Part shown: piece by piece, positions 1 to 64,000 of the stretch
Position numbering within the stretch: the first letter of the stretch is position 1
Layout: every line of letters begins with the position of its first letter
DNA from: Lysobacter concretionis Ko07 = DSM 16239
Lineage (GTDB): Bacteria > Pseudomonadota > Gammaproteobacteria > Xanthomonadales > Xanthomonadaceae
Length of the DNA: 64,000 bases
Reading direction: 5' to 3'
Assembly (NCBI RefSeq): GCF_000768345.1
Contig: NZ_AVPS01000005.1
Coordinates: 310,001 to 374,000 of the forward strand
Notes under the pieces: model-generated
The model's database searches: none
The model's input: only the letters and a program-made list of their open reading frames with translations
Told to the model about the DNA's origin: nothing
Translations under genes and position numbers: made by a program

Positions 1-749
1 TTCTGGGCAACGGCGCCTACCTCGGGCCGGACCTGACCAACATCTACCAGACGGCGGGGCCGGCCTGGCTGGAGGCGTTCCTGCCCTCGGCGGGTGGCTG
101 GCCGACCGGCCCGGCCGTGCAGGTCCACCTGCAGCGGCCCGAGCTCGCGGAGGCCATCGGGGCGAGTTCGCTGGACGATTACCTCAAGCGCTATCCGGGC
201 GCGGCCGAGCGCGTGCACCGCCGTGGCGGCACCATCAGCCACATGCCGAACCTGCAGTTCCGGCCGAACGAGGTCGGCCAGCTGATCGCCTTCCTCAAGT
301 ACACCTCGGAAATGAACACCGAAGGCTGGCCGCCCAGGCCCAGGGTCGACGGGCTCACATTCTCACTGGCCACACCGATGCCCGGCATCGCCGATGCCGC
401 GGCGACGCCGGTTGCCGCCGGCAGCAGCGCCAGCGCCACAACCGCCCCGGCCGCGCAAGGCGAGCAACTGGTGAAGGCGTCCGGTTGCACCGCCTGCCAT
501 GCGTCCGACACGACGAAGCTGGTCGGGCCCGGCTGGGGCGGCCTGTATGGCTCGCAGGTCACGCTGGCCGACGGCACCAGCGTGCAGGCCGACGACGCCT
601 ACCTGGCCGCGTCCATCCGCACCCCCGATGCCCAGGTCGCGTCGGGCTACGCGCCCGGCACCATGCCCAGCTACGCCAGCCTGCTTGACGATGGACAGAT
701 CGAAACCATCGTGGCCTACCTCCGCACCCTGTCGGGAGAAGGACAATGA
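1..749 (+). CDS. NorC-like cytochrome c subunit with an extra C-terminal cytochrome c domain (5' end outside window)
   Basis: The frame is open from the window edge (first full codon at base 3), so the N-terminus and its first heme motif are missing. The visible start reads LGNGAYLGPDLTNIY, which matches the stretch just after the CxxCH of NorC, the electron-accepting subunit of nitric oxide reductase. A linker rich in Ala, Ser and Thr follows, then a second cytochrome c domain with CTACH and a late MPSYASLL segment, where the Met is a plausible axial ligand. This second domain resembles the cytochrome c tail of cytochrome oxidase subunit II. Ordinary NorC has one heme, so this looks like a di-heme fusion. 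The stop overlaps the norB start as ATGA. NorC assignment is good; the role of the added domain as an extra electron entry is inferred. Confidence 0.8.
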   Translation, partial: LGNGAYLGPDLTNIYQTAGPAWLEAFLPSAGGWPTGPAVQVHLQRPELAEAIGASSLDDYLKRYPGAAERVHRRGGTISHMPNLQFRPNEVGQLIAFLKYTSEMNTEGWPPRPRVDGLTFSLATPMPGIADAAATPVAAGSSASATTAPAAQGEQLVKASGCTACHASDTTKLVGPGWGGLYGSQVTLADGTSVQADDAYLAASIRTPDAQVASGYAPGTMPSYASLLDDGQIETIVAYLRTLSGEGQ

Positions 750-2443
750 TCCAGATCCAGTACGACACCCAGCGGTTGAGCATGCGTTTCTTCATGCTGA
801 TGCTGGTCCTGTTCATCGTGCAGGTCGCCTTCGGCCTTCTTATTGCGCTGCAACACATCGACCCGACCCTGCTGGTCGGCACGCTCAACTTCAACATCGC
901 CCGCGCCGAGCATCTCAACCTGGGGATCATCTGGATCCTGTCGGGATTCATCGGGACGATCCTGTTCATCGGGCCGCTGCTGTCCAATCGCGAGTTGGCC
1001 TCGCCGTGGCTGATCAAGTTCCTGTTCTACGCGCTGGTGGCGGTGACCATCTGGAACGTCATCGCACAGGGGTTCGCGCGCAGCGGGACGGCCGGCTGGT
1101 GGCTGGGCCAGCCGTGGCTGCAGGAAGGGCTGGAATACCTCGAAGCCGGGCGCGCCGCCGATATCATCATCCTGATCGGGTTCTCGATCCTGACCTACGT
1201 GGTGCTGCGCACCTTCCCGCCGCGCAGGGAGTGGAACGAGATCCACTGGGGCCTGGCGCTGGGCGTGGTCGCGCTCACCCTGGTGTGGATCTTCGGGCTG
1301 TTCTTCATCGAGCGGCAGGATGTCAGCGAGTACTTCCGCTGGTACGTCGTGCACTACTGGGTGGAAGGCGTGTGGGAGGTGATCCACATCAGTCTGGTCG
1401 GCTTCCTGCTGGTACTGCTGTTCGACGCCAACGTCAAAAGCGTGGGCTACGCGGTGTTCTGGGGCGTGGCGCTGGTCTGGCTGTCGGGCCTGATCGGCAA
1501 CGCGCACCACTACTTCTGGATCGGCACGCCGGAGTTCTGGCAGTTCTGGGGCTCGCTGTTCAGCGCGCTGGAGCCGCTGCCGCTGATCTTCTGCTTCTGG
1601 CACATCTACCTGGACGCGCACCAGGAGCGCAAACCGCTGAAGAACGCCCCCGCGTTCTACTTCATCCTCGGCTCGGTGGTGCTGGAACAGGTCGGCGCGG
1701 GCATCCTGGGGTTCACCATGACCTTCGCCCTGACCAACGTCTGGTCGCACGGCACCTGGGTCACGCCGAGCCACGCGCACCTGGCGCTGTTCGGCACCTT
1801 CGGCATGCTCGGCATCGCCGCCGCGTACTACGCCGTGCCACTGATGCGCGGGGTGAAAAGCTACGACGAGCGACTGGGGAAACTCGCGTTCTGGCTGGTC
1901 TTCATCGGCATGCTCGGCATCGCGTTCGCGTTCGCGCTGGGCGGCACCGTACAGGTCTTCGCCTACCGCACGCTGGGACTGGACTGGTTCGGCGGCGACG
2001 TCTCCCCGGCGATGAGTTTCTTCAAGATCCTGGTGCCGGTATTCGGCGCGGTGTTCACGATCGGCAGCCTGCTGATCGTCTACGACCTGCTCACCATCGG
2101 CCATCGCGCCCCGGTGACGGACAGCGTTCCCGTCCCCATCGCCGCACGCGCCGCAACCGGCTGGGCACGCTACCTGAGCGGCTACGAAAGCGGGCTGTGG
2201 CTGCTGAGCATGTGGTTCTTCGGCGCGCTGATCACCTTCGGGTTGCTCAGCTTCAACCTGGCCAGCGTGCAGGCCGGTGACCCGACCCTGCCCTACCTGC
2301 TGGCATCGACCGGCTATCCGGGGCTGCTGCTGGTGACGCTGCTGTTCGTGTGGCGCTTCCTGGCATCGATGGAGGCGCGGGCCAGCGAACCGGTCTTCGC
2401 CACCGGCAGCGCGCCCGCCCACGCGCTGAACCCGACCGGCTGA
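746..2443 (+). CDS. norB: Nitric oxide reductase catalytic subunit, NorB-like, 14 predicted helices
   Basis: This integral membrane protein (565 aa) should reduce NO to N2O. NorB residues can be read directly: H203, E207 and E211 in HYWVEGVWE, H254-H255 in NAHHYFW, E276 in SALEPLPL, and H343 and H345 in SHAHLALFG. Together these supply the heme b3/FeB ligands and the conserved glutamates that separate NOR from oxygen-reducing oxidases. About 14 hydrophobic segments are visible, versus 12 in classical cNOR, so it is an enlarged member of the family; qNOR-like N-terminal cytochrome domains are absent. The start has a good ribosome site (GGGAGAAGG) and overlaps the upstream cytochrome gene by ATGA, so the two are translationally coupled. 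The exact NOR subclass is not settled. Confidence 0.88.
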   Translation: MIQIQYDTQRLSMRFFMLMLVLFIVQVAFGLLIALQHIDPTLLVGTLNFNIARAEHLNLGIIWILSGFIGTILFIGPLLSNRELASPWLIKFLFYALVAVTIWNVIAQGFARSGTAGWWLGQPWLQEGLEYLEAGRAADIIILIGFSILTYVVLRTFPPRREWNEIHWGLALGVVALTLVWIFGLFFIERQDVSEYFRWYVVHYWVEGVWEVIHISLVGFLLVLLFDANVKSVGYAVFWGVALVWLSGLIGNAHHYFWIGTPEFWQFWGSLFSALEPLPLIFCFWHIYLDAHQERKPLKNAPAFYFILGSVVLEQVGAGILGFTMTFALTNVWSHGTWVTPSHAHLALFGTFGMLGIAAAYYAVPLMRGVKSYDERLGKLAFWLVFIGMLGIAFAFALGGTVQVFAYRTLGLDWFGGDVSPAMSFFKILVPVFGAVFTIGSLLIVYDLLTIGHRAPVTDSVPVPIAARAATGWARYLSGYESGLWLLSMWFFGALITFGLLSFNLASVQAGDPTLPYLLASTGYPGLLLVTLLFVWRFLASMEARASEPVFATGSAPAHALNPTG

Positions 2444-2454
2444 ACCCGCCCTTC

Positions 2455-2724
2455 ATGGCACGCATCATTCCCATCGAGGTCAATCCCACGCACACGCTGG
2501 AGGTGGACGGCGCGCTGGTGGCGCGCGGGCTGGCGCTGGCGGTGAGCGAGTTCCAGACACTCATGGAGCGCCGTCAGATCACCGTCCTGTGTGAGCGCGG
2601 CACCGATGAGGACGAGGGGCTCTTCCGCGCGAGCTTCTACCACGAGGGACGGCGCGTGCGGCTGGTGCTGGACAGCAGCGGTGCGCCGGTATCGGTCGAT
2701 ATCCGCGCACCCGACAGGTCCTGA
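2455..2724 (+). CDS. Small conserved-looking protein downstream of norB, function unknown
   Basis: It encodes 89 aa starting 11 bases after the norB stop, so it is probably the last gene of the nor operon. I chose the ATG whose product begins MARIIPIEVNPTHTLEV. The protein is soluble, without a signal peptide, cysteines near the start or a membrane segment. It has a mixed alpha/beta pattern: a strand-like start, a helix (ALAVSEFQTLMERR), and strands around VRLVLDSSG. I do not recognise a named family. Position suggests a NOR accessory or assembly role, which is inference only. Confidence 0.6.
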   Translation: MARIIPIEVNPTHTLEVDGALVARGLALAVSEFQTLMERRQITVLCERGTDEDEGLFRASFYHEGRRVRLVLDSSGAPVSVDIRAPDRS

Positions 2725-2871
2725 GCGCCACACCAAGTCACGCCGCCAGCAGCGACGAGCGGGGAGCCGACGGCACCGACCGTCGATGCCTGACATCCGC
2801 AGCCACACCGCAATCAGGCTTGCGAAAACCGGCTCGTCGCAGTGCCACGCGCGCCCGCGCCGCGGCAACCC

Positions 2872-3111
2872 CTACCCGCTGCAGCCGCCGCAGCAGATCG
2901 ACGGCACCTGGTACACCTGAGCCAACGGCACGACCCAGCCCGCCTGCCCGAGCAGTTGCACCAGCTGCGCCGCATCGACCGCCGCGGCCACCCGCAGCTT
3001 GCCGCTGGCCGCATCGATATCGACCAGCACGGAAGGATCCACCTCACCGATCGCATCTTCGATCACGGCCAGATCCGGGGCGTCGCCGGTCAGTGGTATG
3101 TGGAATTCCAT
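2872..3111 (-). CDS. Small protein with a Cys-rich CCGGCSG tail, possible metal-binding ferredoxin-like fold
   Basis: It encodes 79 aa beginning MEFHIPLTGDAP. This start is preferred over one nine codons upstream because GGAG lies a few bases before it. The body alternates strand-helix-strand in the way of heavy-metal-associated or ACT-like domains (IEDAIGEVDPS, then VLVDIDAASGKLRV, then DAAQLVQLLGQAGW). The chain ends in ICCGGCSG, with three cysteines in six residues, suggesting metal binding or a redox role. The classic CxxC of HMA domains near the N-terminus is missing. It lies between the nor genes and a diguanylate cyclase on the opposite strand. Confidence 0.55.
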   Translation of the reverse strand: MEFHIPLTGDAPDLAVIEDAIGEVDPSVLVDIDAASGKLRVAAAVDAAQLVQLLGQAGWVVPLAQVYQVPSICCGGCSG

Positions 3112-3305
3112 TGCGGCCTCCAAGTCTGCTGCGGCCATCCTCCCCCGCCGCGCCCCCGGCCTGCCCTGACATCGGTCAAACAGACGCGACTCCCCGGGTC
3201 AGGTACATTTTCCCGACCCTCTGCAGGCAGTACCGGCAACATGCCCATGCTTCGTGCCGAACCCCTGAAGACACAAGGCATGGACGCCCCCTCACCGGAA
3301 ACCGC

Positions 3306-4211
3306 ATGAACCCGACGCTGCCTGCGCCCTCCGAGATCCTCGACCTGCTGCCCGATGCGGTATGCGTGGTCGATGCCGAGGGCCGGCTCCTGTTCGTCAG
3401 CGCCAGCTTCGAACGCATCCTGGGCTATGGCCGCGACGACGTGCTGGGCCGGCACGTGTTCGACCTGGTGCATCCGGACGACCGTGCGGCGACCCGTCAA
3501 CAGGCCGAGATGGTCATGGGCGGCACGCTGCAGCGCCATTTCCGCAATCGCTACATCCACAAGGAAGGGCACAGCGTGGACATCCAGTGGTCGGCCCGCT
3601 GGCACGCCGAGCACGGTGTGCGCATTGCGGTGGGTCGCGAGGTGACCGACCTGCGCCGCGCAGAACGCGAGCTCGAGCATCTCGCCAGCCACGACCCGTT
3701 GACGGGGCTGCCGAACCGCCACCACCTGCAGCGTGAACTGCAACACGCGCTGGACAACGCGGCACGCGGCGACGGCAGCCTGGCGTTGCTGTACCTGGAT
3801 CTCGACGGGTTCAAGGCGGCCAACGATCGTGGCGGCCATAGCGCGGGTGACCGGGTTCTGCGCGAAGTCGCGGACCGCTTGCAACAGGGCATACGGCACG
3901 GCGATCTGATTGCCCGTATCGGCGGCGACGAGTTTGTCGTCCTGCTGTCCGGCTGCCACGATGCCGCAGCCGCGCGCGATATCGCGAACATGCTGCGAGC
4001 CCGGTTGCATTCTCCCCACTCGCTGCCAGATGGCCCACTCCAGCTCGACGCGAGCATTGGAGTCGCCTGTTTTCCGGCAGACGGAAACGACCTGGAATCC
4101 CTGCTGGCCCACGCGGACCGGGCAATGTACGCCGACAAGCGCCTGCGGGCCACGCGCGCCGGCCTCACGCCGGCGGGATTGCCCGCCGGCAGCACACAGC
4201 ACGCGCCCTGA
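3306..4211 (+). CDS. PAS-GGDEF diguanylate cyclase
   Basis: A 301-aa cytoplasmic protein expected to make cyclic di-GMP. Residues about 10-115 form a PAS domain (LPDAVCVVDAEGRLLFVS through GREVTDLRRAE), and residues about 125-285 a GGDEF domain. The catalytic GGDEF is intact at 206-210. An inhibitory-site motif RHGD sits at 197-200, exactly five residues before it, so product feedback inhibition is likely. No membrane segment is seen, so the PAS domain senses something cytoplasmic. The ATG was chosen because the PAS fold begins directly after it and upstream codons look non-coding; the ribosome site is weak. Proximity to a nitric oxide reductase locus makes redox or NO sensing possible, but no heme-binding signature is visible. 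Confidence 0.85.
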   Translation: MNPTLPAPSEILDLLPDAVCVVDAEGRLLFVSASFERILGYGRDDVLGRHVFDLVHPDDRAATRQQAEMVMGGTLQRHFRNRYIHKEGHSVDIQWSARWHAEHGVRIAVGREVTDLRRAERELEHLASHDPLTGLPNRHHLQRELQHALDNAARGDGSLALLYLDLDGFKAANDRGGHSAGDRVLREVADRLQQGIRHGDLIARIGGDEFVVLLSGCHDAAAARDIANMLRARLHSPHSLPDGPLQLDASIGVACFPADGNDLESLLAHADRAMYADKRLRATRAGLTPAGLPAGSTQHAP

Positions 4212-4298
4212 CATCCTCCCGGATCGGCACGCCGGGGCCGATGACCCCTCCAACCGCCGGAAGCGCGCCACGCGGACGCGCCTGTTGATCGCCTCCCG

Positions 4299-4655
4299 TC
4301 AGAACCGGACTTCGGCGCCGAGCATCAGCGTGTCGGCACGGTTGGCGTCGTAGTAGAAATCGTTGCCTTCCCAGTAGTAGTCATTGAAATACACGTGGTT
4401 GGTGTAGATCAGGCTCATGTTGAAGTGACGGCTGAAGTCGACGCCGAGACCGACGCCGACGTAGCCACCATCCACATCCATGCCGTAGTCGGCCTCGGCC
4501 GACCAGTAGCCGGCGCGGACCAGGCCGTAGACCGGGTTGTCGCGACCGAAGTTGAAACGCGCATTCACGCCGATGCTGGCGAAGTCGACCTTGCTGACAG
4601 GCACACCGCGATATTCGGTGTCATCCAGCCGCCCGCCCGCCACCTCGATCCCCAC
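4299..4655 (-). pseudogene. 5'-truncated outer-membrane beta-barrel gene remnant
   Basis: The frame encodes the C-terminal ~118 residues of a small porin-like or OmpA-type barrel. It shows alternating amphipathic strands rich in Tyr, Gly and Asp (YGLVRAGYWSAEADYG, GGYVGVGLGVDFSRHF, LMLGAEVRF) and ends in Phe, as BAM substrates do. There is no signal peptide and no ATG. The only start near the left end is a GTG, and an in-frame TGA lies a short distance upstream. The missing N-terminal strands are not seen in either other frame upstream. It therefore looks like the tail of a gene whose front was deleted, probably non-functional. Confidence 0.6.
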
Positions 4656-4776
4656 CAGCGGCCCACAGCGTGAAGTCGGCGTGAACGGGTGTCAAGAAAT
4701 GGAGGTGCACTCACGCGGCGATACGCCCGACCGGCGGAAACTTTCCTCCCCGGTGCCTTCCCTGGAGGAGTACGCC

Positions 4777-5565
4777 ATGACGACCATGCATTCGGGCACC
4801 CTGCCCTCGCATCCGGGCCACGGGGCCAATCACATTTCCCTGCGCGAACCGTTGCATTGGGTGTCGCTCGGGCTCCGGGATTTACGTCGGGCACGTCCGG
4901 TGGGCATCGCCTACGGGCTGATGGTCACGGTGCTGGGTTGGCTGATCTTCACCCTGGGCAACCACCCCTACTTCCTCGCCGCGGCGGTCTCCGGCTTCCT
5001 GCTGCTCGGGCCGATCCTGGGCGCCGGACTGATCGAGGCCTCGCGCGCCATGGAGGCCGGCGACACCCCGACTTTCGACACCTCGCTGCGCGGACTCAAC
5101 CGCAACCGGCCCGCGCTGGAGCGCTTCGCCCTGACCCTGCTGGCGCTCGCCGCCGTGTGGCTGGTGGTCTCGACCCTGGTACTGAATGCCACGCTCGGCC
5201 CCATCGCCCCGGACGTCGAACGCACACTGTGGGACAACGCGCTGCCAATGATGTCCTCCAGCCAGTGGCTCGCGTGGGCCGCCATCGGCGGCGTGCTGGC
5301 GGTGGTGAGCTTCTCGATCTCGGTCATCGCCGTGCCGCTGATGCTCGACAAGCACGCCAGCGCCGCTGACGCGATGCGCGGCAGCCTGCGCGCCGTGGCC
5401 CGGCATCCCGTGGCGAGCGCCGAGTGGGCGTTGCTGATCGTGCTGCTCACGGCTGTCGGCATCGCCACCGCGTTGCTGGGCCTGATCGTGATCTACCCGA
5501 TCCTGGGCCACGCCAGCTGGCATGCGTATCAGGCGCTGCGCGACCAGGGTGACCTGCAGGGGTAG
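4777..5565 (+). CDS. DUF2189 multi-pass inner-membrane protein
   Basis: It encodes 262 aa with a strong ribosome site (TGGAGGAG) before the ATG. After a short hydrophilic N-terminus there are about six hydrophobic helices, including GIAYGLMVTVLGWLIFTLG, FLAAAVSGFLLLGPILGAG, FALTLLALAAVWLVVSTLV and WALLIVLLTAVGIATALLG. Gly- and Ala-rich GPILGAGLIEASRAMEAG and the terminal ILGHASWHAYQAL are typical of the DUF2189 family. Members often sit near respiratory oxidase genes, which fits a nor locus 2 kb away, but no biochemical role is established. It stands alone with no obvious operon partner. Confidence 0.75.
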   Translation: MTTMHSGTLPSHPGHGANHISLREPLHWVSLGLRDLRRARPVGIAYGLMVTVLGWLIFTLGNHPYFLAAAVSGFLLLGPILGAGLIEASRAMEAGDTPTFDTSLRGLNRNRPALERFALTLLALAAVWLVVSTLVLNATLGPIAPDVERTLWDNALPMMSSSQWLAWAAIGGVLAVVSFSISVIAVPLMLDKHASAADAMRGSLRAVARHPVASAEWALLIVLLTAVGIATALLGLIVIYPILGHASWHAYQALRDQGDLQG

Positions 5566-5597
5566 GCGGACTTGGGTAGGCGGACTTGCCGCCGGAC

Positions 5598-6191
5598 CTA
5601 GCCACGCTCGGCTTCGGCGCGCTCCTGCCGTGTCAGCACCCGCGGCTCGGCCAGGGGCCGGGAGGTCGCCGCATCGAAGAACGGGTTGTCGCGATGGCGA
5701 CCGCTCAACTTCGCCCGCAGCACGCCCCACACGATCCGCAGGATGCCGAAGGCGGCGCGCACCGGCGTGGATGCCACCTCGCCACGCGCGGAGGCGGTAT
5801 TCAAGGCGATGCGCGGCGGCCCGATCGCGGCGTCCAGCACGTCGGGCGCCACGTCCGTGCAGCGGGCCAGCACCCCGACATACGGCAGCTTCGGATCCCG
5901 CGAGGTGTTGCCGATGGGCGTGTTGCAGCAGGCCGAATGCCAGCGCAGCAGGCCCTTGGGACTCAACGACAGGCAGGCCACCTGCCCGCTGCCCGCGGTG
6001 AAGCGCAGACCCGCGGGCAGCATCGCGATGATGTCGGTGCCGCCGTTCGGATCCAGCACCTCCGGCCCGCGGCCGAGCGCGCGGGCAAAGGCCTGGCAAT
6101 CGCGGCAATAGCAGACCGCGCGGGTGTAGACAGCGCCCGGCTCGATCTCGCCCCGGACCGTGCCGCAACGACAGTGGAAGGGAATGGCCAT
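5598..6191 (-). CDS. DUF6151/GFA-like zinc-binding protein
   Basis: It encodes 197 aa with a start at MAIPFHCRCG and GGAG upstream. Cysteines are placed as in glutathione-dependent formaldehyde-activating (GFA) enzymes and their relatives: FHCRCG at the N-terminus, CYCRDC about 20 residues on, and SACCNTPIG mid-protein. These suggest a structural zinc and a second metal or thiol site. The C-terminal half is longer and more basic than a standard GFA domain, which fits the DUF6151 group. No signal peptide is present. Enzymatic activity on S-hydroxymethylglutathione is not assured. It shares a strand with the downstream-lying YdeI-type gene on the right but is 165 bases from it. Confidence 0.65.
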   Translation of the reverse strand: MAIPFHCRCGTVRGEIEPGAVYTRAVCYCRDCQAFARALGRGPEVLDPNGGTDIIAMLPAGLRFTAGSGQVACLSLSPKGLLRWHSACCNTPIGNTSRDPKLPYVGVLARCTDVAPDVLDAAIGPPRIALNTASARGEVASTPVRAAFGILRIVWGVLRAKLSGRHRDNPFFDAATSRPLAEPRVLTRQERAEAERG

Positions 6192-6356
6192 GGGGAGTCT
6201 CCGTGAAGTCCCGTTGGATTCTCGAACTGCAATCCGCCCGGTACAAGTGAACGCCGGTCCGGCTCGCCGGTGGATGCGATCCAACGACAGTCGATGGCGC
6301 GAAAATGGCGGATCCGTGAAAGCAGCGCACGCAAAGCAGCGCACGAAGCCGACCGC

Positions 6357-6905
6357 CTACTGCGCCGGTGTGGGAGCACCCAGCGACTTGCTGTACATCC
6401 CGGACCGGTCGAAGCAGCACGCGCGGCGCTTGCCGGACGCGAGCATGTCGCAGGCGGTGGCAATGCGCCGCCCGCGGGTCTCGGCCTTCTTGCCGGAGGT
6501 GATCCAGTGGATCCAGTCCCGTCGCGCGACCGGGGTGAGGGTCGACCACTGCGCCTTGGCCGCGGGCGCATCCGCGAGCGCCTTGCGCAGGTCGGCGGGA
6601 ACACGGGGTTCCAGCTCCACCGCTACCGGCATGATCTCGAGCGCGACCGTGTCACCCACCGCGGCGCCGGCAGCTTCCCGCAGCGCCTTGCCCACCTTCA
6701 ACCAATGACTGCCCTGGCCATCGGGTTCCAGCGTGGCCTGGAACGACGCGCCATCGAGCGTGCCGTCCACCGTCGTCATGCTCCGCGTCGGCAGCTTCGC
6801 GCTGGCGCCGGCCGGCAGCACGAGGAAGGTCCACGCAGCGCCCTTCGGGCTCTCGGGCCGCAGCAGCTTCGCCTTGAAACGGATGGGGGTTGTGGACGGA
6901 GTCAT
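6357..6905 (-). CDS. DUF1905 / YdeI-OmpD-associated family protein
   Basis: A 182-aa protein in two parts. Residues ~5-95 form a DUF1905 beta-barrel-like domain (RFKAKLLRPESPKGAAWTFL, then VGDTVALEIMP). Residues ~100-165 match the YdeI / OmpD-associated 'bacteriocin-protection' tail (VPADLRKALADAPAAKAQWSTLTPVARRDWIHWI, split here by known motif order, with TRGRRIATACDMLASGKR). Cytoplasmic, without a signal peptide. Family members are widespread in Proteobacteria but their molecular role is unknown. It is transcribed divergently from the SPFH gene at 6997, with about 90 bases between them. Confidence 0.7.
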   Translation of the reverse strand: MTPSTTPIRFKAKLLRPESPKGAAWTFLVLPAGASAKLPTRSMTTVDGTLDGASFQATLEPDGQGSHWLKVGKALREAAGAAVGDTVALEIMPVAVELEPRVPADLRKALADAPAAKAQWSTLTPVARRDWIHWITSGKKAETRGRRIATACDMLASGKRRACCFDRSGMYSKSLGAPTPAQ

Positions 6906-6996
6906 GGCGGAAACCTACCACTGGCGTCTTGTCGGGAATGTATAGTCGCCCGGCATGTCGGGTGCGGTGCCCGGCCACGAATCGCGGAGAGATGTC

Positions 6997-8148
6997 ATGG
7001 GTCTTGTTCAGGCAGTGGTGGGTGCGGTTGGCGGTGCGCTGGCCGACCAGTGGAAGGACTTCTACACGGTTCCGGACGGCTTGCCGGCGACGGCGGCGCT
7101 GTTCGCGGCGGTACCGCGCGGCACCAATGCCGGGCGCGGTTCGAATACCGGCGCCTCCTCGAACATCATCACCAACGGCTCGAAGATCATCGTGCCCGAA
7201 GGCTACGGACTGCTGCTGTTCCAGGACGGCGCGATCACCGGCTTCGCGGCCGAGCCGGGCGGTTACGAGTGGCGCTCGGACGACCTCAACTCCAAATCGA
7301 TCTTCGCCGGCGACGGCCTCGTCTCCTCGCTGATCAAGCAGAGCTGGGAGCGCTTCAAGTTCGGTGGCCAGCCGGGTTCGCAGCAGGCGGCCTTCTTCGT
7401 CTCGCTGAAGGAGCTGCCGGAGAACCGCTTCGGTACGCAGTCGGAAATCTACTGGGACGACGGCTTCCTCGGCACCCAGGTCGGCGCGGTGACACGCGGC
7501 TCCTACACGCTGAAGATCGTCGACCCGATCCTGTTCGTGAAGAACTTCGTGCCGGCCCTCTATCTCCAGCCCGGCAAGGTGTTCGATTTCACCGACATGG
7601 ACAACGCCGCCGCCGGCCAGCTCTTCAACGAGGTGGTGGGTTCACTCGCACCGGCCTTCAGCCTGTACACGAACGATCCGGCCAAGGGCAACCGCATCAC
7701 CAGGCTGCAGCAGGATTCGGTCGGCTTCGCCAGGAGCCTGTCCGAGGCCGTGGAGAATGCCTATCAGTGGGAATCCGACCGCGGCCTGGTGATCTTCAAG
7801 ACCGCCATCGTCTCGATCGAGTACGACGCCAACACGCGCGAGCTGCTCAAGACCGTGCAGCGCGCCGATGCGCTGGCCGGTGCACGCGGCAATTCCAACC
7901 TGCAGGCCAGCGTCGCGCAGGGCATGCAGTCCGCCGGCGAAAACACCGGTGCGGCCGGCATGATGGGCATCGGCATGGCATCGGGAATGATGGGCGGCCT
8001 CGGCAGCCTGCAGCAGCCGGTGGCACCCGCCGCGCCGGCCGCCGACGACCCGGTCGCCAAGTTGAAGAAGGCCAAGGAAATGCTCGATCTCGGCCTGATC
8101 ACCCAGGACGATTACGACGCGCTCAAGGCCAAGGCGCTGGGCCTGTAA
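6997..8148 (+). CDS. SPFH-domain virion-core-like protein with C-terminal SHOCT domain (YdjI-like)
   Basis: It encodes 383 aa, with the ATG preceded by GCGGAGAGA. An N-terminal amphipathic stretch (MGLVQAVVGAVGGALADQW) is followed by an SPFH/band-7-like domain. KIIVPEGYGLLLFQDGAITG and the FVSLKELPENRFG region match the 'virion core protein' branch that includes Bacillus YdjI. A Gly/Met-rich linker leads to a short SHOCT tail (DDPVAKLKKAKEMLDLGLIT). SPFH proteins oligomerise on membranes. In Bacillus, YdjI works with the zinc-ribbon membrane protein YdjG and PspA in envelope-stress response. Here a zinc-ribbon protein and a small membrane protein follow directly, so the same kind of module is likely, but no PspA is in the window. 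Confidence 0.75.
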   Translation: MGLVQAVVGAVGGALADQWKDFYTVPDGLPATAALFAAVPRGTNAGRGSNTGASSNIITNGSKIIVPEGYGLLLFQDGAITGFAAEPGGYEWRSDDLNSKSIFAGDGLVSSLIKQSWERFKFGGQPGSQQAAFFVSLKELPENRFGTQSEIYWDDGFLGTQVGAVTRGSYTLKIVDPILFVKNFVPALYLQPGKVFDFTDMDNAAAGQLFNEVVGSLAPAFSLYTNDPAKGNRITRLQQDSVGFARSLSEAVENAYQWESDRGLVIFKTAIVSIEYDANTRELLKTVQRADALAGARGNSNLQASVAQGMQSAGENTGAAGMMGIGMASGMMGGLGSLQQPVAPAAPAADDPVAKLKKAKEMLDLGLITQDDYDALKAKALGL

Positions 8149-8193
8149 GCCACTGGAAGCCTGACAACCAGCCTGACGCCCCGCCTGACGCCC

Positions 8194-9501
8194 ATGCCGA
8201 ACACCACCAATCCGCCGCCGGTGCCCCCCACCGGCCCCGGATCGCCGCAGGACGTGCCGCCCGCACCGGGCAGCTTCCCGATCGATCCGGACACGCTGCC
8301 CGAACCGATCCGCGACGAGTTGCTGGCGCCCGACCCGGTCGCCATCGACACGTCCGCCGCCGAGCTCAAGGACGGCCTCAACCGCTGTCCGAAATGCGGC
8401 GCGACCGACATCCGCCACAAGCCCGGCAGCGACCTGCTGGTCTGCCAGTACTGCCGCCATGAGTGGCAGGGTCAACGGGTCGAGGAAGAGTTCGGCCTCG
8501 GCACGGGCATCGACCAGCTCAAGGGCACGGTCATGGCGTCCGGCGCGCAGGACATCGAGGCCGACGCCGCCAGCCTGATGACCTTCAAGTGCACCGGTTG
8601 CGGCGCCGAGGTGACGATCAACACCGAAAACGCGATGACGGCGCGCTGCCACTGGTGCCGCCATGTCTTCGGCGTCAACGAGCAGGTCGCCAACGGCGCG
8701 GTGCCCGACGCGGTGCTGCCCTTCCACATCAGGAAGGACGATGCGGTCGCGCGCATCCGCCAGTTCGTCGACAAGCGGCGCATGTTCGCGCTGAAGGAAT
8801 TCAAGGAGCAGTTCACGCCCGACAACGTCGTCGGCGTCTACCTGCCGTACATGATCGTCGATGGCAACGCGAGCGTTGGCGTTGCCGGCAAGGGCGAAAT
8901 CCAGACGCGCAGCTACACCAAGGGCAGCGGCGACAAGAAAGAGACCTACTACGACGCCGACGTGTACCAGGTGGAGCGGCACGTGGATTTCACCGTCGAC
9001 GACCTGCCGCTGGAATCCTCTGTCGAACGCGGCAACCTGGACACCCGCGCCAACACCAACAACATCATCAACACGATCCTGCCGTTCGACACCAAGAACG
9101 CGGTGAAGTGGAACGCGTCCTACCTGTCGGGTTTCACCTCGGAAAAGCGCGACCGGAACGTGGAGCAACTGCATCCGCAACTGGAAGATCAATTGCTGTC
9201 GATCGCCCGCGCCCAGATCGTGGCCTCGGTGAACCGCTACGGTCGCGGCGTGCGCTGGGAGCAGGAACGCCTCGACGTGCACGGCACACGCTGGGTATCG
9301 ATGTACCTGCCGGTATGGCTCTACTCGTACCACCAGCCGGGCCCCAACGGCGGCCTGCTGCACTACATCGCGGTCAACGGCCGCACCGGCGAGACCATGG
9401 GCAGCGTGCCCGTGCAGCAGTGGAAGCTCCTGCTGGCCGCACTCACCGTCGGCACCTTCATCGAAGGCGCTGTCCTCACATTCCTGGTGGCCTCCTCATG
9501 A
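8194..9501 (+). CDS. TFIIB-type zinc-ribbon membrane protein (YdjG-like)
   Basis: It encodes 435 aa. A Pro-rich N-terminus precedes two zinc ribbons: CPKCGATD with CQYC, and CTGCGAEV with CHWC. A long soluble domain follows (ADAVLPFHIRKDDA region to VSMYLPVWLYSY), and the chain ends in one hydrophobic helix (LLLAALTVGTFIEGAVLTFL). This order matches bacterial proteins annotated as TFIIB zinc-ribbon proteins that partner SPFH proteins such as YdjI. The last helix would place the soluble part in the cytoplasm at the membrane. It starts 45 bases after the SPFH gene and overlaps the next gene by 4 bases, so the three form an operon. Its role as a recruiter of the SPFH protein is inferred. Confidence 0.7.
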   Translation: MPNTTNPPPVPPTGPGSPQDVPPAPGSFPIDPDTLPEPIRDELLAPDPVAIDTSAAELKDGLNRCPKCGATDIRHKPGSDLLVCQYCRHEWQGQRVEEEFGLGTGIDQLKGTVMASGAQDIEADAASLMTFKCTGCGAEVTINTENAMTARCHWCRHVFGVNEQVANGAVPDAVLPFHIRKDDAVARIRQFVDKRRMFALKEFKEQFTPDNVVGVYLPYMIVDGNASVGVAGKGEIQTRSYTKGSGDKKETYYDADVYQVERHVDFTVDDLPLESSVERGNLDTRANTNNIINTILPFDTKNAVKWNASYLSGFTSEKRDRNVEQLHPQLEDQLLSIARAQIVASVNRYGRGVRWEQERLDVHGTRWVSMYLPVWLYSYHQPGPNGGLLHYIAVNGRTGETMGSVPVQQWKLLLAALTVGTFIEGAVLTFLVASS

Positions 9502-9758
9502 GCGACGACAGCGGACTCTGGCTGCTCACCCTCGGTCCGGCCGGCGCCGTCGGCCTGTATTGGGCCCTGTACCGGTATTACCGCAATACCGACAAATCGC
9601 ACGCCTTCGAACACGAAACGGCCGTCGAGGCCAAACCGGTGACCGGCACCGACACAAAGATCAATGAAGTGAAGGGCACGCAGCGAACGCGCATCACTGG
9701 CGACAACGTGCGCCAGTACCGCAACCGCGTGCAGCGCATCCAGGGCGATGCCGATTGA
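9498..9758 (+). CDS. Small single-pass membrane protein of the SPFH/zinc-ribbon operon
   Basis: It encodes 86 aa beginning MSDDSGLWLLTLGPAGAVG, and its start overlaps the preceding stop (ATGA). One hydrophobic segment covers residues ~6-24, followed by YRYYRNTDKSHAFE and a charged tail. I do not recognise a family. Strict coupling to the zinc-ribbon gene suggests the product works in the same complex. A repeat element begins about 55 bases after its stop. Confidence 0.65.
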   Translation: MSDDSGLWLLTLGPAGAVGLYWALYRYYRNTDKSHAFEHETAVEAKPVTGTDTKINEVKGTQRTRITGDNVRQYRNRVQRIQGDAD

Positions 9759-9812
9759 GTTGATCGAAGCGGCTCACGCGCCTCAGGGGTTTGGGGATCA
9801 TCTGAACAACTG

Positions 9813-9933
9813 CCGTCATCCCCGCGAAGGCGGGGGGTGAGGTCGGGCGTTTGCGAGCCACTGGCTCGCGTCCGATCGAACGCCCAAGCGCTATGCGCGC
9901 GGGCCGGGGATCGCAAGATCCATGGACGTCAAG
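9813..9933. repeat. REP-like palindromic element (family A)
   Basis: The sequence opens with GTCATCCCCGCGAAGGCGGGG, whose core CCCCGCGAAGGCGGGG is a perfect hairpin, and closes with GATCCATGGACG. This is the family A element also found inside icmF at 25609-25692. A second small hairpin (GCGAGCC ACT GGCTCGC) lies within. It separates two convergent genes and may act as a transcription barrier. Confidence 0.7.
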
Positions 9934-9934
9934 C

Positions 9935-11143
9935 CTACTTCTCTGCCGAAATCCCATGACGCCCAAGGATGTCGCGCACGCGGTCCAGCGGGATCGCGGG
10001 GACGGTCTGGCCGTTGCCGGTCACCGTGGTGGCCATGAACAGCGAGTTGTAGACCGCCTCCTCCACCGCTTCCACGGTGGCCTGGAACAGCGCGGTGGTC
10101 GCGTCGTTGGCCAGCTCGGACGCGGGCTGCCGATCAGCCGCAAAACTGCGCCGCAACTGCGGTGAGGTGGAAAACGCCAGCGCGTAGTCGCCGCTGCCGT
10201 TGGAGGCGGAACTGCCGGTACGCCCCAGGCCCATCATGGTGCGCGCTGCGATGCGGCCGAGGTTGCGGTCGCCGACCGGAGCGTCGGTGGCGACGATGAC
10301 GATCACCGAACCGTCGCCGCGATCATCCGCAGGCCCGGCCTCGAGCACATCCTGAAACGCATACCGCCCCAGCTCGCGCCCCACCGGCGCGCCCAGCACC
10401 TGCAGCACGCCCCCGTAGTTGGTCTGCACCAGCACGCCGACCGTCCAGCCACCCAGCGCCGCCGGCAACACCCGCGACGAGGTGCCGATGCCGCCCTTCC
10501 ACCCGAACGCCACCGTGCCGGTGCCGGCACCCACACTGCCCTCCTGCACCGGTCCACTGCGGGCACCCTCGAGCGCCCGCCACACATCTTCGTTGGCGAG
10601 CGGTCGCTGGCGGATGTCGTTGAGGCCGCCGTCGTTGGTCTCGCCCACCACCGGATTGATCGAGCGCACCGACTCCATGCCGGGCTGCCGCAGCATCCAG
10701 TCCGCCATCGCGTCGGCGGCTTTCCAGACGCACAGCGTGCAGGTCAGCAGCACCGGGGTTTCCAGCTCACCCAACTCCTTCACCTGGGTGCTGCCCACGA
10801 ACTTGCCGAAGCCGTTGCCCACATACACCGCCGCCGGCACCCGCGACAGATACGCGTTGTCGCCATGCGGAAAAACCGCGGTGACGCCGGTGCGCACGCC
10901 ATCGCCCCGCGAAACCGTCACCTGCCCCACGCGGACACCCTCGACATCGGTGATCGCATTCAAACGCCCCGGCGCGAAGATGCCCGGCGCCACACCCAGG
11001 TCGCGGGCACGTACGCGCTCGCCGTCCTGCGCATCGGCGGCATGCGTGTCAGCGGCCTGCATGTCAGCGGCATGGGCAAACAGGGTCGGAACGGACAGCA
11101 GCAATGCCATCAGGCCGATGGCCAGGCGTCGTGGGTTGGGCAT
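9935..11143 (-). CDS. P1-family (DmpA/BapA-type) aminopeptidase, probably exported
   Basis: A 402-aa precursor with a signal peptide (RRLAIGLMALLLSVPTLFAHA, cleavage near AHA-A), so it probably acts in the periplasm. The mature part is an N-terminal nucleophile enzyme of family S58: GVAPGIFAPGRLNAITDVEGV opens the fold, and VGAGTGTVAFGWKGGIGTSS is the family signature. GDGSVIVIVATDAP contains the Gly-Ser bond where these proenzymes cut themselves, making S279 the predicted catalytic nucleophile of the C-terminal chain. Substrates of relatives are D-amino-acid amides or beta-peptides; the specificity here cannot be read. An inserted run AADMQAADTHAADAQD just after the signal peptide is low-complexity. 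An inverted-repeat element lies directly upstream. Confidence 0.85.
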   Translation of the reverse strand: MPNPRRLAIGLMALLLSVPTLFAHAADMQAADTHAADAQDGERVRARDLGVAPGIFAPGRLNAITDVEGVRVGQVTVSRGDGVRTGVTAVFPHGDNAYLSRVPAAVYVGNGFGKFVGSTQVKELGELETPVLLTCTLCVWKAADAMADWMLRQPGMESVRSINPVVGETNDGGLNDIRQRPLANEDVWRALEGARSGPVQEGSVGAGTGTVAFGWKGGIGTSSRVLPAALGGWTVGVLVQTNYGGVLQVLGAPVGRELGRYAFQDVLEAGPADDRGDGSVIVIVATDAPVGDRNLGRIAARTMMGLGRTGSSASNGSGDYALAFSTSPQLRRSFAADRQPASELANDATTALFQATVEAVEEAVYNSLFMATTVTGNGQTVPAIPLDRVRDILGRHGISAEK

Positions 11144-11189
11144 GGGGTCGATGACCTTGGTGAGGGTGGGAACTAACGGGGTGGCAACT

Positions 11190-11468
11190 AACGGGGTCAG
11201 GTTCACTTTCCGATGACCCGGCGTGACTGAATCCGACAACAACCCAGAAAGGTACCCGATCCAGACGGACACCCGGGCCACGACAGACTCGCGCCACGGC
11301 CCCTTACCGCGACTCGACCTGCCCGGCCTACCGCAGCACATGACGCGCCTGAAGCCGCGACGACTTCCGCACCATGGTGGAAGCCAGGACCCGGCGCTTC
11401 GCCGGGGTCAGACCTGCTCACAGGCCGCGCAAACAGCCCATATCGGAGTAAGTGAACCTGACCCCGTT
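11190..11468. repeat. MITE-like element with 19-bp perfect terminal inverted repeats
   Basis: The left end (11190-11208) reads aacggggtcaggttcactt and the right end (11450-11468) is its exact reverse complement, enclosing about 240 bases without a convincing gene. The left end is preceded by a partial direct repeat (aactaacggggt, twice). A related degenerate copy of the end sequence lies at 12734-12787. Ends of this type accompany REP-associated (Y1) transposase elements in Xanthomonadaceae, so a non-autonomous relative is likely. This fills the gap between the aminopeptidase gene and the lipoprotein gene. Confidence 0.65.
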
Positions 11469-11480
11469 TTTGTGCCGTTT

Positions 11481-12149
11481 TTACCGGGCCGAGCGCTCCA
11501 CGACGATGCGCTCAGCCAGCCATTCGTTGTTGCCGATCCGCCGCGCCTCGATCCGCACCAGATCCCCGCGCTCAAGGTCCTCCGGGCGGTAGCGGCGGCC
11601 CCGGTACTCGACCGTGGTGCGGCTGTCGTAGCGCACTCGCGTCGCGTTGCCATAGCCGCCGCCGTCCAGGCTGATCCATCGCGCCCGCGGGTCGACAAAG
11701 GCGACCGCACCGCGCAGGTCCTGGCCGTAGCCGCCGTCGTACCCGCCGTACCCGCCATCGCGGACATTGCGCACGACCTCGATCGAGCGCGCCCAGAGTT
11801 CGCGCCCCGACGAGGCGACCTCGACCCGGATGACGTCGCCCCGCTCCAGGCCTTCCACCGGGTGCTCACGCCCTTGGTAGAACAGGCGGGTGCGCTGGTC
11901 GTAGCGGACCTCTGTGCGCTCTGAGCGCCGGGTGCGCTGGTCGTCGACGACCAGCCGGATGCGGCCGTAGCGGGTGTCGACGCTCTCCACGGTGCCCTGC
12001 AACTGGCTGCCGTACTGCCCGGGATAGCCCCGGTCGGGTTGTCCGTATCCCCCGGGGTAGCTGCCGTAACCGCCGGGGCTCACGCAACCGGCGAGGAGCA
12101 GGACGCTGATGGACAGCACGATGACGATGCCGCGGATCATATGGTTCAT
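11481..12149 (-). CDS. Glycine/tyrosine-rich lipoprotein with two DUF5666-like OB repeats
   Basis: It encodes 222 aa with a lipoprotein signal (IVIVLSISVLLLAGC, lipobox LAGC). After a Gly-Tyr-Pro low-complexity region, two similar ~70-residue units follow. Each has a beta-barrel-like start (LQGTVESVDTRYGRIRLVVD; LRGAVAFVDPRARWISLDGG) and a conserved RYDxRTxxxYxGRxxxxxxLERGDxxRxE block. The product is thus an internal duplication of an OB-like domain of DUF5666 type. The start was taken at the ATG with GGAG eight bases upstream. It lies 12 bases after the RcnB-like gene, so both are probably co-transcribed. Confidence 0.7.
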   Translation of the reverse strand: MNHMIRGIVIVLSISVLLLAGCVSPGGYGSYPGGYGQPDRGYPGQYGSQLQGTVESVDTRYGRIRLVVDDQRTRRSERTEVRYDQRTRLFYQGREHPVEGLERGDVIRVEVASSGRELWARSIEVVRNVRDGGYGGYDGGYGQDLRGAVAFVDPRARWISLDGGGYGNATRVRYDSRTTVEYRGRRYRPEDLERGDLVRIEARRIGNNEWLAERIVVERSAR

Positions 12150-12161
12150 GGCGTACTCCAA

Positions 12162-12653
12162 TCAGTCGCCCAGGATGCTCGAAATCAGGCCCGTGGCCAT
12201 CTGCACGAGGTAGTAGGTGTCATCGCCCTGATAGGGACGCACCCACCGGTACCCGTCCGGCGGCACGGCCAGGTCGTAATCGTAGTAGTCCCGCATGTAG
12301 TAGCGATCGTCCAGGTAGTCGCGCGGGATGTATTCGCCACGCGCCCAGCGGCGGTGCTCGCGGACATCCTTGCGCCACTCGCGCTCGGCCTCCTGGCGGT
12401 CCTTCCAGTACTCACGCTCGGCCTCGCGGCGATCCTTCGCGGCCTCCCGCATGTCCTCGCGGCGGTCTTTCTCGTACTCCCGGCGATCCTTCTCATACTC
12501 GCGGATGGCCTCGCGGCGGTCCTTCAAGTGCTCGCGCTGCGCCTCCTGGTACTCCTTACGCGCCTCCCGGCCACGGTCATCGTCGGCAAAAGCGTTGCCG
12601 GAGAAGGCGACACCGACGGCCGCCAGTGCACTCGCAATCAACAGCTTCTTCAT
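12162..12653 (-). CDS. RcnB-like periplasmic protein with a charged helical repeat
   Basis: It encodes 163 aa with a clear signal peptide (MKKLLIASALAAVGVAFSGNAFA, cleavage at AFA-D). The middle (~30-105) is a run of Arg/Glu/Lys/Asp with a repeating KDRREAE/EYEKDRRE pattern, expected to be one long charged helix. The C-terminus (LAVPPDGYRWVRPYQGDDTYYLVQ) matches the RcnB domain, known from the E. coli periplasmic protein that affects nickel/cobalt homeostasis. No His-rich metal site is present, so a metal role is uncertain. It is the first gene of a two-gene unit with the downstream lipoprotein. Confidence 0.75.
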   Translation of the reverse strand: MKKLLIASALAAVGVAFSGNAFADDDRGREARKEYQEAQREHLKDRREAIREYEKDRREYEKDRREDMREAAKDRREAEREYWKDRQEAEREWRKDVREHRRWARGEYIPRDYLDDRYYMRDYYDYDLAVPPDGYRWVRPYQGDDTYYLVQMATGLISSILGD

Positions 12654-12733
12654 TGGTGTGTTCCCAGGGAACGGAAACCCGACCGTAAGCGGCGGCGCCT
12701 GAACGCGGTCAAATCGCCAAGTTGAACCGCGAA

Positions 12734-12787
12734 GTTAACCTGACTCCGTTTTTGACCCCGTTTTTGATCCGACTCTGACCCCTGCTC
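12734..12787. repeat. Degenerate copy of the MITE end sequence
   Basis: It reads gttaacctgactccgttttt followed by gaccccgtttttgatccg and gactctgacccctgctc, i.e. repeated variants of the right end of the element at 11190-11468. No paired left end is visible nearby, so it is probably a relic. Confidence 0.4.
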
Positions 12788-12793
12788 TACCGT

Positions 12794-13072
12794 TCAATCA
12801 CGCCTGACACGGCGCGCTGCGTCAGCCGCGGCCTGCAGGACGCGCACGTACTCCACACGGGCTTTCGGGGCGTTGCCTGCAGCGCTCTCCAGCCCATCGA
12901 CAAACGCCTCCATCAACGCCGGCGCGTTGTACTGGTCGCCCAGCTCGCCCATCGTCTTGGCCACGGTATCGCGCAGATGCCAATCCACGTTGACGCCGTT
13001 CTGGGCTTCATTGGCGAGGTCGACGACGCGCAGCAGATGCGGCGTCACCAGACCGACGACGGTGGCTCTCAT
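12794..13072 (-). CDS. Hypothetical protein, 92 aa
   Basis: A predicted all-helical, cytoplasmic protein (MRATVVGLVTPHLLRVVDLA..., ending AAADAARRVRRD). No signal peptide, membrane segment or cysteine is present. The composition is coding-like for this genome, but I do not recognise a family. It lies 167 bases downstream of the Mrr-like gene on the same strand; that gap could hold a short Pro/His-rich frame but nothing convincing. Confidence 0.4.
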   Translation of the reverse strand: MRATVVGLVTPHLLRVVDLANEAQNGVNVDWHLRDTVAKTMGELGDQYNAPALMEAFVDGLESAAGNAPKARVEYVRVLQAAADAARRVRRD

Positions 13073-13239
13073 CCCTTCAATCCTGCTTTCGGAAGGACGG
13101 AAGACTAACCCGGCGGGTACCGCTGCGTACGGCTACGCAGGGTCCGCGGGTTGATGCTTGAGGTCAGGCGGCTCGGGGATGTGGTCCGCAACCTCGCGGG
13201 CGAGGTCGCCGACGTGGGCGGTGAGGTGGCCCGTGGCTG

Positions 13240-14157
13240 CTACATCTCCGGTGTCGAAGCTTCGATCACCTTCATCGCCTCGTCTGCTTTGCGTGTGAGT
13301 GCGCGGCGCTCTTCTTCCGTAAGAGCCGGCGGCGGGGTCGATCCCATGCAATGGTCGATGTAGGTGCCCGAGGTCGCGTCAATCAGTTCGCGGCACCGCT
13401 CTGCTGCGGATGCCTGAACTCGCGCCGGCGATGTCTGGAAGGAGGCAGAGCTTGGTGTCGGCATCGGCGTCGTCGGAGACCGATTGACAGGCTGGGCGAA
13501 TTGCGACTGCAACACCGCACCGATCGAGTTCAGCAGGTACACCGCGATCGCGAGAAACAGTCCCGCGACGAGAAGCTTCATCCCGAGCGTGACCAAGGCG
13601 CCCTGCGCCGCCCGACCCGCCATACGGCGGGCATGGTGTCGCAAGCCGTCACCGGCGGCAGACATCACCTGATTGCGCAGCTCACCGGTGACGACCGTGC
13701 CCAGCGCGCCAGACACGCTCTGCAGGACTCCCATGCGATCGGCCGGGCGCTCCGGTAGTGGACCCAACATCGAGCGCAACTCGCGGCCTTCCACCAGGTG
13801 CACGCGCCCTAGCCTGGCGGCGGCCTGCGTGGCTGCGGTGGTGAACTCCCCACTGGTGACGAGAATGCCGCCCGTCGCATTCTCGTTGAGCATCAGACCC
13901 AACAGCTGGTGGACGTCGTTATGCGGCACCTGCTTGGCGTTCCAGTGCTTGCACTGGACCAGCACATATTCGCCGGGCCGCCGCAGCTTGAGGTCAATGC
14001 CACCATCGAAACGGCCGCCTGCGCCACCCGTGCCGCAGTGCTCGACCTCATAGCCCTGACCGCGGTAGTAGACCGCCAGCAGACTTTCGAAGTGGTCCCA
14101 ACCCACGCGGGAAAGTGCGTCGTCGTGACGCTGCCGCACATTCTTCAATCCAGACAT
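13240..14157 (-). CDS. Membrane-anchored Mrr-like restriction endonuclease
   Basis: It encodes 305 aa starting MSGLKNVRQRHDDAL, with a strong GGGAGGGG ribosome site. Residues ~20-130 form an Mrr-type PD-(D/E)XK nuclease. WDHFESLLAVYYRGQGYEV is the family's first helix and strand, then GGIDLKL supplies the acidic residue and VLVQCKHW the Q-x-K that replaces E-x-K in this family. GGILVTSGEFTTAA is the usual next block. Around residues 190-210 a hydrophobic helix (LGMKLLVAGLFLAIAVYLL) follows, then a Pro/Ser-rich linker and a small C-terminal domain with two cysteines. Mrr-like enzymes attack modified foreign DNA; the membrane anchor suggests action at the site of DNA entry. It lies 2.4 kb from a full restriction-modification cluster. 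Confidence 0.75.
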   Translation of the reverse strand: MSGLKNVRQRHDDALSRVGWDHFESLLAVYYRGQGYEVEHCGTGGAGGRFDGGIDLKLRRPGEYVLVQCKHWNAKQVPHNDVHQLLGLMLNENATGGILVTSGEFTTAATQAAARLGRVHLVEGRELRSMLGPLPERPADRMGVLQSVSGALGTVVTGELRNQVMSAAGDGLRHHARRMAGRAAQGALVTLGMKLLVAGLFLAIAVYLLNSIGAVLQSQFAQPVNRSPTTPMPTPSSASFQTSPARVQASAAERCRELIDATSGTYIDHCMGSTPPPALTEEERRALTRKADEAMKVIEASTPEM

Positions 14158-14385
14158 TTCGCCCCTCCCGGCATCCACCCCGAAGTCAGATTAGCCCGAG
14201 CCATATATCTGTGGAATGCAATGCTCGGCGCCATGATGCGTTGCGTTGGCCGTTGTGTATTCGCTCGCCGCGTTTGGTGTGGCGCCGGTACCTCCCATGT
14301 TCCTGGCCTGGCCGACCGCCGTAACCGACCGCGTTCGTCCCGGTAACCCAATGCGACCATTCGTCCGTGTGGGCGTGGAGGCACC

Positions 14386-15453
14386 ATGCAGTCCCGTGCG
14401 ATAGCGACGTTCGCGCTGCTGCTCAGCGGCGCCCTGCTGGCCGCTTGCGGACGAACGGGCGACCCGGTACCGCAGCAACAAACCGTGGCGCAGCCGAAGG
14501 CATCGGCACCGGCACCGACACCCGAACCGGTTACCGACATGACCGACGTAACCCATATGGGCGACGTTGGGCCCGTCCCGCTGTCGCTGGAAGCCAGTCT
14601 GGCGGCACTTGAACGCGGCGACGACGTTGCCGCCCGGACGGGTTTCCAGGCCTTGGCGCAGCAAGGGGATGCGGAGGCACGGTACCAGTTGGGCCAGATG
14701 CTGGCGGACGGTCGGGGCGGCCCCAAATCCGAAGCGGATGCCGTGGCGTGGCTGCGCAAGGCGGCCGACCAGGGCCACGAGAACGCGGACTACCTCTGGG
14801 GTGCGATGGTGCTCTGGCGTGAGCCGCCCGCCACTGCGGAAGAGCGGTCGTTGGGACTGGCCGCGATCCGCCGTGCTGCCGCGCGCAACGACCGCAACGC
14901 CATGGCCGCACTGACTTTGGTGTATGCCAACGACAGCCAGTTCCGCGACCCCGTCGAAGCCGCGTACTGGAATGACGAGCTCGAAAAGTGGGACGTGATC
15001 GCCGACGTGCGTGCGCGCAACGAGGCCGCGATCGCGGCGGGCGAGCAACGAATGGCCGAGATCGATGAGCGGCTGCGGCAGCTGGACGCAGCCGAGCGCG
15101 CCAACAACGCTGCCGCCGTGCAGGCCCGGGGGCCAGAGCCCTCGGAGGCGGACATGCGCGCCGCACTGGAGTACGCCATGTACGCCAGCAACGGAGAAAC
15201 CGAAATCGACAACGGCGTGGCCAGCGGGGTGCTTTCCATCAAGCAGTTCCAGAAGCACGGCTGTGTGCCCGCCGAGGGCGCGGATGGCTACTACTGCGAG
15301 TATCTGATCGAGGCCGCTCTGGAAATGCAGGCGAACGACGGCGGCGGCGTCAATTGGAACGACCTGCTGGACGTGATGCTCGTCCCGGAAAACGCCTCCG
15401 GACGATTTGTCTACGACACCGCACTCCAGCGCTGGGTGCGATTCGATGAATAG
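14386..15453 (+). CDS. Sel1-repeat lipoprotein
   Basis: It encodes 355 aa with a lipoprotein signal (FALLLSGALLAACG, lipobox LAAC). After a Pro/Thr-rich linker, residues ~70-200 contain Sel1-like helical repeats: AARTGFQALAQQGDAEARYQ, LGQMLADGRGGPKSEADAVA with WLRKAADQGHENADY, and a less regular third unit. A coiled-coil stretch (AAIAAGEQRMAEIDERLRQL) precedes a C-terminal domain with two cysteines (HGCVPAEGADGYYCEY). Sel1 repeats mediate protein contacts at the envelope. It is transcribed away from the Mrr-like gene, with 228 bases between them that could hold both promoters. Confidence 0.8.
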   Translation: MQSRAIATFALLLSGALLAACGRTGDPVPQQQTVAQPKASAPAPTPEPVTDMTDVTHMGDVGPVPLSLEASLAALERGDDVAARTGFQALAQQGDAEARYQLGQMLADGRGGPKSEADAVAWLRKAADQGHENADYLWGAMVLWREPPATAEERSLGLAAIRRAAARNDRNAMAALTLVYANDSQFRDPVEAAYWNDELEKWDVIADVRARNEAAIAAGEQRMAEIDERLRQLDAAERANNAAAVQARGPEPSEADMRAALEYAMYASNGETEIDNGVASGVLSIKQFQKHGCVPAEGADGYYCEYLIEAALEMQANDGGGVNWNDLLDVMLVPENASGRFVYDTALQRWVRFDE

Positions 15454-15469
15454 TCCACGCCGGTTGCGG

Positions 15470-15660
15470 GCCGTGGCGCCTGTCCGGAGGCGTCGCTGAC
15501 GTTATCGAAGGCGTCGCAGAGCTCTTCGGAAACGTCGTTGACGTCATCAGAGACGTTTCAGACCTCGTCGAAGACGTCGCTGCGTCATCGGAAGCGTCGC
15601 CGACCTCATGTGAGACGTCCGCGACCGGAACGCAGGCGTCCACCACGCCTACAGCGGTAT
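15470..15660. other. Low-complexity stretch with recurring GACGTC/GCGTCG words
   Basis: Words such as gacgtc, gcgtcg and gacgtt recur every 9-15 bases for about 130 bases. One plus frame reads as an amphipathic Val/Asp repeat (VADVIEGVAELFGNVVDVIR) but has no start codon or ribosome site. It may be a decayed gene end or simple-sequence expansion; no function is claimed. Confidence 0.4.
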
Positions 15661-15687
15661 CCCCGATGCCACCCGACGCCCAAACAG

Positions 15688-15711
15688 ACAGGCCGCCCGA
15701 AGGCGGCCTGT
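15688..15711. terminator. Hairpin terminator between convergent genes
   Basis: A perfect 10-bp stem, ACAGGCCGCC/GGCGGCCTGT, with a CGAA loop lies 24 bases beyond the stop of the minus-strand gene ending at 15735. The downstream T-tract on that strand is weak (TCTGTTT). It probably ends that gene. Confidence 0.6.
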
Positions 15712-15734
15712 CCGGTGATGCGACGTGCTGCGAC

Positions 15735-16199
15735 TCAGGCCGGTTCGGCCACCTTGCGGCGGGTCTTGGCGAAGCGGGTGCCCAACTCCTTGCGCAGGTC
15801 GTCCAGGCCGTGGGCGGCGCCGGACAGCTTGATGTGGGCGTAGCCCTCCAGCGCCACGCTCATCACGTCGCTGCCGAGCGCGGCGACGGTGTCCTCCACC
15901 TGGGTCGTCAGCCGCTGCAGCTGCTCCAGCACCGGCGCCAGCTTGTCCAACGCGGTCAGGTCGGCCTGCGCCTCCGCCAGGTTGAGGCTGGCCGGAACGA
16001 TGTGCGGGTTCTGCTCCAGCACCCGCAACGCCTGCCGCGCGAAGGCCTGCGACCTCGGCCCCAGCAGGGTCAAACCGCGACGGTCGCCGGACTCCATGCC
16101 GATCAATCCGGGCAACGACGACGACGCCTGCTGCACGCCGGCGACCGCACCGGCAATCTGCTCGTCCGTGAAATCAAGGGAAACAATGTTCTGCGCCAC
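15735..16199 (-). CDS. Conserved-looking hypothetical protein, 154 aa
   Basis: A soluble, mainly helical protein starting MAQNIVSLDFTDEQIAG. Its helices carry regular hydrophobic spacing (LTALDKLAPVLEQLQRLTTQVEDTVAALG), which suggests a bundle. The C-terminus is basic (RFAKTRRKVAEPA). No signal peptide, cysteine or nucleotide-binding motif is present. The family is not recognised. It has its own terminator and appears monocistronic. Confidence 0.6.
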   Translation of the reverse strand: MAQNIVSLDFTDEQIAGAVAGVQQASSSLPGLIGMESGDRRGLTLLGPRSQAFARQALRVLEQNPHIVPASLNLAEAQADLTALDKLAPVLEQLQRLTTQVEDTVAALGSDVMSVALEGYAHIKLSGAAHGLDDLRKELGTRFAKTRRKVAEPA

Positions 16200-16553
16200 A
16201 GCACTCTCCTTTGCCTATCCATGTGTAGTGCGCCGGCGGATGCCGGCGCGTCGTGCTCCGCCGCGGTCCGTGGGCGTGATCGCATACGGGCGATCGGAGC
16301 GGGGTCGAGTGTGCCAAAGGGCGCGTGGGTAGTGAAGCGTGTTCGAAGCCCGGACGAGTTGGGATCCATCTCAGTCTGTGAGAAGCGGGTAACCGACCAT
16401 CTCCCCCGCGCCCCCCCGTTTTCCTGGAAGACGTGGACTCTTACCCGCCTCAACAAACCGAAGACCTGGGTCAACGGTGCGTTGCCGGGGTTCGCCCGCT
16501 TCCCAACTGGGACACCCTTGGACACAATGTCCGCATTCTTCCCGGAGCACCAG
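16200..16553. other. 354-base intergenic region before the restriction-modification genes
   Basis: No gene, tRNA fragment or clear hairpin is seen. A C-tract (cccccgcgccccccc) lies near 16406. This region probably contains the promoter for the methyltransferase and the left junction of the acquired segment, but no attachment site or direct repeat could be identified. Confidence 0.4.
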
Positions 16554-17777
16554 ATGGATACTTACGAGCTCATCGACATCGCCTTGCAGCGGTTCAGCCC
16601 CAAAGAAGTGGCCACGGCCCTCGGGGTGGATCCCAAGACCGTCCGCCGCTGGCATGCGCGCGAGAGTGAGCCCAAACCTTATGTCGCCGACGCCATCCGC
16701 CAGCGCCTGCTGCCATTCGGCGAGCCGCCGAGCGGCCCGGCCGCCTTCCGCTTCATCGACCTCTTCGCCGGCATCGGTGGCATGCGGATCGCTTTCGAGA
16801 AGCAAGGGGGTCGCTGCGTGTTCACCAGCGAATGGGACGATTACGCCCGCAAGACCTACGCAGCCAACTTCCATGACGGTGCCGAACACACCTTCGCCGG
16901 CGACATCACCCAAGTGCATGAAGACAACGTACCCGACCATGACGTTTTGCTGGCGGGATTTCCTTGCCAGCCGTTCTCGATCGCCGGCGTCTCAAAGAAG
17001 AATGCATTGGGCCGGCCCCACGGCTTTGCCGACAAGACCCAGGGCACCCTGTTTTTCGATGTGGCTCGGATCATCGCAGCCAAGCAGCCAAAGGCGTTCC
17101 TGCTGGAGAACGTGAAGAATCTGATCAGCCACGACAAGGGACGGACCTTCTCCACGATCATCGACGTACTCCGGAACGAGCTGGGCTACCACGTCTGGCA
17201 CAAGGTCATAAATGGCAAGCACTTCGTGCCCCAGAATCGGGAGCGCATCATCATCGTCGGCTTCCGGGACCCCGTGGACTTCAGCTGGGAAAACCTGGAG
17301 CTTCCGCCCATCGAATCGGGACCAAAGCTCGACTCCATCCTGCACCGCGAGGACGGAACCGACCCCGCGGAGTGGCATTGCATCGAAGGCGCGCGTGGCA
17401 AGGTGACCCCGAAATACACCCTCTCCGAAAAGCTCTGGGTGTACCTGCAGAACTACGCGGCCGAGCATCGCCGGAAAGGCAACGGCTTCGGCTTCGGATT
17501 GGTCTCGGGCAAGGACACCGCCCGCACTCTGTCGGCCCGCTACTACAAGGACGGATCGGAAATCCTGATCGACCAGGGACGCCGCAAAAATCCGCGCCGC
17601 CTGACCCCGCGCGAGTGCGCCCGCCTGATGGGTTTCGAGGACAGCTTCCGCATCCCGGTTTCGGATACCCGGGCGTACAAGCAGTTCGGTAACTCCGTGG
17701 TGGTGCCGGTGATCAGCAGCGTGGCCGAACTCATGGCGCCCCTGCTGGACGTTGAAGCCGAGCGCAAGGCCGCGTGA
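16554..17777 (+). CDS. DNA (cytosine-5) methyltransferase of EcoRII/Dcm type with N-terminal HTH
   Basis: It encodes 407 aa. The ATG at 16554 is preferred (CGGAG six bases upstream) over one nine codons earlier. Residues 1-60 form a helix-turn-helix (IALQRFSPKEVATALGVDP, KTVRRWHARESEP). C5-methyltransferase motifs follow in order: I IDLFAGIGGMRIAFE, IV GFPCQPFSIAG with the catalytic Cys, VI LLENVKNL, VIII QNRERIIIVGF and X GNSVVVPVISSVAELM. The next two genes encode Vsr and an EcoRII-type endonuclease, so the target is probably CCWGG. The HTH could allow the enzyme to control its own operon. Confidence 0.88.
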   Translation: MDTYELIDIALQRFSPKEVATALGVDPKTVRRWHARESEPKPYVADAIRQRLLPFGEPPSGPAAFRFIDLFAGIGGMRIAFEKQGGRCVFTSEWDDYARKTYAANFHDGAEHTFAGDITQVHEDNVPDHDVLLAGFPCQPFSIAGVSKKNALGRPHGFADKTQGTLFFDVARIIAAKQPKAFLLENVKNLISHDKGRTFSTIIDVLRNELGYHVWHKVINGKHFVPQNRERIIIVGFRDPVDFSWENLELPPIESGPKLDSILHREDGTDPAEWHCIEGARGKVTPKYTLSEKLWVYLQNYAAEHRRKGNGFGFGLVSGKDTARTLSARYYKDGSEILIDQGRRKNPRRLTPRECARLMGFEDSFRIPVSDTRAYKQFGNSVVVPVISSVAELMAPLLDVEAERKAA

Positions 17778-17779
17778 CC

Positions 17780-18211
17780 ATGGACATCATCAGCCCGGAG
17801 CAGCGCTCCGCGCTGATGTCGCGGATCAAAGGGAAAGACACGAAGATCGAACTGGAAGTCCGGCGCGGACTGCACGCGCTGGGCTTCCGCTATCGACTGG
17901 GGGGTGCCGGTCTTCCCGGCCGGCCCGACATCGTGCTGCCGAAGTACCGCACGGCAGTTTTCGTACACGGCTGCTTCTGGCATGGGCACAGCTGTGAGTT
18001 ATTCCGGCTTCCCAAAACACGCCCCGAGTTCTGGCGACAAAAGATTGAAACCAATCGTGCGCGTGACAAGAAAGTCGGCCATGACCTGATATCCCAAGGA
18101 TGGAAGGTCGAGACGCTCTGGGAATGTGAGCTCAGGGGCCGCTCGACTACAAAGAAACTGGAGGCCATCATGGCGTTGGCCGATCGTATTCGAACCCGGG
18201 GGAACGAGTGA
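17780..18211 (+). CDS. vsr: Very short patch repair endonuclease
   Basis: It encodes 143 aa. Vsr nicks at T:G mismatches created when the 5-methylcytosine made by the adjacent methyltransferase deaminates. Family motifs are clear: ALMSRIKGKDTKIELEVRR at the N-terminus, RPDIVLPKYRTAVFVHGCFW containing the catalytic Asp and metal-site residues, HGHSC for structural zinc, and GWKVETLWECEL near the end. The ATG at 17780 is preferred. A GTG two codons upstream overlaps the methyltransferase stop, so the genes are coupled either way. Confidence 0.9.
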   Translation: MDIISPEQRSALMSRIKGKDTKIELEVRRGLHALGFRYRLGGAGLPGRPDIVLPKYRTAVFVHGCFWHGHSCELFRLPKTRPEFWRQKIETNRARDKKVGHDLISQGWKVETLWECELRGRSTTKKLEAIMALADRIRTRGNE

Positions 18212-19581
18212 CCGAACAGTCCGAGCTGTATTTTTCTGAATCCAACGTCGCAGAAGTCGCCGCTGATGGATCGCCTCTGTGGTGGAAAATCCAGAGCCTC
18301 GCAAGCCAGAGCACAGAGCTGTTCGTCAAGAAGCTTTCGCGCAACGATACCTCGTGGGCTGACGACTCGGGAAAGCACCAGGCCGGGTTCTATATTCCGC
18401 GCCCGATCCGGGAGGCAGGATTTTTTCCCGAACTCCAGGCCAACAATCCGGCGAAGCTGCACATATTCCATGCGGAATGTACGGTTCTGTGGCCGCAGAC
18501 GGGCGAAATCACACTCTCCAACATGCGGCACTACAGCAACAAGGGTCCGGAAACGCACTTCACGGGGCTTCCAAAGCCGCTCTTCCGAGACCTGACGCCG
18601 GCATCGCTCATTCTCTCCGGTCGGCTCGCGCAGCCCATTTCCGACTGCAGCTACTGGATCATTGTTCTGGACTCAGCTACCGAGGAAGCCGAACTGCTTG
18701 AGACGGCTCTCGACCTTGAAGCAGGGTTCCATTACGGACGCTTTGAGCCCTCACGCTTCGAGGACGCGTCCAGGCTCGCGCGGGACGAGACGCAGGAACT
18801 GATTGAGCGACTGCAGAGCGCGATCAGAAACGGGACGTTGCCCGAACTCTTGGCCGAGTACGCGGATATTCCGAACCCAGCCACGATTGCTGCCGGCGCA
18901 CGGAAAGAATGGCTCCAGACAAACGGCTTTACCGGGCTTGATCCGTGGGCGATCCCCAATCCGGGCGACGCCATCATGGAGATCAGCCGGGATATCGAGT
19001 TCCGGCACTACCGGCGGTACGAGTTGCGTCGGCGCGCTGTCGAGCTTGTCTCGCTGCTGGCGGATTCGTCCGATCTGACAACAGCGGTTGTCAGGCGCTT
19101 CCCGGAAATCGATCGGGTTTTCCTCAGCGCCAGCCAGCAACGCAAGAACCGTGCGGGCCGGTCTTTTGAGCATCACATTGCAGCCAGCCTGAAAGCCGGC
19201 CATATCCGCTTTACAGAGCAGGCTGTTACCGGCGGACGGCGGCCGGACTTCGTCATGCCGGATCTGTCCGCATTACGCAGCAAGAAGCGGACCTATGCGG
19301 AAGCGCTGGTACTGGCAGCAAAAACCACGTTGCGAGAGCGCTGGAAGCAGGTATCCAGCGAAAGGCTCAACTGCGACGTTTTTCTTGCCACTGTGGACGA
19401 TCGCGTTGCCGCATCGTCGATCCGTGAAATGGCGAACGCCGACATAAGGCTCGTGGTTCCAGAGGCGCTCAAGTCTAGTGATGAAGCGCACTACAAAGGC
19501 CAGCCGAACGTGCTCTCATTCCGCGAATTCTTTGACGGTGAGATCCGGAAATCTCGTCCGTTCCTCGTCATAGCACGCTAG
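18208..19581 (+). CDS. EcoRII-type type II restriction endonuclease
   Basis: It encodes 457 aa; the GTG start overlaps the vsr stop (GTGA). The C-terminal half contains the EcoRII catalytic domain: RSFEHHIAASLK, then RRPDFVMPD with D347 and AAKTTLRERWKQV with K372, a PD-(D/E)XK-type centre. The N-terminal ~180 residues would be the effector-DNA-binding domain that makes EcoRII need two sites. Length is slightly above EcoRII itself. With the Dcm-type methyltransferase and Vsr upstream this is a complete CCWGG-type restriction-modification set. Specificity is inferred from family and context. The gene converges on the GHKL gene without a visible terminator between. Confidence 0.85.
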   Translation: MTEQSELYFSESNVAEVAADGSPLWWKIQSLASQSTELFVKKLSRNDTSWADDSGKHQAGFYIPRPIREAGFFPELQANNPAKLHIFHAECTVLWPQTGEITLSNMRHYSNKGPETHFTGLPKPLFRDLTPASLILSGRLAQPISDCSYWIIVLDSATEEAELLETALDLEAGFHYGRFEPSRFEDASRLARDETQELIERLQSAIRNGTLPELLAEYADIPNPATIAAGARKEWLQTNGFTGLDPWAIPNPGDAIMEISRDIEFRHYRRYELRRRAVELVSLLADSSDLTTAVVRRFPEIDRVFLSASQQRKNRAGRSFEHHIAASLKAGHIRFTEQAVTGGRRPDFVMPDLSALRSKKRTYAEALVLAAKTTLRERWKQVSSERLNCDVFLATVDDRVAASSIREMANADIRLVVPEALKSSDEAHYKGQPNVLSFREFFDGEIRKSRPFLVIAR

Positions 19582-19699
19582 CGGCGCAATCCACCGGGTG
19601 AAGATCGTCGCTTGACTTCTCGAAACATAACCAAGGGGATGTGCACTGACGCTTGACTGACGTTATTATCTGGACCCATTTTTATCGACAGTTCATTTA

Positions 19700-21778
19700 T
19701 TAGGCTGGTGCCTTAGCTGGTTTCTTTTCTTCCTCTTCCATCCTTTGGAGGAAGTTTTCCAGCCGACCCTTTGCACTATCGCGAGAATGGTAATAACTCT
19801 CATAGGCTGCGCGAGCACTAAGGATCAGTGTTTCGTACGTCAAAATCTTAGCGCCGAGCGAGGCAAGTGCCCGGAGCTCAGCCTCGTCAAGATGAGTCCG
19901 GTCCGAGCATACAAAGTAGATAGCAATAGCGCCTGGCGCACCTCCCCCATCCATCCATTCCGCATGCTGCTTTACATACTCAGCTACGGCGCGTCGATAG
20001 CGATTGCATTGATCGGCAATTTTTGCGTATGGAACGCGAACCCCTGGCCGTTTAAGCTCAACCACTACGTGGCGCCCTGACTGCATGCGATACGCAATGT
20101 CGAGCCTTGCCCCGTCTTCCGAGTCTGGACACGATGCCTTCAGGTACTCCGATAGACGAACCTCTTTCTGCTGAGTCCCTTGAATGCGGTCCCACGTGGG
20201 ATCGAGCAGCCACAGATGATCAAGAAGATAGTTCTGAACAACACTTTCAAGATCCTGGGAATTTATCTTTGACTCAAAGGCTTGAATTACTTCCAACCGC
20301 TGGTGACTGATCTCGTGAAAATAACTTTCCTCAACAGCGTCCAAAGTGGCGAATATCGCTTGAAATTCCGGTGAAAGAACGTCCTCAACACCTTCCAGCA
20401 ACTCCAGCGCTTTTTTAACTCGCAATTTTTCGAATGCCACCATAGTGCTTCGGTAAAGCATAGCTCGCGCACGTCGGTTTCTGCTATCGTCGTTGTAAAA
20501 TTGAACCTTCTCGATTGAGCGAATCAGTTTGCGAGCAAGCTTTCGGTCAGCCTCACGCTCGAGGCTTTCAATCCATTCGTTGATGATATCGCTACCGGCT
20601 CCATCAGGCGCACCGCCTACTTCAGATCGCCAACGATCCCACTGATCGCGAATTTCCGCCATCACGGTAATGAGATGTGCCCGGATTGCAAGGTAATACG
20701 GATCATGTTGAATTACAGACTCCCGGGCGGAAGTCGCCCGATCAACGTCGTCGGAATCCAAAAAATCAGCGTGAACTTCACCGACAATATAGCTATTGAA
20801 ATAGCGGGTATCTCCAATGTCTGAAAGAAGATCCTCTTGCCAAAGTCTTCCATTGGCAAAAAGAGATATTTGATTGATGCTTTCACCATCGGCACCGAGC
20901 TTACTTGGAACATCAACAGTCCCAATAAAGCCGCGAACTCTTAGCGCAACATTATCCACTTCGAGGAGCGAGTTGATTTTTTTTGCCGCAGGCTTCCCGT
21001 TCAGAGACTCAGGCATCGCAAGCGGACTCTTGAAACTGATAGCATCTTCGAAGGACTTGTCGTCAAAATACCAGAGGAATTGAAGGTTTTTATGTATACC
21101 GGCGTGCGCGCGCGTTATCGAGACGCCATCCACAACGACCTGAAAGCCGTGATCGGGACCAATAATACCGAAGCGACGGGCCAATCTTGGAACCAAGTAA
21201 GCTCCACTCTTATCAATAGAGCGATTAAGCTCCTCAAGTATGATCCGAGTTCCGTGACCATTCTTGAACGGAACGGGGCTAGCTAGGACTGCTGGAAGAT
21301 ACTCTTCGTCATTCCTCGCCTTTTCCTCAAGCTCTGCTACGTCAATCGAAAACCCGATTGGCGGCTTCCCGTCAACTTGAGTGACCACTTGTACTTTCTG
21401 GGCAATGGAGAACATCGCCAGCTTGCCGATGCCTTTCCGACCCATCACGCGGCGTTGATTATTGTCGGACATCGCCGACCCCGTAAACTCGCGTCGACTG
21501 TAACCTACGCTTAGGAATCTATTTTGAAGAGCGTTGCGGTCCATTCCGTGACCATCATCGGTTACGGTTAGTTTTGACGCTGCCGCATCAATATCGACCT
21601 CAACCAATGATGACTCAGCATCCCAGCTATTTGCGACCAACTCCGTAAGCACAGAGGGAGCGGATGCATAGAGTTTCATTCCCAAATGGTGGAGCACGTT
21701 GAGATGGAGCTTGAACCGTAACGGCTCATCAAAACTCTCTACTGGCTTGACAACATTTTCGTCACTGACTGCCTCCAT
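19700..21778 (-). CDS. GHKL ATPase fused to a PD-(D/E)XK nuclease-like domain, methyltransferase-associated
   Basis: It encodes 692 aa, with a ribosome site GGAGAGG. Residues ~25-200 form a GHKL (Hsp90/MutL/MORC-type) ATPase: N-box E46..N50..D53 in ELVANSWDA, G1 DDGHGM at 74-79, G2 GRKGIGKLA at 113-121, and NGHGTRIIL. A transducer-like domain and helical region follow to ~500. The C-terminal part contains LDIAYRMQ...VVVELKRPG, with D560 and E574-x-K576, a PD-(D/E)XK nuclease signature, then a helical tail ending in a charged EEEEKKPAK. The combination resembles MutL architecture but is not MutL. It starts 15 bases after the C5-methyltransferase gene on the same strand. A methylation-guided restriction or defence effector is the natural inference; no named family is certain. 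GC content is visibly lower than that of flanking genes. Confidence 0.75.
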   Translation of the reverse strand: MEAVSDENVVKPVESFDEPLRFKLHLNVLHHLGMKLYASAPSVLTELVANSWDAESSLVEVDIDAAASKLTVTDDGHGMDRNALQNRFLSVGYSRREFTGSAMSDNNQRRVMGRKGIGKLAMFSIAQKVQVVTQVDGKPPIGFSIDVAELEEKARNDEEYLPAVLASPVPFKNGHGTRIILEELNRSIDKSGAYLVPRLARRFGIIGPDHGFQVVVDGVSITRAHAGIHKNLQFLWYFDDKSFEDAISFKSPLAMPESLNGKPAAKKINSLLEVDNVALRVRGFIGTVDVPSKLGADGESINQISLFANGRLWQEDLLSDIGDTRYFNSYIVGEVHADFLDSDDVDRATSARESVIQHDPYYLAIRAHLITVMAEIRDQWDRWRSEVGGAPDGAGSDIINEWIESLEREADRKLARKLIRSIEKVQFYNDDSRNRRARAMLYRSTMVAFEKLRVKKALELLEGVEDVLSPEFQAIFATLDAVEESYFHEISHQRLEVIQAFESKINSQDLESVVQNYLLDHLWLLDPTWDRIQGTQQKEVRLSEYLKASCPDSEDGARLDIAYRMQSGRHVVVELKRPGVRVPYAKIADQCNRYRRAVAEYVKQHAEWMDGGGAPGAIAIYFVCSDRTHLDEAELRALASLGAKILTYETLILSARAAYESYYHSRDSAKGRLENFLQRMEEEEKKPAKAPA

Positions 21779-21793
21779 GCCACCTCTCCGGAT

Positions 21794-22831
21794 CTACTGT
21801 GATATGTGCTTAATGAAGTGGTCGCCGACCGCCCAACCGAGCGGTGGCGGTACTGCATTCCCGATGTGTTTGCCAATGGAAAGAAACTCGACCCGCTTGG
21901 CGCTCTCGCCAAATTTATAAGTTAACGGGAAACCCTGTAATAATGCAGCCTCCCTGAGCGTGAGAGCCCGATCCTGTTCCGGATGACCAAATCGCCCCGT
22001 CCCAAAGTTATAAGCTTGTGTTGTTATAGTCGGCGCTGGCTCATCCCATGTCATACGACCGTAAACGCTCTGAAACGTAGACCCAGTTTCTCGTTTGTGG
22101 CATTCCGCCAGCAGCTCCTCCGGCCAGTCGTGCCACGTGCCACCTGGTTTTGACGCCTGTATTCGTCGAACGTTGATATCGGTGAGCATCCTGGCCTTAT
22201 GCAACGGATCTGTCGGGGACTGCTGTCCCGCACCGATTGGCGGCAAATTGCCAATGACGTCGCGAACCGTTGGGAAGCGATCCCATTGTTGATTTTGTAG
22301 TGGCTCCAATTCACCCAACGCAGAGGCGACTAGCACTAAGCGTCGGCGATGCTGAGCTAGGCCGAAGTGCGGGCCGTAACAGGATCTATATCGCACGCTA
22401 TAGCCCAGAATTGCAAGTGTGCTTGTAAATCGACGAAACACGCCGGTACGGCTCAATCCCGGAACGTTTTCCATCGTCACGAGGTGCGGACGCACCTCAG
22501 TAACCAAGCGAGAGAACTCGTCAAGAAGGCTCCACTTAGCATCGGCGGAGGTATCAGCACCACGCATGTGGCGTGAAAACGGCTGGCAGGGAGCGCACCC
22601 AGCTAAAAGGCGCAGCCCGGTTTTTGGGTAGCGCTTTAAGAGCTCAGCCCCGGTGACCTCTCGAATATCACCTGTGACAAATGGAGCGCCAATGTTTACC
22701 TCAAAGGTCGAGCGACAGGAATTGTCAATATCGTAGCCGGCGACAATATCTATGCCTGAGCCCTTCAACCCGAAGGAAAGCCCTCCAACGCCACAAAATA
22801 AATCGATCGCGTGAATTTTCCTAGCTTTCAT
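21794..22831 (-). CDS. DNA (cytosine-5) methyltransferase paired with the GHKL-nuclease
   Basis: It encodes 345 aa with all core motifs: I IDLFCGVGGLSFGL, IV GCAPCQPFSRHMRG with catalytic Cys, VI TMENVPGL, VIII GLAQHRRRLVLVAS, a target-recognition region around residues 190-270, and X IGNAVPPPLGWAVG. It is only distantly similar to the EcoRII-type enzyme at 16554, so it should have a different target sequence. The downstream GHKL-nuclease gene follows after 15 bases, implying one transcript. Its ATG overlaps the stop (TGA) of a short upstream frame carrying a mutase-derived fragment. Codon use and base composition are AT-richer than in the chromosome around. Confidence 0.88.
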   Translation of the reverse strand: MKARKIHAIDLFCGVGGLSFGLKGSGIDIVAGYDIDNSCRSTFEVNIGAPFVTGDIREVTGAELLKRYPKTGLRLLAGCAPCQPFSRHMRGADTSADAKWSLLDEFSRLVTEVRPHLVTMENVPGLSRTGVFRRFTSTLAILGYSVRYRSCYGPHFGLAQHRRRLVLVASALGELEPLQNQQWDRFPTVRDVIGNLPPIGAGQQSPTDPLHKARMLTDINVRRIQASKPGGTWHDWPEELLAECHKRETGSTFQSVYGRMTWDEPAPTITTQAYNFGTGRFGHPEQDRALTLREAALLQGFPLTYKFGESAKRVEFLSIGKHIGNAVPPPLGWAVGDHFIKHISQ

Positions 22832-22892
22832 AATTCAACACCCCAATCACATTCCTCTTCGAAAATAACTACGCCCCCGCCGAAGCCATTCT

Positions 22893-22957
22893 CCTGCCAG
22901 GGGTTCTCGTTGAATTTCAGCCCCAGCTCCTTGTTGATGATCATCTGAATCGGGACG
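22893..22957 (-). repeat. 65-bp duplicated fragment of icmF at the island edge
   Basis: Bases 22893-22957 match 24006-24070 inside icmF with 3 mismatches. On the minus strand both read [11 protein letters not shown](K/N)FNENPWQ. Here the frame continues as a 38-codon open frame (22828-22944) ending FEEECDWGVEL, whose TGA overlaps the methyltransferase ATG. A recombination scar or captured filler DNA is likely; whether the short frame is translated is unknown. Confidence 0.75.
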
Positions 22958-23153
22958 TTGGCGGGGTATTGGGCGCGCCATCGCGCAGCGCCAAACGCTC
23001 GGGCGACAAGGCACCGCTTTGGTAGGCCAGCTCAACCATCTCCTCGAAGAAGTCGATCTTCGCGCCAGCGCTCAAACTAATCCATGCCAGCAACTGGGCG
23101 CGCTCGGCATCCTCGAAGGAGAAGCTCGGTACTCGCTCAAGATTTGCGGTCAT
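22941..23153 (-). CDS. Small acidic protein downstream of icmF, function unknown
   Basis: It encodes 70 aa beginning MTANLERVPSFSFEDAERAQ. The core is helical (LLAWISLSAGAKIDFFEEMV, ELAYQSGALSPERLALRDG), and the last ten residues (NTPPTSRFR) run into the icmF-derived repeat, so the true C-terminus was probably replaced. The pattern resembles short partner proteins encoded next to nucleotidyltransferase-like toxins, but no toxin gene is present and this link is tentative. A GGGTGA sequence precedes the ATG. Another tiny frame (23137-23226, MGRPRDLEDIDKLQQIRDAE...) overlaps its start. Confidence 0.45.
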   Translation of the reverse strand: MTANLERVPSFSFEDAERAQLLAWISLSAGAKIDFFEEMVELAYQSGALSPERLALRDGAPNTPPTSRFR

Positions 23154-23231
23154 TGCTATCACCCTGCTCGGCATCGCGGATCTGCTGGAGCTTATCAATG
23201 TCTTCCAGATCACGCGGCCGGCCCATGCCAA

Positions 23232-23468
23232 TCACAGCCGGAACGAGGCTTCATTCGATGACCGCGGCCGCGCCGGCCAGCGAGGGCTCAGCGCTTCCAC
23301 CACTTCCATCAGTTCAGCCCACGCTTCGAACGGATCACCGTCACCGGACGGCGTATACGGCAGGCCACCATCGCGCACGAGCAATGCATCCGGCTTGCGC
23401 CCAGTTGGTCGGGAAGCCGTTTTCTGTGATGAGCCCTGCTTCTCGATCTGGTCGACCAGCCGCGCCAT
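23232..23468 (-). CDS. Small hypothetical protein directly after icmF
   Basis: It encodes 78 aa starting MARLVDQIEKQGSSQ, four bases after the icmF stop. It contains a Pro/Gly turn region (LLVRDGGLPYTPSGDGDPFE) and a helix (AWAELMEVVEALSPRW). No family is recognised. Tight spacing to icmF suggests co-transcription. The ribosome site is weak. Together with the two short frames further downstream it forms a cluster of minor genes between icmF and the acquired methyltransferase operon. Confidence 0.45.
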   Translation of the reverse strand: MARLVDQIEKQGSSQKTASRPTGRKPDALLVRDGGLPYTPSGDGDPFEAWAELMEVVEALSPRWPARPRSSNEASFRL

Positions 23469-23472
23469 CGAC

Positions 23473-26400
23473 TTACATGTTCCGGCGGTACTCACCGCCG
23501 ACGTCGTAGAGGGCGTGACTGATCTGCCCCAGGCTATGCGTCTTCACCGCCTCAATCAGCGCCTCGAACACATTGCGGCGATCCCGCGCGGTCTTCTGCA
23601 GGTAGGCCAGTCCGTGTCCGTCATGCGCATCTTCGGCTGAGCCATCGCTCCCCACTTCGTGACTGTGCGAGGTTTCGCCGCGCGGCGCCAGCCGGTTGCG
23701 GTTTTCCTGCCAGTTGCGGACGTTCTCGATCTGCTGCCCCTTTTCTTCCGGGGTCGAGCGGATCAGTTCGATCTCGGTGGTCACTTCGCCGGCGTGTTCC
23801 TTTGGCAGGAAGGTGTTGACGCCGACCAGCGGCAGGCTGCCGTCGTGCTTCTTGTGCTCGTAGTACAGGCTTTCTTCCTGGATCTTGCCGCGCTGGTACA
23901 TGGTGTCCATGGCACCGAGCACGCCGCCGCGCTCGCTGATGGCTTCGAACTCCTTGTAGACGGCTTCCTCGACGATGTCGGTGAGCTTGTCGACGATGAA
24001 GCTGCCCTGCCAGGGGTTCTCGTTGAAGTTCAGCCCCAGCTCCTTGTTGATGATCATCTGGATCGCGACGGCGCGGCGCACGGACTCTTCGGTCGGGGTG
24101 GTGATGGCCTCGTCGTAGGCGTTGGTGTGCAGGGAGTTGCAGTTGTCGAACAGCGCATACACCGCCTGCAGGGTGGTGCGGATGTCGTTGAACTGGATCT
24201 CCTGCGCGTGCAGGGAGCGGCCGCTGGTCTGGATGTGGTACTTCATCATCTGGCTGCGGCTGGACGCGCCGTAGCGCTCACGCATGGCGCGGGCCCAGAT
24301 GCGGCGGGCGACGCGGCCGATGACGGTGTATTCCGGGTCCATGCCGTTGCTGAAGAAGAACGACAGGTTGGGCGCGAAGTCGTCGATGTCCATGCCGCGC
24401 GCGAGGTAGTACTCGACGATGGTGAAACCGTTGCTCAGGGTGAAGGCGAGCTGGCTGATCGGGTTCGCCCCGGCCTCGGCGATGTGGTAGCCGGAGATCG
24501 ACACCGAGTAGAAGTTGCGCACGCCGTGGTCGACGAAGTACTGCTGGATGTCGCCCATCATCCGCAGCGCGAACTCGGTGCTGAAGATGCAGGTGTTCTG
24601 GGCCTGGTCCTCCTTGAGGATGTCGGCCTGCACGGTGCCGCGCACGGTCTTGAGGGTGTAGGCCTTGATACGCGCGTAGGTCTCCGCATCGACCACCTGG
24701 TCGCCGGTGACGCCGAGCAGGCCGAGGCCGAGGCCGTCATTGGTTTCCGGCAGTTCGCCGCTGTACGCGGGGCGCTGCTTGCCGTCGAACAGGGCGTCGA
24801 TCTTCGCCTTCGCCGCGTTCCAGCGCGCGTCGTCCTCGCGCAGGTATTTCTCGATCTGCTGGTCGATGGCGCAGTTCATGAACATCGCCAGGATCATCGG
24901 CGCGGGGCCGTTGATGGTCATCGACACGCTGGTGGTCGGCGCGCACAGGTCGAAGCCGGAGTACAGCTTCTTCATGTCGTCCAGCGAGGCGATGTTGACA
25001 CCGGAGTTGCCGATCTTGCCGAAGATGTCCGGGCGCGGCGCGGGATCCTCGCCGTACAGGGTGACCGAGTCGAACGCGGTCGACAGGCGCGCGGCGGGCT
25101 GGCCGACCGACAGGTAATGGAAGCGGCGGTTGGTGCGCTCCGGCGTACCCTCGCCGGCGAACATGCGGATCGGGTCCTCGCCGGTGCGGCGGTACGGGTA
25201 GACGCCACCGGTGTAGGGGTAATGGCCGGGCAGGTTTTCCTTCTGCAGGAAGGTCAGCAGCTCGCCCCAGGACCTGTAGGTCGGCGCCGCGATCTTGGGC
25301 ACCAGCTGGTGGCTGAGCGACTCGCGGTAGTTCTCGACCCGGATCTTCTTGCCGCGGACTTCGTACTCGGTGATCTCGTCGGTGATCGACTTCAGCCGCT
25401 CGGGCCAGTGGCGCAGCAGCTTGCGCGAGTCGGCCGACAGCGAATGGATCGCGTCGTTGTAGCGCTGGCGCAGGGTGAGCAGGGTGCGGTCGACCGTTGC
25501 GTCACGTGCGCCCGATCCGTCACGCGCGCCCGACTCGTCACGCGCGCCCACCTCGTCGCGCGCGCCCATCTCGTCACGTGCGCCCATCTCGTCACGTGCG
25601 CCCATCTCGTCATCCCCGCGAAGGCGGGGATCCATGGACGTTGGATCCTCATCGGCCGAACGTCCATGGGTTCCCGCCTTCGCGGGAACGACGGTGGAGG
25701 CGTGATCGACGGTGGACGGGTGGGAGGGTTCGTCGTGGCGGGTTGAAACCCGCCCTACGAGGTCTTCGGCCTGGTAAAGATCCAGCTGCTTCGGCAGCTT
25801 CGTGTCGCCCAGATCATGCAGCGACTGCCAATAGCTCTGCGCGCGGTCGGCGATCTCGGACTGGGTGTCGATCTGTGCGTTGATCGCCCTGCCCTGTTCG
25901 GCGATCTCGGCCAGGTAGCGCACCCGGGCGCCGGGGATCAGCACGGTGGCGCGCGGTTCCTTGACGGTGGTGTCGAGCTCGGGGCGGAAGTCGCAATGGG
26001 CGGGCGCGGCGTGCGGGGCATTCCCCTTCGACGCGGACTTCCCCGTCGTCGTCCCACGGGGACTTCCGTCGGTCGTAGGAGCGACGTGAGTCGCGACCTG
26101 TGCATCGCTCCCCGGGTTCTGCGCGTTCGCGACCGACGTCGCTCCTACATCGGAGCCCGAACCGGCGGCGCCAGAGCCGCCCGCGGCACCGGCATCATCG
26201 CCGCGATCCATGCCCAGCTTCTCGCGCATCAGGCGGCACAGGTTGGCGAACATCCAGCTGATACCGGGGTCGTTGAACTGGCTGGCGATGGTCGGGTAGA
26301 CGGGGACGTCCTCGTCCCTGGTCTGGAAGGCGACGCGGTTGCGCTTCCACTGCTTGCGGATGTCGCGCAACGCATCTTCCGCGCCGCGCTTGTCGTACTT

Positions 26401-27447
26401 GTTGAGCACGATGAGCTCGGCGAAGTCGATCATGTCGATCTTCTCCAGCTGGCTGGGCGCGCCGAAGTCGCTGGTCATCACGTACATCGGGAAGTCGACC
26501 AGGTCGACGATCTCCGAGTCGCTCTGGCCGATGCCGGCGGTCTCCACGATCACCAGGTCGTAACCCAGGCCTTTCAGGAAGCCGATGCTGTCCTTGAGCA
26601 CGATGTTGGTCGCCGCGTGCTGGCGGCGGGTCGCCATCGAGCGCATGTACACGCGCTTGGAGCGCAGCGAGTTCATGCGGATGCGGTCGCCGAGCAGCGC
26701 GCCACCGGTACGGCGGCGGGTCGGGTCGACCGAGATCACCGCCAGGCGCATGTCCGGGAAGTGGGCGAGGAAGCGGTTCAGCAGTTCGTCGGTGACCGAG
26801 GACTTGCCCGCGCCACCGGTGCCGGTGATGCCGATGACCGGGGTCTTGCTGCCGGCCAGCTGCCACTGCTTGCGCAGCGAGGCGAGCGCGTGGTCGTCGA
26901 ACTGGTCTTCCTCGATTGCAGTGAGCATCTTGCCGATCGCGATCTCGTCGGTGATCGCGGGCGCCGCTTGCGGTGCCTCGGGGCCGACGCGGCCGTCCTC
27001 GGCACGCTTGACCACGTCCTCGATCATCTCCACCAGCCCCATCTTCATGCCGTCGTTGGGGTGGTAGATGCGCTCCACGCCGTAGGCCTGCAGCTCGCGG
27101 ATCTCCTCGGGCGTGATGGTGCCGCCGCCGCCGGCGAAGATCTTGATGTGCGCGGCGCCACGCTCCTTGAGCATGTCGACCATGTATTTGAGGTATTCCA
27201 CGTGGCCGCCCTGGTAGGACGACAGCGCGATGGCGTCAGCGTCTTCCTGCAGCGCGGCGCGGACCACGTCCTCCACCGAACGGTTGTGGCCCAGGTGGAT
27301 GACCTCCGCGCCCTGCGCCTGGATCAGCCGCCGCATGATGTTGATCGCCGCATCGTGGCCGTCGAACAGGCTGGCGGCGGTGACGAAACGCAACGGCGTG
27401 CGGTTGGCGGTTTCGGTCTGGGGAAGCTGGCTGGCGGGGGTGCTCAT
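23473..27447 (-). CDS. icmF: Fused isobutyryl-CoA mutase (IcmF) with an expanded linker
   Basis: It encodes 1324 aa. Order: B12-binding domain (~20-150, with cobalt-ligand H31 in FDGHDAAIN), MeaB-like GTPase chaperone (~200-420, P-loop [12 protein letters not shown] at 206-217), linker, and the acyl-CoA mutase TIM-barrel (~690-1290, e.g. [14 protein letters not shown]). This order defines IcmF, which interconverts isobutyryl-CoA and n-butyryl-CoA (or the related isovaleryl/pivalyl pair) using adenosylcobalamin. Typical IcmF is about 1,090 aa. The excess is a 200-plus-residue linker built from repeat [17 protein letters not shown] at ~435 (family B), [13 protein letters not shown] at ~565 (family C), [12 protein letters not shown]...RLRGDD at 585-613 (family A) and six copies of a GARDE(M) hexapeptide to ~649. 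The reading frame is preserved throughout, so the enzyme is probably made. Confidence 0.9.
25501..25608. repeat. Six-copy 18-bp tandem repeat within icmF
   Basis: The unit is gtcacgtgcgcccatctc with small variants, six times end to end. It encodes repeated MGARDE-like hexapeptides on the minus strand. Being a multiple of 3 it can change copy number without breaking frame. The family A palindrome starts at the very next base. Confidence 0.9.
25609..25692. repeat. Family A REP pair inside icmF
   Basis: Two inverted halves face each other: CCCCGCGAAGGCGGGG with ccatggacgtt on the left, and aacgtccatgg with TTCCCGCCTTCGCGGGAA on the right. Translated on the minus strand this gives VVPAKAGTH...MDPRLRGDD, the usual reading of this element when it invades genes. 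Confidence 0.85.
25737..25759. repeat. Family C palindrome inside icmF
   Basis: A perfect palindrome, GGCGGGTT-GA-AACCCGCC, followed by CTACG. On the minus strand it reads gtagggcgggtttcaacccg, a short repeat widespread between genes in this family of bacteria. Confidence 0.6.
26075..26148. repeat. Family B inverted pair inside icmF
   Basis: It starts GTAGGAGCGACGTGAGTCGC and ends with the reverse-complement type GCGACCGACGTCGCTCCTAC. These are the same units that build the array at 30249-30775. It lies in the icmF linker just after the GTPase domain. Confidence 0.8.
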
Positions 27448-27733
27448 GACGCGCTCGATCCAATGACGATTCGGGGATACGCCGATTGTACCGCGGGGGT
27501 CCGGACGCCCTGCGCGGGCCTTCGGTCACCTTGCGCAGCCGCGTTTACCCTACCGCCGAGCCTCCCGGCCAGTGCCGCCGCGTTGTGGGACGGGGGTCGC
27601 GCTATTGGATTAGACTAGCGCCCCTGCGGCCTGGCATGCCTTGCCTGCAACGGCGAATCCAAACGGATTCAACGACTTACCAGAATGTCGGCGCTTGCGC
27701 ATACGCGCATTCGATGCCGACGCGGAGCCCCCG

Positions 27734-28834
27734 ATGATTTTTGAAACACTCGACACCTTCGGCCACGAGCAGATCGTGTACTGCCACAACAAGGACGCGG
27801 GCCTGAAGGCCATCATCGCGATCCACAACACCACCCTCGGCCCCGCGCTGGGCGGTACCCGGATGTGGCCGTACAAGTCCGAGCAGGAAGCGCTCAACGA
27901 CGTGCTGCGCCTGTCGCGCGGCATGACGTACAAAAACGCAGTCGCCGGCCTCAACCTGGGCGGCGGCAAGGCCGTGATCATCGGCAACCCGGCCACCGAC
28001 AAGTCGGAAGTGCTGTTCCGCGCGTTCGGCCAGTTCGTCGAGTCGCTGGGCGGCCGCTACATCACCGCCGAGGATGTCGGCATCGACGTCAACGACATGG
28101 AGTTCGTGTTCCGCGAGACCGAGTACGTCACCGGCGTGCACCAGGTCCACGGCGGCTCGGGCGATCCGTCGCCGTTCACCGCCTACGGCACCCTGCAGGG
28201 CCTGCTGGCGTCGCTGAACAAGCGCTTCGGCGACGAGGAAGTCGGCAAATACAGCTACGCCGTACAGGGCCTGGGCCACGTCGGCATGGAATACGTGAAG
28301 CTGCTCAAGGAGCGTGGCGCGAAGATCTTCGTGACCGACATCAACCAGGGTCTGGTTGACAAGGCCGTGTCCGAGTACGGCGCCGAAGCCGTGGGCCTGG
28401 ACGAGATCTACGACGTCGCGGCCGACGTGTACGCGCCGTGCGCACTGGGCGGCACGTTGAACGAGGAAACCCTGCCGCGGCTCAAGGCCAAGATCATCTG
28501 TGGTTCGGCCAACAACCAGCTGGCCAACGACGCCATCGGCGACGAAGTCCAGAAGCGCGGCATCCTGTATGCGCCGGATTACGCGGTGAATGCCGGCGGC
28601 GTGATGAACGTGTCGCTGGAAATCGACGGCTACAACCGCGAGCGCGCGATGCGCATGATGCGGACCATCTACCACAACCTCGCGCGGATCTTCGAGATCT
28701 CCGAGCGCGACGGCATCCCGACCTACAAGGCGGCCGACCGTCTGGGCGAGGAGCGCATCGCGGCGATCGGCAAGCTGAAGCTGCCACTGGGCCGGGGCAC
28801 CCCGCGCTTCAAGGGCCGCATCCGCGGCAACTGA
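27734..28834 (+). CDS. Leucine/valine (Glu/Leu/Phe/Val-type) dehydrogenase
   Basis: It encodes 366 aa. It should deaminate branched-chain L-amino acids to 2-oxo acids with NAD+, the entry step of catabolism. GPALGGTRMWPYKSEQEALN and the substrate-lysine loop LRLSRGMTYKNAVAGLNLGG, GGKAVIIG are family hallmarks, as is the Rossmann motif VQGLGHVGMEYVKLLKERG. The C-terminal segment APDYAVNAGGVMNVSLE is also typical. The start ATG has GGAG nine bases upstream. It is divergent from icmF (286-base shared control region) and upstream of liuA, consistent with a branched-chain amino-acid catabolic cluster. Leu versus Val versus Phe preference cannot be decided by eye. Confidence 0.85.
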   Translation: MIFETLDTFGHEQIVYCHNKDAGLKAIIAIHNTTLGPALGGTRMWPYKSEQEALNDVLRLSRGMTYKNAVAGLNLGGGKAVIIGNPATDKSEVLFRAFGQFVESLGGRYITAEDVGIDVNDMEFVFRETEYVTGVHQVHGGSGDPSPFTAYGTLQGLLASLNKRFGDEEVGKYSYAVQGLGHVGMEYVKLLKERGAKIFVTDINQGLVDKAVSEYGAEAVGLDEIYDVAADVYAPCALGGTLNEETLPRLKAKIICGSANNQLANDAIGDEVQKRGILYAPDYAVNAGGVMNVSLEIDGYNRERAMRMMRTIYHNLARIFEISERDGIPTYKAADRLGEERIAAIGKLKLPLGRGTPRFKGRIRGN

Positions 28835-28854
28835 GCGTTGATGTAGCTGCAACA

Positions 28855-28881
28855 CACGACGGGGCCGAGTGCCCCGTTGTG
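28855..28881 (+). terminator. Hairpin between the dehydrogenase gene and liuA
   Basis: An 11-bp stem (CACGACGGGGC/GCCCCGTTGTG, one G-T pair) with a CGAGT loop is followed by CTTTC. The T-tract is poor, so it may attenuate rather than stop transcription into liuA, whose start is 41 bases on. Confidence 0.5.
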
Positions 28882-28922
28882 CTTTCAAGACAACACCATG
28901 CAAGACAACACATGGAGCTCCA

Positions 28923-30080
28923 ATGCGACCTTTTCCGCTGGGTGACGAGATCGATGCGCTGCGCGACGCCGTGCGCCGTTTTGCCGACGCCGAGATCGCG
29001 CCGCGTGCGGCGAAGATCGACGAGGACAACGTCTTTCCACAGGACCTGTGGCCGAAACTCGGCGAAATGGGGCTGTTAGGACTGACGGTCGACCCCGAAT
29101 ACGGCGGCAGCGGGATGGGCTACCTCGCCCACCTGGTCGCGATGGAGGAGATCTCGCGCGCGTCCGGCTCGGTCGGACTGAGCTACGGCGCGCACTCCAA
29201 CCTGTGCGTCAACAACCTCTACGCCAACGGCAACGAAGCCCAGCGCACGAAGTACCTGCCGAAGCTGTGCAGCGGCGAGTGGAAGGGTGCGCTGGCGATG
29301 AGCGAGCCCGGCGCGGGCTCGGACGTGGTCGGCTCGATGAGCTGCCGTGCGGAGTTGAAGGGCGACGTCTGGGTCGCCAACGGCAACAAGATGTGGATCA
29401 CCAACGGCCCCGAGGCCGACGTGCTGGTGGTCTACATGCGCACCGCGGGCAAGGAGGCCGGCAGCAAGTCCATGACCGCCTTCATCGTGGAGAAGGGCAT
29501 GCCGGGTTTCAGCACCGCGCAGAAGCTCGACAAGCTCGGCATGCGCGGCTCCAACACCTGCGAGCTGGTGTTCCGCGACTGCGAGATCCCGGCCGAAAAC
29601 GTGCTGGGCGAGGTCAACCAGGGCGTCAAGGTACTGATGAGCGGGCTCAACACCGAACGTCTGGTGCTTACCGGCGGCCCGCTGGGCCTGATGCAATGCG
29701 CACTCGACATCGCCCTGCCCTACGTGCGCGAGCGCAGGCAGTTCGACGTCGCGATCGGCACGTTCGGGATCATGCAGGCGAAGATCGCCGACATGTACAC
29801 CGCGCTGCAGTCCAGCCGCGCGTTCGCCTACCAGGTCGCACGCGACTACGACGCCGGCCACCGCAGCCGCGTCGACGCCGCCTCCTGCCTGCTGCACGCC
29901 AGCGAGGCGGCGGTGCAGGTCGGACTGGAAGTCATCCAGACCCTCGGCGGCAACGGCTACATCAACGAATACCCGGCCGGCCGCATCCTGCGCGACGCGA
30001 AGTTGTACGCGATCGGCGCCGGCACCAACGAGATCAGAAGGATGCTGATCGGGCGGGAGCTGTTCGACGGGCGCAGCTGA
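28923..30080 (+). CDS. liuA: Isovaleryl-CoA dehydrogenase
   Basis: It encodes 385 aa, with GGAG before the ATG. This FAD enzyme oxidises isovaleryl-CoA to 3-methylcrotonyl-CoA in leucine breakdown. [19 protein letters not shown] and the [11 protein letters not shown] flavin loop are diagnostic. The catalytic glutamate lies in [14 protein letters not shown], its position in isovaleryl- rather than other acyl-CoA dehydrogenases. The C-terminal [20 protein letters not shown] and [16 protein letters not shown] are intact. The next step, methylcrotonyl-CoA carboxylase beta, is 6.4 kb downstream on the same strand; liuC, liuD and liuE are not in the window. Confidence 0.9.
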
Positions 30081-30248
30081 GCAAAGTCGCTGCGGAAGTT
30101 TCTTGTCTTCTGCGACCTCCCACGGCCACGGATGGCGGCTTCAACCACGTCGGCAGAGTGCAACGCCACCCGCGCATTGCTGATCGCGACCAACTGACCT
30201 TCGTTTTGCAGGAGTGACGGAGGCATGCCTGCGTCGGTAAATTGCTAT

Positions 30249-30775
30249 GGCACGGCGACACCGGGTGTCAGTGCGTTCGCGACTTACGTCGCTCCTACAG
30301 AACCTGGTCGCTGTGACCGGCTGGCCGCAGGGGCCACTTCAGCCGCGACCGGTTTCATCCCCGTGCGTGAATGGCATGCGCTTTTTGTAGGAGCGACGTG
30401 AGTCGCGAATGCTCCGTCGGTGAGTCGCGACAGCACGGCGAAACCGGGTGTCAGTGCGTTCGCGACTTACGTCGCTCCTACAGAACCCGGACGCTGTGAC
30501 CGGCTGGCCGCAGGGGCAACTTCAGCCGCGACCGGTTTCATCCCCGTGCGTGAATGGCGTGCGCTTTTTGTAGGAGCGACGTAAGTCGCGAATGCTCCGT
30601 CGGTGAGTCGCGACAGCATGCGACACCGGGTGTCAGTGCGTTCGCGATTCACGTCGCTCCTACAGAACCTGGTCGCTGTGAGCGGCTGGCCGCAGGGGCC
30701 ACTTCAGCCGCGACCGGTTTCATCCCGGTGCGTGAATGGCGTGCGCTTTTTGTAGGAGCGACGTAAGTCGCGAAC
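30249..30775. repeat. Three tandem ~182-bp units built from family B palindromes
   Basis: The marker gtgtcagtgcgttcgcga recurs at 30265, 30448 and 30630 (spacing 183 and 182), and whole units are nearly identical. Each unit holds one GCGAC...GTCGCTCCTAC half near its start and one GTAGGAGCGAC...GTCGCGA half near its end, so units can fold into large hairpins. Between the halves lies a fixed stretch (ctgtgaccggctggccgcag). This fills the 780 bases between liuA and the autotransporter gene, and no gene is seen within. Confidence 0.9.
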
Positions 30776-30860
30776 GCGGAGACATCGGGCCGTCCACTTT
30801 TCCGGCCACCTCTCCGCGTCGCGCAGAGGCACCCCGCCCCTGCGCGACGCGGAATGCCAC

Positions 30861-33686
30861 TCAGAACCCGACCGACCAGTTCGCGGACGCGCCGGTCCAG
30901 GTCTGGCCAAGCTCACGGCGGGCGTCGAGGTCGAAGCCGAGCTGTCCGACCGGCAAGCGGGTACGCAGGCCGACGCCGAACACGGTCGCTTCCTCGCCCA
31001 GGCCCGCGCCGCTGATCGGCGACCACGCTTCCACGCCGGTGAAGCGGGCGTCGATCGCGCTGCCGGACTGCGACAACAGACGCTGCCACTCCAGCCGTCC
31101 CTGCACGCTCACCAGCGACTTGCCGAAGCGCCACTGCTGCTCGATCCGGGTTCCCACCAGGGCACGGGTGGCCTGCAGGCGGGAGCCGTCGGTGCGGAGG
31201 CCGAAGCCGACTGCACCCTGTTCGGCAAAAGCACCGCGATCCAATTGCAGCGTTTCCGTGCCGAGATACGGTGTCAGCGTGCCGCCGGCAACGGCGAAAC
31301 GATGGCCGGCCTGCACGCCGAGGCTGGTGTAGCGGTTGGCGTAATCCGCCCCGACGCCGTAACGGTCCGCGCCAAGCAGGATCTCGCGCTGCATCTGGCG
31401 GTCCATCCGGCCGGCCGCGAGGCGGCCGAGCAGGTAGTTGCCGTCCGCATTCCAGGCCGCGTAGAGCTGGCCTTCGTACTGGCGGTTGTGCTCCCGGTCA
31501 CGACGCAGATCGCTGTGGGCGTAGCCATCGGTCTGGCCGAACGCGCCGCCCACCATCAGGTGCTCACCCAGCTTCCGGTCGTGGCCGAGCATCCATCCAT
31601 TGGCATCCAGCCGGGTGTGTGACCACATCGAGCGTTCGCCACCCAGGCGGTTGGCCCACGCGCCCGCGCGGATGCCGTTGCCGGACGAGCCCAGCGCGTC
31701 CAGTCGTGACTCCAGCGCATGGCGGCTGTCCTCCATCGCCATCATCGCGAACGAGGTATCGGCAGCGTGCGACTCGCCGGACAGGCTGGCCAGCGAACGC
31801 TCGGCCGCGGCCGCTGTCGAGGTGGACTGGATCGCCGCAGCACCGCCGATGAAGCCCCCCAGACCGCCGGGACCGGCCGAACCGATCGTTCCGGTCTGGC
31901 CGCCATCGATGATCTGGAATGCGTTCTCGACCCGCACCGCACTGCCCACCGCCGCAGCGGTCAGACCGAGCGACTGCGCCGTGGCGCTGACGTCCAGCCG
32001 GGCGATGTCGAACCAGACGTTGTTGGCGTCGTAACCGAGGTTGGCATCGAGAAACACGCCACTGGCCGTCGACCACCCGGAAAACGTGCCGAACACGCCA
32101 GCGTCCGCGGTCAGGAACGTTTCACGGGCCGAGCGGATGTAGCCGTCGGTGATACCGGTCACCTTCACTGTGCCCGCGATATCGGCGCGCCCTGCCACCT
32201 GCAGCCGCGAACCGATGTCGAACGCCAGCACGCCGGTCGCGGTCTGGCTGAAAGCGCCGTCGATGGCATGCACGGCACCGTCCGAGCCGCCGCCATAGAA
32301 CATGCTGATGCCTTCGTTGCGCAGCGAGCCACGCACCGAAATGTCGTCCAGCAACAGCAGCCCGCTCGCCCTCACCTCCACCGCACCCGGCAAGTCGTGC
32401 AGCGATGACAAGGTGCCTGCCTGGACCACGGTCTTGCCCCGGTAGGTGTTGTCGCCGGTCAGGTCGAGATGGCCATCGCCGGCCTTGGTGATGCCGCCCG
32501 CTCCGCTGATCGGGTTGGACCAGGTCGACAGTCCGCCGTTGAAGGCCGCGGTGACCTGGCCCCAGTCGAGCCGCCCCGGCCCCTGCACGGCCTTGCCCAC
32601 GTCCAGCAGGCCGTGGCCGAAGACCGCATCCACGCCGGGCGCGCCGAGATCCACCGCCGTGCCCAGCAGGGTCTGCCGGACCAGGTCGTTGTTGAAATAT
32701 GGAAACGCCTCCCACACCAGCGCCGCCGCGCCGGCGACCTGCGGGGCCGCGAACGAGGTGCCCTTGCCCACCCAGTAGCTGGGCTTGTCCGGCGGGTCGT
32801 TGACGTCGGTGAACACCACGTAGCCCGGTGCCACCAGGCAGTAGTTCATCGCCAGGCCGCAGGCGTTCGAATAGTCGGCCAGCTTGGTCGGCTGCAACGT
32901 GTCCAGTGCCGCGACGGCGAGCCAGCCGCGCTCGAGGATGTCCGCGCCGGCACCCTGGCTGGGCAGCGATGCGGTATCGCTCGGATCATCAAACGACTCG
33001 TTGCCGGTCGCGAACACCACCAGCCCGCCCCAATCCACCACGAACGGCTTCATCGCATTGATGAAGGTCCTGGTGACGTTGTCGCCATTCCAGTACAGGC
33101 CGCCCCAGGAGTTGTTGGAGATCCTCGCGCCGGCACTGATCAGGTCGGCGTGGATCGTGCCCAGCCACGAGCCGTCGGTGACCTCGTTGCCCTTGCCCGA
33201 ACCGTCGTCCTTCGGCGGCGTGTCGCCGATGATGCGTGCCGAAACAAAATTGGCGCCGGGCGCAATGCCACCGGGCCATTGGCCGAATGCGGTACCGCCC
33301 GCCAGCTGCGCGACCGTGGTGCCGTGACCGACCACGTCGTCGACATTCACGTTGTTCTTCTTCGGGTCCAGATAGATGAAGCTCTGCTTGACCCGCCCGG
33401 CCAAGGTCGGATGGTCACGACGGATACCGCTGTCGAGCAGGCCGATGGTGACGCCCTTGCCGGTGAAGCCGGCAGCGTGCGCGACCTTGGTGTTGGTCAG
33501 CACCAGATGGGCATCGAAGTCCGGCTGCGGACCGGGATCGGGAACTTCCGCCGGTGGCGGAGACGGGGGCGGATCAACCCGGACATTCGACGACCCACCG
33601 CCCCCGCATGCCGACAACGCCAGCAATCCCGCCCCTGCCAGACCTGTCCGCCATGCGCGGGCCTGCATCCTTTCCTGCAACTTCAT
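30861..33686 (-). CDS. Lipidated subtilisin-type autotransporter (NalP-like)
   Basis: It encodes 941 aa, with AAGGGGAA before the ATG. The signal ends in a lipobox (LLALSAC, Cys27) followed by a Gly/Pro-rich tether. Residues ~58-420 form an S8 serine protease with triad D85 (GLLDSG), H121 (VGHGTTVA) and S311 (GKGTSFAAPQVAG) and oxyanion N229 (FATGNES). A passenger beta-helix with autotransporter-type repeats (GDGHLDLTGDNTYRGKTVVQ) follows. The last ~270 residues form the autotransporter barrel, ending SANWSVGF with a terminal Phe. Lipid anchor plus S8 protease plus barrel is the plan of meningococcal NalP, which sheds surface proteins. The role here is inferred. The gene interrupts the leucine-degradation cluster on the opposite strand. 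Confidence 0.88.
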   Translation of the reverse strand: MKLQERMQARAWRTGLAGAGLLALSACGGGGSSNVRVDPPPSPPPAEVPDPGPQPDFDAHLVLTNTKVAHAAGFTGKGVTIGLLDSGIRRDHPTLAGRVKQSFIYLDPKKNNVNVDDVVGHGTTVAQLAGGTAFGQWPGGIAPGANFVSARIIGDTPPKDDGSGKGNEVTDGSWLGTIHADLISAGARISNNSWGGLYWNGDNVTRTFINAMKPFVVDWGGLVVFATGNESFDDPSDTASLPSQGAGADILERGWLAVAALDTLQPTKLADYSNACGLAMNYCLVAPGYVVFTDVNDPPDKPSYWVGKGTSFAAPQVAGAAALVWEAFPYFNNDLVRQTLLGTAVDLGAPGVDAVFGHGLLDVGKAVQGPGRLDWGQVTAAFNGGLSTWSNPISGAGGITKAGDGHLDLTGDNTYRGKTVVQAGTLSSLHDLPGAVEVRASGLLLLDDISVRGSLRNEGISMFYGGGSDGAVHAIDGAFSQTATGVLAFDIGSRLQVAGRADIAGTVKVTGITDGYIRSARETFLTADAGVFGTFSGWSTASGVFLDANLGYDANNVWFDIARLDVSATAQSLGLTAAAVGSAVRVENAFQIIDGGQTGTIGSAGPGGLGGFIGGAAAIQSTSTAAAAERSLASLSGESHAADTSFAMMAMEDSRHALESRLDALGSSGNGIRAGAWANRLGGERSMWSHTRLDANGWMLGHDRKLGEHLMVGGAFGQTDGYAHSDLRRDREHNRQYEGQLYAAWNADGNYLLGRLAAGRMDRQMQREILLGADRYGVGADYANRYTSLGVQAGHRFAVAGGTLTPYLGTETLQLDRGAFAEQGAVGFGLRTDGSRLQATRALVGTRIEQQWRFGKSLVSVQGRLEWQRLLSQSGSAIDARFTGVEAWSPISGAGLGEEATVFGVGLRTRLPVGQLGFDLDARRELGQTWTGASANWSVGF

Positions 33687-33940
33687 CGAGTTCCCCTTGG
33701 CAATTCCTGAGTGGCGCTCGCACCGGCACTTCACGCCAGTGCATTCCCGCAACCGTTTTAGTCGATCCTCGGGCCCGCCACAATCGCCAGCGGCGCCGAC
33801 AGTGAAAATCAGCCAGCCAAGATCGCTGTCGTGCAACGGGAGCAACTCTCCCACCAGCTTCGGTTTGTCGCAACGCAACATCCGGCCGCATAATCGACCC
33901 ATTCGGGTCCCCCTGTCCCGGCCCGTCACTGGAGTCCGCC

Positions 33941-35116
33941 ATGAGCGACGTCGTCATCGTCGGTGCCAAGCGCACCGCCATCGGTTCCTTCCTCGGCCAG
34001 TTCACCGGCGTGCCGACGCCGACCCTCGGCTCGGCCGTGATCAGCGGTGCGCTGGAGCATGCCGGCCTGCCTGTCGACCAGGTCGACGAAGTCATCATGG
34101 GCTGCGTGCTCCCGGCCGGTCTCGGCCAGGCTCCGGCCCGCCAGGCCGCGCTGGGCGCGGGACTGCCCGCCTCGGCCGGCTGCACCACCATCAACAAGGT
34201 CTGCGGCTCGGGCATGAAGGCGATCATGTTCGGCCACGACCTGATCAAGGCCGGCTCGGCGAAGGTCGTCGTCGCCGGCGGCATGGAGTCGATGACCAAC
34301 GCCCCGCATCTGCTCAACGGTTCGCGCACCGGCATACGCTACGGCAGCGCCGAGCTCATCGACCACATGGCCTACGACGGCCTGACCAACCCGTACGACG
34401 GCAAGGCGATGGGCGTGTTCGGCGACATGGCCTGCAACGAGTACGGCTTCGATCGCGCCGCGCTGGATGCGTTCTCCACCGAAAGCGTCAACCGCGCGAA
34501 GGCCGCCCAGGCCGACGGCAGCTTCAAGGACGAGATCGTCCCGGTCACCGTCAAGACCCGCAAGGGCGAGGTCGTCGTCGACAGCGACGAGGAGCCCGGC
34601 AAGATCGACACCGCGAAGATCCCGGGCCTGCGCGCTGCGTTCGGCAAGGAAGGCGTACTGACTGCTGCGTCGTCGTCGAAGATCTCCGACGGTGCCGCCG
34701 CGACCGTGCTGATGTCCGCCGAGGACGCCGCCGTACGCGGTCTCACGCCGCTGGCGCGTATCGTTGCCCACGCCACCCATTCGCAGGCACCGGAATGGTT
34801 CACCACCGCGCCGGTCACCGCGATTTCCAACGTGCTGGCCAAGGCCGGCTGGAAAGTCGCGGATGTCGACCTGTTCGAGATCAACGAAGCGTTTTCCTGC
34901 GTGGCGATGGCGCCGATGAAGGATCTCGGCATTGCGCATGACAAGGTCAACGTGCACGGCGGCGCTGTCGCCCTGGGCCATCCGATCGGTGCCAGCGGCG
35001 CGCGTCTGGTGGTGACATTGATCAACGCGCTGCGTGCGCGGGGCGGCAAGCGCGGTGTCGCTTCGCTGTGCATCGGCGGTGGCGAGGCGACGGCCATTGC
35101 CATCGAACTGCCCTGA
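33941..35116 (+). CDS. Acetyl-CoA C-acetyltransferase (thiolase)
   Basis: It encodes 391 aa. This type II biosynthetic/degradative thiolase cleaves acetoacetyl-CoA, the end product of leucine degradation, to acetyl-CoA. All catalytic elements are present: nucleophile Cys in TINKVCGSGMKA, His in VALGHPIGASGAR, and the second Cys in SLCIGGGEATA. NEAF (INEAFSCVAMAP) is also intact. It is close to E. coli AtoB in length. It lies between liuA and liuB, which supports a catabolic job. Confidence 0.9.
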   Translation: MSDVVIVGAKRTAIGSFLGQFTGVPTPTLGSAVISGALEHAGLPVDQVDEVIMGCVLPAGLGQAPARQAALGAGLPASAGCTTINKVCGSGMKAIMFGHDLIKAGSAKVVVAGGMESMTNAPHLLNGSRTGIRYGSAELIDHMAYDGLTNPYDGKAMGVFGDMACNEYGFDRAALDAFSTESVNRAKAAQADGSFKDEIVPVTVKTRKGEVVVDSDEEPGKIDTAKIPGLRAAFGKEGVLTAASSSKISDGAAATVLMSAEDAAVRGLTPLARIVAHATHSQAPEWFTTAPVTAISNVLAKAGWKVADVDLFEINEAFSCVAMAPMKDLGIAHDKVNVHGGAVALGHPIGASGARLVVTLINALRARGGKRGVASLCIGGGEATAIAIELP

Positions 35117-35290
35117 CACCGGCCACTGGAATGAACGCTTGCCACATCAATTCCCAACGGCAGCCAAACAGCTAACGCCATATCGATAAAAAAAGGAAGG
35201 CCAGCCGCTTGACACGCGCAAACGGCTTGTCATCATGTTACCGGCGCGCAATTGCGCGTTGCCGATATTTCAAACGACGAGGGATACACC

Positions 35291-35641
35291 ATGACTTTCA
35301 ACAAGGCGCTGCTTGCCCTGGCTATGGGCTTTGCCCTGGCTGCCTGCTCCAACACCCAGCAGGCTGACGACGCTGCTGCCGCCGCCTCGACCGCTGCTAC
35401 CGAAGCGTCCGACGCTGCTGCCACCGCCGCCGCCACTGGCGACGAGATGGCTGCTGACGCCGCCCAGGCTGCTGCCGACACCGCTGCTGCGGCTGCCGAC
35501 GCTGCCGCCACTTCGGCCGACGCCGCTGCTGCCGCCACCGACACCTCCAGCGCCGATGCCGCTGCTGACGCTGCCGAGAATGCAGCCGACGCCGCAACCG
35601 AGGCGAAGGACGCTGCAGAAGACGTGGTCGACGGCCAGTAA
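35291..35641 (+). CDS. Alanine-rich small lipoprotein (first of a tandem pair)
   Basis: It encodes 116 aa with a lipoprotein signal (ALLALAMGFALAACS, lipobox LAAC). The mature part is almost entirely Ala with spaced Asp, Glu and Thr (ADAAATSADAAAAATDTSS), predicted to be a continuous helix like Lpp-type or phasin-like coiled coils. It has its own strong terminator. The next gene is a paralogue. A function such as an envelope spacer is only a guess. Confidence 0.7.
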   Translation: MTFNKALLALAMGFALAACSNTQQADDAAAAASTAATEASDAAATAAATGDEMAADAAQAAADTAAAAADAAATSADAAAAATDTSSADAAADAAENAADAATEAKDAAEDVVDGQ

Positions 35642-35671
35642 TACGGCTTTTCAGCTACACGCTTCATGAAG

Positions 35672-35700
35672 GCCGCCGGGGTTTCCCCGGCGGCTTTTTT
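35672..35700 (+). terminator. Rho-independent terminator
   Basis: A 10-bp stem, GCCGCCGGGG/CCCCGGCGGC, with a TTT loop is followed by six T. It lies 31 bases after the first Ala-rich lipoprotein gene. Confidence 0.9.
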
Positions 35701-35829
35701 CATGCGCATCTTTCATGCGGTTCACGTGCTTTCTTCACATTGCTTTACGGGGGCGGCGTCGATAGTTCGGCCGCCGGCAGAACCGGCGCCTCAACGCAGT
35801 TCCACTGCCGACTTCCAGGAGCCTCAACC

Positions 35830-36282
35830 ATGAACCACAAAATCACCCTTGTGCTTGCTGCCAGCGTTTTCGCCCTCGCCGCCTGCAACTCGCCTACGGC
35901 GGACCAGAAGGCCGAGCAAGCTGCCGAGCAGGCCCGCGCGGCCGGTGACGAAGCAGCCGCCGCCGCGAGCTCGGCCGCCGATGCCGCTGCCGCGAGCGTC
36001 GACTCCGCAGCCCAGGACGTTGCCGATGCTGCGAACGAAGCTGCCAACGCGGCGACCGAGGCCAGCCAGAACGCGGCGGATGCAACCCGGGATGCCGCCT
36101 CTTCCACGGCCGCTGCCGTCGACGAATCCACCGATTCGGTGAGGCAGGCGTACGAGGAAGGCAAAGCCAGCGCGGCCGACAAGATCGGCAACACAGCCGA
36201 CAAGCTCGCCGAGAAGATGAAGCAGGAAAAGGCCGAAGCTGAAGCGGCGGCGGCGGCAAAACGGGCGGAAGAGGGTAATTGA
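35830..36282 (+). CDS. Alanine-rich small lipoprotein (second of a tandem pair)
   Basis: It encodes 150 aa, with CAGGAG upstream of the ATG. Signal and lipobox (VLAASVFALAACN) resemble those of the gene before it. The mature helix is Ala-rich with charged spacing and ends in a more mixed, Lys/Glu-rich segment (ADKLAEKMKQEKAEAEAAAA). The two genes look like a duplication that diverged. Each has its own terminator, so they are separately controlled. Confidence 0.7.
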   Translation: MNHKITLVLAASVFALAACNSPTADQKAEQAAEQARAAGDEAAAAASSAADAAAASVDSAAQDVADAANEAANAATEASQNAADATRDAASSTAAAVDESTDSVRQAYEEGKASAADKIGNTADKLAEKMKQEKAEAEAAAAAKRAEEGN

Positions 36283-36313
36283 TCTTCCCCGCCACAAGTG
36301 ACAAGTGATGTCC

Positions 36314-36346
36314 GACGAGGCCCGCGCAATGCGGGCTTCGTCTTTT
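36314..36346 (+). terminator. Rho-independent terminator
   Basis: A 12-bp stem, GACGAGGCCCGC/GCGGGCTTCGTC with one G-T pair, has a GCAAT loop and is followed by TTTT. It ends the second lipoprotein gene and argues against any start of the carboxylase gene upstream of it. Confidence 0.8.
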
Positions 36347-36457
36347 CTGTTTCCGGTGCACCACGAACCCTCAGGTACCGGTCGAATCGGCATCCTCGGA
36401 ACGGAATCGGCGCGTACGGTTATCCTGTGCAACCTCCCGTCACCTCCCGATTGCCGC

Positions 36458-38068
36458 ATGCCCGCATTGAGTTCAGCCCTCGACCCCCGCTCACAGGATT
36501 TCAGGGACAACGTCGCCTATCACCGCGCGCTGGTGGATGAACTGGATGCGCGGCTGGTCCGCGTGGCGCAGGGAGGCGGCGACAAGGCGCGCGACCGTCA
36601 CACCGCGCGCGGCAAGCTGCTGGTGCGCGACCGCATCACCGCCCTGCTCGACGCCGGCTCGCCGTTCCTGGAAATCGCGCCGCTGGCCGCCGAAGGCATG
36701 TACGGCGACGATGCACCCGCCGCCGGCATGGTCTGCGGCATCGGGCGTGTGCAGGGCCAGGAAGTGGTGGTGGTCGCCAATGACGCCACCGTCAAGGGCG
36801 GCACCTACTTCCCGATGACGGTCAAAAAGCACCTGCGGGCGCAGGAGATCGCGCGCGAGAACCACCTGCCCTGCATCTACCTGGTCGACTCCGGCGGCGC
36901 GTTCCTGCCGTTGCAGGACGAGGTGTTTCCCGACAAGGAACACTTCGGCCGGATCTTCTACAACCAGGCCCGGATGAGCGCGGAAAACATCCCGCAGATC
37001 GCCGTGGTGATGGGCAGTTGCACGGCGGGCGGGGCCTATGTCCCGGCGATGAGCGACGAGAGCATCATCGTCAAGGAACAGGGCACGATCTTCCTCGGCG
37101 GGCCACCGCTGGTGAAGGCCGCCACCGGCGAGATCGTCGACGCTGAAACGCTCGGCGGCGCGGACGTGCATACCTCGATCTCCGGGGTCGCCGACCATTT
37201 CGCCGAAGACGACCGGCACGCGTTGCAGATCGCACGCGACATCGTCGGCACGCTCAACCGCAAGAAGGCCCTGCCGGTCGCCGTGCAGCCCGCGAGCGAG
37301 CCGTTGTTCGCCGCCGAAGAGCTGTACGGCATCGTGCCGAAGGACACCCGCCGTCCGTTCGACATCCGCGAGGTGATCGCCCGCATCGTCGACGGCAGCC
37401 GCTTCCAGGAGTTCAAGGCGCGCTACGGCAAGACCCTGGTCACCGGCTTCGCGCATATCCACGGCTATCCGGTCGGCATCGTCGCCAACAACGGCATCCT
37501 GTTTGCCGAGAGTGCGCTCAAGGGCGCGCATTTCATCGAGCTGTGCAACCAGCGCGGCATCCCGCTGGTGTTCCTGCAGAACATCACCGGCTTCATGGTC
37601 GGCAAGAAATACGAACAGGCCGGCATTGCCAAGGACGGGGCCAAGATGGTCACCGCGGTGGCCTGTTCGCACGTACCCAAGTTCACCGTGGTGATCGGCG
37701 GCAGCTTCGGCGCCGGCAACTACGCGATGTGCGGCCGGTCCTACGGCGCGCGCTTCCTGTGGATGTGGCCGAACGCGCGCATCTCGGTGATGGGCGGCGA
37801 GCAGGCGGCCAGCGTATTGGCCACCGTGCGGCGCGACGGCATCGAGGCACGGGGCGGCGTATGGACCGCGGACGAGGAAGAGGCTTTCAAGGCGCCGATC
37901 CGCGACCAGTACGAGAGCCAGGGCAACCCGTACTACGCCACCGCGCGGTTGTGGGACGACGGGATCATCGATCCGGCCGACACCCGCCGCGTGCTGGGGC
38001 TGGGCCTGTCGGCCTCGCTCAATGCGCCGATCGAGGCAGGCACGAAGTTCGGCGTGTTCCGGATGTAG
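36458..38068 (+). CDS. liuB: Methylcrotonyl-CoA carboxylase beta subunit (carboxyltransferase)
   Basis: It encodes 536 aa. It transfers carboxyl from biotin to 3-methylcrotonyl-CoA in leucine degradation, with a biotin-carrying alpha subunit (LiuD) encoded elsewhere. [58 protein letters not shown] and the C-terminal [19 protein letters not shown] are characteristic of the 3-methylcrotonyl branch rather than propionyl-CoA carboxylase. The ATG follows a terminator by 110 bases. Its association with liuA and a thiolase supports the assignment. Confidence 0.88.
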
Positions 38069-38170
38069 TTGCCTGGCGGGCGGTTCCGCAGGGTGCGCAA
38101 TCGATGCCTTCCCGCGCGGCCGCCAGACGCAGGCGGCAAGCGGAAAGAAAGCCGCGACGTGGAGCTCCGC

Positions 38171-38246
38171 GCGTTCGCGGTACACCGCCCCTACGACCGA
38201 AGGAAGTCCAGTCGGACGCCCGAAGAAGTAGTCCAGTCGGACGGCC
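38171..38246. repeat. Composite intergenic repeat (family B/D)
   Basis: It reads gcgttcgcggtacaccgccc, ctacgaccgaaggaagtcc and agtcggac, then repeats a cgaag...gtccagtcggac half. The same tail (gaaggaagtccggtcggac) occurs at 47302-47361, and its reverse complement type lies beside the family B pair in icmF near 26060. It lies between two convergent genes. Confidence 0.65.
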
Positions 38247-38261
38247 CGGCAAAACCTGGCT

Positions 38262-39338
38262 TTACGGGGATTCCGGCGCAGGCGATGCCGCGGCGTCCGG
38301 CTCGATCCCGCTGTCAGCCGCCGGCTCGCAGGCGGAGCAGATTCGCTCGATCCGGTAGCCATGCATGCGCAATTTCTCGACGAGACCATCCTCCCCGAGC
38401 AGATGCAGGGCGCCGACCACCACAAGGAAATCGAGGTGCCGATGGTCGTCGAGCATCTGCTGCAGCTGCGGCAACCAGGCCTCGTTGCGATCCACATTGA
38501 TGATCTGGTAGGTCTGCGGCGTCCTGTCGAGCATCTCCAGCCGGGTCAACGCATCGAGCTTCGCCACGTCGCCATCGCGCCAGGCCTGATGCAGGCTGGA
38601 CAATTCGGCGGGGATTTCCTGCGGGCGGTCGATGAAATCCTCCAGTCCCGTGACCTGCTCCGCCATCGGCGAGGCGACCAGTGCGTGCAACTGGTCATCG
38701 ATGGATTCCAGCCCGGACGTCGGCTTGCCGGCGTCCAGCGCCTGCTGCATGAGGTAGCGGTCCAGTCCCTGCTCGGCGCGGAAACCCAGCGACTGCGACA
38801 GGCCCAGCATCAGCGACAGGTTCACGTACCACGGGCTGTAGTGGTCGATCTGGCCGATCGAACTGCCTTGCCTGGCGAGCAGTCGATGCAGCTTTTCGCG
38901 CAGGCGCGGGTCCAGCACGTCCGACAGCGTCCGGCCGTCCTCGAACCGGGCGGCCTCGAGGAACTTGCGGCCGGTGTCCGGATCGGCGAGGTCCTCCGGT
39001 GCCACCTCGAACACGATCCGCCCGGCGTCCGCGAACGCCGCATCGATATCGGGCGACAGCGGGTAGTCGTCGTCCTTGAGCAAGTGGAACGACCCGAGCA
39101 GGTAGACCGCGTTGTCGGCATCGGAGACTTTCCACAACAACGGCAACGGAGGCTCATGGGCGGGAACGTCGCTGGCCGCGTCGTGCAGCGGCACCACGTC
39201 CGGCACCGCGCGGTCGCGGATGAGCGCAGCGGACGCCACGCTGGACACCGCCAGCAGGCAGGCCAACAGTATTTTCAATGCGGGCACGGGAGTTCCGGGC
39301 AATCCGCGCAGCGAGCCAAGCAAGCGTTCAATCGGCAT
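38262..39338 (-). CDS. TraB/GumN-family protein
   Basis: It encodes 358 aa with an N-terminal hydrophobic signal or anchor (ALKILLACLLAVSSVASA). The core matches TraB/GumN: LLWKVSDADNAVYLLGSFHL with GSxH near the start, IVFEVAPEDL, LDRYLMQQALDAGKP and LESIDDQ, and near the end VVVGALHLLGEDGLVEKLR with a second conserved GxxH. These His/Glu residues resemble a metalloprotease (Tiki-like) site. Its start overlaps the end of the preceding DUF1684 gene by 11 bases, making it the last gene of the mutL operon. Its target is unknown. Confidence 0.8.
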   Translation of the reverse strand: MPIERLLGSLRGLPGTPVPALKILLACLLAVSSVASAALIRDRAVPDVVPLHDAASDVPAHEPPLPLLWKVSDADNAVYLLGSFHLLKDDDYPLSPDIDAAFADAGRIVFEVAPEDLADPDTGRKFLEAARFEDGRTLSDVLDPRLREKLHRLLARQGSSIGQIDHYSPWYVNLSLMLGLSQSLGFRAEQGLDRYLMQQALDAGKPTSGLESIDDQLHALVASPMAEQVTGLEDFIDRPQEIPAELSSLHQAWRDGDVAKLDALTRLEMLDRTPQTYQIINVDRNEAWLPQLQQMLDDHRHLDFLVVVGALHLLGEDGLVEKLRMHGYRIERICSACEPAADSGIEPDAAASPAPESP

Positions 39339-40326
39339 GGGCGTAGGCTTTCTCGCCCGCGGTCACGGCCAGATCCAGCCGGTTTTCCGGCGGCGGCAAC
39401 GGACAGGTGGCGAAGGCGGTGAAGGCGCAGGGCGGGCTGTAGGCGCGGTTGAAATCGAGCACGAGCCTGCCGGTCGCATCCGGCCTGGGCGCGTACAGGA
39501 AGCGCCCGGCGCCATAGCTGCCGTGTCCATTGGTGCGGTCGGCGAACACCAGGAACAGCTCGTCCCCGCCCTCGTCGATCGCTTCCAATCGGTACGTCGC
39601 ACCATCGCGCTCGAATTCGACCACGCCCGGATTGGCCACCTCGTCGAACGCACCGACGATGTTGGCGATCTCCATCGTCTGCCCGACCGGGTGCGCGACG
39701 AACTTCGCATCCACCACCCAGGAGCGGTCCGCGGGCCAGTAATCCAGCCCCGAAAAACGGGTACGGCTGGGCGCCTCGGCGTGGCGGACACGCAGCGCGT
39801 AGCGGCCGTTGCGCTTGATCACGGTGGCCTGCCCCTTGCCGTCATCGAAACCCAGCAGGCTCGGTCCGGCCGGATCGTCGTCGACGCGCAGCGAGGTGGG
39901 TCCCGCCAGGGCTTCGCCGTCGACCGTCAGCGCCACGCCGGACTCGGGCACGAAGCGGATCCGGCCGTCGCGAAGATCGATCATGCCCAGGTGCTGCGGC
40001 CCCATCGTCAGCTTGATCCCGTTGCCGGCATTGCTGCCGACGTAATGCGGGCCGGGTTCGATCCAGTGCAGGCCGGTCAGGCTGGCCCAGCCGTCAGGCG
40101 CCAGCAGGCCGGTGAGACGCTGTTCCCGCCAGCGCTGTTGCTCGGCATCGAAGGCGAGTTGTTCGGCGGACACGGCGGGCTCCTGGTCGGTATGGGTGGG
40201 TTGCTGGCGGTTGCAGCCGCCCAGCACGATAGCGCCGCCGATGATCGCGACGGCGGCGGCATGCGTATAGGGGAATGGTCGGGACAAGAGCGGTCGGGAC
40301 AAGAGCGGTCGGGATAACGCGGTCAT
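39328..40326 (-). CDS. DUF1684 lipoprotein-like protein
   Basis: It encodes 332 aa, starting one base after the mutL stop. The N-terminus repeats SRPLL (from 15-bp DNA repeats) before a hydrophobic segment with a lipobox-like LGGC. The DUF1684 domain follows: EQQRWREQRLTGLLAPDGWA, SLTGLHWIEPGPHYVGS, VDAKFVAHP and the hallmark LDFNRAYSPPCAFTAFATCP near the end. The family is common and its enzymatic function is unknown. Location between mutL and a TraB/GumN gene is likely operonic. Confidence 0.8.
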   Translation of the reverse strand: MTALSRPLLSRPLLSRPFPYTHAAAVAIIGGAIVLGGCNRQQPTHTDQEPAVSAEQLAFDAEQQRWREQRLTGLLAPDGWASLTGLHWIEPGPHYVGSNAGNGIKLTMGPQHLGMIDLRDGRIRFVPESGVALTVDGEALAGPTSLRVDDDPAGPSLLGFDDGKGQATVIKRNGRYALRVRHAEAPSRTRFSGLDYWPADRSWVVDAKFVAHPVGQTMEIANIVGAFDEVANPGVVEFERDGATYRLEAIDEGGDELFLVFADRTNGHGSYGAGRFLYAPRPDATGRLVLDFNRAYSPPCAFTAFATCPLPPPENRLDLAVTAGEKAYAHAD

Positions 40327-40327
40327 G

Positions 40328-42169
40328 TCAGCGTCCTCGCAGGAACCAGCGGTCGATTTCAGGCAGGCTGAAGTGCGCCCACGTAGGCCGTCCGTGGTTG
40401 CATTGGCCGGAGCGCTCGGTGACTTCCATCTCACGCAGCAGGGCGTTCATTTCCGGCAGGCTCAGGCGGCGGTTCGCGCGTACGGCACCGTGGCAGGCCA
40501 TGGTCGACAGCAACTCGTCGCGGGCTGCCGCGACCCGGATCCCTCCCAGCGGCGATGCGCCGCCGTGCTCGCGCAGGTCGGCCAGCACATCGCGCAACAG
40601 CGCCTCGACATCGCCGTGGGCGAGCAGCGCGGGAACCGAGCGCAGGGTCAGCGACTGCGGGCCGGAACGGGTGACCTCGAAGCCGAGCGTCGCCAGCGTT
40701 TCCGCCTCGCGCTCGGCCACTTCCGCCTCGCGCTCCGACACCGCGAGCATCGCCGGTACCAGCAACGGCTGGCTGCGCAGGCCTTCGCCGTCATGGGCGC
40801 GCTTGAGCTTCTCGTAGCCGATGCGCTCGTGGGCGGCGTGCATGTCGACCACGATCAGCCCCTCGCTGCTCTCGGCCAGGATGTAGATGCCGTGCAGCTG
40901 GGCGACCGCATAGCCCAGCGGCGGCAGCGTGGCTTCGTTGCTGGCGGGCATGGGCGGATGCTCAATCCCGGTGCCGGCCTCGCGGCTCGGCAGGCCGGCA
41001 GGTTCGCGCTCGCCATAGAGCGCAGCGAACCCCGCCCGGGTTTCAGCCACCTGCAGGCCCAGCGGCGTCTGCGGCGGGTTCCAGCGGTAGTGCGCTCCGG
41101 TTGCCGCACCCTGCCCCATCGTCTCGGCAGTGTCAGTGGGTGCCACCGGGACCTGGCCGGCACGCGTCTGCGCCAGTACCGATTGCAGAGTGCGGTAGAC
41201 GAAATCGTGGATCAGCCGCGAATCGCGGAAGCGCACCTCGTGCTTGGCCGGATGCACGTTGACGTCGACCCGGCGCGGGTCCAGCTCCAGAAACAGCACG
41301 TAGGCCGGCTGGCGGCCATGGAAGAGCACGTCCGCATACGCCTGCTTGACGGCGTGGGCGACGCTGCGGTCACGGATCGCGCGGCCGTTGCAGTACAGGT
41401 ATTGCTGATCGGTGCTGGCCCGGTTGTAGGAGGGCTGTGCGATCCAGCCGTGCAGGCGCAGACCTGCGCCTTCATGGTCGAGTTGCAGGACGTTGTTGGC
41501 GAATTCCTCGCCCAGCGTCTCGTGCAGGCGCGAATCCGACAGGCCGGCCTTGTCCAGCATGTCGGCATCGCCCTTCCAGCGCCGTGACGGTTTGCCGTTG
41601 TGCGATACCCGCAGCTCGACATCCGGGCGGGCGAGCGCGAGCTGGCGCAGCCACTCCTCGATGTGGGACAGCTCGGTGCGCTCGGCGCGCATGAATTTGC
41701 GGCGCGCCGGCACGTTGAAGAACAGGTCGCGGACCTCGACGGTAGTGCCCGTCGGGTGAGCCTTCGGCGTGACCTCGCCGACCCGGCCGCCCTCGACTTC
41801 CAGCACGGCGCCGTGAGCAGCATCGGCGTGCCTGGAAGTCAGTGAAAAGCGACTGACCGAGGCAATGGACGGCAGCGCCTCGCCGCGGAACCCGAGCGTG
41901 AGCACCCCTTCCAGATCGTCCAGCGACGCGATCTTGCTGGTCGCATGGCGCGACACCGCCAACGGCAATTCCGCGGCGGCAATGCCCGAGCCATCGTCCC
42001 GGATGCGGATCAACCGCGCACCGCCTTCCTCCAGGTCGATATCGACCCGGCGCGCACCGGAATCCAATGCATTTTCGACCAGTTCCTTGACCACCGATGC
42101 GGGTCGCTCGACGACCTCGCCGGCGGCGATCTGGTTGATCAGGGTGTCGGGAAGCGGTCTGATTGACAC
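40328..42169 (-). CDS. mutL: DNA mismatch repair protein MutL
   Basis: It encodes 613 aa. GHKL ATPase motifs are complete ([46 protein letters not shown]). The C-terminal domain carries [14 protein letters not shown], matching the D(Q/M)HAxxExxxxE endonuclease motif found in MutL outside the E. coli group, and ends [16 protein letters not shown]. This suggests an endonuclease-competent MutL, fitting a genome without MutH-type strand marking. It is part of the nnr-tsaE-amiC-mutL gene order conserved with enterobacteria; miaA-hfq do not follow here. Confidence 0.95.
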
Positions 42170-42250
42170 GAAGAGGCGGAACCCGGGCTGGCGTAGTGAC
42201 CGGCCATCATAACGAACTGCGCGAGCTTGCCGGTCACGCCAGTCGGGATG

Positions 42251-43840
42251 TCAGGGGCTGCCGCCCGCGGCGCCGGAAGGGCCGGTTGCCGCCGCGGCAC
42301 GGGCGGCGTACATCGTGCCCGGCGGTGGCTGGCGGGTGAAGAAGGTATTGACGCCATCCAGCACCGCGTCGGCCAGCTTGCGCTGGAACGCCGGGTCCTT
42401 CAGCCGCGCCTCTTCGGCCGGATTGGAGATGAAGGCTGTCTCCACCAGCATCGCCGGCATGTCGGAAGTCCGCAGCACCGCGAAGTTGGCGCGCTCGATC
42501 TGCGGCTTGTGGACGTTGCCCACCCGCTTGAGTCCGCCGAGGATCTGCCCGGCCGCGTCTTCGGAGGCCTTCATGTGACCGCTCTGGGTCAGGTCCAGCA
42601 GGACCGACGCCAGCGTGTTGTTGGTCTGCGCCAGCCGCACCCCGCCGACCAGATCAGAGGAGTTTTCCTTGTCCGCCAGCCAGCGCGCGCGTTGCGAGGA
42701 CGCGCCGCGCAACGACAGCACATACACCGAAGACCCGGTCGCTCCGCGGTTTTCAGCGGCATCGGCATGCAGCGAAATGAACATGTCCGCCTTCGCCGCC
42801 CGCGCCAGCGCCGCACGCCGGTTCAACGGGATGAAGACATCGGTGTCGCGCGTCATGTAGGCCTTCAGGCCCGGCGTGGCGTTGATCTGGCGCGCCAGCT
42901 CCTTGCCGATCGCCAGCACGACGTCCTTCTCGCGGGTGCCGTTCTGGCCGACCGCACCCGGGTCCTGGCCGCCGTGGCCGGGATCGATCGCGATCACCAG
43001 CGGCCGCATTCCCCGACCCTGCATCACCTGCTGCAAGGTCTTGACCGGCTCGGTCGCCGAAGGCTGCGGGCGCGCGGGAGCGGTTGATTGACCGGCCGCA
43101 ACCGTCGCAGGAACGCCGGTGGCGACGCGGGTCGGGATTCCCGTCGCGATGGTGGTGGGTACGGCATTCGGCGGCGCGGCTTGTTGTGGCGAGGCCTGCG
43201 CAGCTGCCGGCGTCGTACCTGATGAAGCATTGCCAGCCATCGTCTGCGCGGCGATCTGCGAGATCAGCCGGCTGGTCGCTTCCGCCGATGCGGCCGCGGA
43301 ATCAATCGTCGCGGGCGCGGGCGCACTCACCGACGCCATCATCGCGGCCGCGGCGGCGGTTGAACCAGCCGATGAAGATGAAGGAGGACCATCCGTCGTG
43401 ACGGGCGACGTGCGGACCGGCGCGGTCGCAGCAACGCCATCGCCCGGCCATTCGACGACCAGGGTCGGGCCTGAAGCCCCCTGTTCGATACGCGGCTTGA
43501 GTGCCGTGACGGATTGGGCGAGGTCGAATACGATGCGCGCGGTGCCGGGAACCGGCTTGCCGGTACGTACGGACCGGACCACGCCGACACCGGCCGGAGT
43601 CTGCACCCCCGCCGCCAGCGAGGACGCCGGCAGGTCGATCACCAGCCGGTCCGGCCCGGCCAGACTGATGACGGTGAACTCGCCGGCCTTGTCCAGGGCG
43701 ATCTCGGCTCGCGTCCCGGTGGCCCCGCTGGTGAGTTGCAACGCCTTGATTTCACTGGCGTGTGCGCCATTCCAGACCAGCGCCATCGGTAGCGCCAGGC
43801 CAAGCAGGAAATTCCGGAAGGTGGCGCTTTGGACTCGCAT
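42251..43840 (-). CDS. amiC: N-acetylmuramoyl-L-alanine amidase (AMIN + Amidase_3)
   Basis: It encodes 529 aa. A signal peptide (LLGLALPMALVWNGAHA) precedes an AMIN septal-targeting domain (~30-140) and a long Ala/Pro/Thr linker (~140-285). The zinc amidase domain follows: VIAIDPGHGGQDPGA, SLHADAAENR and MLVETAFISNPAEEARL supply the metal ligands and catalytic Glu. It cleaves the peptide from glycan in the periplasm during daughter-cell separation. The linker is longer than in E. coli AmiB/C. Gene order with tsaE and mutL is the usual one for amiB, so the symbol amiB would also be defensible. Confidence 0.9.
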   Translation of the reverse strand: MRVQSATFRNFLLGLALPMALVWNGAHASEIKALQLTSGATGTRAEIALDKAGEFTVISLAGPDRLVIDLPASSLAAGVQTPAGVGVVRSVRTGKPVPGTARIVFDLAQSVTALKPRIEQGASGPTLVVEWPGDGVAATAPVRTSPVTTDGPPSSSSAGSTAAAAAMMASVSAPAPATIDSAAASAEATSRLISQIAAQTMAGNASSGTTPAAAQASPQQAAPPNAVPTTIATGIPTRVATGVPATVAAGQSTAPARPQPSATEPVKTLQQVMQGRGMRPLVIAIDPGHGGQDPGAVGQNGTREKDVVLAIGKELARQINATPGLKAYMTRDTDVFIPLNRRAALARAAKADMFISLHADAAENRGATGSSVYVLSLRGASSQRARWLADKENSSDLVGGVRLAQTNNTLASVLLDLTQSGHMKASEDAAGQILGGLKRVGNVHKPQIERANFAVLRTSDMPAMLVETAFISNPAEEARLKDPAFQRKLADAVLDGVNTFFTRQPPPGTMYAARAAAATGPSGAAGGSP

Positions 43841-43928
43841 GGCGCGTAGTCAAGCATCGCTCCCGACAGATTGCAAGCACTTTTTCCCTTAAGAATCCGA
43901 CACCTGGCGCATCTTCTTGCCGAAAGGT

Positions 43929-44408
43929 TCAGGAGTCGTGCGCAAGCGGAGCGGCCTCGGCCAGATGCTCAAGCCAGCGCTGGCCGGTCCCGGTTTGTGG
44001 TTTCAATGCGGCAATACGACCGTCTCCTTCCAGCGCCATCTCGATGCACAGGTCCGGCGCAGGCAGGCTGCCGAGGCCACGCTCGGGCCATTCCACCAGC
44101 CACAGCGTCACGTCGTCGGTGTCCAGGCCGAGGTATTCCAGCTCGCCGGGGTCGCCGATCCGGTACAGGTCGAGATGCCAGGCTTCGCCGCCGGTCGCCA
44201 GCGGATAACGCTCGACCAGCGTGTAGGTCGGGCTGCGGATCGCGCCCTGCACGCCCAGCTCGCGCAGCAGGGCGCGCGCCAGGGTGGACTTGCCGGCGCC
44301 CAGGTCGCCCTGTAGATGCACCACCGCGCGGGGCGGACGGGTCTGGGCGAGCGAGCGCCCCAAGCGGTCGGTGCTGTCGCTGTCCGCCAGCCAGTACGAC
44401 GTCGTCAT
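43929..44408 (-). CDS. tsaE: tRNA threonylcarbamoyladenosine synthesis ATPase TsaE
   Basis: It encodes 159 aa. Walker A GDLGAGKSTLARALL, then SPTYTLVERYP and the HLDLYRI and EWPERG motifs are all as in TsaE, the ATPase that works with TsaB-TsaD to make the universal t6A37 modification of tRNA. Its ATG overlaps the nnr stop by 4 bases, implying translational coupling. An 88-base gap separates it from amiC. Confidence 0.93.
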   Translation of the reverse strand: MTTSYWLADSDSTDRLGRSLAQTRPPRAVVHLQGDLGAGKSTLARALLRELGVQGAIRSPTYTLVERYPLATGGEAWHLDLYRIGDPGELEYLGLDTDDVTLWLVEWPERGLGSLPAPDLCIEMALEGDGRIAALKPQTGTGQRWLEHLAEAAPLAHDS

Positions 44409-45925
44409 CGCACGGCAGCCGGGTTGGCGTGACGACGCAGCCGGGGCATCAGGTCGCTGGGCAACAGACCGCGCTCGCCGCCGTCACTTGCAGCGGCATC
44501 GCCGGCCACCGCATGCAGCAAGGCGCCACAGCTGGCGGCATCGAACGCGTCCAGCCCCTGCCCCCGCAGCGCCGCGATGACGCCGGTCAACACGTCGCCC
44601 ATGCCGCCTACCGCCATGCCGGGATTGCCGGCATCGACCAACCGTGGCGTGCGCCCCGGTGCGGCGATGACCGTCCCGGCACCCTTCAGCACCACCACGG
44701 CGTCATGGCGCACGGCCAGTACCTGCGCGGCCGCAAACCGGTCGCGCTGGATGTCGGCGCTCTCCACTTCCAGCAGGCGCGCGGCCTCGCCGGGGTGCGG
44801 GGTCAGGACGCTGCCGGGCGGTGGCGCCAACGCGTGCTTCGCCATCAGATTCAGGGCGTCCGCATCCAGCACCGCTGGCTTGCCGGACCCCATTGCCTGC
44901 TCCAGCAGGGCGAGCGCCCAGGCCGACTGCCCCAGGCCGGGCCCGATCGCGATCACATCGGCCATCGACACCAGCTCAGCCTCCAGCGCATCGGCATCGT
45001 CGGCATGTCCGTGCGCCATGGCTTCCGGCAGCCGGGCCAGCAGCGCGCCGACGTGGTCTGTGCGGGTGACGACATCGACCAGACCCGCGCCGGTACGCAA
45101 CGCCGCCTCGGCCGCGAGCATGATCGCGCCGCCGTGGCCGTGCTCGCCGCCGACGCACAGCACGCGGCCATTGCGGCCCTTGTGGCTGTCGCGCAGTCGC
45201 GGTTGCAGCCAGCGCGTCAGGTCCGCCGCCCGCAGCCACTCGGCACTGGGCATGATGCCGGTCCACAGCACGTCATCGCCGTCCTGGCCAGGCTGGTCGA
45301 TGCCGAGCTCCAGATCGGAGACCTGCAGCTCGCCGGTGCAGTCGCGCGCGGGACCCGTTCGCAAACCGGCCTTGGCAGCGATGAACTCCAGCGTGGCATC
45401 GGCCAAGACCGCAGCACCGGGAACGCCGCCGGTCACCGCGTCGATCCCGCTGGGCACGTCGAGGGCTAGAACCGGCGCCGGGTGGCCATTGATGGCCTCG
45501 ACCAGCACTGCGGCCGCCGCATCCGGGGCCCGCGTCAGGCCGATCCCGAACAGCGCGTCCACCAGCACGTCCGCATGCGGCAGCCCGGAGATGAAATCGA
45601 CCACCTCCCCGCCACTGGCGAGGTAATCCGCGCAAGCGCGGCGGGCCTGTTCCGTCCGTGGCGCATGGTCGGGCAGCCTGACAACCCGGACGCGGCGACC
45701 GGACCCGTGCGCAAGCTTCGCCAGCACGTAGCCGTCGCCCCCGTTGTTGCCGGGGCCACACACCACCAGTACCGACTGGGCTGCGGGCCAGTGCTGCAAA
45801 ACGGTCTGCCACCCATCGCGGCCGGCGCGCCGCATCAATTCGAACCCGTCGCCCAGCCGTGCCGTGGCGCGGTTTTCGATCTCGCGCACGGTGCTGACGG
45901 AATGGAGGGCGGCGGCAGGGAGCAT
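44405..45925 (-). CDS. nnr: Bifunctional NAD(P)H-hydrate epimerase / dehydratase
   Basis: It encodes 506 aa. The N-terminal YjeF-N epimerase domain (~1-215) has VVCGPGNNGGDGYVLAKL and VDALFGIGL. The C-terminal ADP-dependent dehydratase (ribokinase-like, ~225-495) has VLCVGGEHGHGGAIMLAAEA, LTPHPGEAARLL, VVLKGAGTVIAAP and GNPGMAVGGMGDVLTG. It repairs hydrated NAD(P)H. It is first in the operon with tsaE and divergent from queG, the same arrangement as yjeF/queG in E. coli. Confidence 0.94.
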   Translation of the reverse strand: MLPAAALHSVSTVREIENRATARLGDGFELMRRAGRDGWQTVLQHWPAAQSVLVVCGPGNNGGDGYVLAKLAHGSGRRVRVVRLPDHAPRTEQARRACADYLASGGEVVDFISGLPHADVLVDALFGIGLTRAPDAAAAVLVEAINGHPAPVLALDVPSGIDAVTGGVPGAAVLADATLEFIAAKAGLRTGPARDCTGELQVSDLELGIDQPGQDGDDVLWTGIMPSAEWLRAADLTRWLQPRLRDSHKGRNGRVLCVGGEHGHGGAIMLAAEAALRTGAGLVDVVTRTDHVGALLARLPEAMAHGHADDADALEAELVSMADVIAIGPGLGQSAWALALLEQAMGSGKPAVLDADALNLMAKHALAPPPGSVLTPHPGEAARLLEVESADIQRDRFAAAQVLAVRHDAVVVLKGAGTVIAAPGRTPRLVDAGNPGMAVGGMGDVLTGVIAALRGQGLDAFDAASCGALLHAVAGDAAASDGGERGLLPSDLMPRLRRHANPAAVR

Positions 45926-45950
45926 CCGGCGATTCTATACTTGGCGGGCC

Positions 45951-47090
45951 GTGACCCACTCCTCCCTTCCCCATCAAGACCCGCTGCCGGCGACGCCGAC
46001 CGACGCGGGCTGCGAGCCCGCCGACCCTGCCGCGCTCGCCCGGCGCATCCGCGAGCTTGCGCGGGAGTTCGGCTTCCAGCGCTGCGGCATCAGCGGCATC
46101 GACCTGGGCGAGGACGAGGCGCACCTGCGCGACTGGCTGGCGCAGGGCCTGTACGGATCGATGGAATGGATGGCGCGCCATGGCGACGCCCGCTCGCGGC
46201 CGGCCGAGCTGATCCCCGGCACCCTGCGGGTCATCTCCGTCGGCCTGGATTACGGCCGGCGCGACGACCAGGAAGCCTGGCAGACCCTGGCCGACGGCGA
46301 GCGCGCCTACGTCGCCCGCTACGCGCTGGGCCGGGATTACCACAAGCTCATGCGCCAGCGCCTGCAGCGGCTGGCCACGCGGATCGCCGAAGTGGTCGGC
46401 CCGTTCGGGCATCGCGTGTTCGTCGATTCGGCGCCGGTGCTGGAACGTGCGCTGGCCCGCAACGCCGGGCTGGGCTGGATCGGCAAGCACACCTGCCTGA
46501 TCGACAAGGACGGCGGCTCGTGGTTCTTCCTCGGCGAGATCTACCTCGACCTGCCTTTGCCGGTCGACGCGCCCGCGAGCACCCACTGCGGCACCTGCAC
46601 GCGCTGCATCGACGTCTGCCCGACACAGGCGATCACCGCGCCGTACCGGCTGGATGCGCGGCGCTGCATTTCCTACCTGACCATCGAGCACGACGGGCCG
46701 ATCCCGCTGGAACTGCGCGAGCCGATCGGCAACCGCATCTTCGGCTGCGACGACTGCCAGCTGGTGTGCCCGTGGAACAAGTTCGCCAAGCGCACCGACG
46801 AGCCGGATTTCCGCGCCCGCAACAACCTCGACGAGGCCAGCCTGGCGGAGCTGTTTGCCTGGACGGAGGCCGAATTCCTGCAGCGCAGCGAAGGCTCGGC
46901 GATCCGCCGCAGCGGGCACCAGCGCTGGTTGCGCAACATCGCCGTGGCACTGGGCAACGCACCGACCACGCCCGAGGTGGTCGCCGCACTGGAATCACGC
47001 CGTGACAGCGACGACCCGCTGGTGCGCGAGCATGTCGAATGGGCGCTGGAGCGCCACGGCGTACCGAATGGGCCGGCAGCGCGAGGTTGA
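45951..47090 (+). CDS. queG: Epoxyqueuosine reductase QueG
   Basis: It encodes 379 aa from a GTG start (VTHSSLPHQDP); no nearer ATG precedes the conserved region. It carries out the last step of queuosine synthesis in tRNA. It has cobalamin- and substrate-binding regions (FVDSAPVLERALARNAGLGW, IGKHTCLID) and two 4Fe-4S clusters in HCGTCTRCIDVCPTQAI and CDDCQLVCPWNKF. A C-terminal HEAT-like stretch (RRSGHQRWLRNIAVALGN) is normal. Only 25 bases separate it from the divergent nnr start, so the promoters overlap. Confidence 0.93.
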   Translation: MTHSSLPHQDPLPATPTDAGCEPADPAALARRIRELAREFGFQRCGISGIDLGEDEAHLRDWLAQGLYGSMEWMARHGDARSRPAELIPGTLRVISVGLDYGRRDDQEAWQTLADGERAYVARYALGRDYHKLMRQRLQRLATRIAEVVGPFGHRVFVDSAPVLERALARNAGLGWIGKHTCLIDKDGGSWFFLGEIYLDLPLPVDAPASTHCGTCTRCIDVCPTQAITAPYRLDARRCISYLTIEHDGPIPLELREPIGNRIFGCDDCQLVCPWNKFAKRTDEPDFRARNNLDEASLAELFAWTEAEFLQRSEGSAIRRSGHQRWLRNIAVALGNAPTTPEVVAALESRRDSDDPLVREHVEWALERHGVPNGPAARG

Positions 47091-47138
47091 GGCGAAGTTG
47101 AGGCGATCATGTCGCGATCGCCGGGATCGAAGCCCCGC

Positions 47139-47216
47139 GGTCGCGGCTGAAGCCGCTCCTACAACAATCCGATCGCCGCGGCCCAAGCTCCTGTAGGAGC
47201 GGCTTCAGCCGCGACC
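47139..47216. repeat. Inverted pair of GTAGGAGCGGCTTCAGCC-type repeats
   Basis: A 24-bp sequence at 47139-47162 and its exact reverse complement at 47193-47216 (gtaggagcggcttcagccgc...) face each other across 30 bases. They can form a long hairpin between the convergent queG and panD genes. The unit is a variant of family B with GGCTTCAGCC in the centre. Confidence 0.85.
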
Positions 47217-47301
47217 TGTACATCACGACCACGGTGAGAGAGATCGCCACCCCGCCGGATCGACCACCGGAATCGGTACGTCGTTATCGCGTCATTCCCT
47301 G

Positions 47302-47361
47302 CGCGTTCGCGGCTCACGCCGCTCCTGCGCCTTCGGACACCCGAAGGAAGTCCGGTCGGAC
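47302..47361. repeat. Composite intergenic repeat (second copy)
   Basis: gcgttcgcggctcacgccgc, tcctgcgccttcgg and cgaaggaagtccggtcggac parallel the element at 38171-38246. It ends five bases before the panD stop. Confidence 0.6.
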
Positions 47362-47366
47362 AAAAA

Positions 47367-47747
47367 TCAGGCCGCCTGCGCGGGGATCGAGCGGTTGGTG
47401 TGGGTCAGCTGGTTGGCCTGGTCGACGTACACCAGGGTCGGCTTGTAGGCCGCCGCTTCAGCCTCGTCGAGCCCGACATAGGCGCAGATGATCACCAGGT
47501 CGCCCGGTTGCGCGCAGTGCGCGGCCGCGCCATTGACCGAGATCACGCCGCTGCCTTCCTCGCCCCGGATCGCGTAGGTGACGAAGCGATGCCCGCTGTT
47601 GACGTTGTAGATATGGATCTGTTCGTACTCGCGGATGCCGGAGATATCCAGCAGCCGCCCGTCGATCGCGCACGAACCCTCGTAATGCAGTTCGGCGTGG
47701 GTGACGGTGGCCCGGTGGATCTTGGCCTTGAGCAGGTTCAGTTGCAT
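47367..47747 (-). CDS. panD: Aspartate 1-decarboxylase
   Basis: It encodes 126 aa. It makes beta-alanine for pantothenate. The self-cleavage site YEGSCAID is at G24-S25, where Ser25 becomes the pyruvoyl group; this position is the canonical one. [16 protein letters not shown] and [19 protein letters not shown] are conserved. Start ATG ([15 protein letters not shown]) matches the family. It is last in a panB-panC-panD series with gaps of 72 and 99 bases. Confidence 0.95.
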
Positions 47748-47846
47748 TTCGATGACTCCGACCACGGCATGCGGGCGTTCAAGAGGCGCCAGTTTATCAG
47801 CGCATGGCGCGCTGCAACATGACCCCGGCACAACGTTGTTTCGCAT

Positions 47847-48695
47847 TCACAGGTCGAATGCCAGGTTGTCGATCAACCGGGTCGTGCCCAGCCGCGCGGC
47901 GACCAGGGCGACACGCGGGCCACGCTCGCCCGGTGCCGGTTCGCCCAGATCGGGGCGCCGGATGGCCACGTAGTCGACGTCGAATCCTGCGCTGGCCAGC
48001 TGCTCGACGCCACCCGCCTCCACGGCCTGACGCGCCTGTCCGGACTGGCTGGCCGCGCGCATCGCCTGCAGGCAGCGCCATATCGTGGCCGCCACCGGAC
48101 GCTCCTGCGCCGACAGGTACTGGTTGCGCGAACTCATCGCCAAGCCGTCGGCCTCGCGCAGGATCGGCGCGGCGACCAGCTCGACCGGGAACGCGAGGTC
48201 GTCGACCAGGTAGCGGATCACCGCCAGTTGCTGGTAGTCCTTGAGTCCGAACACGGCCACATCCGGCTGCACCTGGTTGAACAATCGCGACACCACCGTG
48301 GACACGCCATCGAAATGGCCGGGGCGGTGGGCGCCTTCCAGCACTCCGGTCACGCCCGGCACGCAGACCTTCACCGCGGCATCCACACCGTGCGGATACA
48401 TCGCCGGCACGCTGGGCAGCCACATCACGTCGGCGCCGGCGGCATCCAGACCGGCACGGTCGGCATCGACGGTGCGTGGATACCGGTCGTAGTCCTCGCT
48501 GGGGCCGAACTGGGTCGGGTTGACGAACACGCTGACGACTACGCGGTCCGCGTTTTCCCGCGCCAGCTGGACCAGCGAATGGTGGCCGGCGTGCAGGTTG
48601 CCCATCGTGGGCACGAGGCCGACACGCAAGCCGGCGCGCTTCCATTCGCGGATGCGGGCGCGCAAGGCGGAGAGTTCCGTGACGGTTTCGATCAT
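47847..48695 (-). CDS. panC: Pantothenate synthetase
   Basis: It encodes 282 aa. It joins pantoate and beta-alanine using ATP. The HIGH-like motif is PTMGNLHAGHHSL, and FVNPTQFGPSEDYDRYPRT, FGLKDYQQLAVIRYLVDDL and SSRNQYLS (KMSKS-like site) are intact. The length is standard. It lies between panB and panD on the same strand, so coenzyme A precursor synthesis is grouped. Confidence 0.95.
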   Translation of the reverse strand: MIETVTELSALRARIREWKRAGLRVGLVPTMGNLHAGHHSLVQLARENADRVVVSVFVNPTQFGPSEDYDRYPRTVDADRAGLDAAGADVMWLPSVPAMYPHGVDAAVKVCVPGVTGVLEGAHRPGHFDGVSTVVSRLFNQVQPDVAVFGLKDYQQLAVIRYLVDDLAFPVELVAAPILREADGLAMSSRNQYLSAQERPVAATIWRCLQAMRAASQSGQARQAVEAGGVEQLASAGFDVDYVAIRRPDLGEPAPGERGPRVALVAARLGTTRLIDNLAFDL

Positions 48696-48767
48696 GGATC
48701 AGCAGATGGTCTGGATGGATGGGTGGAAACGGGACGGTACCGGAGCCATCAGCCCCGGGGCCCCGAA

Positions 48768-49595
<828 letters not shown>

Positions 49596-49607
49596 GGGAG
49601 TTGCTCG

Positions 49608-50138
49608 CTAACGTGCCGCGTGGGTCGGCGGCGGGGGCGTATACGGTAGCGCCTGGATGTCGTCGGTGGCCATCCTGGCCAACGAATCGCAAGCCGCGCC
49701 GATGCCGGGAATCCGCACCTGCGGCGCGATTTCGACCAGTGGCAGCAGCGCGAACGCACGGTCATGCAGGTGCGGATGCGGCACCCGCAGGCCCGGCTCC
49801 TCGATCACCTGGTCGGCATACAGCAGCAGGTCGAGATCCAGCGTGCGTGGCCCCCAGCGGTCGCTGCCATCGTCCCGCCGCAGCCGGCCCGCATCACGCT
49901 CGATCCGCAGCAGCGCCGCCAGCAGCGCCTGCGGGGTGAGCGTGGTGTCCAGCATCGCCACCGCGTTGAGAAAGTCCGGCTGCGAGGTCAATCCCCAGGC
50001 CGGCGTCCGGTACAGCCGCGAGGCCTTCAGCAAGCGGGTATCCGGCAACTCATCCAGCGACACGAATGCCGCCTGCAGGATCGCCGCGCTGTCACCCAGG
50101 TTGCTGCCGAGGCCGACAAAGACCATGGCGGAGCTCAT
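49608..50138 (-). CDS. folK: 2-amino-4-hydroxy-6-hydroxymethyldihydropteridine pyrophosphokinase
   Basis: It encodes 176 aa. It pyrophosphorylates the pterin for folate synthesis. VGLGSNLGDSAAILQAA, SRLYRTPAWGLTSQPDFLNA and the metal-binding GPRTLDLDLLLYAD are signature HPPK motifs, and RVPHPHLHDRAFALLPLVEI follows. The ATG overlaps the pcnB stop (ATGA), a common pairing in gammaproteobacteria. Confidence 0.95.
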   Translation of the reverse strand: MSSAMVFVGLGSNLGDSAAILQAAFVSLDELPDTRLLKASRLYRTPAWGLTSQPDFLNAVAMLDTTLTPQALLAALLRIERDAGRLRRDDGSDRWGPRTLDLDLLLYADQVIEEPGLRVPHPHLHDRAFALLPLVEIAPQVRIPGIGAACDSLARMATDDIQALPYTPPPPTHAAR

Positions 50139-51481
50139 TCGTCGGTGGCTGACGATACCCGGCGGCTTCGGCGACGCGGGCGGCGCTGTGCGTCCACGTC
50201 GCCCGGACCAGGCGGCACCGCGTCGGCATCCGCGTCGTATGACGCACGGTGGGCGTCGCCCAGCTGCCGCTGCTGATCGAGCCAGAACTCGACATCGGCG
50301 GCATGCTCGTCCGACGCGGCCAGACGCAGGCTGAGGAAGTCGAATGCAGCACGGAACCGCGGATGGGACAGCATCCGCGACACCCGCTTGCCCTGGCGCA
50401 ACGAGAACCGCGATTGCAGCAGCCAGATTTCCTGCATCGGGATCGAGAACCGTCGCGGCAGTGCAATGGTGGACAGCTGTTGCACCGTGACCCGGTCGGC
50501 CGCGCGACGCTGGGCATCCACCGTCTGCACGCCCTGCGCCTGCAAGGCCATCAGCGAACGGCAGTAGGCCGGCCACAGCAGCAGTGCAAACAGGAACGCG
50601 GGCGACACCGGATCGCCATTGGCCACGCGCTGGTCGGTGCCGCGCAATCCGTCGAGCACCACCTTGCGCAACGCCCCGCTGCGGTTCGCCTTCAGCGCGG
50701 CCGCGCTGGCGGGCAGCAACGCGGGCAACAGGCCGTAGCGCTCCAGCCCGAGGAAACTCTCGACCGCATGCCCGGACAGGAACAGCTTCAGGCACTCCTC
50801 GAACAGGCGCGCCGGTGCCGACTCCGACAGCAGCGACGCCAGTTGCGGGATCGGCGCGGCGGTCGCCGTCTCGATCTGGAACCCCAGCTTGGCGGCCAGA
50901 CGCACCGCACGCAGCATGCGCACCGGGTCCTCGCGGTAGCGGGTTTCCGGATCGCCGATCAGGCGCATCAGGCGGTTCTGCACATCCTCGAAACCGCCGA
51001 CGTAATCGCGCACCGAGAAATCCTCGATCGCGTAATACAGCGCATTGGCGGTGAAGTCGCGGCGCACCGCGTCGTCCTCGATCGTGCCGTAGACGTTGTC
51101 GCGCACCAGCCGGCCGCCTTCATGCTGCTCGCGGTCGCCACTGCCATCGTCGGTATTGGCGCGAAAGGTCGCGACCTCGATGATCTCGCGGCCGAACACG
51201 ACATGCGCCAGACGGAACCTGCGACCGATCAGGCGGCAGTTGCGGAACAACTGCTTGACCTCCTCGGGCGTCGCGTCGGTGGCGATGTCGAAGTCCTTCG
51301 GCTGCCGCCCCGCCAGCAGGTCGCGCACCGCGCCGCCTACCAGATAAGCGGCGAAGCCTCCGTCGCGCAGGCGATACAGCACCCGCAGCGCACTGGGACT
51401 GATGTCCTTGCGAGACACGTTGTGTTGATCGCGAGGGATGACCCGCAGTACGGGATGGGAAAGTGGATTTTGGTCTGGCAT
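50135..51481 (-). CDS. pcnB: Poly(A) polymerase I
   Basis: It encodes about 448 aa from the ATG at MPDQNPLSH; an ATG 19 codons earlier is possible. It adds 3' poly(A) tails to RNA for decay. YLVGGAVRDLLAGRQPKDFD and IATDATPEEVKQLFRNCRLI form the nucleotidyltransferase centre, with RRDFTANALYYAIEDFSVRD and the PETRYREDPVRMLRAVRLAA motif next. The C-terminal tail is Arg-rich and disordered (RRPRRRSRR), as usual. It is first in the pcnB-folK-panBCD series. Confidence 0.93.
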   Translation of the reverse strand: MPDQNPLSHPVLRVIPRDQHNVSRKDISPSALRVLYRLRDGGFAAYLVGGAVRDLLAGRQPKDFDIATDATPEEVKQLFRNCRLIGRRFRLAHVVFGREIIEVATFRANTDDGSGDREQHEGGRLVRDNVYGTIEDDAVRRDFTANALYYAIEDFSVRDYVGGFEDVQNRLMRLIGDPETRYREDPVRMLRAVRLAAKLGFQIETATAAPIPQLASLLSESAPARLFEECLKLFLSGHAVESFLGLERYGLLPALLPASAAALKANRSGALRKVVLDGLRGTDQRVANGDPVSPAFLFALLLWPAYCRSLMALQAQGVQTVDAQRRAADRVTVQQLSTIALPRRFSIPMQEIWLLQSRFSLRQGKRVSRMLSHPRFRAAFDFLSLRLAASDEHAADVEFWLDQQRQLGDAHRASYDADADAVPPGPGDVDAQRRPRRRSRRVSSATDE

Positions 51482-51591
51482 CGAGCGGGCATCGCCGCGG
51501 TTGGGAATTTTTTGATGATAAACCGTTGCCGACTGCAACAGCGCGCCATATACTAGCAGGCCGCATCACGGTGAGAGTCCGGTGCGGGTTT

Positions 51592-51667
51592 GCTCCCTTC
51601 GTCTAGAGGCCTAGGACGTGGCCCTCTCACGGCTAAAACAGGGGTTCGAATCCCCTAGGGAGCGCCA
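51592..51667 (+). tRNA. tRNA-Glu (CTC anticodon)
   Basis: Acceptor arms gctccct and agggagc pair, followed by GCCA with CCA encoded. The D-arm gtctagaggcctaggac, anticodon loop ctCTCac and T-arm aggggttcgaatcccct are nearly identical to those of E. coli tRNA-Glu. A terminator follows ten bases later. Confidence 0.93.
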
Positions 51668-51676
51668 CATACCCGG

Positions 51677-51709
51677 AAGCCCGCACAGCGATGTGCGGGC
51701 TTTCTTTTT
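51677..51709 (+). terminator. Terminator after tRNA-Glu
   Basis: A stem AAGCCCGCAC/GTGCGGGCTT with loop AGCGAT is followed by TCTTTTT. It ends the tRNA transcript before the ferredoxin gene. Confidence 0.9.
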
Positions 51710-51805
51710 GTACGCCGCGCGACACCGCCCCATCGCCACGGCTTGGGGCGGACCGGCGCAAATCGCTACACTTCCACCGTTGTCACGTCACCGGAAATCC
51801 AGTCC

Positions 51806-52129
51806 ATGCCCTTCGTCGTCACCGATAGCTGCATCAAGTGCAAGTACACCGACTGCGTCGAGGTGTGCCCGGTCGACTGTTTCCACGAAGGCCCGAATTT
51901 CCTGGTGATCGACCCGGACGAATGCATCGATTGCACGCTGTGCGAACCCGAGTGCCCGGTCAATGCGATCTATCCGGAGGACGACGTTCCCGGTGGCCAG
52001 GAAATCTTCGTCCAGCTCAATGCCGAACTGTCGAAGGAGTGGCCGGTCATCAGCCAGCGCAAGGATCCGCCGGCGGACGCGCAGGAATGGGACGACAAGA
52101 CCGGCAAGCTGCCGCTGCTCGAGCGCTGA
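51806..52129 (+). CDS. fdxA: 7Fe ferredoxin (3Fe-4S + 4Fe-4S)
   Basis: It encodes 107 aa. It is a small electron carrier. [18 protein letters not shown] and [20 protein letters not shown] provide cysteines for both clusters, in the FdxA (Azotobacter FdI-type) arrangement. The C-terminal tail is acidic. The start was set at [12 protein letters not shown], the family-typical N-terminus. It is monocistronic and convergent with bamC, with a terminator between. Confidence 0.93.
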
Positions 52130-52192
52130 GGCACGGCCGGCTGCATACGGCCGGCGACGCTTGCCAGCCGACGTGCGCGGCGAAGGATGAGG

Positions 52193-52222
52193 CAAACAAA
52201 AACGGGCACTTCCGTGCCCGTT
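52193..52222 (-). terminator. Terminator for the dapA-bamC operon
   Basis: On the minus strand the stem AACGGGCAC/GTGCCCGTT with loop GGAA is followed by TTTGTTTG. It lies 52 bases after the bamC stop. Confidence 0.85.
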
Positions 52223-52274
52223 CTGCATGGCGACGACAGATCCGTCGTCGCGTCATCAAGGATGCGGCGGGAAG

Positions 52275-52805
52275 TCAGTGGCCGCCCAACGCCGTCTTCA
52301 GGGCGGCCACCAGCTGCACCGGCGCTTCACCGGTGGCCGGCATGCCGCGCGGGTCGACCGCGGAGACGTAGGCGCCGGCTTCGGTCTCGCTGACCCGGAC
52401 CAGGAAGTTGCTGTCCAGGTAGTTCACGTCGAACGCACCCAGCAACTTGGCGCGGCTGGCGATCGTGAGTCCGTCGACCGCCGTCAGGGCAGCATCGACC
52501 TTCTCGAACACCTCGTCACGGCTGCCGGCAACCACGAAGCCGGTCGAGGTGCCCGCAACGGGTGCCGCCTGCGCCGCGGCTACGGTTCCCGAAGCGGTTA
52601 CCGTGCCCGCCGGAGTGCCGGCCGGACTCGCCATCGCCGAGGTGGTGCGCGGCAGGTCCAGATCCGGCGGCACTTCCAGCGGCCGGGTCTGGGCGGTGTA
52701 CAGCGCGTCGTCCTTGCGTAGCCAGCTGCAACCGGAAACGGCGACCAGGCCGACCACGAGGGCGCCGGCAATTGCGGCACGGGATAACGGGACAGTGGAA
52801 CGCAT
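52275..52805 (-). CDS. bamC: Outer-membrane assembly lipoprotein BamC-like (short form)
   Basis: It encodes 176 aa with a lipoprotein signal (GALVVGLVAVSGCSW, lipobox VSGC). It has the BamC opening YTAQTRPLEVPPDLDLP, which lies against BamD in the known complex, and then one folded domain (VEKVDAALTAVDGLTIASRA-like region, VNYLDSNFLVRVSE). E. coli BamC has two such domains and about 344 aa, so the second is missing. It is 16 bases after dapA, the same order as in E. coli. Confidence 0.8.
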   Translation of the reverse strand: MRSTVPLSRAAIAGALVVGLVAVSGCSWLRKDDALYTAQTRPLEVPPDLDLPRTTSAMASPAGTPAGTVTASGTVAAAQAAPVAGTSTGFVVAGSRDEVFEKVDAALTAVDGLTIASRAKLLGAFDVNYLDSNFLVRVSETEAGAYVSAVDPRGMPATGEAPVQLVAALKTALGGH

Positions 52806-52821
52806 AGGGGGAATCTCCAGG

Positions 52822-53724
52822 TCAACCGGCGACAGCGTCGCAGGCCAGTTCAAGTTCGCGGATGGTCGCAGCAATCGTCGCTGCGGTGTCGTGGTGGCGC
52901 GGGGACAGTGGCAACAGGGGCAAGCGCAGACCGTAGCCGATGCCCTGGGCGGCCAGCAGCGCCTTGAGCGGGATCGGATTCGACTCGATGCCCAGGAAGG
53001 CATACGTCGCCTCCATGCGCTCGTTCCAGCCTTCCGCGGCCTGCTGCTTGTGATTGCGAGCCAGCTCGCACAAGCGGCGGAACGCACGTGGCAACACATT
53101 GGAAGCCACCGAAACCACGCCGTCCGCACCGGCCAGCATGGCCCGGCATGCGGTCGGATCATCGCCGCTGAGGACGACGAAATCACTGGACTGCAAAGCC
53201 AGCAGCGCCAGCATGCGCTCGGGCTCGTTGCGCGCCTCCTTGATGCCGATGATGCGCGGATGACCGGCCAGCTGCGCGACCGTTTCCGGCAGCAGGTCTC
53301 CGCCGGTGCGCCCGGGTACGTTGTACAGCACCACCGGCAACGCGCCGTCGTCGGCGATCGCGCGGTAATGGGCAACCAGCCCGTCCTGGGTGGGCCGCAC
53401 GTACGGCGGGGTCACCACCAGCGCGGCATCCGCGCCCAGCGCGCCGGCACGCCGGGTCTGCTCGATCGACTTGGCCGTGTTGGCGTCGCCGGTGCCGGCG
53501 ATCACCGGTACGCGACCGCCCACCTGCTCCACCGCCGTGCGCAGCAACACGTCGAATTCAACGCCATACAGGGCCGCGGCCTCGCCGGTCGAACCGGCCA
53601 CCACCAGCGCCTGCGTACCACCGGCCAGTTGCGCGTCGATGAGGCGACGCCATGCGTCGAGGTCGAGCTCGCCGTCAGGGTCGAACGGCGTCGCCAGTGC
53701 GGTGATGCTGCCGGAAAGTCGCAA
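52822..53724 (-). CDS. dapA: 4-hydroxy-tetrahydrodipicolinate synthase
   Basis: It encodes 300 aa from a TTG start ([13 protein letters not shown]), chosen because AAAGG lies eight bases upstream and no in-frame ATG exists at the family start. It makes the lysine/diaminopimelate precursor by condensing pyruvate with aspartate semialdehyde. [27 protein letters not shown] with the active-site Tyr, and IIGIKEARN with the Schiff-base Lys are all present. It is divergent from gcvR across 208 bases. Confidence 0.93.
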
Positions 53725-53932
53725 GTCGGAAACCTTTGCATGAGTGGCGGAAGGTGCCGCACGCAAGACTCCACGGGCGGGCTGCAGGCGGCCGATGTTA
53801 CTTGCGGCGCGAAAGCACGGGCAAGTATGCTGCCTGCAGCCACGCTCCGCTTGCGGATCGTCGTTCAGCTCCCGGGCGACATGCAGTTTGCGTATCGCGC
53901 CGAAGCCAGTCCCCACTCTTGCAGGCGCCGCC

Positions 53933-54493
53933 TTGACCGACCCCAATCCCCGGCCGTCGCCGAATGAAAACCACCTCCTGATCAATGCCTACTCGACGCA
54001 TCCGGACTCTCCGTTGTTGCCCGTCTCGCGCCGGATCACCGAAAGCGGCTGCAACCTGGTCGATGCACGTCTGTCGACGGTAGGCCGCGACGTCTCGGTG
54101 ACCGCACTGGCGATGGGCTCGTGGGATGCGATCGCCAAGCTGGAGGCCATGCTGACCCGGCTGGAGCGCGAGGACCACATCAAGCTGATCTGGTACCGCA
54201 CCGGCGAGAAGCAGATCCAGTCCGACCTGCTGCCCTACATCGTCGAGGTGGTGGCGGCCGACAAGCCCGGCATCACGTTCCAGCTGGCCGATTTCTTCGA
54301 CCGCCAGGGCATCACCATCGAGAGCCTGCATTGCACCCGCTACCGGGCGATGCAGACCGGCGCGGACATGTTCTCGGCACAGATCACCATCGGCGTGCCG
54401 GCCAGCATGCACATCGCCGTATTGCGCGACGACTTCCTGGAGTTCTGCGACCACCTCAACCTGGACGCCATCCTGGACCCGATGAAGTTCTGA
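53933..54493 (+). CDS. gcvR: ACT-domain regulator of the GcvR type
   Basis: It encodes 186 aa from a probable TTG ([20 protein letters not shown]); no ATG fits the family start. Two ACT domains follow: [20 protein letters not shown] with [18 protein letters not shown], and [20 protein letters not shown] with [16 protein letters not shown]. GcvR-type proteins bind glycine and restrain GcvA, and this branch is also called a glycine cleavage repressor. The gene leads bcp by 12 bases, the same order as in E. coli. Confidence 0.85.
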
Positions 54494-54505
54494 GGAGTCA
54501 TATCG

Positions 54506-55009
54506 ATGCTCGATACCGGCGACCACGTTCCCGCCGACCTGCCGCTCGACCTGTCCAGCGGTGCCACCGCCACGCTCGCCGACTACCGCGGCCAGTGGCT
54601 GGTGCTGTACTTCTACCCGAAGGACAGCACGCCGGGCTGCACCACCGAAGGCAGGGATTTCACCGCCCTGCTGCCGCAGTTCCAGGCCGCCGGCGCGCAG
54701 ATCCTGGGCGTGTCGCGCGACTCGGTGAAGTCCCACCAGAACTTCATCGCCAAGCAGGGCCTGGGGTTTGATCTGGTCAGCGACGCGGACGAAGCGCTGT
54801 GCAACGCGTTCGGGGTGATCCGGGAAAAGACCCTGTACGGCCGCAAGTTCATGGGCATCGTGCGCAGTACCTACCTGATCGACCCCGACGGTGTCATCGC
54901 CCGGTCGTGGCAGCCGGTGAAAGTCCCCGGCCACGCGCAGGCCGTGTACGAAGCGCTCGCCGGGCACATCGGCGCTGCCGGCGCCCCAGCGCCCGCCGAA
55001 ACCCGGTGA
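54506..55009 (+). CDS. bcp: Thioredoxin-dependent thiol peroxidase (Bcp/PrxQ)
   Basis: It encodes 167 aa. It reduces hydroperoxides. The peroxidatic C45 lies in YPKDSTPGCTTEGRDF. The usual resolving Cys five residues later is absent, and the only other Cys is C99 (DEALCNAFG). Either C99 resolves through another geometry or the enzyme works as a 1-Cys peroxiredoxin. The C-terminus carries an Ala/Pro extension (GAAGAPAPAETR). Confidence 0.9.
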   Translation: MLDTGDHVPADLPLDLSSGATATLADYRGQWLVLYFYPKDSTPGCTTEGRDFTALLPQFQAAGAQILGVSRDSVKSHQNFIAKQGLGFDLVSDADEALCNAFGVIREKTLYGRKFMGIVRSTYLIDPDGVIARSWQPVKVPGHAQAVYEALAGHIGAAGAPAPAETR

Positions 55010-55151
55010 CCGCCTCGACCAGGCCACCCTCGCCACCCCGCATCCGCGGGCACGTGGTGGCTTGGCCGTGTCCGGTGCCCTGCCCCGGCAATACCCTTGT
55101 GAGCCACCCGGCAGGCAACCTCCTGTTGTTCCATCCCCAGTGGAGTTCGTG

Positions 55152-56549
55152 ATGACGAGAAGCAAGCGGATCTACGTGCTCGACACCAACGTGCTGATGC
55201 ACGATCCGACCGCGCTGTTCAAGTTCCAGGAGCACGACATCTACCTGCCGATGCAGGTGATCGAGGAACTGGACAACGGCAAGAAGGGCACCACCGACGC
55301 CAGCCGCAACGCGCGCCAGGTCAGCCGCTTCCTCAACGAGCTGGTCGAGGCCGCCGGCACCGGCAGGATCGCCACCGGCATTCCGCTGTCGCCGCCGGGC
55401 GGGCTGCAGCTGCGCGGCGTTGCGAGCGCGGGTTGCCTGCGCTTCCAGACCGACCACTTCGATGCCGGCAAGCGCTTCGGCGCGGTGGTGCCGGACAACG
55501 CGATCCTCGGCGCGATCCTGGCGCTGAAGGAGGCCGAGCCGGACGCCGACGTGGTGTTCGTGTCCAAGGACATCAACCTGCGGATCAAGTCGGCGATCGC
55601 CGGCATCGTGTCGGAGGATTACGAGAACGACCGCGCGCTGGACGACTTCAGCCTGCTCTACACCGGCGCGACCGAGCTGCCGGAGGATTTCTGGAGGCGG
55701 CACGGCAAGGAGCTGCGGTCGTGGACCGACAAGGGCCGCACGTATTACGAGATCGCCCGCGTCGATGGCGACAGCTGGTACCCGAACCAGTTCCTGCACC
55801 TGCCCGGCAGCGACGAGACCGAGCTCAAGGTCGCCAGCGTCGGCGCTGACAAGGTGGTGCTGCAGATCGTCGATGATTTCCGCCACAACCAGCATTCGGT
55901 GTGGGGCATCACGGCGCGCAACCGCGAGCAGAACTTCGCCCTCAACGCGCTGATGGATCCGGACATCGACTTCGTCACCCTGCTGGGCACCGCCGGCACC
56001 GGCAAGACCCTGCTGGCGCTCGCCGCCGGCCTCGCGCAGACGATGGACCAGCAGCGTTACCGGGAAATCATCATGACCCGCGCGACGGTCAGCGTCGGCG
56101 AGGACATCGGCTTCCTGCCCGGCACCGAAGAAGAAAAGATGACGCCGTGGATGGGCGCGCTGACCGACAACCTGGAAGTGCTGACCCACAACCAGGAAGG
56201 CGGCAGCTGGGGACGCGCGGCGACCAATGACCTGCTCGCCAGCCGGATCAAGATCCGCTCGCTGAACTTCATGCGCGGGCGCACCTTCCTGAGCCGCTGG
56301 CTGATCCTCGACGAGGCGCAGAACCTGACCCCGAAGCAGATGAAGACGCTGATCACCCGCGCCGGCCCCGGCACCAAGATCATCTGCCTGGGCAACGTCG
56401 AGCAGATCGACACGCCTTACCTCACCGAAACCACCTCCGGCCTGACCTACGCGGTCGACCGCTTCAAGGACTGGCCGCACAGCGCGCACGTGACCCTGCG
56501 CCGTGGCGAGCGCTCGCGGCTGGCCGATTACGCCTCCGAGGTGCTGTAA
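55152..56549 (+). CDS. PhoH2-like PIN-domain ATPase/ribonuclease
   Basis: It encodes 465 aa. An N-terminal PIN nuclease domain (~5-160: [32 protein letters not shown] with acidic metal ligands) is joined to a PhoH-type helicase ATPase (~245-460: Walker [18 protein letters not shown], Walker [21 protein letters not shown]). Such PIN-PhoH fusions unwind and cleave RNA and resemble toxin-derived enzymes kept on the chromosome. There is no antitoxin-like gene upstream. It lies 142 bases after bcp. Confidence 0.88.
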
Positions 56550-56553
56550 GCCG

Positions 56554-57225
56554 GTGGCGGAACGGTTCGCCAGCTGGGTCTGGGTGGGTGCGGCGGCGCT
56601 GGCCTGCGTGGCCGGCATCATCAATGTGGTCGGCTTTCTGGGTTACCAGCAGCAGGCCATTACCCACCTCACCGGCAACACGTCCCTGCTGGGAGCGGCG
56701 CTGGTCGCCGGTGACCGCCTGGCGACCGTCCACCTGGCCGGCATGATCGCCGCCTACGTGGTGGGCTCGGCGCTGAGCGGACTCATCGTCCAGGACAGCA
56801 CGCTGCAACTGGGGCGTCGTTATGGCGTCGTGCTGACGATCGAGGCAGTGATGCTGTTCGCGGCGATCCCGCTGTTCCGCCAGCAGCACCTCGCCGGCCC
56901 GTTGCTGGCGGCGATGGCCTGCGGACTGCAGAACGCGATGACGACGACCTACAGTGGCGCGCTGATCCGCACCTCGCACCTGAGCGGCATGTTCACCGAC
57001 CTGGGGATCATGTTCGGCCACGCCGTCCGCGGAATGCCGCTGCACCGGCGACGGTTGGCCCTGTGCGTGGTGATCATCAGCTTCTTTTTCATCGGCGGCC
57101 TGCTGGGGGCGTGGTTGTTCGCGCGGTTCGACTACGGGGCGCTGTACCTGCCGGCCATCCTGACCGGCCTCACCGGGCTGGGGTATGGCGTCTATCGGCA
57201 TCTGCATCCGCCGGCGGCGCCGTAG
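56554..57225 (+). CDS. YoaK/DUF1275 membrane protein
   Basis: It encodes 223 aa from a GTG four bases after the phoH stop. About six to seven hydrophobic helices are seen ([59 protein letters not shown]). The conserved [15 protein letters not shown] and [20 protein letters not shown] are the DUF1275 repeats. Function is unknown. Tight spacing suggests co-transcription with the PhoH-like gene. Confidence 0.8.
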
Positions 57226-57277
57226 CCTTCGTGACCCGCGCGCAGCCATCCGCAACCGATTCCGCGACAATGGCGCC

Positions 57278-58132
57278 ATGACCATCGACCAAGACTTCCG
57301 TCCTTTCTGCGCGCTCACCATTGCCGGCTCCGATTCCGGTGGCGGAGCGGGCATCCAGGCCGACCTGAAGACCTTCGCCGCGCACCGTGTCCACGGCCTG
57401 AGCGCGATTGCCGCGCTGACTGCCCAGCACACTCGCGGGGTAACCGCGGTACACGTACCCGACACCGGCTTCCTGCGCGCCCAGATCGACGCCTGCTTCG
57501 ATGATTTCCGGATCGGCGCCGTCAAGCTGGGGATGCTCGCCAACGCCGAGGTCATCCACGCCGTTGCCGACGCGCTGGAGCACTACCGTCCCGCACACAT
57601 CGTGCTGGATCCGGTGATGGTGGCCACCTCCGGCGCGCGGCTGCTGGAACCGGAGGCACTGGATGCATTGCGCAACCGCCTGATGCCGCTGGCCAGCCTG
57701 ATCACCCCGAACCTGCCCGAAGCGGAGCTGCTGCTGGGCCATCGCGTCGCCGATGGCGCGGCAATGCAATCCGCCTCCGCGGAATTGCTGGGGGCCGGTG
57801 CGCGCGCGGTACTGCTCAAGGGCGGACACCTGGAAGACGGTGGCGACGTGGTCGACCTGCTCGCCGATGGTGACGACCACGGGAGCATCGAGTCGATCCG
57901 TCATCCGCGTCTGGCGATCGATGCGCACGGCACCGGCTGCACGCTCGCCTCGGCGGTGGCCGCCGGCCTCGCACTGGGCAGGCCGTTGTCGCAGGCCTGC
58001 ATCGACGCATCCGATTACGTGCACCGCGCGTTGCGCGGCGGCTACCGGCCGGGACGCGGCGATGTCGTCGTGCTCGATCACTTCGGTGCGGCGCCGACAA
58101 TGCCAACCGGCCGGCCCGGCGAGGCTGGCTGA
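57278..58132 (+). CDS. thiD: Hydroxymethylpyrimidine/phosphomethylpyrimidine kinase
   Basis: It encodes 284 aa. It phosphorylates the thiamine pyrimidine HMP twice. [58 protein letters not shown] and the anion-hole motif [18 protein letters not shown] are characteristic ribokinase-fold motifs. The C-terminal tail is slightly extended. Its stop overlaps the next ATG by one base (TGATG). Confidence 0.93.
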
Positions 58133-59004
58133 TGCAGGCGCGGGAGCTGCCGGTCGACGCCAGCGACGGCCATAGCTGGCAGCTGCTGGCCCGCATTCCC
58201 GAACAACCCGTCGCCAGTGTGCTGTGGCTGCCGGCGCTCGGCGTGGCGGCGCGCCATTACCTGCCGCTGGCGGAATCACTGGCCGCGCGTGGCATCGCGG
58301 TGTTCCTGCACGAATGGCGCGGGCACGGCAGCAGCAACCTGCGCGCGTCGCGGAAGTGCAATTGGGGTTACGCCGAACTGCTGGAAGCAGACCTGCCCGC
58401 CAGCGAAGCCGCCCTGGCCGCCGCACTGCCGGACGGGCTGCCGACGATCATCGGCGGGCACAGCCTCGGCGGCCAGCTCGCCAGTTGCCGCATCGCGATG
58501 ACACCCGCACAACACGACCGCCGGCTGTGGCTGGTCGGCAGCGGGGCGCCGTATTGGCGGGCGTTCCCGACACCCTCGCGCTGGTACCTGCCGCTGGCCT
58601 ACCGCTTCCTGCCGTGGCTGGCCAACCTCAACGGCGCCCTGCCCGGTCGTCGCCTCGGCTTCGGCGGTCGCGAGGCACGCGGCGTGATCGACGACTGGTC
58701 ACGCACGGCCATCAGCGGCCGTTACGCGGCCAAAGGCATCGATACCGATCTGGAAGCCGCGCTGGCGGCGTCGGCACCGCGAATCCAGGCCGTGCTGTTT
58801 GCGCACGACTGGCTCGCGCCCGAATCGTCGTTGCGCTTCCTGCTGGCGAAGATGCCCTGCGCCGCCGCATCGGTGAGCACGCTGGACGACACCATGCTGG
58901 GCAGCCGCGCCGACCATTTCGAGTGGATGAAGCAGCCCGGTGCGGTGGTCGACGCGCTGCTGCGTCCGCCGGGCAAAGTCAGCGCCACGCCTGCGGCTGG
59001 GTGA
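58132..59004 (+). CDS. Alpha/beta hydrolase
   Basis: It encodes 290 aa. The alpha/beta-hydrolase fold is shown by VLWLPALGVAARHYLPLAES, the FLHEWRGHGSSN turn and the nucleophile elbow IIGGHSLGGQLA. LFAHDWLAP and a late DHFEW supply candidates for the acid and His. It belongs to a serine aminopeptidase/lysophospholipase-like branch; the substrate is unknown. It is translationally coupled to thiD and its end overlaps the galE end on the other strand by 26 bases. Confidence 0.8.
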   Translation: MQARELPVDASDGHSWQLLARIPEQPVASVLWLPALGVAARHYLPLAESLAARGIAVFLHEWRGHGSSNLRASRKCNWGYAELLEADLPASEAALAAALPDGLPTIIGGHSLGGQLASCRIAMTPAQHDRRLWLVGSGAPYWRAFPTPSRWYLPLAYRFLPWLANLNGALPGRRLGFGGREARGVIDDWSRTAISGRYAAKGIDTDLEAALAASAPRIQAVLFAHDWLAPESSLRFLLAKMPCAAASVSTLDDTMLGSRADHFEWMKQPGAVVDALLRPPGKVSATPAAG

Positions 59005-60082
59005 CGGTCATCGCGGCATTCAATACGGCCGCGGCAGGACGGGAAACCGCTTCCACCGGCTTCCTCGCCGCCGCACGATAGCCGTCGGGATTCATCGACT
59101 GCCACAACCAGGCATCGCGGCACATCGCGTCCAGATCGAGTTGCGCGCGCCAGCCAAGCAACTGCCAGGCCAGGGTCGGATCGGCGTAGACCTCGGCGAC
59201 GTCGCCGGGGCGGCGGGAAACGACCCGGTAGGGAACTTCGCGGCCGGATGCGCGCTCGAACGCATGCAGCAACTCCAGCACGCTCACGCCACGTCCGGTG
59301 CCGAGGTTGAGGGTGACGCTGCGGTCGGCCCGCACCAGGTACTCCAGCGCGTCGGCATGCGCGCGTGCCAGATCGACCACGTGGATGTAGTCGCGCACGC
59401 CGGTGCCGTCGACGGTGGGGTAGTCGTTGCCGAACACGCTCAGGCGTTCGCGCCGGCCCGCAGCCACCTGGCAGATGTACGGCATCAGGTTGTTCGGAAT
59501 ACCCGCCGGATCCTCCCCGATCAACCCCGAACCGTGGGCGCCGACCGGATTGAAATAGCGCAGGTTCGCGGCGCGGAAGGTCGGGTCGGACTGGCAGAGG
59601 TCTTCGATCAACTGCTCGGCGACCAGCTTGGTGCGCCCATACGGATTGGTGACCTGCAGCGGCGCATCCTCGCGCACCGGAACCTTCCGCGGCGCGCCGT
59701 AGACCGTAGCCGATGAGCTGAACACCAGCGTGTCCACCCCGGCGGCCTGCATCGCCTGCAACAGGGAGATGGTCCCGCAGAGGTTGTTGTCGAAATAGTC
59801 CAGCGGACGCTCGCAGGACTCACCGACCGCCTTGAGCGCAGCGAAATGCACGACCGCATCGAACCGCCGGCTCGCCAGCACCTTCAACAGCCCGACCCGG
59901 TCGCGCAGGTCCAGACGCACGCACGGGACAGGAGCGCCGAGCAGACGCTGCAGTCGTTGCAGCACGCGCGGCTCGCTGTTGATGAAGCTGTCGACGATGA
60001 CCACGTCGTGGCCGCGTTCGGCCAGCACGACGCAGGTATGGGCACCGATATAGCCGGCTCCGCCGGAAACCAGGATACGCAC
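58979..60082 (-). CDS. galE: UDP-glucose 4-epimerase
   Basis: It encodes 367 aa from a GTG (VRILVSGGAGYIG) with AAGGGGAAGG just upstream, favoured over a GTG six codons earlier. It interconverts UDP-glucose and UDP-galactose, or acts on the N-acetyl forms, for polysaccharide synthesis. The NAD motif GGAGYIGAHT, HFAALKAVGES, SSATVYG and catalytic YGRTK are all present. The C-terminal ~35 residues after AWLWQSMNPDGY are extra. It is divergent from the exopolysaccharide export operon, to which it probably supplies sugar. Confidence 0.92.
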   Translation of the reverse strand: MRILVSGGAGYIGAHTCVVLAERGHDVVIVDSFINSEPRVLQRLQRLLGAPVPCVRLDLRDRVGLLKVLASRRFDAVVHFAALKAVGESCERPLDYFDNNLCGTISLLQAMQAAGVDTLVFSSSATVYGAPRKVPVREDAPLQVTNPYGRTKLVAEQLIEDLCQSDPTFRAANLRYFNPVGAHGSGLIGEDPAGIPNNLMPYICQVAAGRRERLSVFGNDYPTVDGTGVRDYIHVVDLARAHADALEYLVRADRSVTLNLGTGRGVSVLELLHAFERASGREVPYRVVSRRPGDVAEVYADPTLAWQLLGWRAQLDLDAMCRDAWLWQSMNPDGYRAAARKPVEAVSRPAAAVLNAAMTVTQPQAWR

Positions 60083-60459
60083 TCGCCTTCCCCTTGCCAC
60101 TGCAGTTACCTACGACAAACGCGGAATGCGGCCATTGCCGGTAACCGGACAGTTCCGCGTTGGTATGGGGGTAAGGGATCGGAGGGGTGGTCATCGTTGA
60201 GACCCATCGACTCCGCATCCGTTGCATGTGTGCCACCACCCCGTCTGGAGTGAGCCATCCAATGACCGTCACGCCCCCCTGCACCGACCGGACCCCGCCA
60301 GTCCGTGATCCCGATGACTTTTCCCGTAATCGGCGACCGCCCTTGCCCGCTCATGAGGCCATCGGCGCCGGGCGCGCCAACAGTCCGGCCCGGTCGCCGC
60401 TTCGATGGCCGCTGCCCCCCCGGTTCTGCGTTGACCCGGCTGTACCACAGGGGATTCCC
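60083..60459. promoter_or_regulatory. 377-base divergent control region with a nested palindrome
   Basis: At 60119-60160, arms ACGCGGAA and TTCCGCGT enclose an inner palindrome CCGGT-A-ACCGG (60138-60148). It lies between galE and the export operon, where an operator or transcript hairpin is plausible. No convincing sigma-54 or sigma-70 boxes were found, and no gene is supported in this interval. Confidence 0.45.
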
Positions 60460-61086
60460 ATGATTCGGCACCGTCTCGGTTTTTTCGCGTTCCTCCTCTG
60501 CCTGACTCTGATCGCCTGCTCCACCACCGGCGGCTCGACCTCCGGCCCGCCGCCGGCGGCAATGGCGCAAACCAGCGTCGATGCGTACCACATCGGGGTC
60601 GACGACCTCGTCCGGGTATCGGTCTGGCGCAACCCGGAGCTGGAAGTCACGGTGCCCGTACGACCCGACGGCAGGATCTCGGTGCCGCTGGTCGGGGACG
60701 TTCTGGCCGCCGGACGTACACCGGACGAAGTTGCCAAGGATGTGCAGGAGAAGCTGGCCGCCTTCGTGCGCGACCCGCAGGTGGCGGTGATCCTGACCGA
60801 GTTGCGCAGCCACGAATACCTGTCGCGGGTCCGCGTGACCGGCGCGGTGCGCCAGCCGGTATCGATCCCCTACCGCCCGGGCATGACCGTGCTGGATGCG
60901 GTGCTGGCCGCCGGCGGGGTCACCGAGTTCGCCGCCGCCGACCGTTCGGACCTGTACCGCAAGGATGGCGAAAATACCAGGAGTTACAGCGTGCGGCTGG
61001 ACCGCATCCTCAACCGCGGCGACCTGTCGACCAACTTCAACGTCGCGCCAGGTGACGTGATCACCGTGCCGGAGCGCGCCCTGTGA
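60460..61086 (+). CDS. Polysaccharide export outer-membrane lipoprotein (Wza-like, XrtA/PEP-CTERM type)
   Basis: It encodes 208 aa with a lipoprotein signal (FFAFLLCLTLIACS, lipobox LIAC). Residues ~40-110 form the polysaccharide-export domain (YHIGVDDLVRVSVWRNPELE, VRPDGRISVPLVGDVLAAG), and ~120-200 a soluble ligand-binding beta-grasp domain (VRVTGAVRQPVSIPYRPGMT). It is shorter than E. coli Wza and lacks the C-terminal helix barrel, as in the exopolysaccharide loci tied to exosortase XrtA. CAGGGG precedes the ATG. Its stop overlaps the next GTG start. Confidence 0.87.
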   Translation: MIRHRLGFFAFLLCLTLIACSTTGGSTSGPPPAAMAQTSVDAYHIGVDDLVRVSVWRNPELEVTVPVRPDGRISVPLVGDVLAAGRTPDEVAKDVQEKLAAFVRDPQVAVILTELRSHEYLSRVRVTGAVRQPVSIPYRPGMTVLDAVLAAGGVTEFAAADRSDLYRKDGENTRSYSVRLDRILNRGDLSTNFNVAPGDVITVPERAL

Positions 61087-62654
61087 ACACCCTGCCGATG
61101 GAGTGGTCAGGCGATGACCGGTCCTCGCCGCTGACCTTCGTCCCCATCGCCTTCGAAGAGCTCAAACGCCATCCGGTGAGGTTGTTCGGCCTGTTCGCCG
61201 GCATCGCCCTGCTCGCATTGACGGTGGGCATGGTGTTGCCCAAAAAATACGTGGCCAGCACCACCATCCTGGTCGAGCAGGGCAACATCATCGCGCCGCT
61301 GATGGAGGGCCGCGCTGTACCTACTGGTGTCGCCAACCGCGCGAGCATCGCCAAGGAGGTGGCGTTCAGCCGCCGGGTGATGAACGAGATCCTGGAAGCC
61401 GGCGGTTGGCTCGCCGCAAAGCCCAGTCCGCTGACCCAGGAGCGGCTGATCGAGCAGATCGCCAACCGCACGCAAATCATCAACCCGAGCGACAACCTGA
61501 TCCAGATTTCCTACACCGACTCGGACCCGGAGCGCGCCTACCAGGTCACCAAGCGCTTCGGCGATCTCATCATCAACGAGAGCCTCGCCGCCAAGAGCCG
61601 CGAGAGCCGGCAGGCGTTCGAGTTCATCCAGTCGCAGGTCAGCCAGTACCACGCCAAGCTGACCGGCGCCGAGGCGAACCTGGAGCGCTACCGCACCGAG
61701 AATCCCGACGCGCGTCCGGGCACCGATGTGGACGTCAACGCACGCATTGGCGAACTGCGCCGGCAGGTGGAAAGCGCGCGCATGGACCTGCTTGATCTGC
61801 GCTCGCAGGAAAGCGCGTTGCAGACGCAACTCTCCGGCGAGAACGAAATCACCATGGTGCAGACGCGGGTCGGCCAGATCCAGGCACGGCTGGCCGAGTT
61901 GCAGACCCAGCGCAGCGGCCTGCTGCTGAACTACACCGAGCAGCATCCGGACGTGATCCGCACCCAGCACCAGATCAACGACCTGGAGGCGGAGCTGCGG
62001 CGCGAAAGCCAACGCCAGGACACGCGTAGCGCCAACGAACCGGGCGCCCTGGACGGCGCGGCGACCTTCAACCCGCTGTACACCGAGTTGCGCAGCAAAC
62101 TGGCCGAGGCACGTCGCCGCAGCGCCGCCACCGCCAGCCGCATCAGCACGGGCGAATCACTGCTCGAACAGGAGTTGCAACGCAGCCGCCGGATCGCCGC
62201 CTCCGAAAGCAACCTGTCCGAGCTGACCCGCGACTATGAAGTCAATCGCGATCTCTACCAGGACCTGCTCAAGCGCCGCGAGAACGCCCGCCTATCGATG
62301 AACCTGGACGATGAAAGGCGGGGCCTCAGCTTCCGCATCCAGGAACCGGCAACACTGCCGTTGCGCCCCAGCGGATTGCGCCTGATGCATGTTGCCGGGG
62401 CCGGCCTGATGGCGGCGATCTTCATTCCGCTGGTCTTGCTGCTGGGGATGATCAAGCTCGATCCGCGCGTACGAACGCCGCTGCAGATCGAACACCAGGC
62501 CAACCTGCCCGTGCTGGGAACGGTACCGGCCTTCGTGAGCAACCGGCGCCGCGCACAATCCCGCCGGCAGTTCGCCCTGGCTTCGCTGCTGTTCCTGGTG
62601 GTTCCTGTCATCTATGGCCTGGTTCTGGCCATGAAGCTGGTGCACGCGCTATGA
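61083..62654 (+). CDS. Exopolysaccharide chain-length determinant (Wzz-like, XrtA type)
   Basis: It encodes 523 aa from a GTG overlapping the previous stop (GTGA). Two membrane helices (~38-58 FGLFAGIALLALTVGMVL and ~440-460) bracket a large periplasmic coiled-coil region (SRESRQAFEFIQSQVSQYHA, QTRVGQIQARLAELQTQRSG). A third helix lies at the extreme C-terminus (LFLVVPVIYGLVLAMKLV). Length and coiled coil match the chain-length proteins of PEP-CTERM exopolysaccharide loci. It controls polymer length together with the following kinase-like gene. Confidence 0.88.
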   Translation: MNTLPMEWSGDDRSSPLTFVPIAFEELKRHPVRLFGLFAGIALLALTVGMVLPKKYVASTTILVEQGNIIAPLMEGRAVPTGVANRASIAKEVAFSRRVMNEILEAGGWLAAKPSPLTQERLIEQIANRTQIINPSDNLIQISYTDSDPERAYQVTKRFGDLIINESLAAKSRESRQAFEFIQSQVSQYHAKLTGAEANLERYRTENPDARPGTDVDVNARIGELRRQVESARMDLLDLRSQESALQTQLSGENEITMVQTRVGQIQARLAELQTQRSGLLLNYTEQHPDVIRTQHQINDLEAELRRESQRQDTRSANEPGALDGAATFNPLYTELRSKLAEARRRSAATASRISTGESLLEQELQRSRRIAASESNLSELTRDYEVNRDLYQDLLKRRENARLSMNLDDERRGLSFRIQEPATLPLRPSGLRLMHVAGAGLMAAIFIPLVLLLGMIKLDPRVRTPLQIEHQANLPVLGTVPAFVSNRRRAQSRRQFALASLLFLVVPVIYGLVLAMKLVHAL

Positions 62655-63388
62655 ACGAAGTGCCCCTCCCCGTTATCGACGAGATCGCCGAACGCCGCGC
62701 GGCCAGCCGCTCCATCGCGCGTATGGGCAGCTCGCAGGAGCTGACTCCCGCGCAGGCATCGGAACGGCCAATCATCCACCGCTCCGACACCGCGCGTCCG
62801 GAAGTCGATGCGTTCCGCGAACTGCGCACCCGGCTGCTGGCAACCTCCGACACCAACTTCGTGACCCTGGTCGCCCCTGTGAGTCGCGGCAGTGGTGGCA
62901 GTTTCGTGGCCCGCAACCTCGCCGCCGCCTTCGCTTTCGACGACAGCAAGAGCGCGCTGTTGATCGACTGCGACCTGCGCCACCCCTCCCAGGACACCAC
63001 GATGCGCGTGGAAGCCTCCAAGGGAGGGCTGATCGACTACCTCGAGGACGTCAACGGCGATATCGGCGGGATGCTCTACGACACCGGAGTTCCCCGTCTG
63101 CGGTTGCTACCCATCGGACGTTCCCGCGAGAACGGGGTCGAGTATTTCTCGTCGTTCCGGATGCGGCTGCTGATCGACTCGTTGCGTGCACGCTACCCGG
63201 ACCGCTACATCTTCCTGGACAGCCCCCCGGTACGCGGGGGCCCGGATGCCCGCATCCTGGCGGACCTCGCCGACGTGGTCGTGCTGGTCACCGGCTACGG
63301 TCACGACACACCCGCCGCGATCAGCCAGGCGGCGGCCAGCTTCGACCCGGACAAGTTCGCCGGCGTCGTGTTCAACCAGGGCGTATGA
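62651..63388 (+). CDS. Tyrosine-autokinase-like protein with a degenerate P-loop
   Basis: It encodes 245 aa, with an ATGA overlap with the gene before. It has the BY-kinase/MinD-like fold: entry motif RPEVDAFRELRTRLLA, Walker A' LLIDCDLRHPS and Walker B YIFLDSPPV. The P-loop position reads VAPVSRGSGGSFVARNLAAA, with no Lys before Ser/Thr where active kinases have GKT/S. No Tyr-rich C-terminal cluster is present. It is therefore either a non-catalytic partner of the chain-length protein or a variant ATPase typical of XrtA loci. Confidence 0.82.
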   Translation: MNEVPLPVIDEIAERRAASRSIARMGSSQELTPAQASERPIIHRSDTARPEVDAFRELRTRLLATSDTNFVTLVAPVSRGSGGSFVARNLAAAFAFDDSKSALLIDCDLRHPSQDTTMRVEASKGGLIDYLEDVNGDIGGMLYDTGVPRLRLLPIGRSRENGVEYFSSFRMRLLIDSLRARYPDRYIFLDSPPVRGGPDARILADLADVVVLVTGYGHDTPAAISQAAASFDPDKFAGVVFNQGV

Positions 63389-64000
63389 AACCGGTCATGC
63401 GCACCCTTTCCGCTGCCGCCCCCCATCCGGGACACCCATCCCCCAGGCCATCGGCCATCCGCCGGTCCCTGCTTGGCAGCGCCGTACTTGGCCTGCTCCC
63501 GGGCATGGCCGCGGCGGTGGACCTCAACTACGAGCTGGGCGTTTCGGTGCTGCAGACCGACAACGTCGCCCTGGCCTCGTTCGACGAGACCAGCGAGACC
63601 GTCCTGTCGCCAAGCGTGCGCTTCGATCTGGAGCAGCGCGGCTCGTCGGTCCAGGCGAAGGCACGTGGAAGCGTCGCCTACGTGGACTACCTGTCAAACA
63701 CCTTCGACAGCGACGTGCGCGGCGAACTGGCCGGGGAACTCAACTGGACCGTAGTGCCGCAGCGCATGGACTTTGTCGTCAGCGACTACCTCAACCGGCA
63801 ACCCGTCAGCGTGCTGACCAGCTTCAACCCCGGCAACCAGCAGCAGGTCAATGTCTTCATTGCTGGACCCAGCTTCTACGCCCGATTGGGCAGCACCTTC
63901 CGCGGTCAGCTCGACCTGCGCTACGCCAACAGCCATGCCGAAACGAGCAAGGACTTCAACGGCGACCACTACAATGCCGCCGCCCGCGTGTTGCGCGACA
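63385..64000 (+). CDS. Outer-membrane beta-barrel protein of the PEP-CTERM locus (3' end outside window)
   Basis: The frame opens at an ATG overlapping the previous stop (ATGA), or at a second ATG four codons on, and runs to the window end. A signal peptide (RRSLLGSAVLGLLPGMAAA, cleavage near AAA-V) is followed by amphipathic strands (VDLNYELGVSVLQTDNVAL, SVQAKARGSVAYVDYLSN, FRGQLDLRYANSHAETS). This resembles the TIGR03016-type outer-membrane protein that regularly follows the kinase gene in XrtA loci. Only ~205 residues are visible. Confidence 0.75.
   Translation, partial: MKPVMRTLSAAAPHPGHPSPRPSAIRRSLLGSAVLGLLPGMAAAVDLNYELGVSVLQTDNVALASFDETSETVLSPSVRFDLEQRGSSVQAKARGSVAYVDYLSNTFDSDVRGELAGELNWTVVPQRMDFVVSDYLNRQPVSVLTSFNPGNQQQVNVFIAGPSFYARLGSTFRGQLDLRYANSHAETSKDFNGDHYNAAARVLRD

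Follow-up and report, generated by a model that had tools for sequence, protein, structure and literature searches.

An ATPase-nuclease of the BbrUII/HgiDII restriction enzyme family, with predicted Hsp90-like and PD-(D/E)XK parts, paired with a C5 methyltransferase in Lysobacter concretionis

Results

Gene pair and family membership

Two genes lie in tandem on the minus strand of the window (the whole 64,000-nucleotide stretch of Lysobacter concretionis Ko07 DNA analysed here): a DNA C5-cytosine methyltransferase gene and, downstream of it across a 15-base gap (21779–21793), a gene for a 692-aa protein that combines a GHKL ATPase with a nuclease domain. The ORF list agrees with an initial annotation, made from the sequence alone, on both reading frames, on the gap and on the positions of the motifs. 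The features are as follows.

19700–21778, minus strand: BbrUII/HgiDII-family restriction enzyme, 692 aa (matches to NF050001 and PADLOC REase_II)
20600–21721, minus strand: predicted Hsp90-like half of this protein, GHKL ATPase plus middle/S5-type domain, residues ~20–393 (HATPase_c_3, Foldseek, residue invariance)
20330–20599, minus strand: helical connector, residues ~394–483 (AlphaFold2 model, confidence lower here)
19700–20329, minus strand: predicted C-terminal PD-(D/E)XK nuclease, residues 484–692, with E511, D560, E574 and K576 (AlphaFold2, Foldseek, profile match)
21794–22831, minus strand: cognate DNA C5-cytosine methyltransferase, 345 aa (Pfam DNA_methylase, TIGR00675)

The methyltransferase is a real C5 enzyme, as had been claimed, matching Pfam DNA_methylase at E 1.1e-51 and the TIGR00675 dcm model at 119.5 bits (cut-off 100.65). 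The AT-richer composition noted earlier is also borne out, GC content being 0.50 in the ATPase gene, 0.54 in the methyltransferase gene and 0.67 in the flanking DNA, and the low values in both genes would fit horizontal acquisition. The repeats found between 15200 and 24000 comprise a single short direct pair and seven inverted pairs of imperfect match, and none of them frames the gene pair as the ends of an element. Facing the pair, in convergent orientation and 118 bases away, lies the EcoRII-type set of the initial annotation, confirmed as separate, with genes for a Dcm-type methyltransferase, a Vsr endonuclease and a restriction enzyme with an EcoRII-C domain (E 3e-25).

Against NF050001, the NCBIfam equivalog model for the BbrUII/HgiDII family restriction enzymes, the 692-aa protein scores 698.6 bits, where the curated cut-off is 550, and the alignment takes in the whole model (protein residues 21–679, model positions 2–658). 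PADLOC assigns it to the Type II restriction enzymes (REase_II, 271 bits), and in Pfam the ATPase domain is the sole match above cut-off (HATPase_c_3, residues 41–155, E 8.8e-19). The initial annotation had named a match to a characterised system as a ground for refuting its proposal; with the curated cut-off passed, such a match exists, and a new kind of system is ruled out by a match that names the family. By sequence, the ATPase-nuclease and methyltransferase pair falls within a family already named and in part characterised, to which it adds one more carrier. It has in common with BbrUII/HgiDII systems the full-length match above cut-off and the adjacent C5 methyltransferase, and differs from them in no feature tested. 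Among 398 genomes sampled from the phylum, the cut-off was passed in two, one of them the window's own; weaker matches, among the matches listed, were mostly to the ATPase part.

Relatives and methyltransferase linkage

Relatives were drawn from genome contigs, viral contigs (the best 80 of 128 relatives in that scan), plasmids, phages and sampled genomes. A relative was kept if its open reading frame scored at least 80 bits and spanned 85% or more of the family profile, which yielded 92 ORFs in 59 clusters at 80% identity; incomplete loci, those cut off by a contig end and those with low scores did not enter the counts. Linkage was counted for relatives of at least 400 bits (55 clusters, 88 members), with each cluster judged by its representative and a methyltransferase scored when it reached at least 80 profile bits within 600 bases.

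Counted in this way, a C5 methyltransferase accompanies 52 of the 55 cluster representatives and 85 of the 88 individual relatives, a tabulation that upholds both the earlier expectation of homologues beside C5 methyltransferases and the proposal of a restriction-modification pair with a methyltransferase of its own. The methyltransferase gene is upstream on the same strand in 32 clusters and downstream and convergent in 18; one cluster has it upstream on the opposite strand and one downstream on the same strand. Over all 59 clusters the count is 53: among the four clusters below 400 bits, L029 has a methyltransferase, and L006, L007 and L020 have none within ~1.4 kb or less on each side.

Three of the 88 members (L026, L059 and L115), scattered over a tree that was read by eye and carries no support values, lack a C5 methyltransferase in the flank retrieved. 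L026, which shares a cluster with the methyltransferase-bearing L025, adjoins the DISARM genes DrmA, DrmB and DrmC; L059 adjoins DruE- and DruK-like genes of Druantia; and L115 adjoins a PifA-like protein together with a methylase matching DrmMI (1017 bits) and Type IIG enzymes (974 bits). On plasmids, where 14 records reached at least 80% coverage and 10 were examined (H2, H3, H7 and H12 being left out), a C5 methyltransferase is present beside 9 of the 10 full-length relatives.

Predicted structure of the ATPase-nuclease

All 53 aligned sequences match NF050001 at E 1e-20 or better, a score against the cut-off being given for the window protein alone. The GHKL site is made up of E46, N50 and D53, DDGHGM at 74–79 and GRKGIGKLA at 113–121. 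E46, N50, D53, D74, G76, G78, G113, K115, G116, G118, K119 and R352, the last within the middle/S5-type domain, are invariant in 53/53 sequences (window included), although for the GHKL residues this conservation is partly built in, as the viral-contig scan used two GHKL-motif patterns. Taken with the E values of the HATPase_c_3 and DNA_methylase matches, residue invariance indicates that the motifs are not due to chance. A further alignment of 17 rows comprised 11 from whole-protein or profile searches of sampled genomes, plasmids and phages, five from a contig scan with six peptide patterns (one a GHKL motif) and the window protein; here the listed ATP-site and nuclease residues do not vary, apart from E574 and K576, each of which is conserved in 16 of the 17.

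An AlphaFold2 model of the whole 692-aa protein, built on the 53-row alignment, has a mean pLDDT of 82.7 and a pTM of 0.65. When it was compared with solved structures using Foldseek, Hsp90-type chaperones filled all of the best 50 matches listed, beginning with GRP94 (5uls; E 1.9e-15 over 481 columns, TM 0.35 by query length, rmsd 12.1), a loose superposition of the kind expected if the domains stand at different angles. The family sequence profile likewise places HtpG first (E 2.9e-12) and MutL lower (E 7.6e-9). The ATPase half is thus predicted to have the fold of an Hsp90 N-terminal domain plus middle domain. In the literature searched, outside which most subscription journals fall, no report of ATP use by BbrUII or HgiDII was found.

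The nuclease signature consists of D560 and E574-x-K576, to which E511 is added as the first glutamate of an E-D-ExK motif. E511, D560 and E574 are invariant in 53/53 sequences (window included), and position 576 is lysine in 47/53 and methionine in 6/53; these residues were not used in selecting the sequences of this alignment. The signature proposed earlier is therefore conserved as far as D560, E574 and, in most sequences, K576 are concerned, while the invariant E511 had been missed. Modelled alone, the C-terminal 209 residues reach a mean pLDDT of 88.5; D560 and E574 fall in successive strands, K576 comes right after E574, and E511 opens an earlier helix. The best solved match is E. coli SduA bound to DNA (8ps5, E 2.8e-5), alongside the Bacillus cereus Shedu nuclease (8ti9, E 4.5e-4) and NucS (2vld, E 1.5e-3), and a sequence profile of the region also places SduA first (8ti8, E 0.0025). 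The structural matches are loose (TM <=0.53), so the claim is confined to fold class and does not extend to close homology: the C-terminal domain is predicted to be a PD-(D/E)XK nuclease, most like Shedu SduA and NucS, in keeping with the nuclease fold anticipated around D560, E574 and K576. Predicted viral structures gave weak nuclease matches, the best being an uncharacterised Salmonella phage protein (E 8.9e-5, TM 0.34).

Comparison with MutL, paraMORC3 and Shedu

The likening of the protein to the MutL plan of GHKL ATPase plus nuclease holds for the ATP site, which the two have in common (TIGR00585, 30.8 bits over residues 42–86, cut-off 180), but not beyond it: the ATPase half is Hsp90-like, the nuclease is Shedu/NucS-like, and a search at E up to 1 detects neither MutL_C nor DNA_mis_repair in the window protein. 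A MutL-type endonuclease is accordingly rejected, the C-terminal domains of MutL being absent and the nuclease having a different fold. MutL C-terminal domains were found in the MutL protein of another locus, L031.

The description of paraMORC3 by Iyer et al. 2008 (PMC2292703) gives it an N-terminal GHKL domain, an S5-type domain and a C-terminal restriction-endonuclease fold with an E-D-ExK motif, and the authors there place it in restriction-modification contexts. Likened by this description, the window protein has the same architecture, including intact ATP motifs, E511, D560 and E574-x-K576; a subset of the nuclease-bearing members is described in that account as stand-alone genes, whereas the window protein is methyltransferase-linked (PMC2292703).

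VcSduA, too, is described as a GHKL ATPase followed by a PD-(D/E)XK nuclease, the order seen in the window protein; its phage defence is lost upon an E27A change in the ATPase and also upon a K557A change in the nuclease, the protein was modelled as a dimer, and the paper ties its architecture to paraMORC3 (PMC12137116). In that account VcSduA acts alone, without a methyltransferase, unlike the methyltransferase-linked window protein, in which the signature SduA_C domain (DUF4263) of VcSduA finds no match at E up to 1. Membership of Shedu proper is rejected on this ground. SduA_C matches occur in 6 of the 53 aligned sequences (E 0.01).

Recognition site

In C5 enzymes the recognition domain sits between a QRR-type motif and a TITT motif. 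The window methyltransferase was aligned with 19 linked methyltransferases of relatives, and its recognition region is 38–66% identical to theirs, the rest of the protein being 40–70% identical; for each of the 19, identity in the recognition region is within 5 points of, or above, that in the rest of the protein. Such conservation would be expected if the site were common to the relatives, and it counts in favour of GTCGAC; two of the 19, L064 and L146, are less similar throughout and may differ in site. As stated in the respective papers, M.HgiDII is a 5mC methyltransferase of GTCGAC (PMC5867850), and GTCGAC is the known recognition site of M.BbrUII, a homologue from Chania being adjoined by a restriction gene with a 3 bp overlap (PMC5005818). 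The recognition site of the window pair is thus probably GTCGAC.

Counts of this hexamer in 464 kb of the host genome gave an observed/expected ratio of 0.81 (z -3.8, rank 26 of 56 palindromes), and in 400 kb of one same-family genome lacking a copy above the NF050001 cut-off a ratio of 0.87 (rank 33 of 54). Since most palindromes are low and GTCGAC holds such a rank among them, there is no sign of specific avoidance of GTCGAC in the host, and its confirmation by genome avoidance is ruled out, no signal rising beyond that of the one same-family control. A recent arrival need not show site avoidance. CTCGAG is low in host and control genome alike.

Discussion

Very probably, the gene pair described here is a BbrUII/HgiDII-family restriction-modification system of a Type II-like kind. 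Its C5 methyltransferase would mark a short host site, likeliest GTCGAC, and the 692-aa protein, probably dimerising through its Hsp90-like ATPase, would hold DNA by a clamp-like middle region while its C-terminal PD-(D/E)XK domain cleaves entering DNA not carrying the methyl mark. The pair may well be active in its host in this way, and by analogy with VcSduA the cutting could be gated by ATP.

Proximity of the nuclease to SduA, by fold and by profile, would also suit a stand-alone Shedu-like defence protein that, as VcSduA does, senses phage DNA or its ends, with the methyltransferase as a loose neighbour or an immunity factor. The three family members without a C5 methyltransferase in the fetched flank point the same way, as do L006 and L007, GHKL plus SduA_C proteins around which no C5 methyltransferase was found in 14 kb (L006, examined as L188) or in the 9 kb holding L007 (L189, on a contig with only ~230 bases ahead of the ORF). 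Both proteins, however, fall well short of the NF050001 cut-off of 550 bits (160.6 for L006, 165.1 for L007), and a loose association is hard to reconcile with methyltransferase linkage in 52/55 clusters in two recurrent arrangements, or with an equivalog model named after known restriction enzymes; we regard the stand-alone alternative as improbable.

Still less probable, to the point of being very unlikely, is joint action of the pair with the EcoRII/Dcm/Vsr set in a larger defence island, in which Vsr would repair deamination arising from both methyltransferases. The convergent arrangement of the two sets at so short a distance invites the idea, and 19 of the 59 clusters, the window's among them, have Vsr genes in the flank retrieved. 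The Vsr gene of the window nonetheless overlaps the Dcm-type and EcoRII-type genes and not the ATPase-nuclease pair, the two sets differ in base composition, and no other cluster among the 59 has an EcoRII-type relative (E 1e-5) in its fetched flank, all of which sits better with two separate sets, as originally annotated.

With the family named, the remaining interest of the BbrUII/HgiDII pair is mechanistic, and lies in the reason for which an ATP site of the Hsp90/MutL type stays intact in a Type II-like enzyme throughout the aligned sequences, allowing for the part played by GHKL motifs in selecting them, and in the presence of the same ATPase-nuclease in DISARM-type and Druantia-type islands. 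One conjecture, which we put forward tentatively and with considerable doubt, is that BbrUII/HgiDII enzymes amount to Shedu-type nucleases under ATP gating, to which a Type II-style methyl mark was added: an Hsp90-like clamp would close on DNA, check methylation at a site such as GTCGAC and license cutting, and the ATPase-nuclease module would be exchanged among C5-methyltransferase pairs, DISARM-type islands and Druantia-type islands. If this were so, the family would link Shedu with Type II restriction and with larger defence islands, and an ATP-dependent machine would be reading a textbook Type II specificity. A system of two genes is well suited to a direct test of ATP-gated restriction.

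Members of the family also occur in phage and in Escherichia coli. In phage PhiR44_1 a homologue of 37.5% identity, annotated ParaMORC3, adjoins a Dcm gene, and of 5426 complete E. coli genomes, 30 have copies at least 99% identical to the phage version. Among the matches listed, 10 are E. coli chromosomal copies, of which NCBI names four BbrUII/HgiDII family restriction enzyme and six ATP-binding protein; a cytosine methyltransferase lies beside all 10.

Genomic contexts of the ATPase-nuclease and of its partner methyltransferase

Relatives of the BbrUII-type ATPase-nuclease, and one relative of the methyltransferase with which it is paired in the window, adjoin genes of several kinds at the following loci:

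L026:35-6980, ATPase-nuclease adjoining DISARM DrmA, DrmB and DrmC and Vsr
L061:4004-9965, ATPase-nuclease adjoining DISARM DrmC, a gene annotated as Vsr, and a C5 methyltransferase
L059:1-6010, ATPase-nuclease adjoining DruE/DruK-like genes
L115:117-6959, ATPase-nuclease adjoining a DrmMI/Type IIG-like methylase and a PifA-like protein
L187:566-3373, Rhodococcus plasmid, methyltransferase (52.6% identity to that of the window) adjoining a HEPN-like nuclease and a DUF262 protein

No C5 methyltransferase was found in the fetched flanks of the ATPase-nuclease at L026, L059 or L115. The neighbours at L187, together with the top PADLOC score of the window's 345-aa methyltransferase, which is to DISARM DrmMII (288 bits), suggest that one methyltransferase type may serve several systems.

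Carriage of the BbrUII-type ATPase-nuclease on proviruses seems common, since the closest named relative, from Lysobacter spongiae (75% identity), has a counterpart in the viral collection with the same match and percentage (L023 and L086, the two loci concerned), and the best 80 of 128 relatives were retained from viral contigs.

Vsr genes and the neighbouring EcoRII-type set

Convergent to the BbrUII/HgiDII-family pair, the window carries a second set:

15666-19581, Dcm-type methyltransferase, Vsr and EcoRII-C-type restriction enzyme, as one set
17774-18211, Vsr endonuclease gene

Near the BbrUII-type family, Vsr genes are not restricted to such Dcm/EcoRII-type sets, as they occur in the fetched flanks of 19 of the 59 ATPase-nuclease clusters, the window's own included. 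The Dcm-type methyltransferase ORF (703 aa) looks over-extended at its N-terminus; its top PADLOC match begins only at residue 298, so that the true start is probably an ATG further downstream.

Palindrome counts

In the host, CTCGAG occurs far less often than expected (0.42 of expectation in a genome sample comprising the window and the G000 stretches, pieces of the same genome). Its scarcity looks like a lineage trait, because the palindrome is also strongly depleted, at 0.36 of expectation, in the one same-family genome compared.
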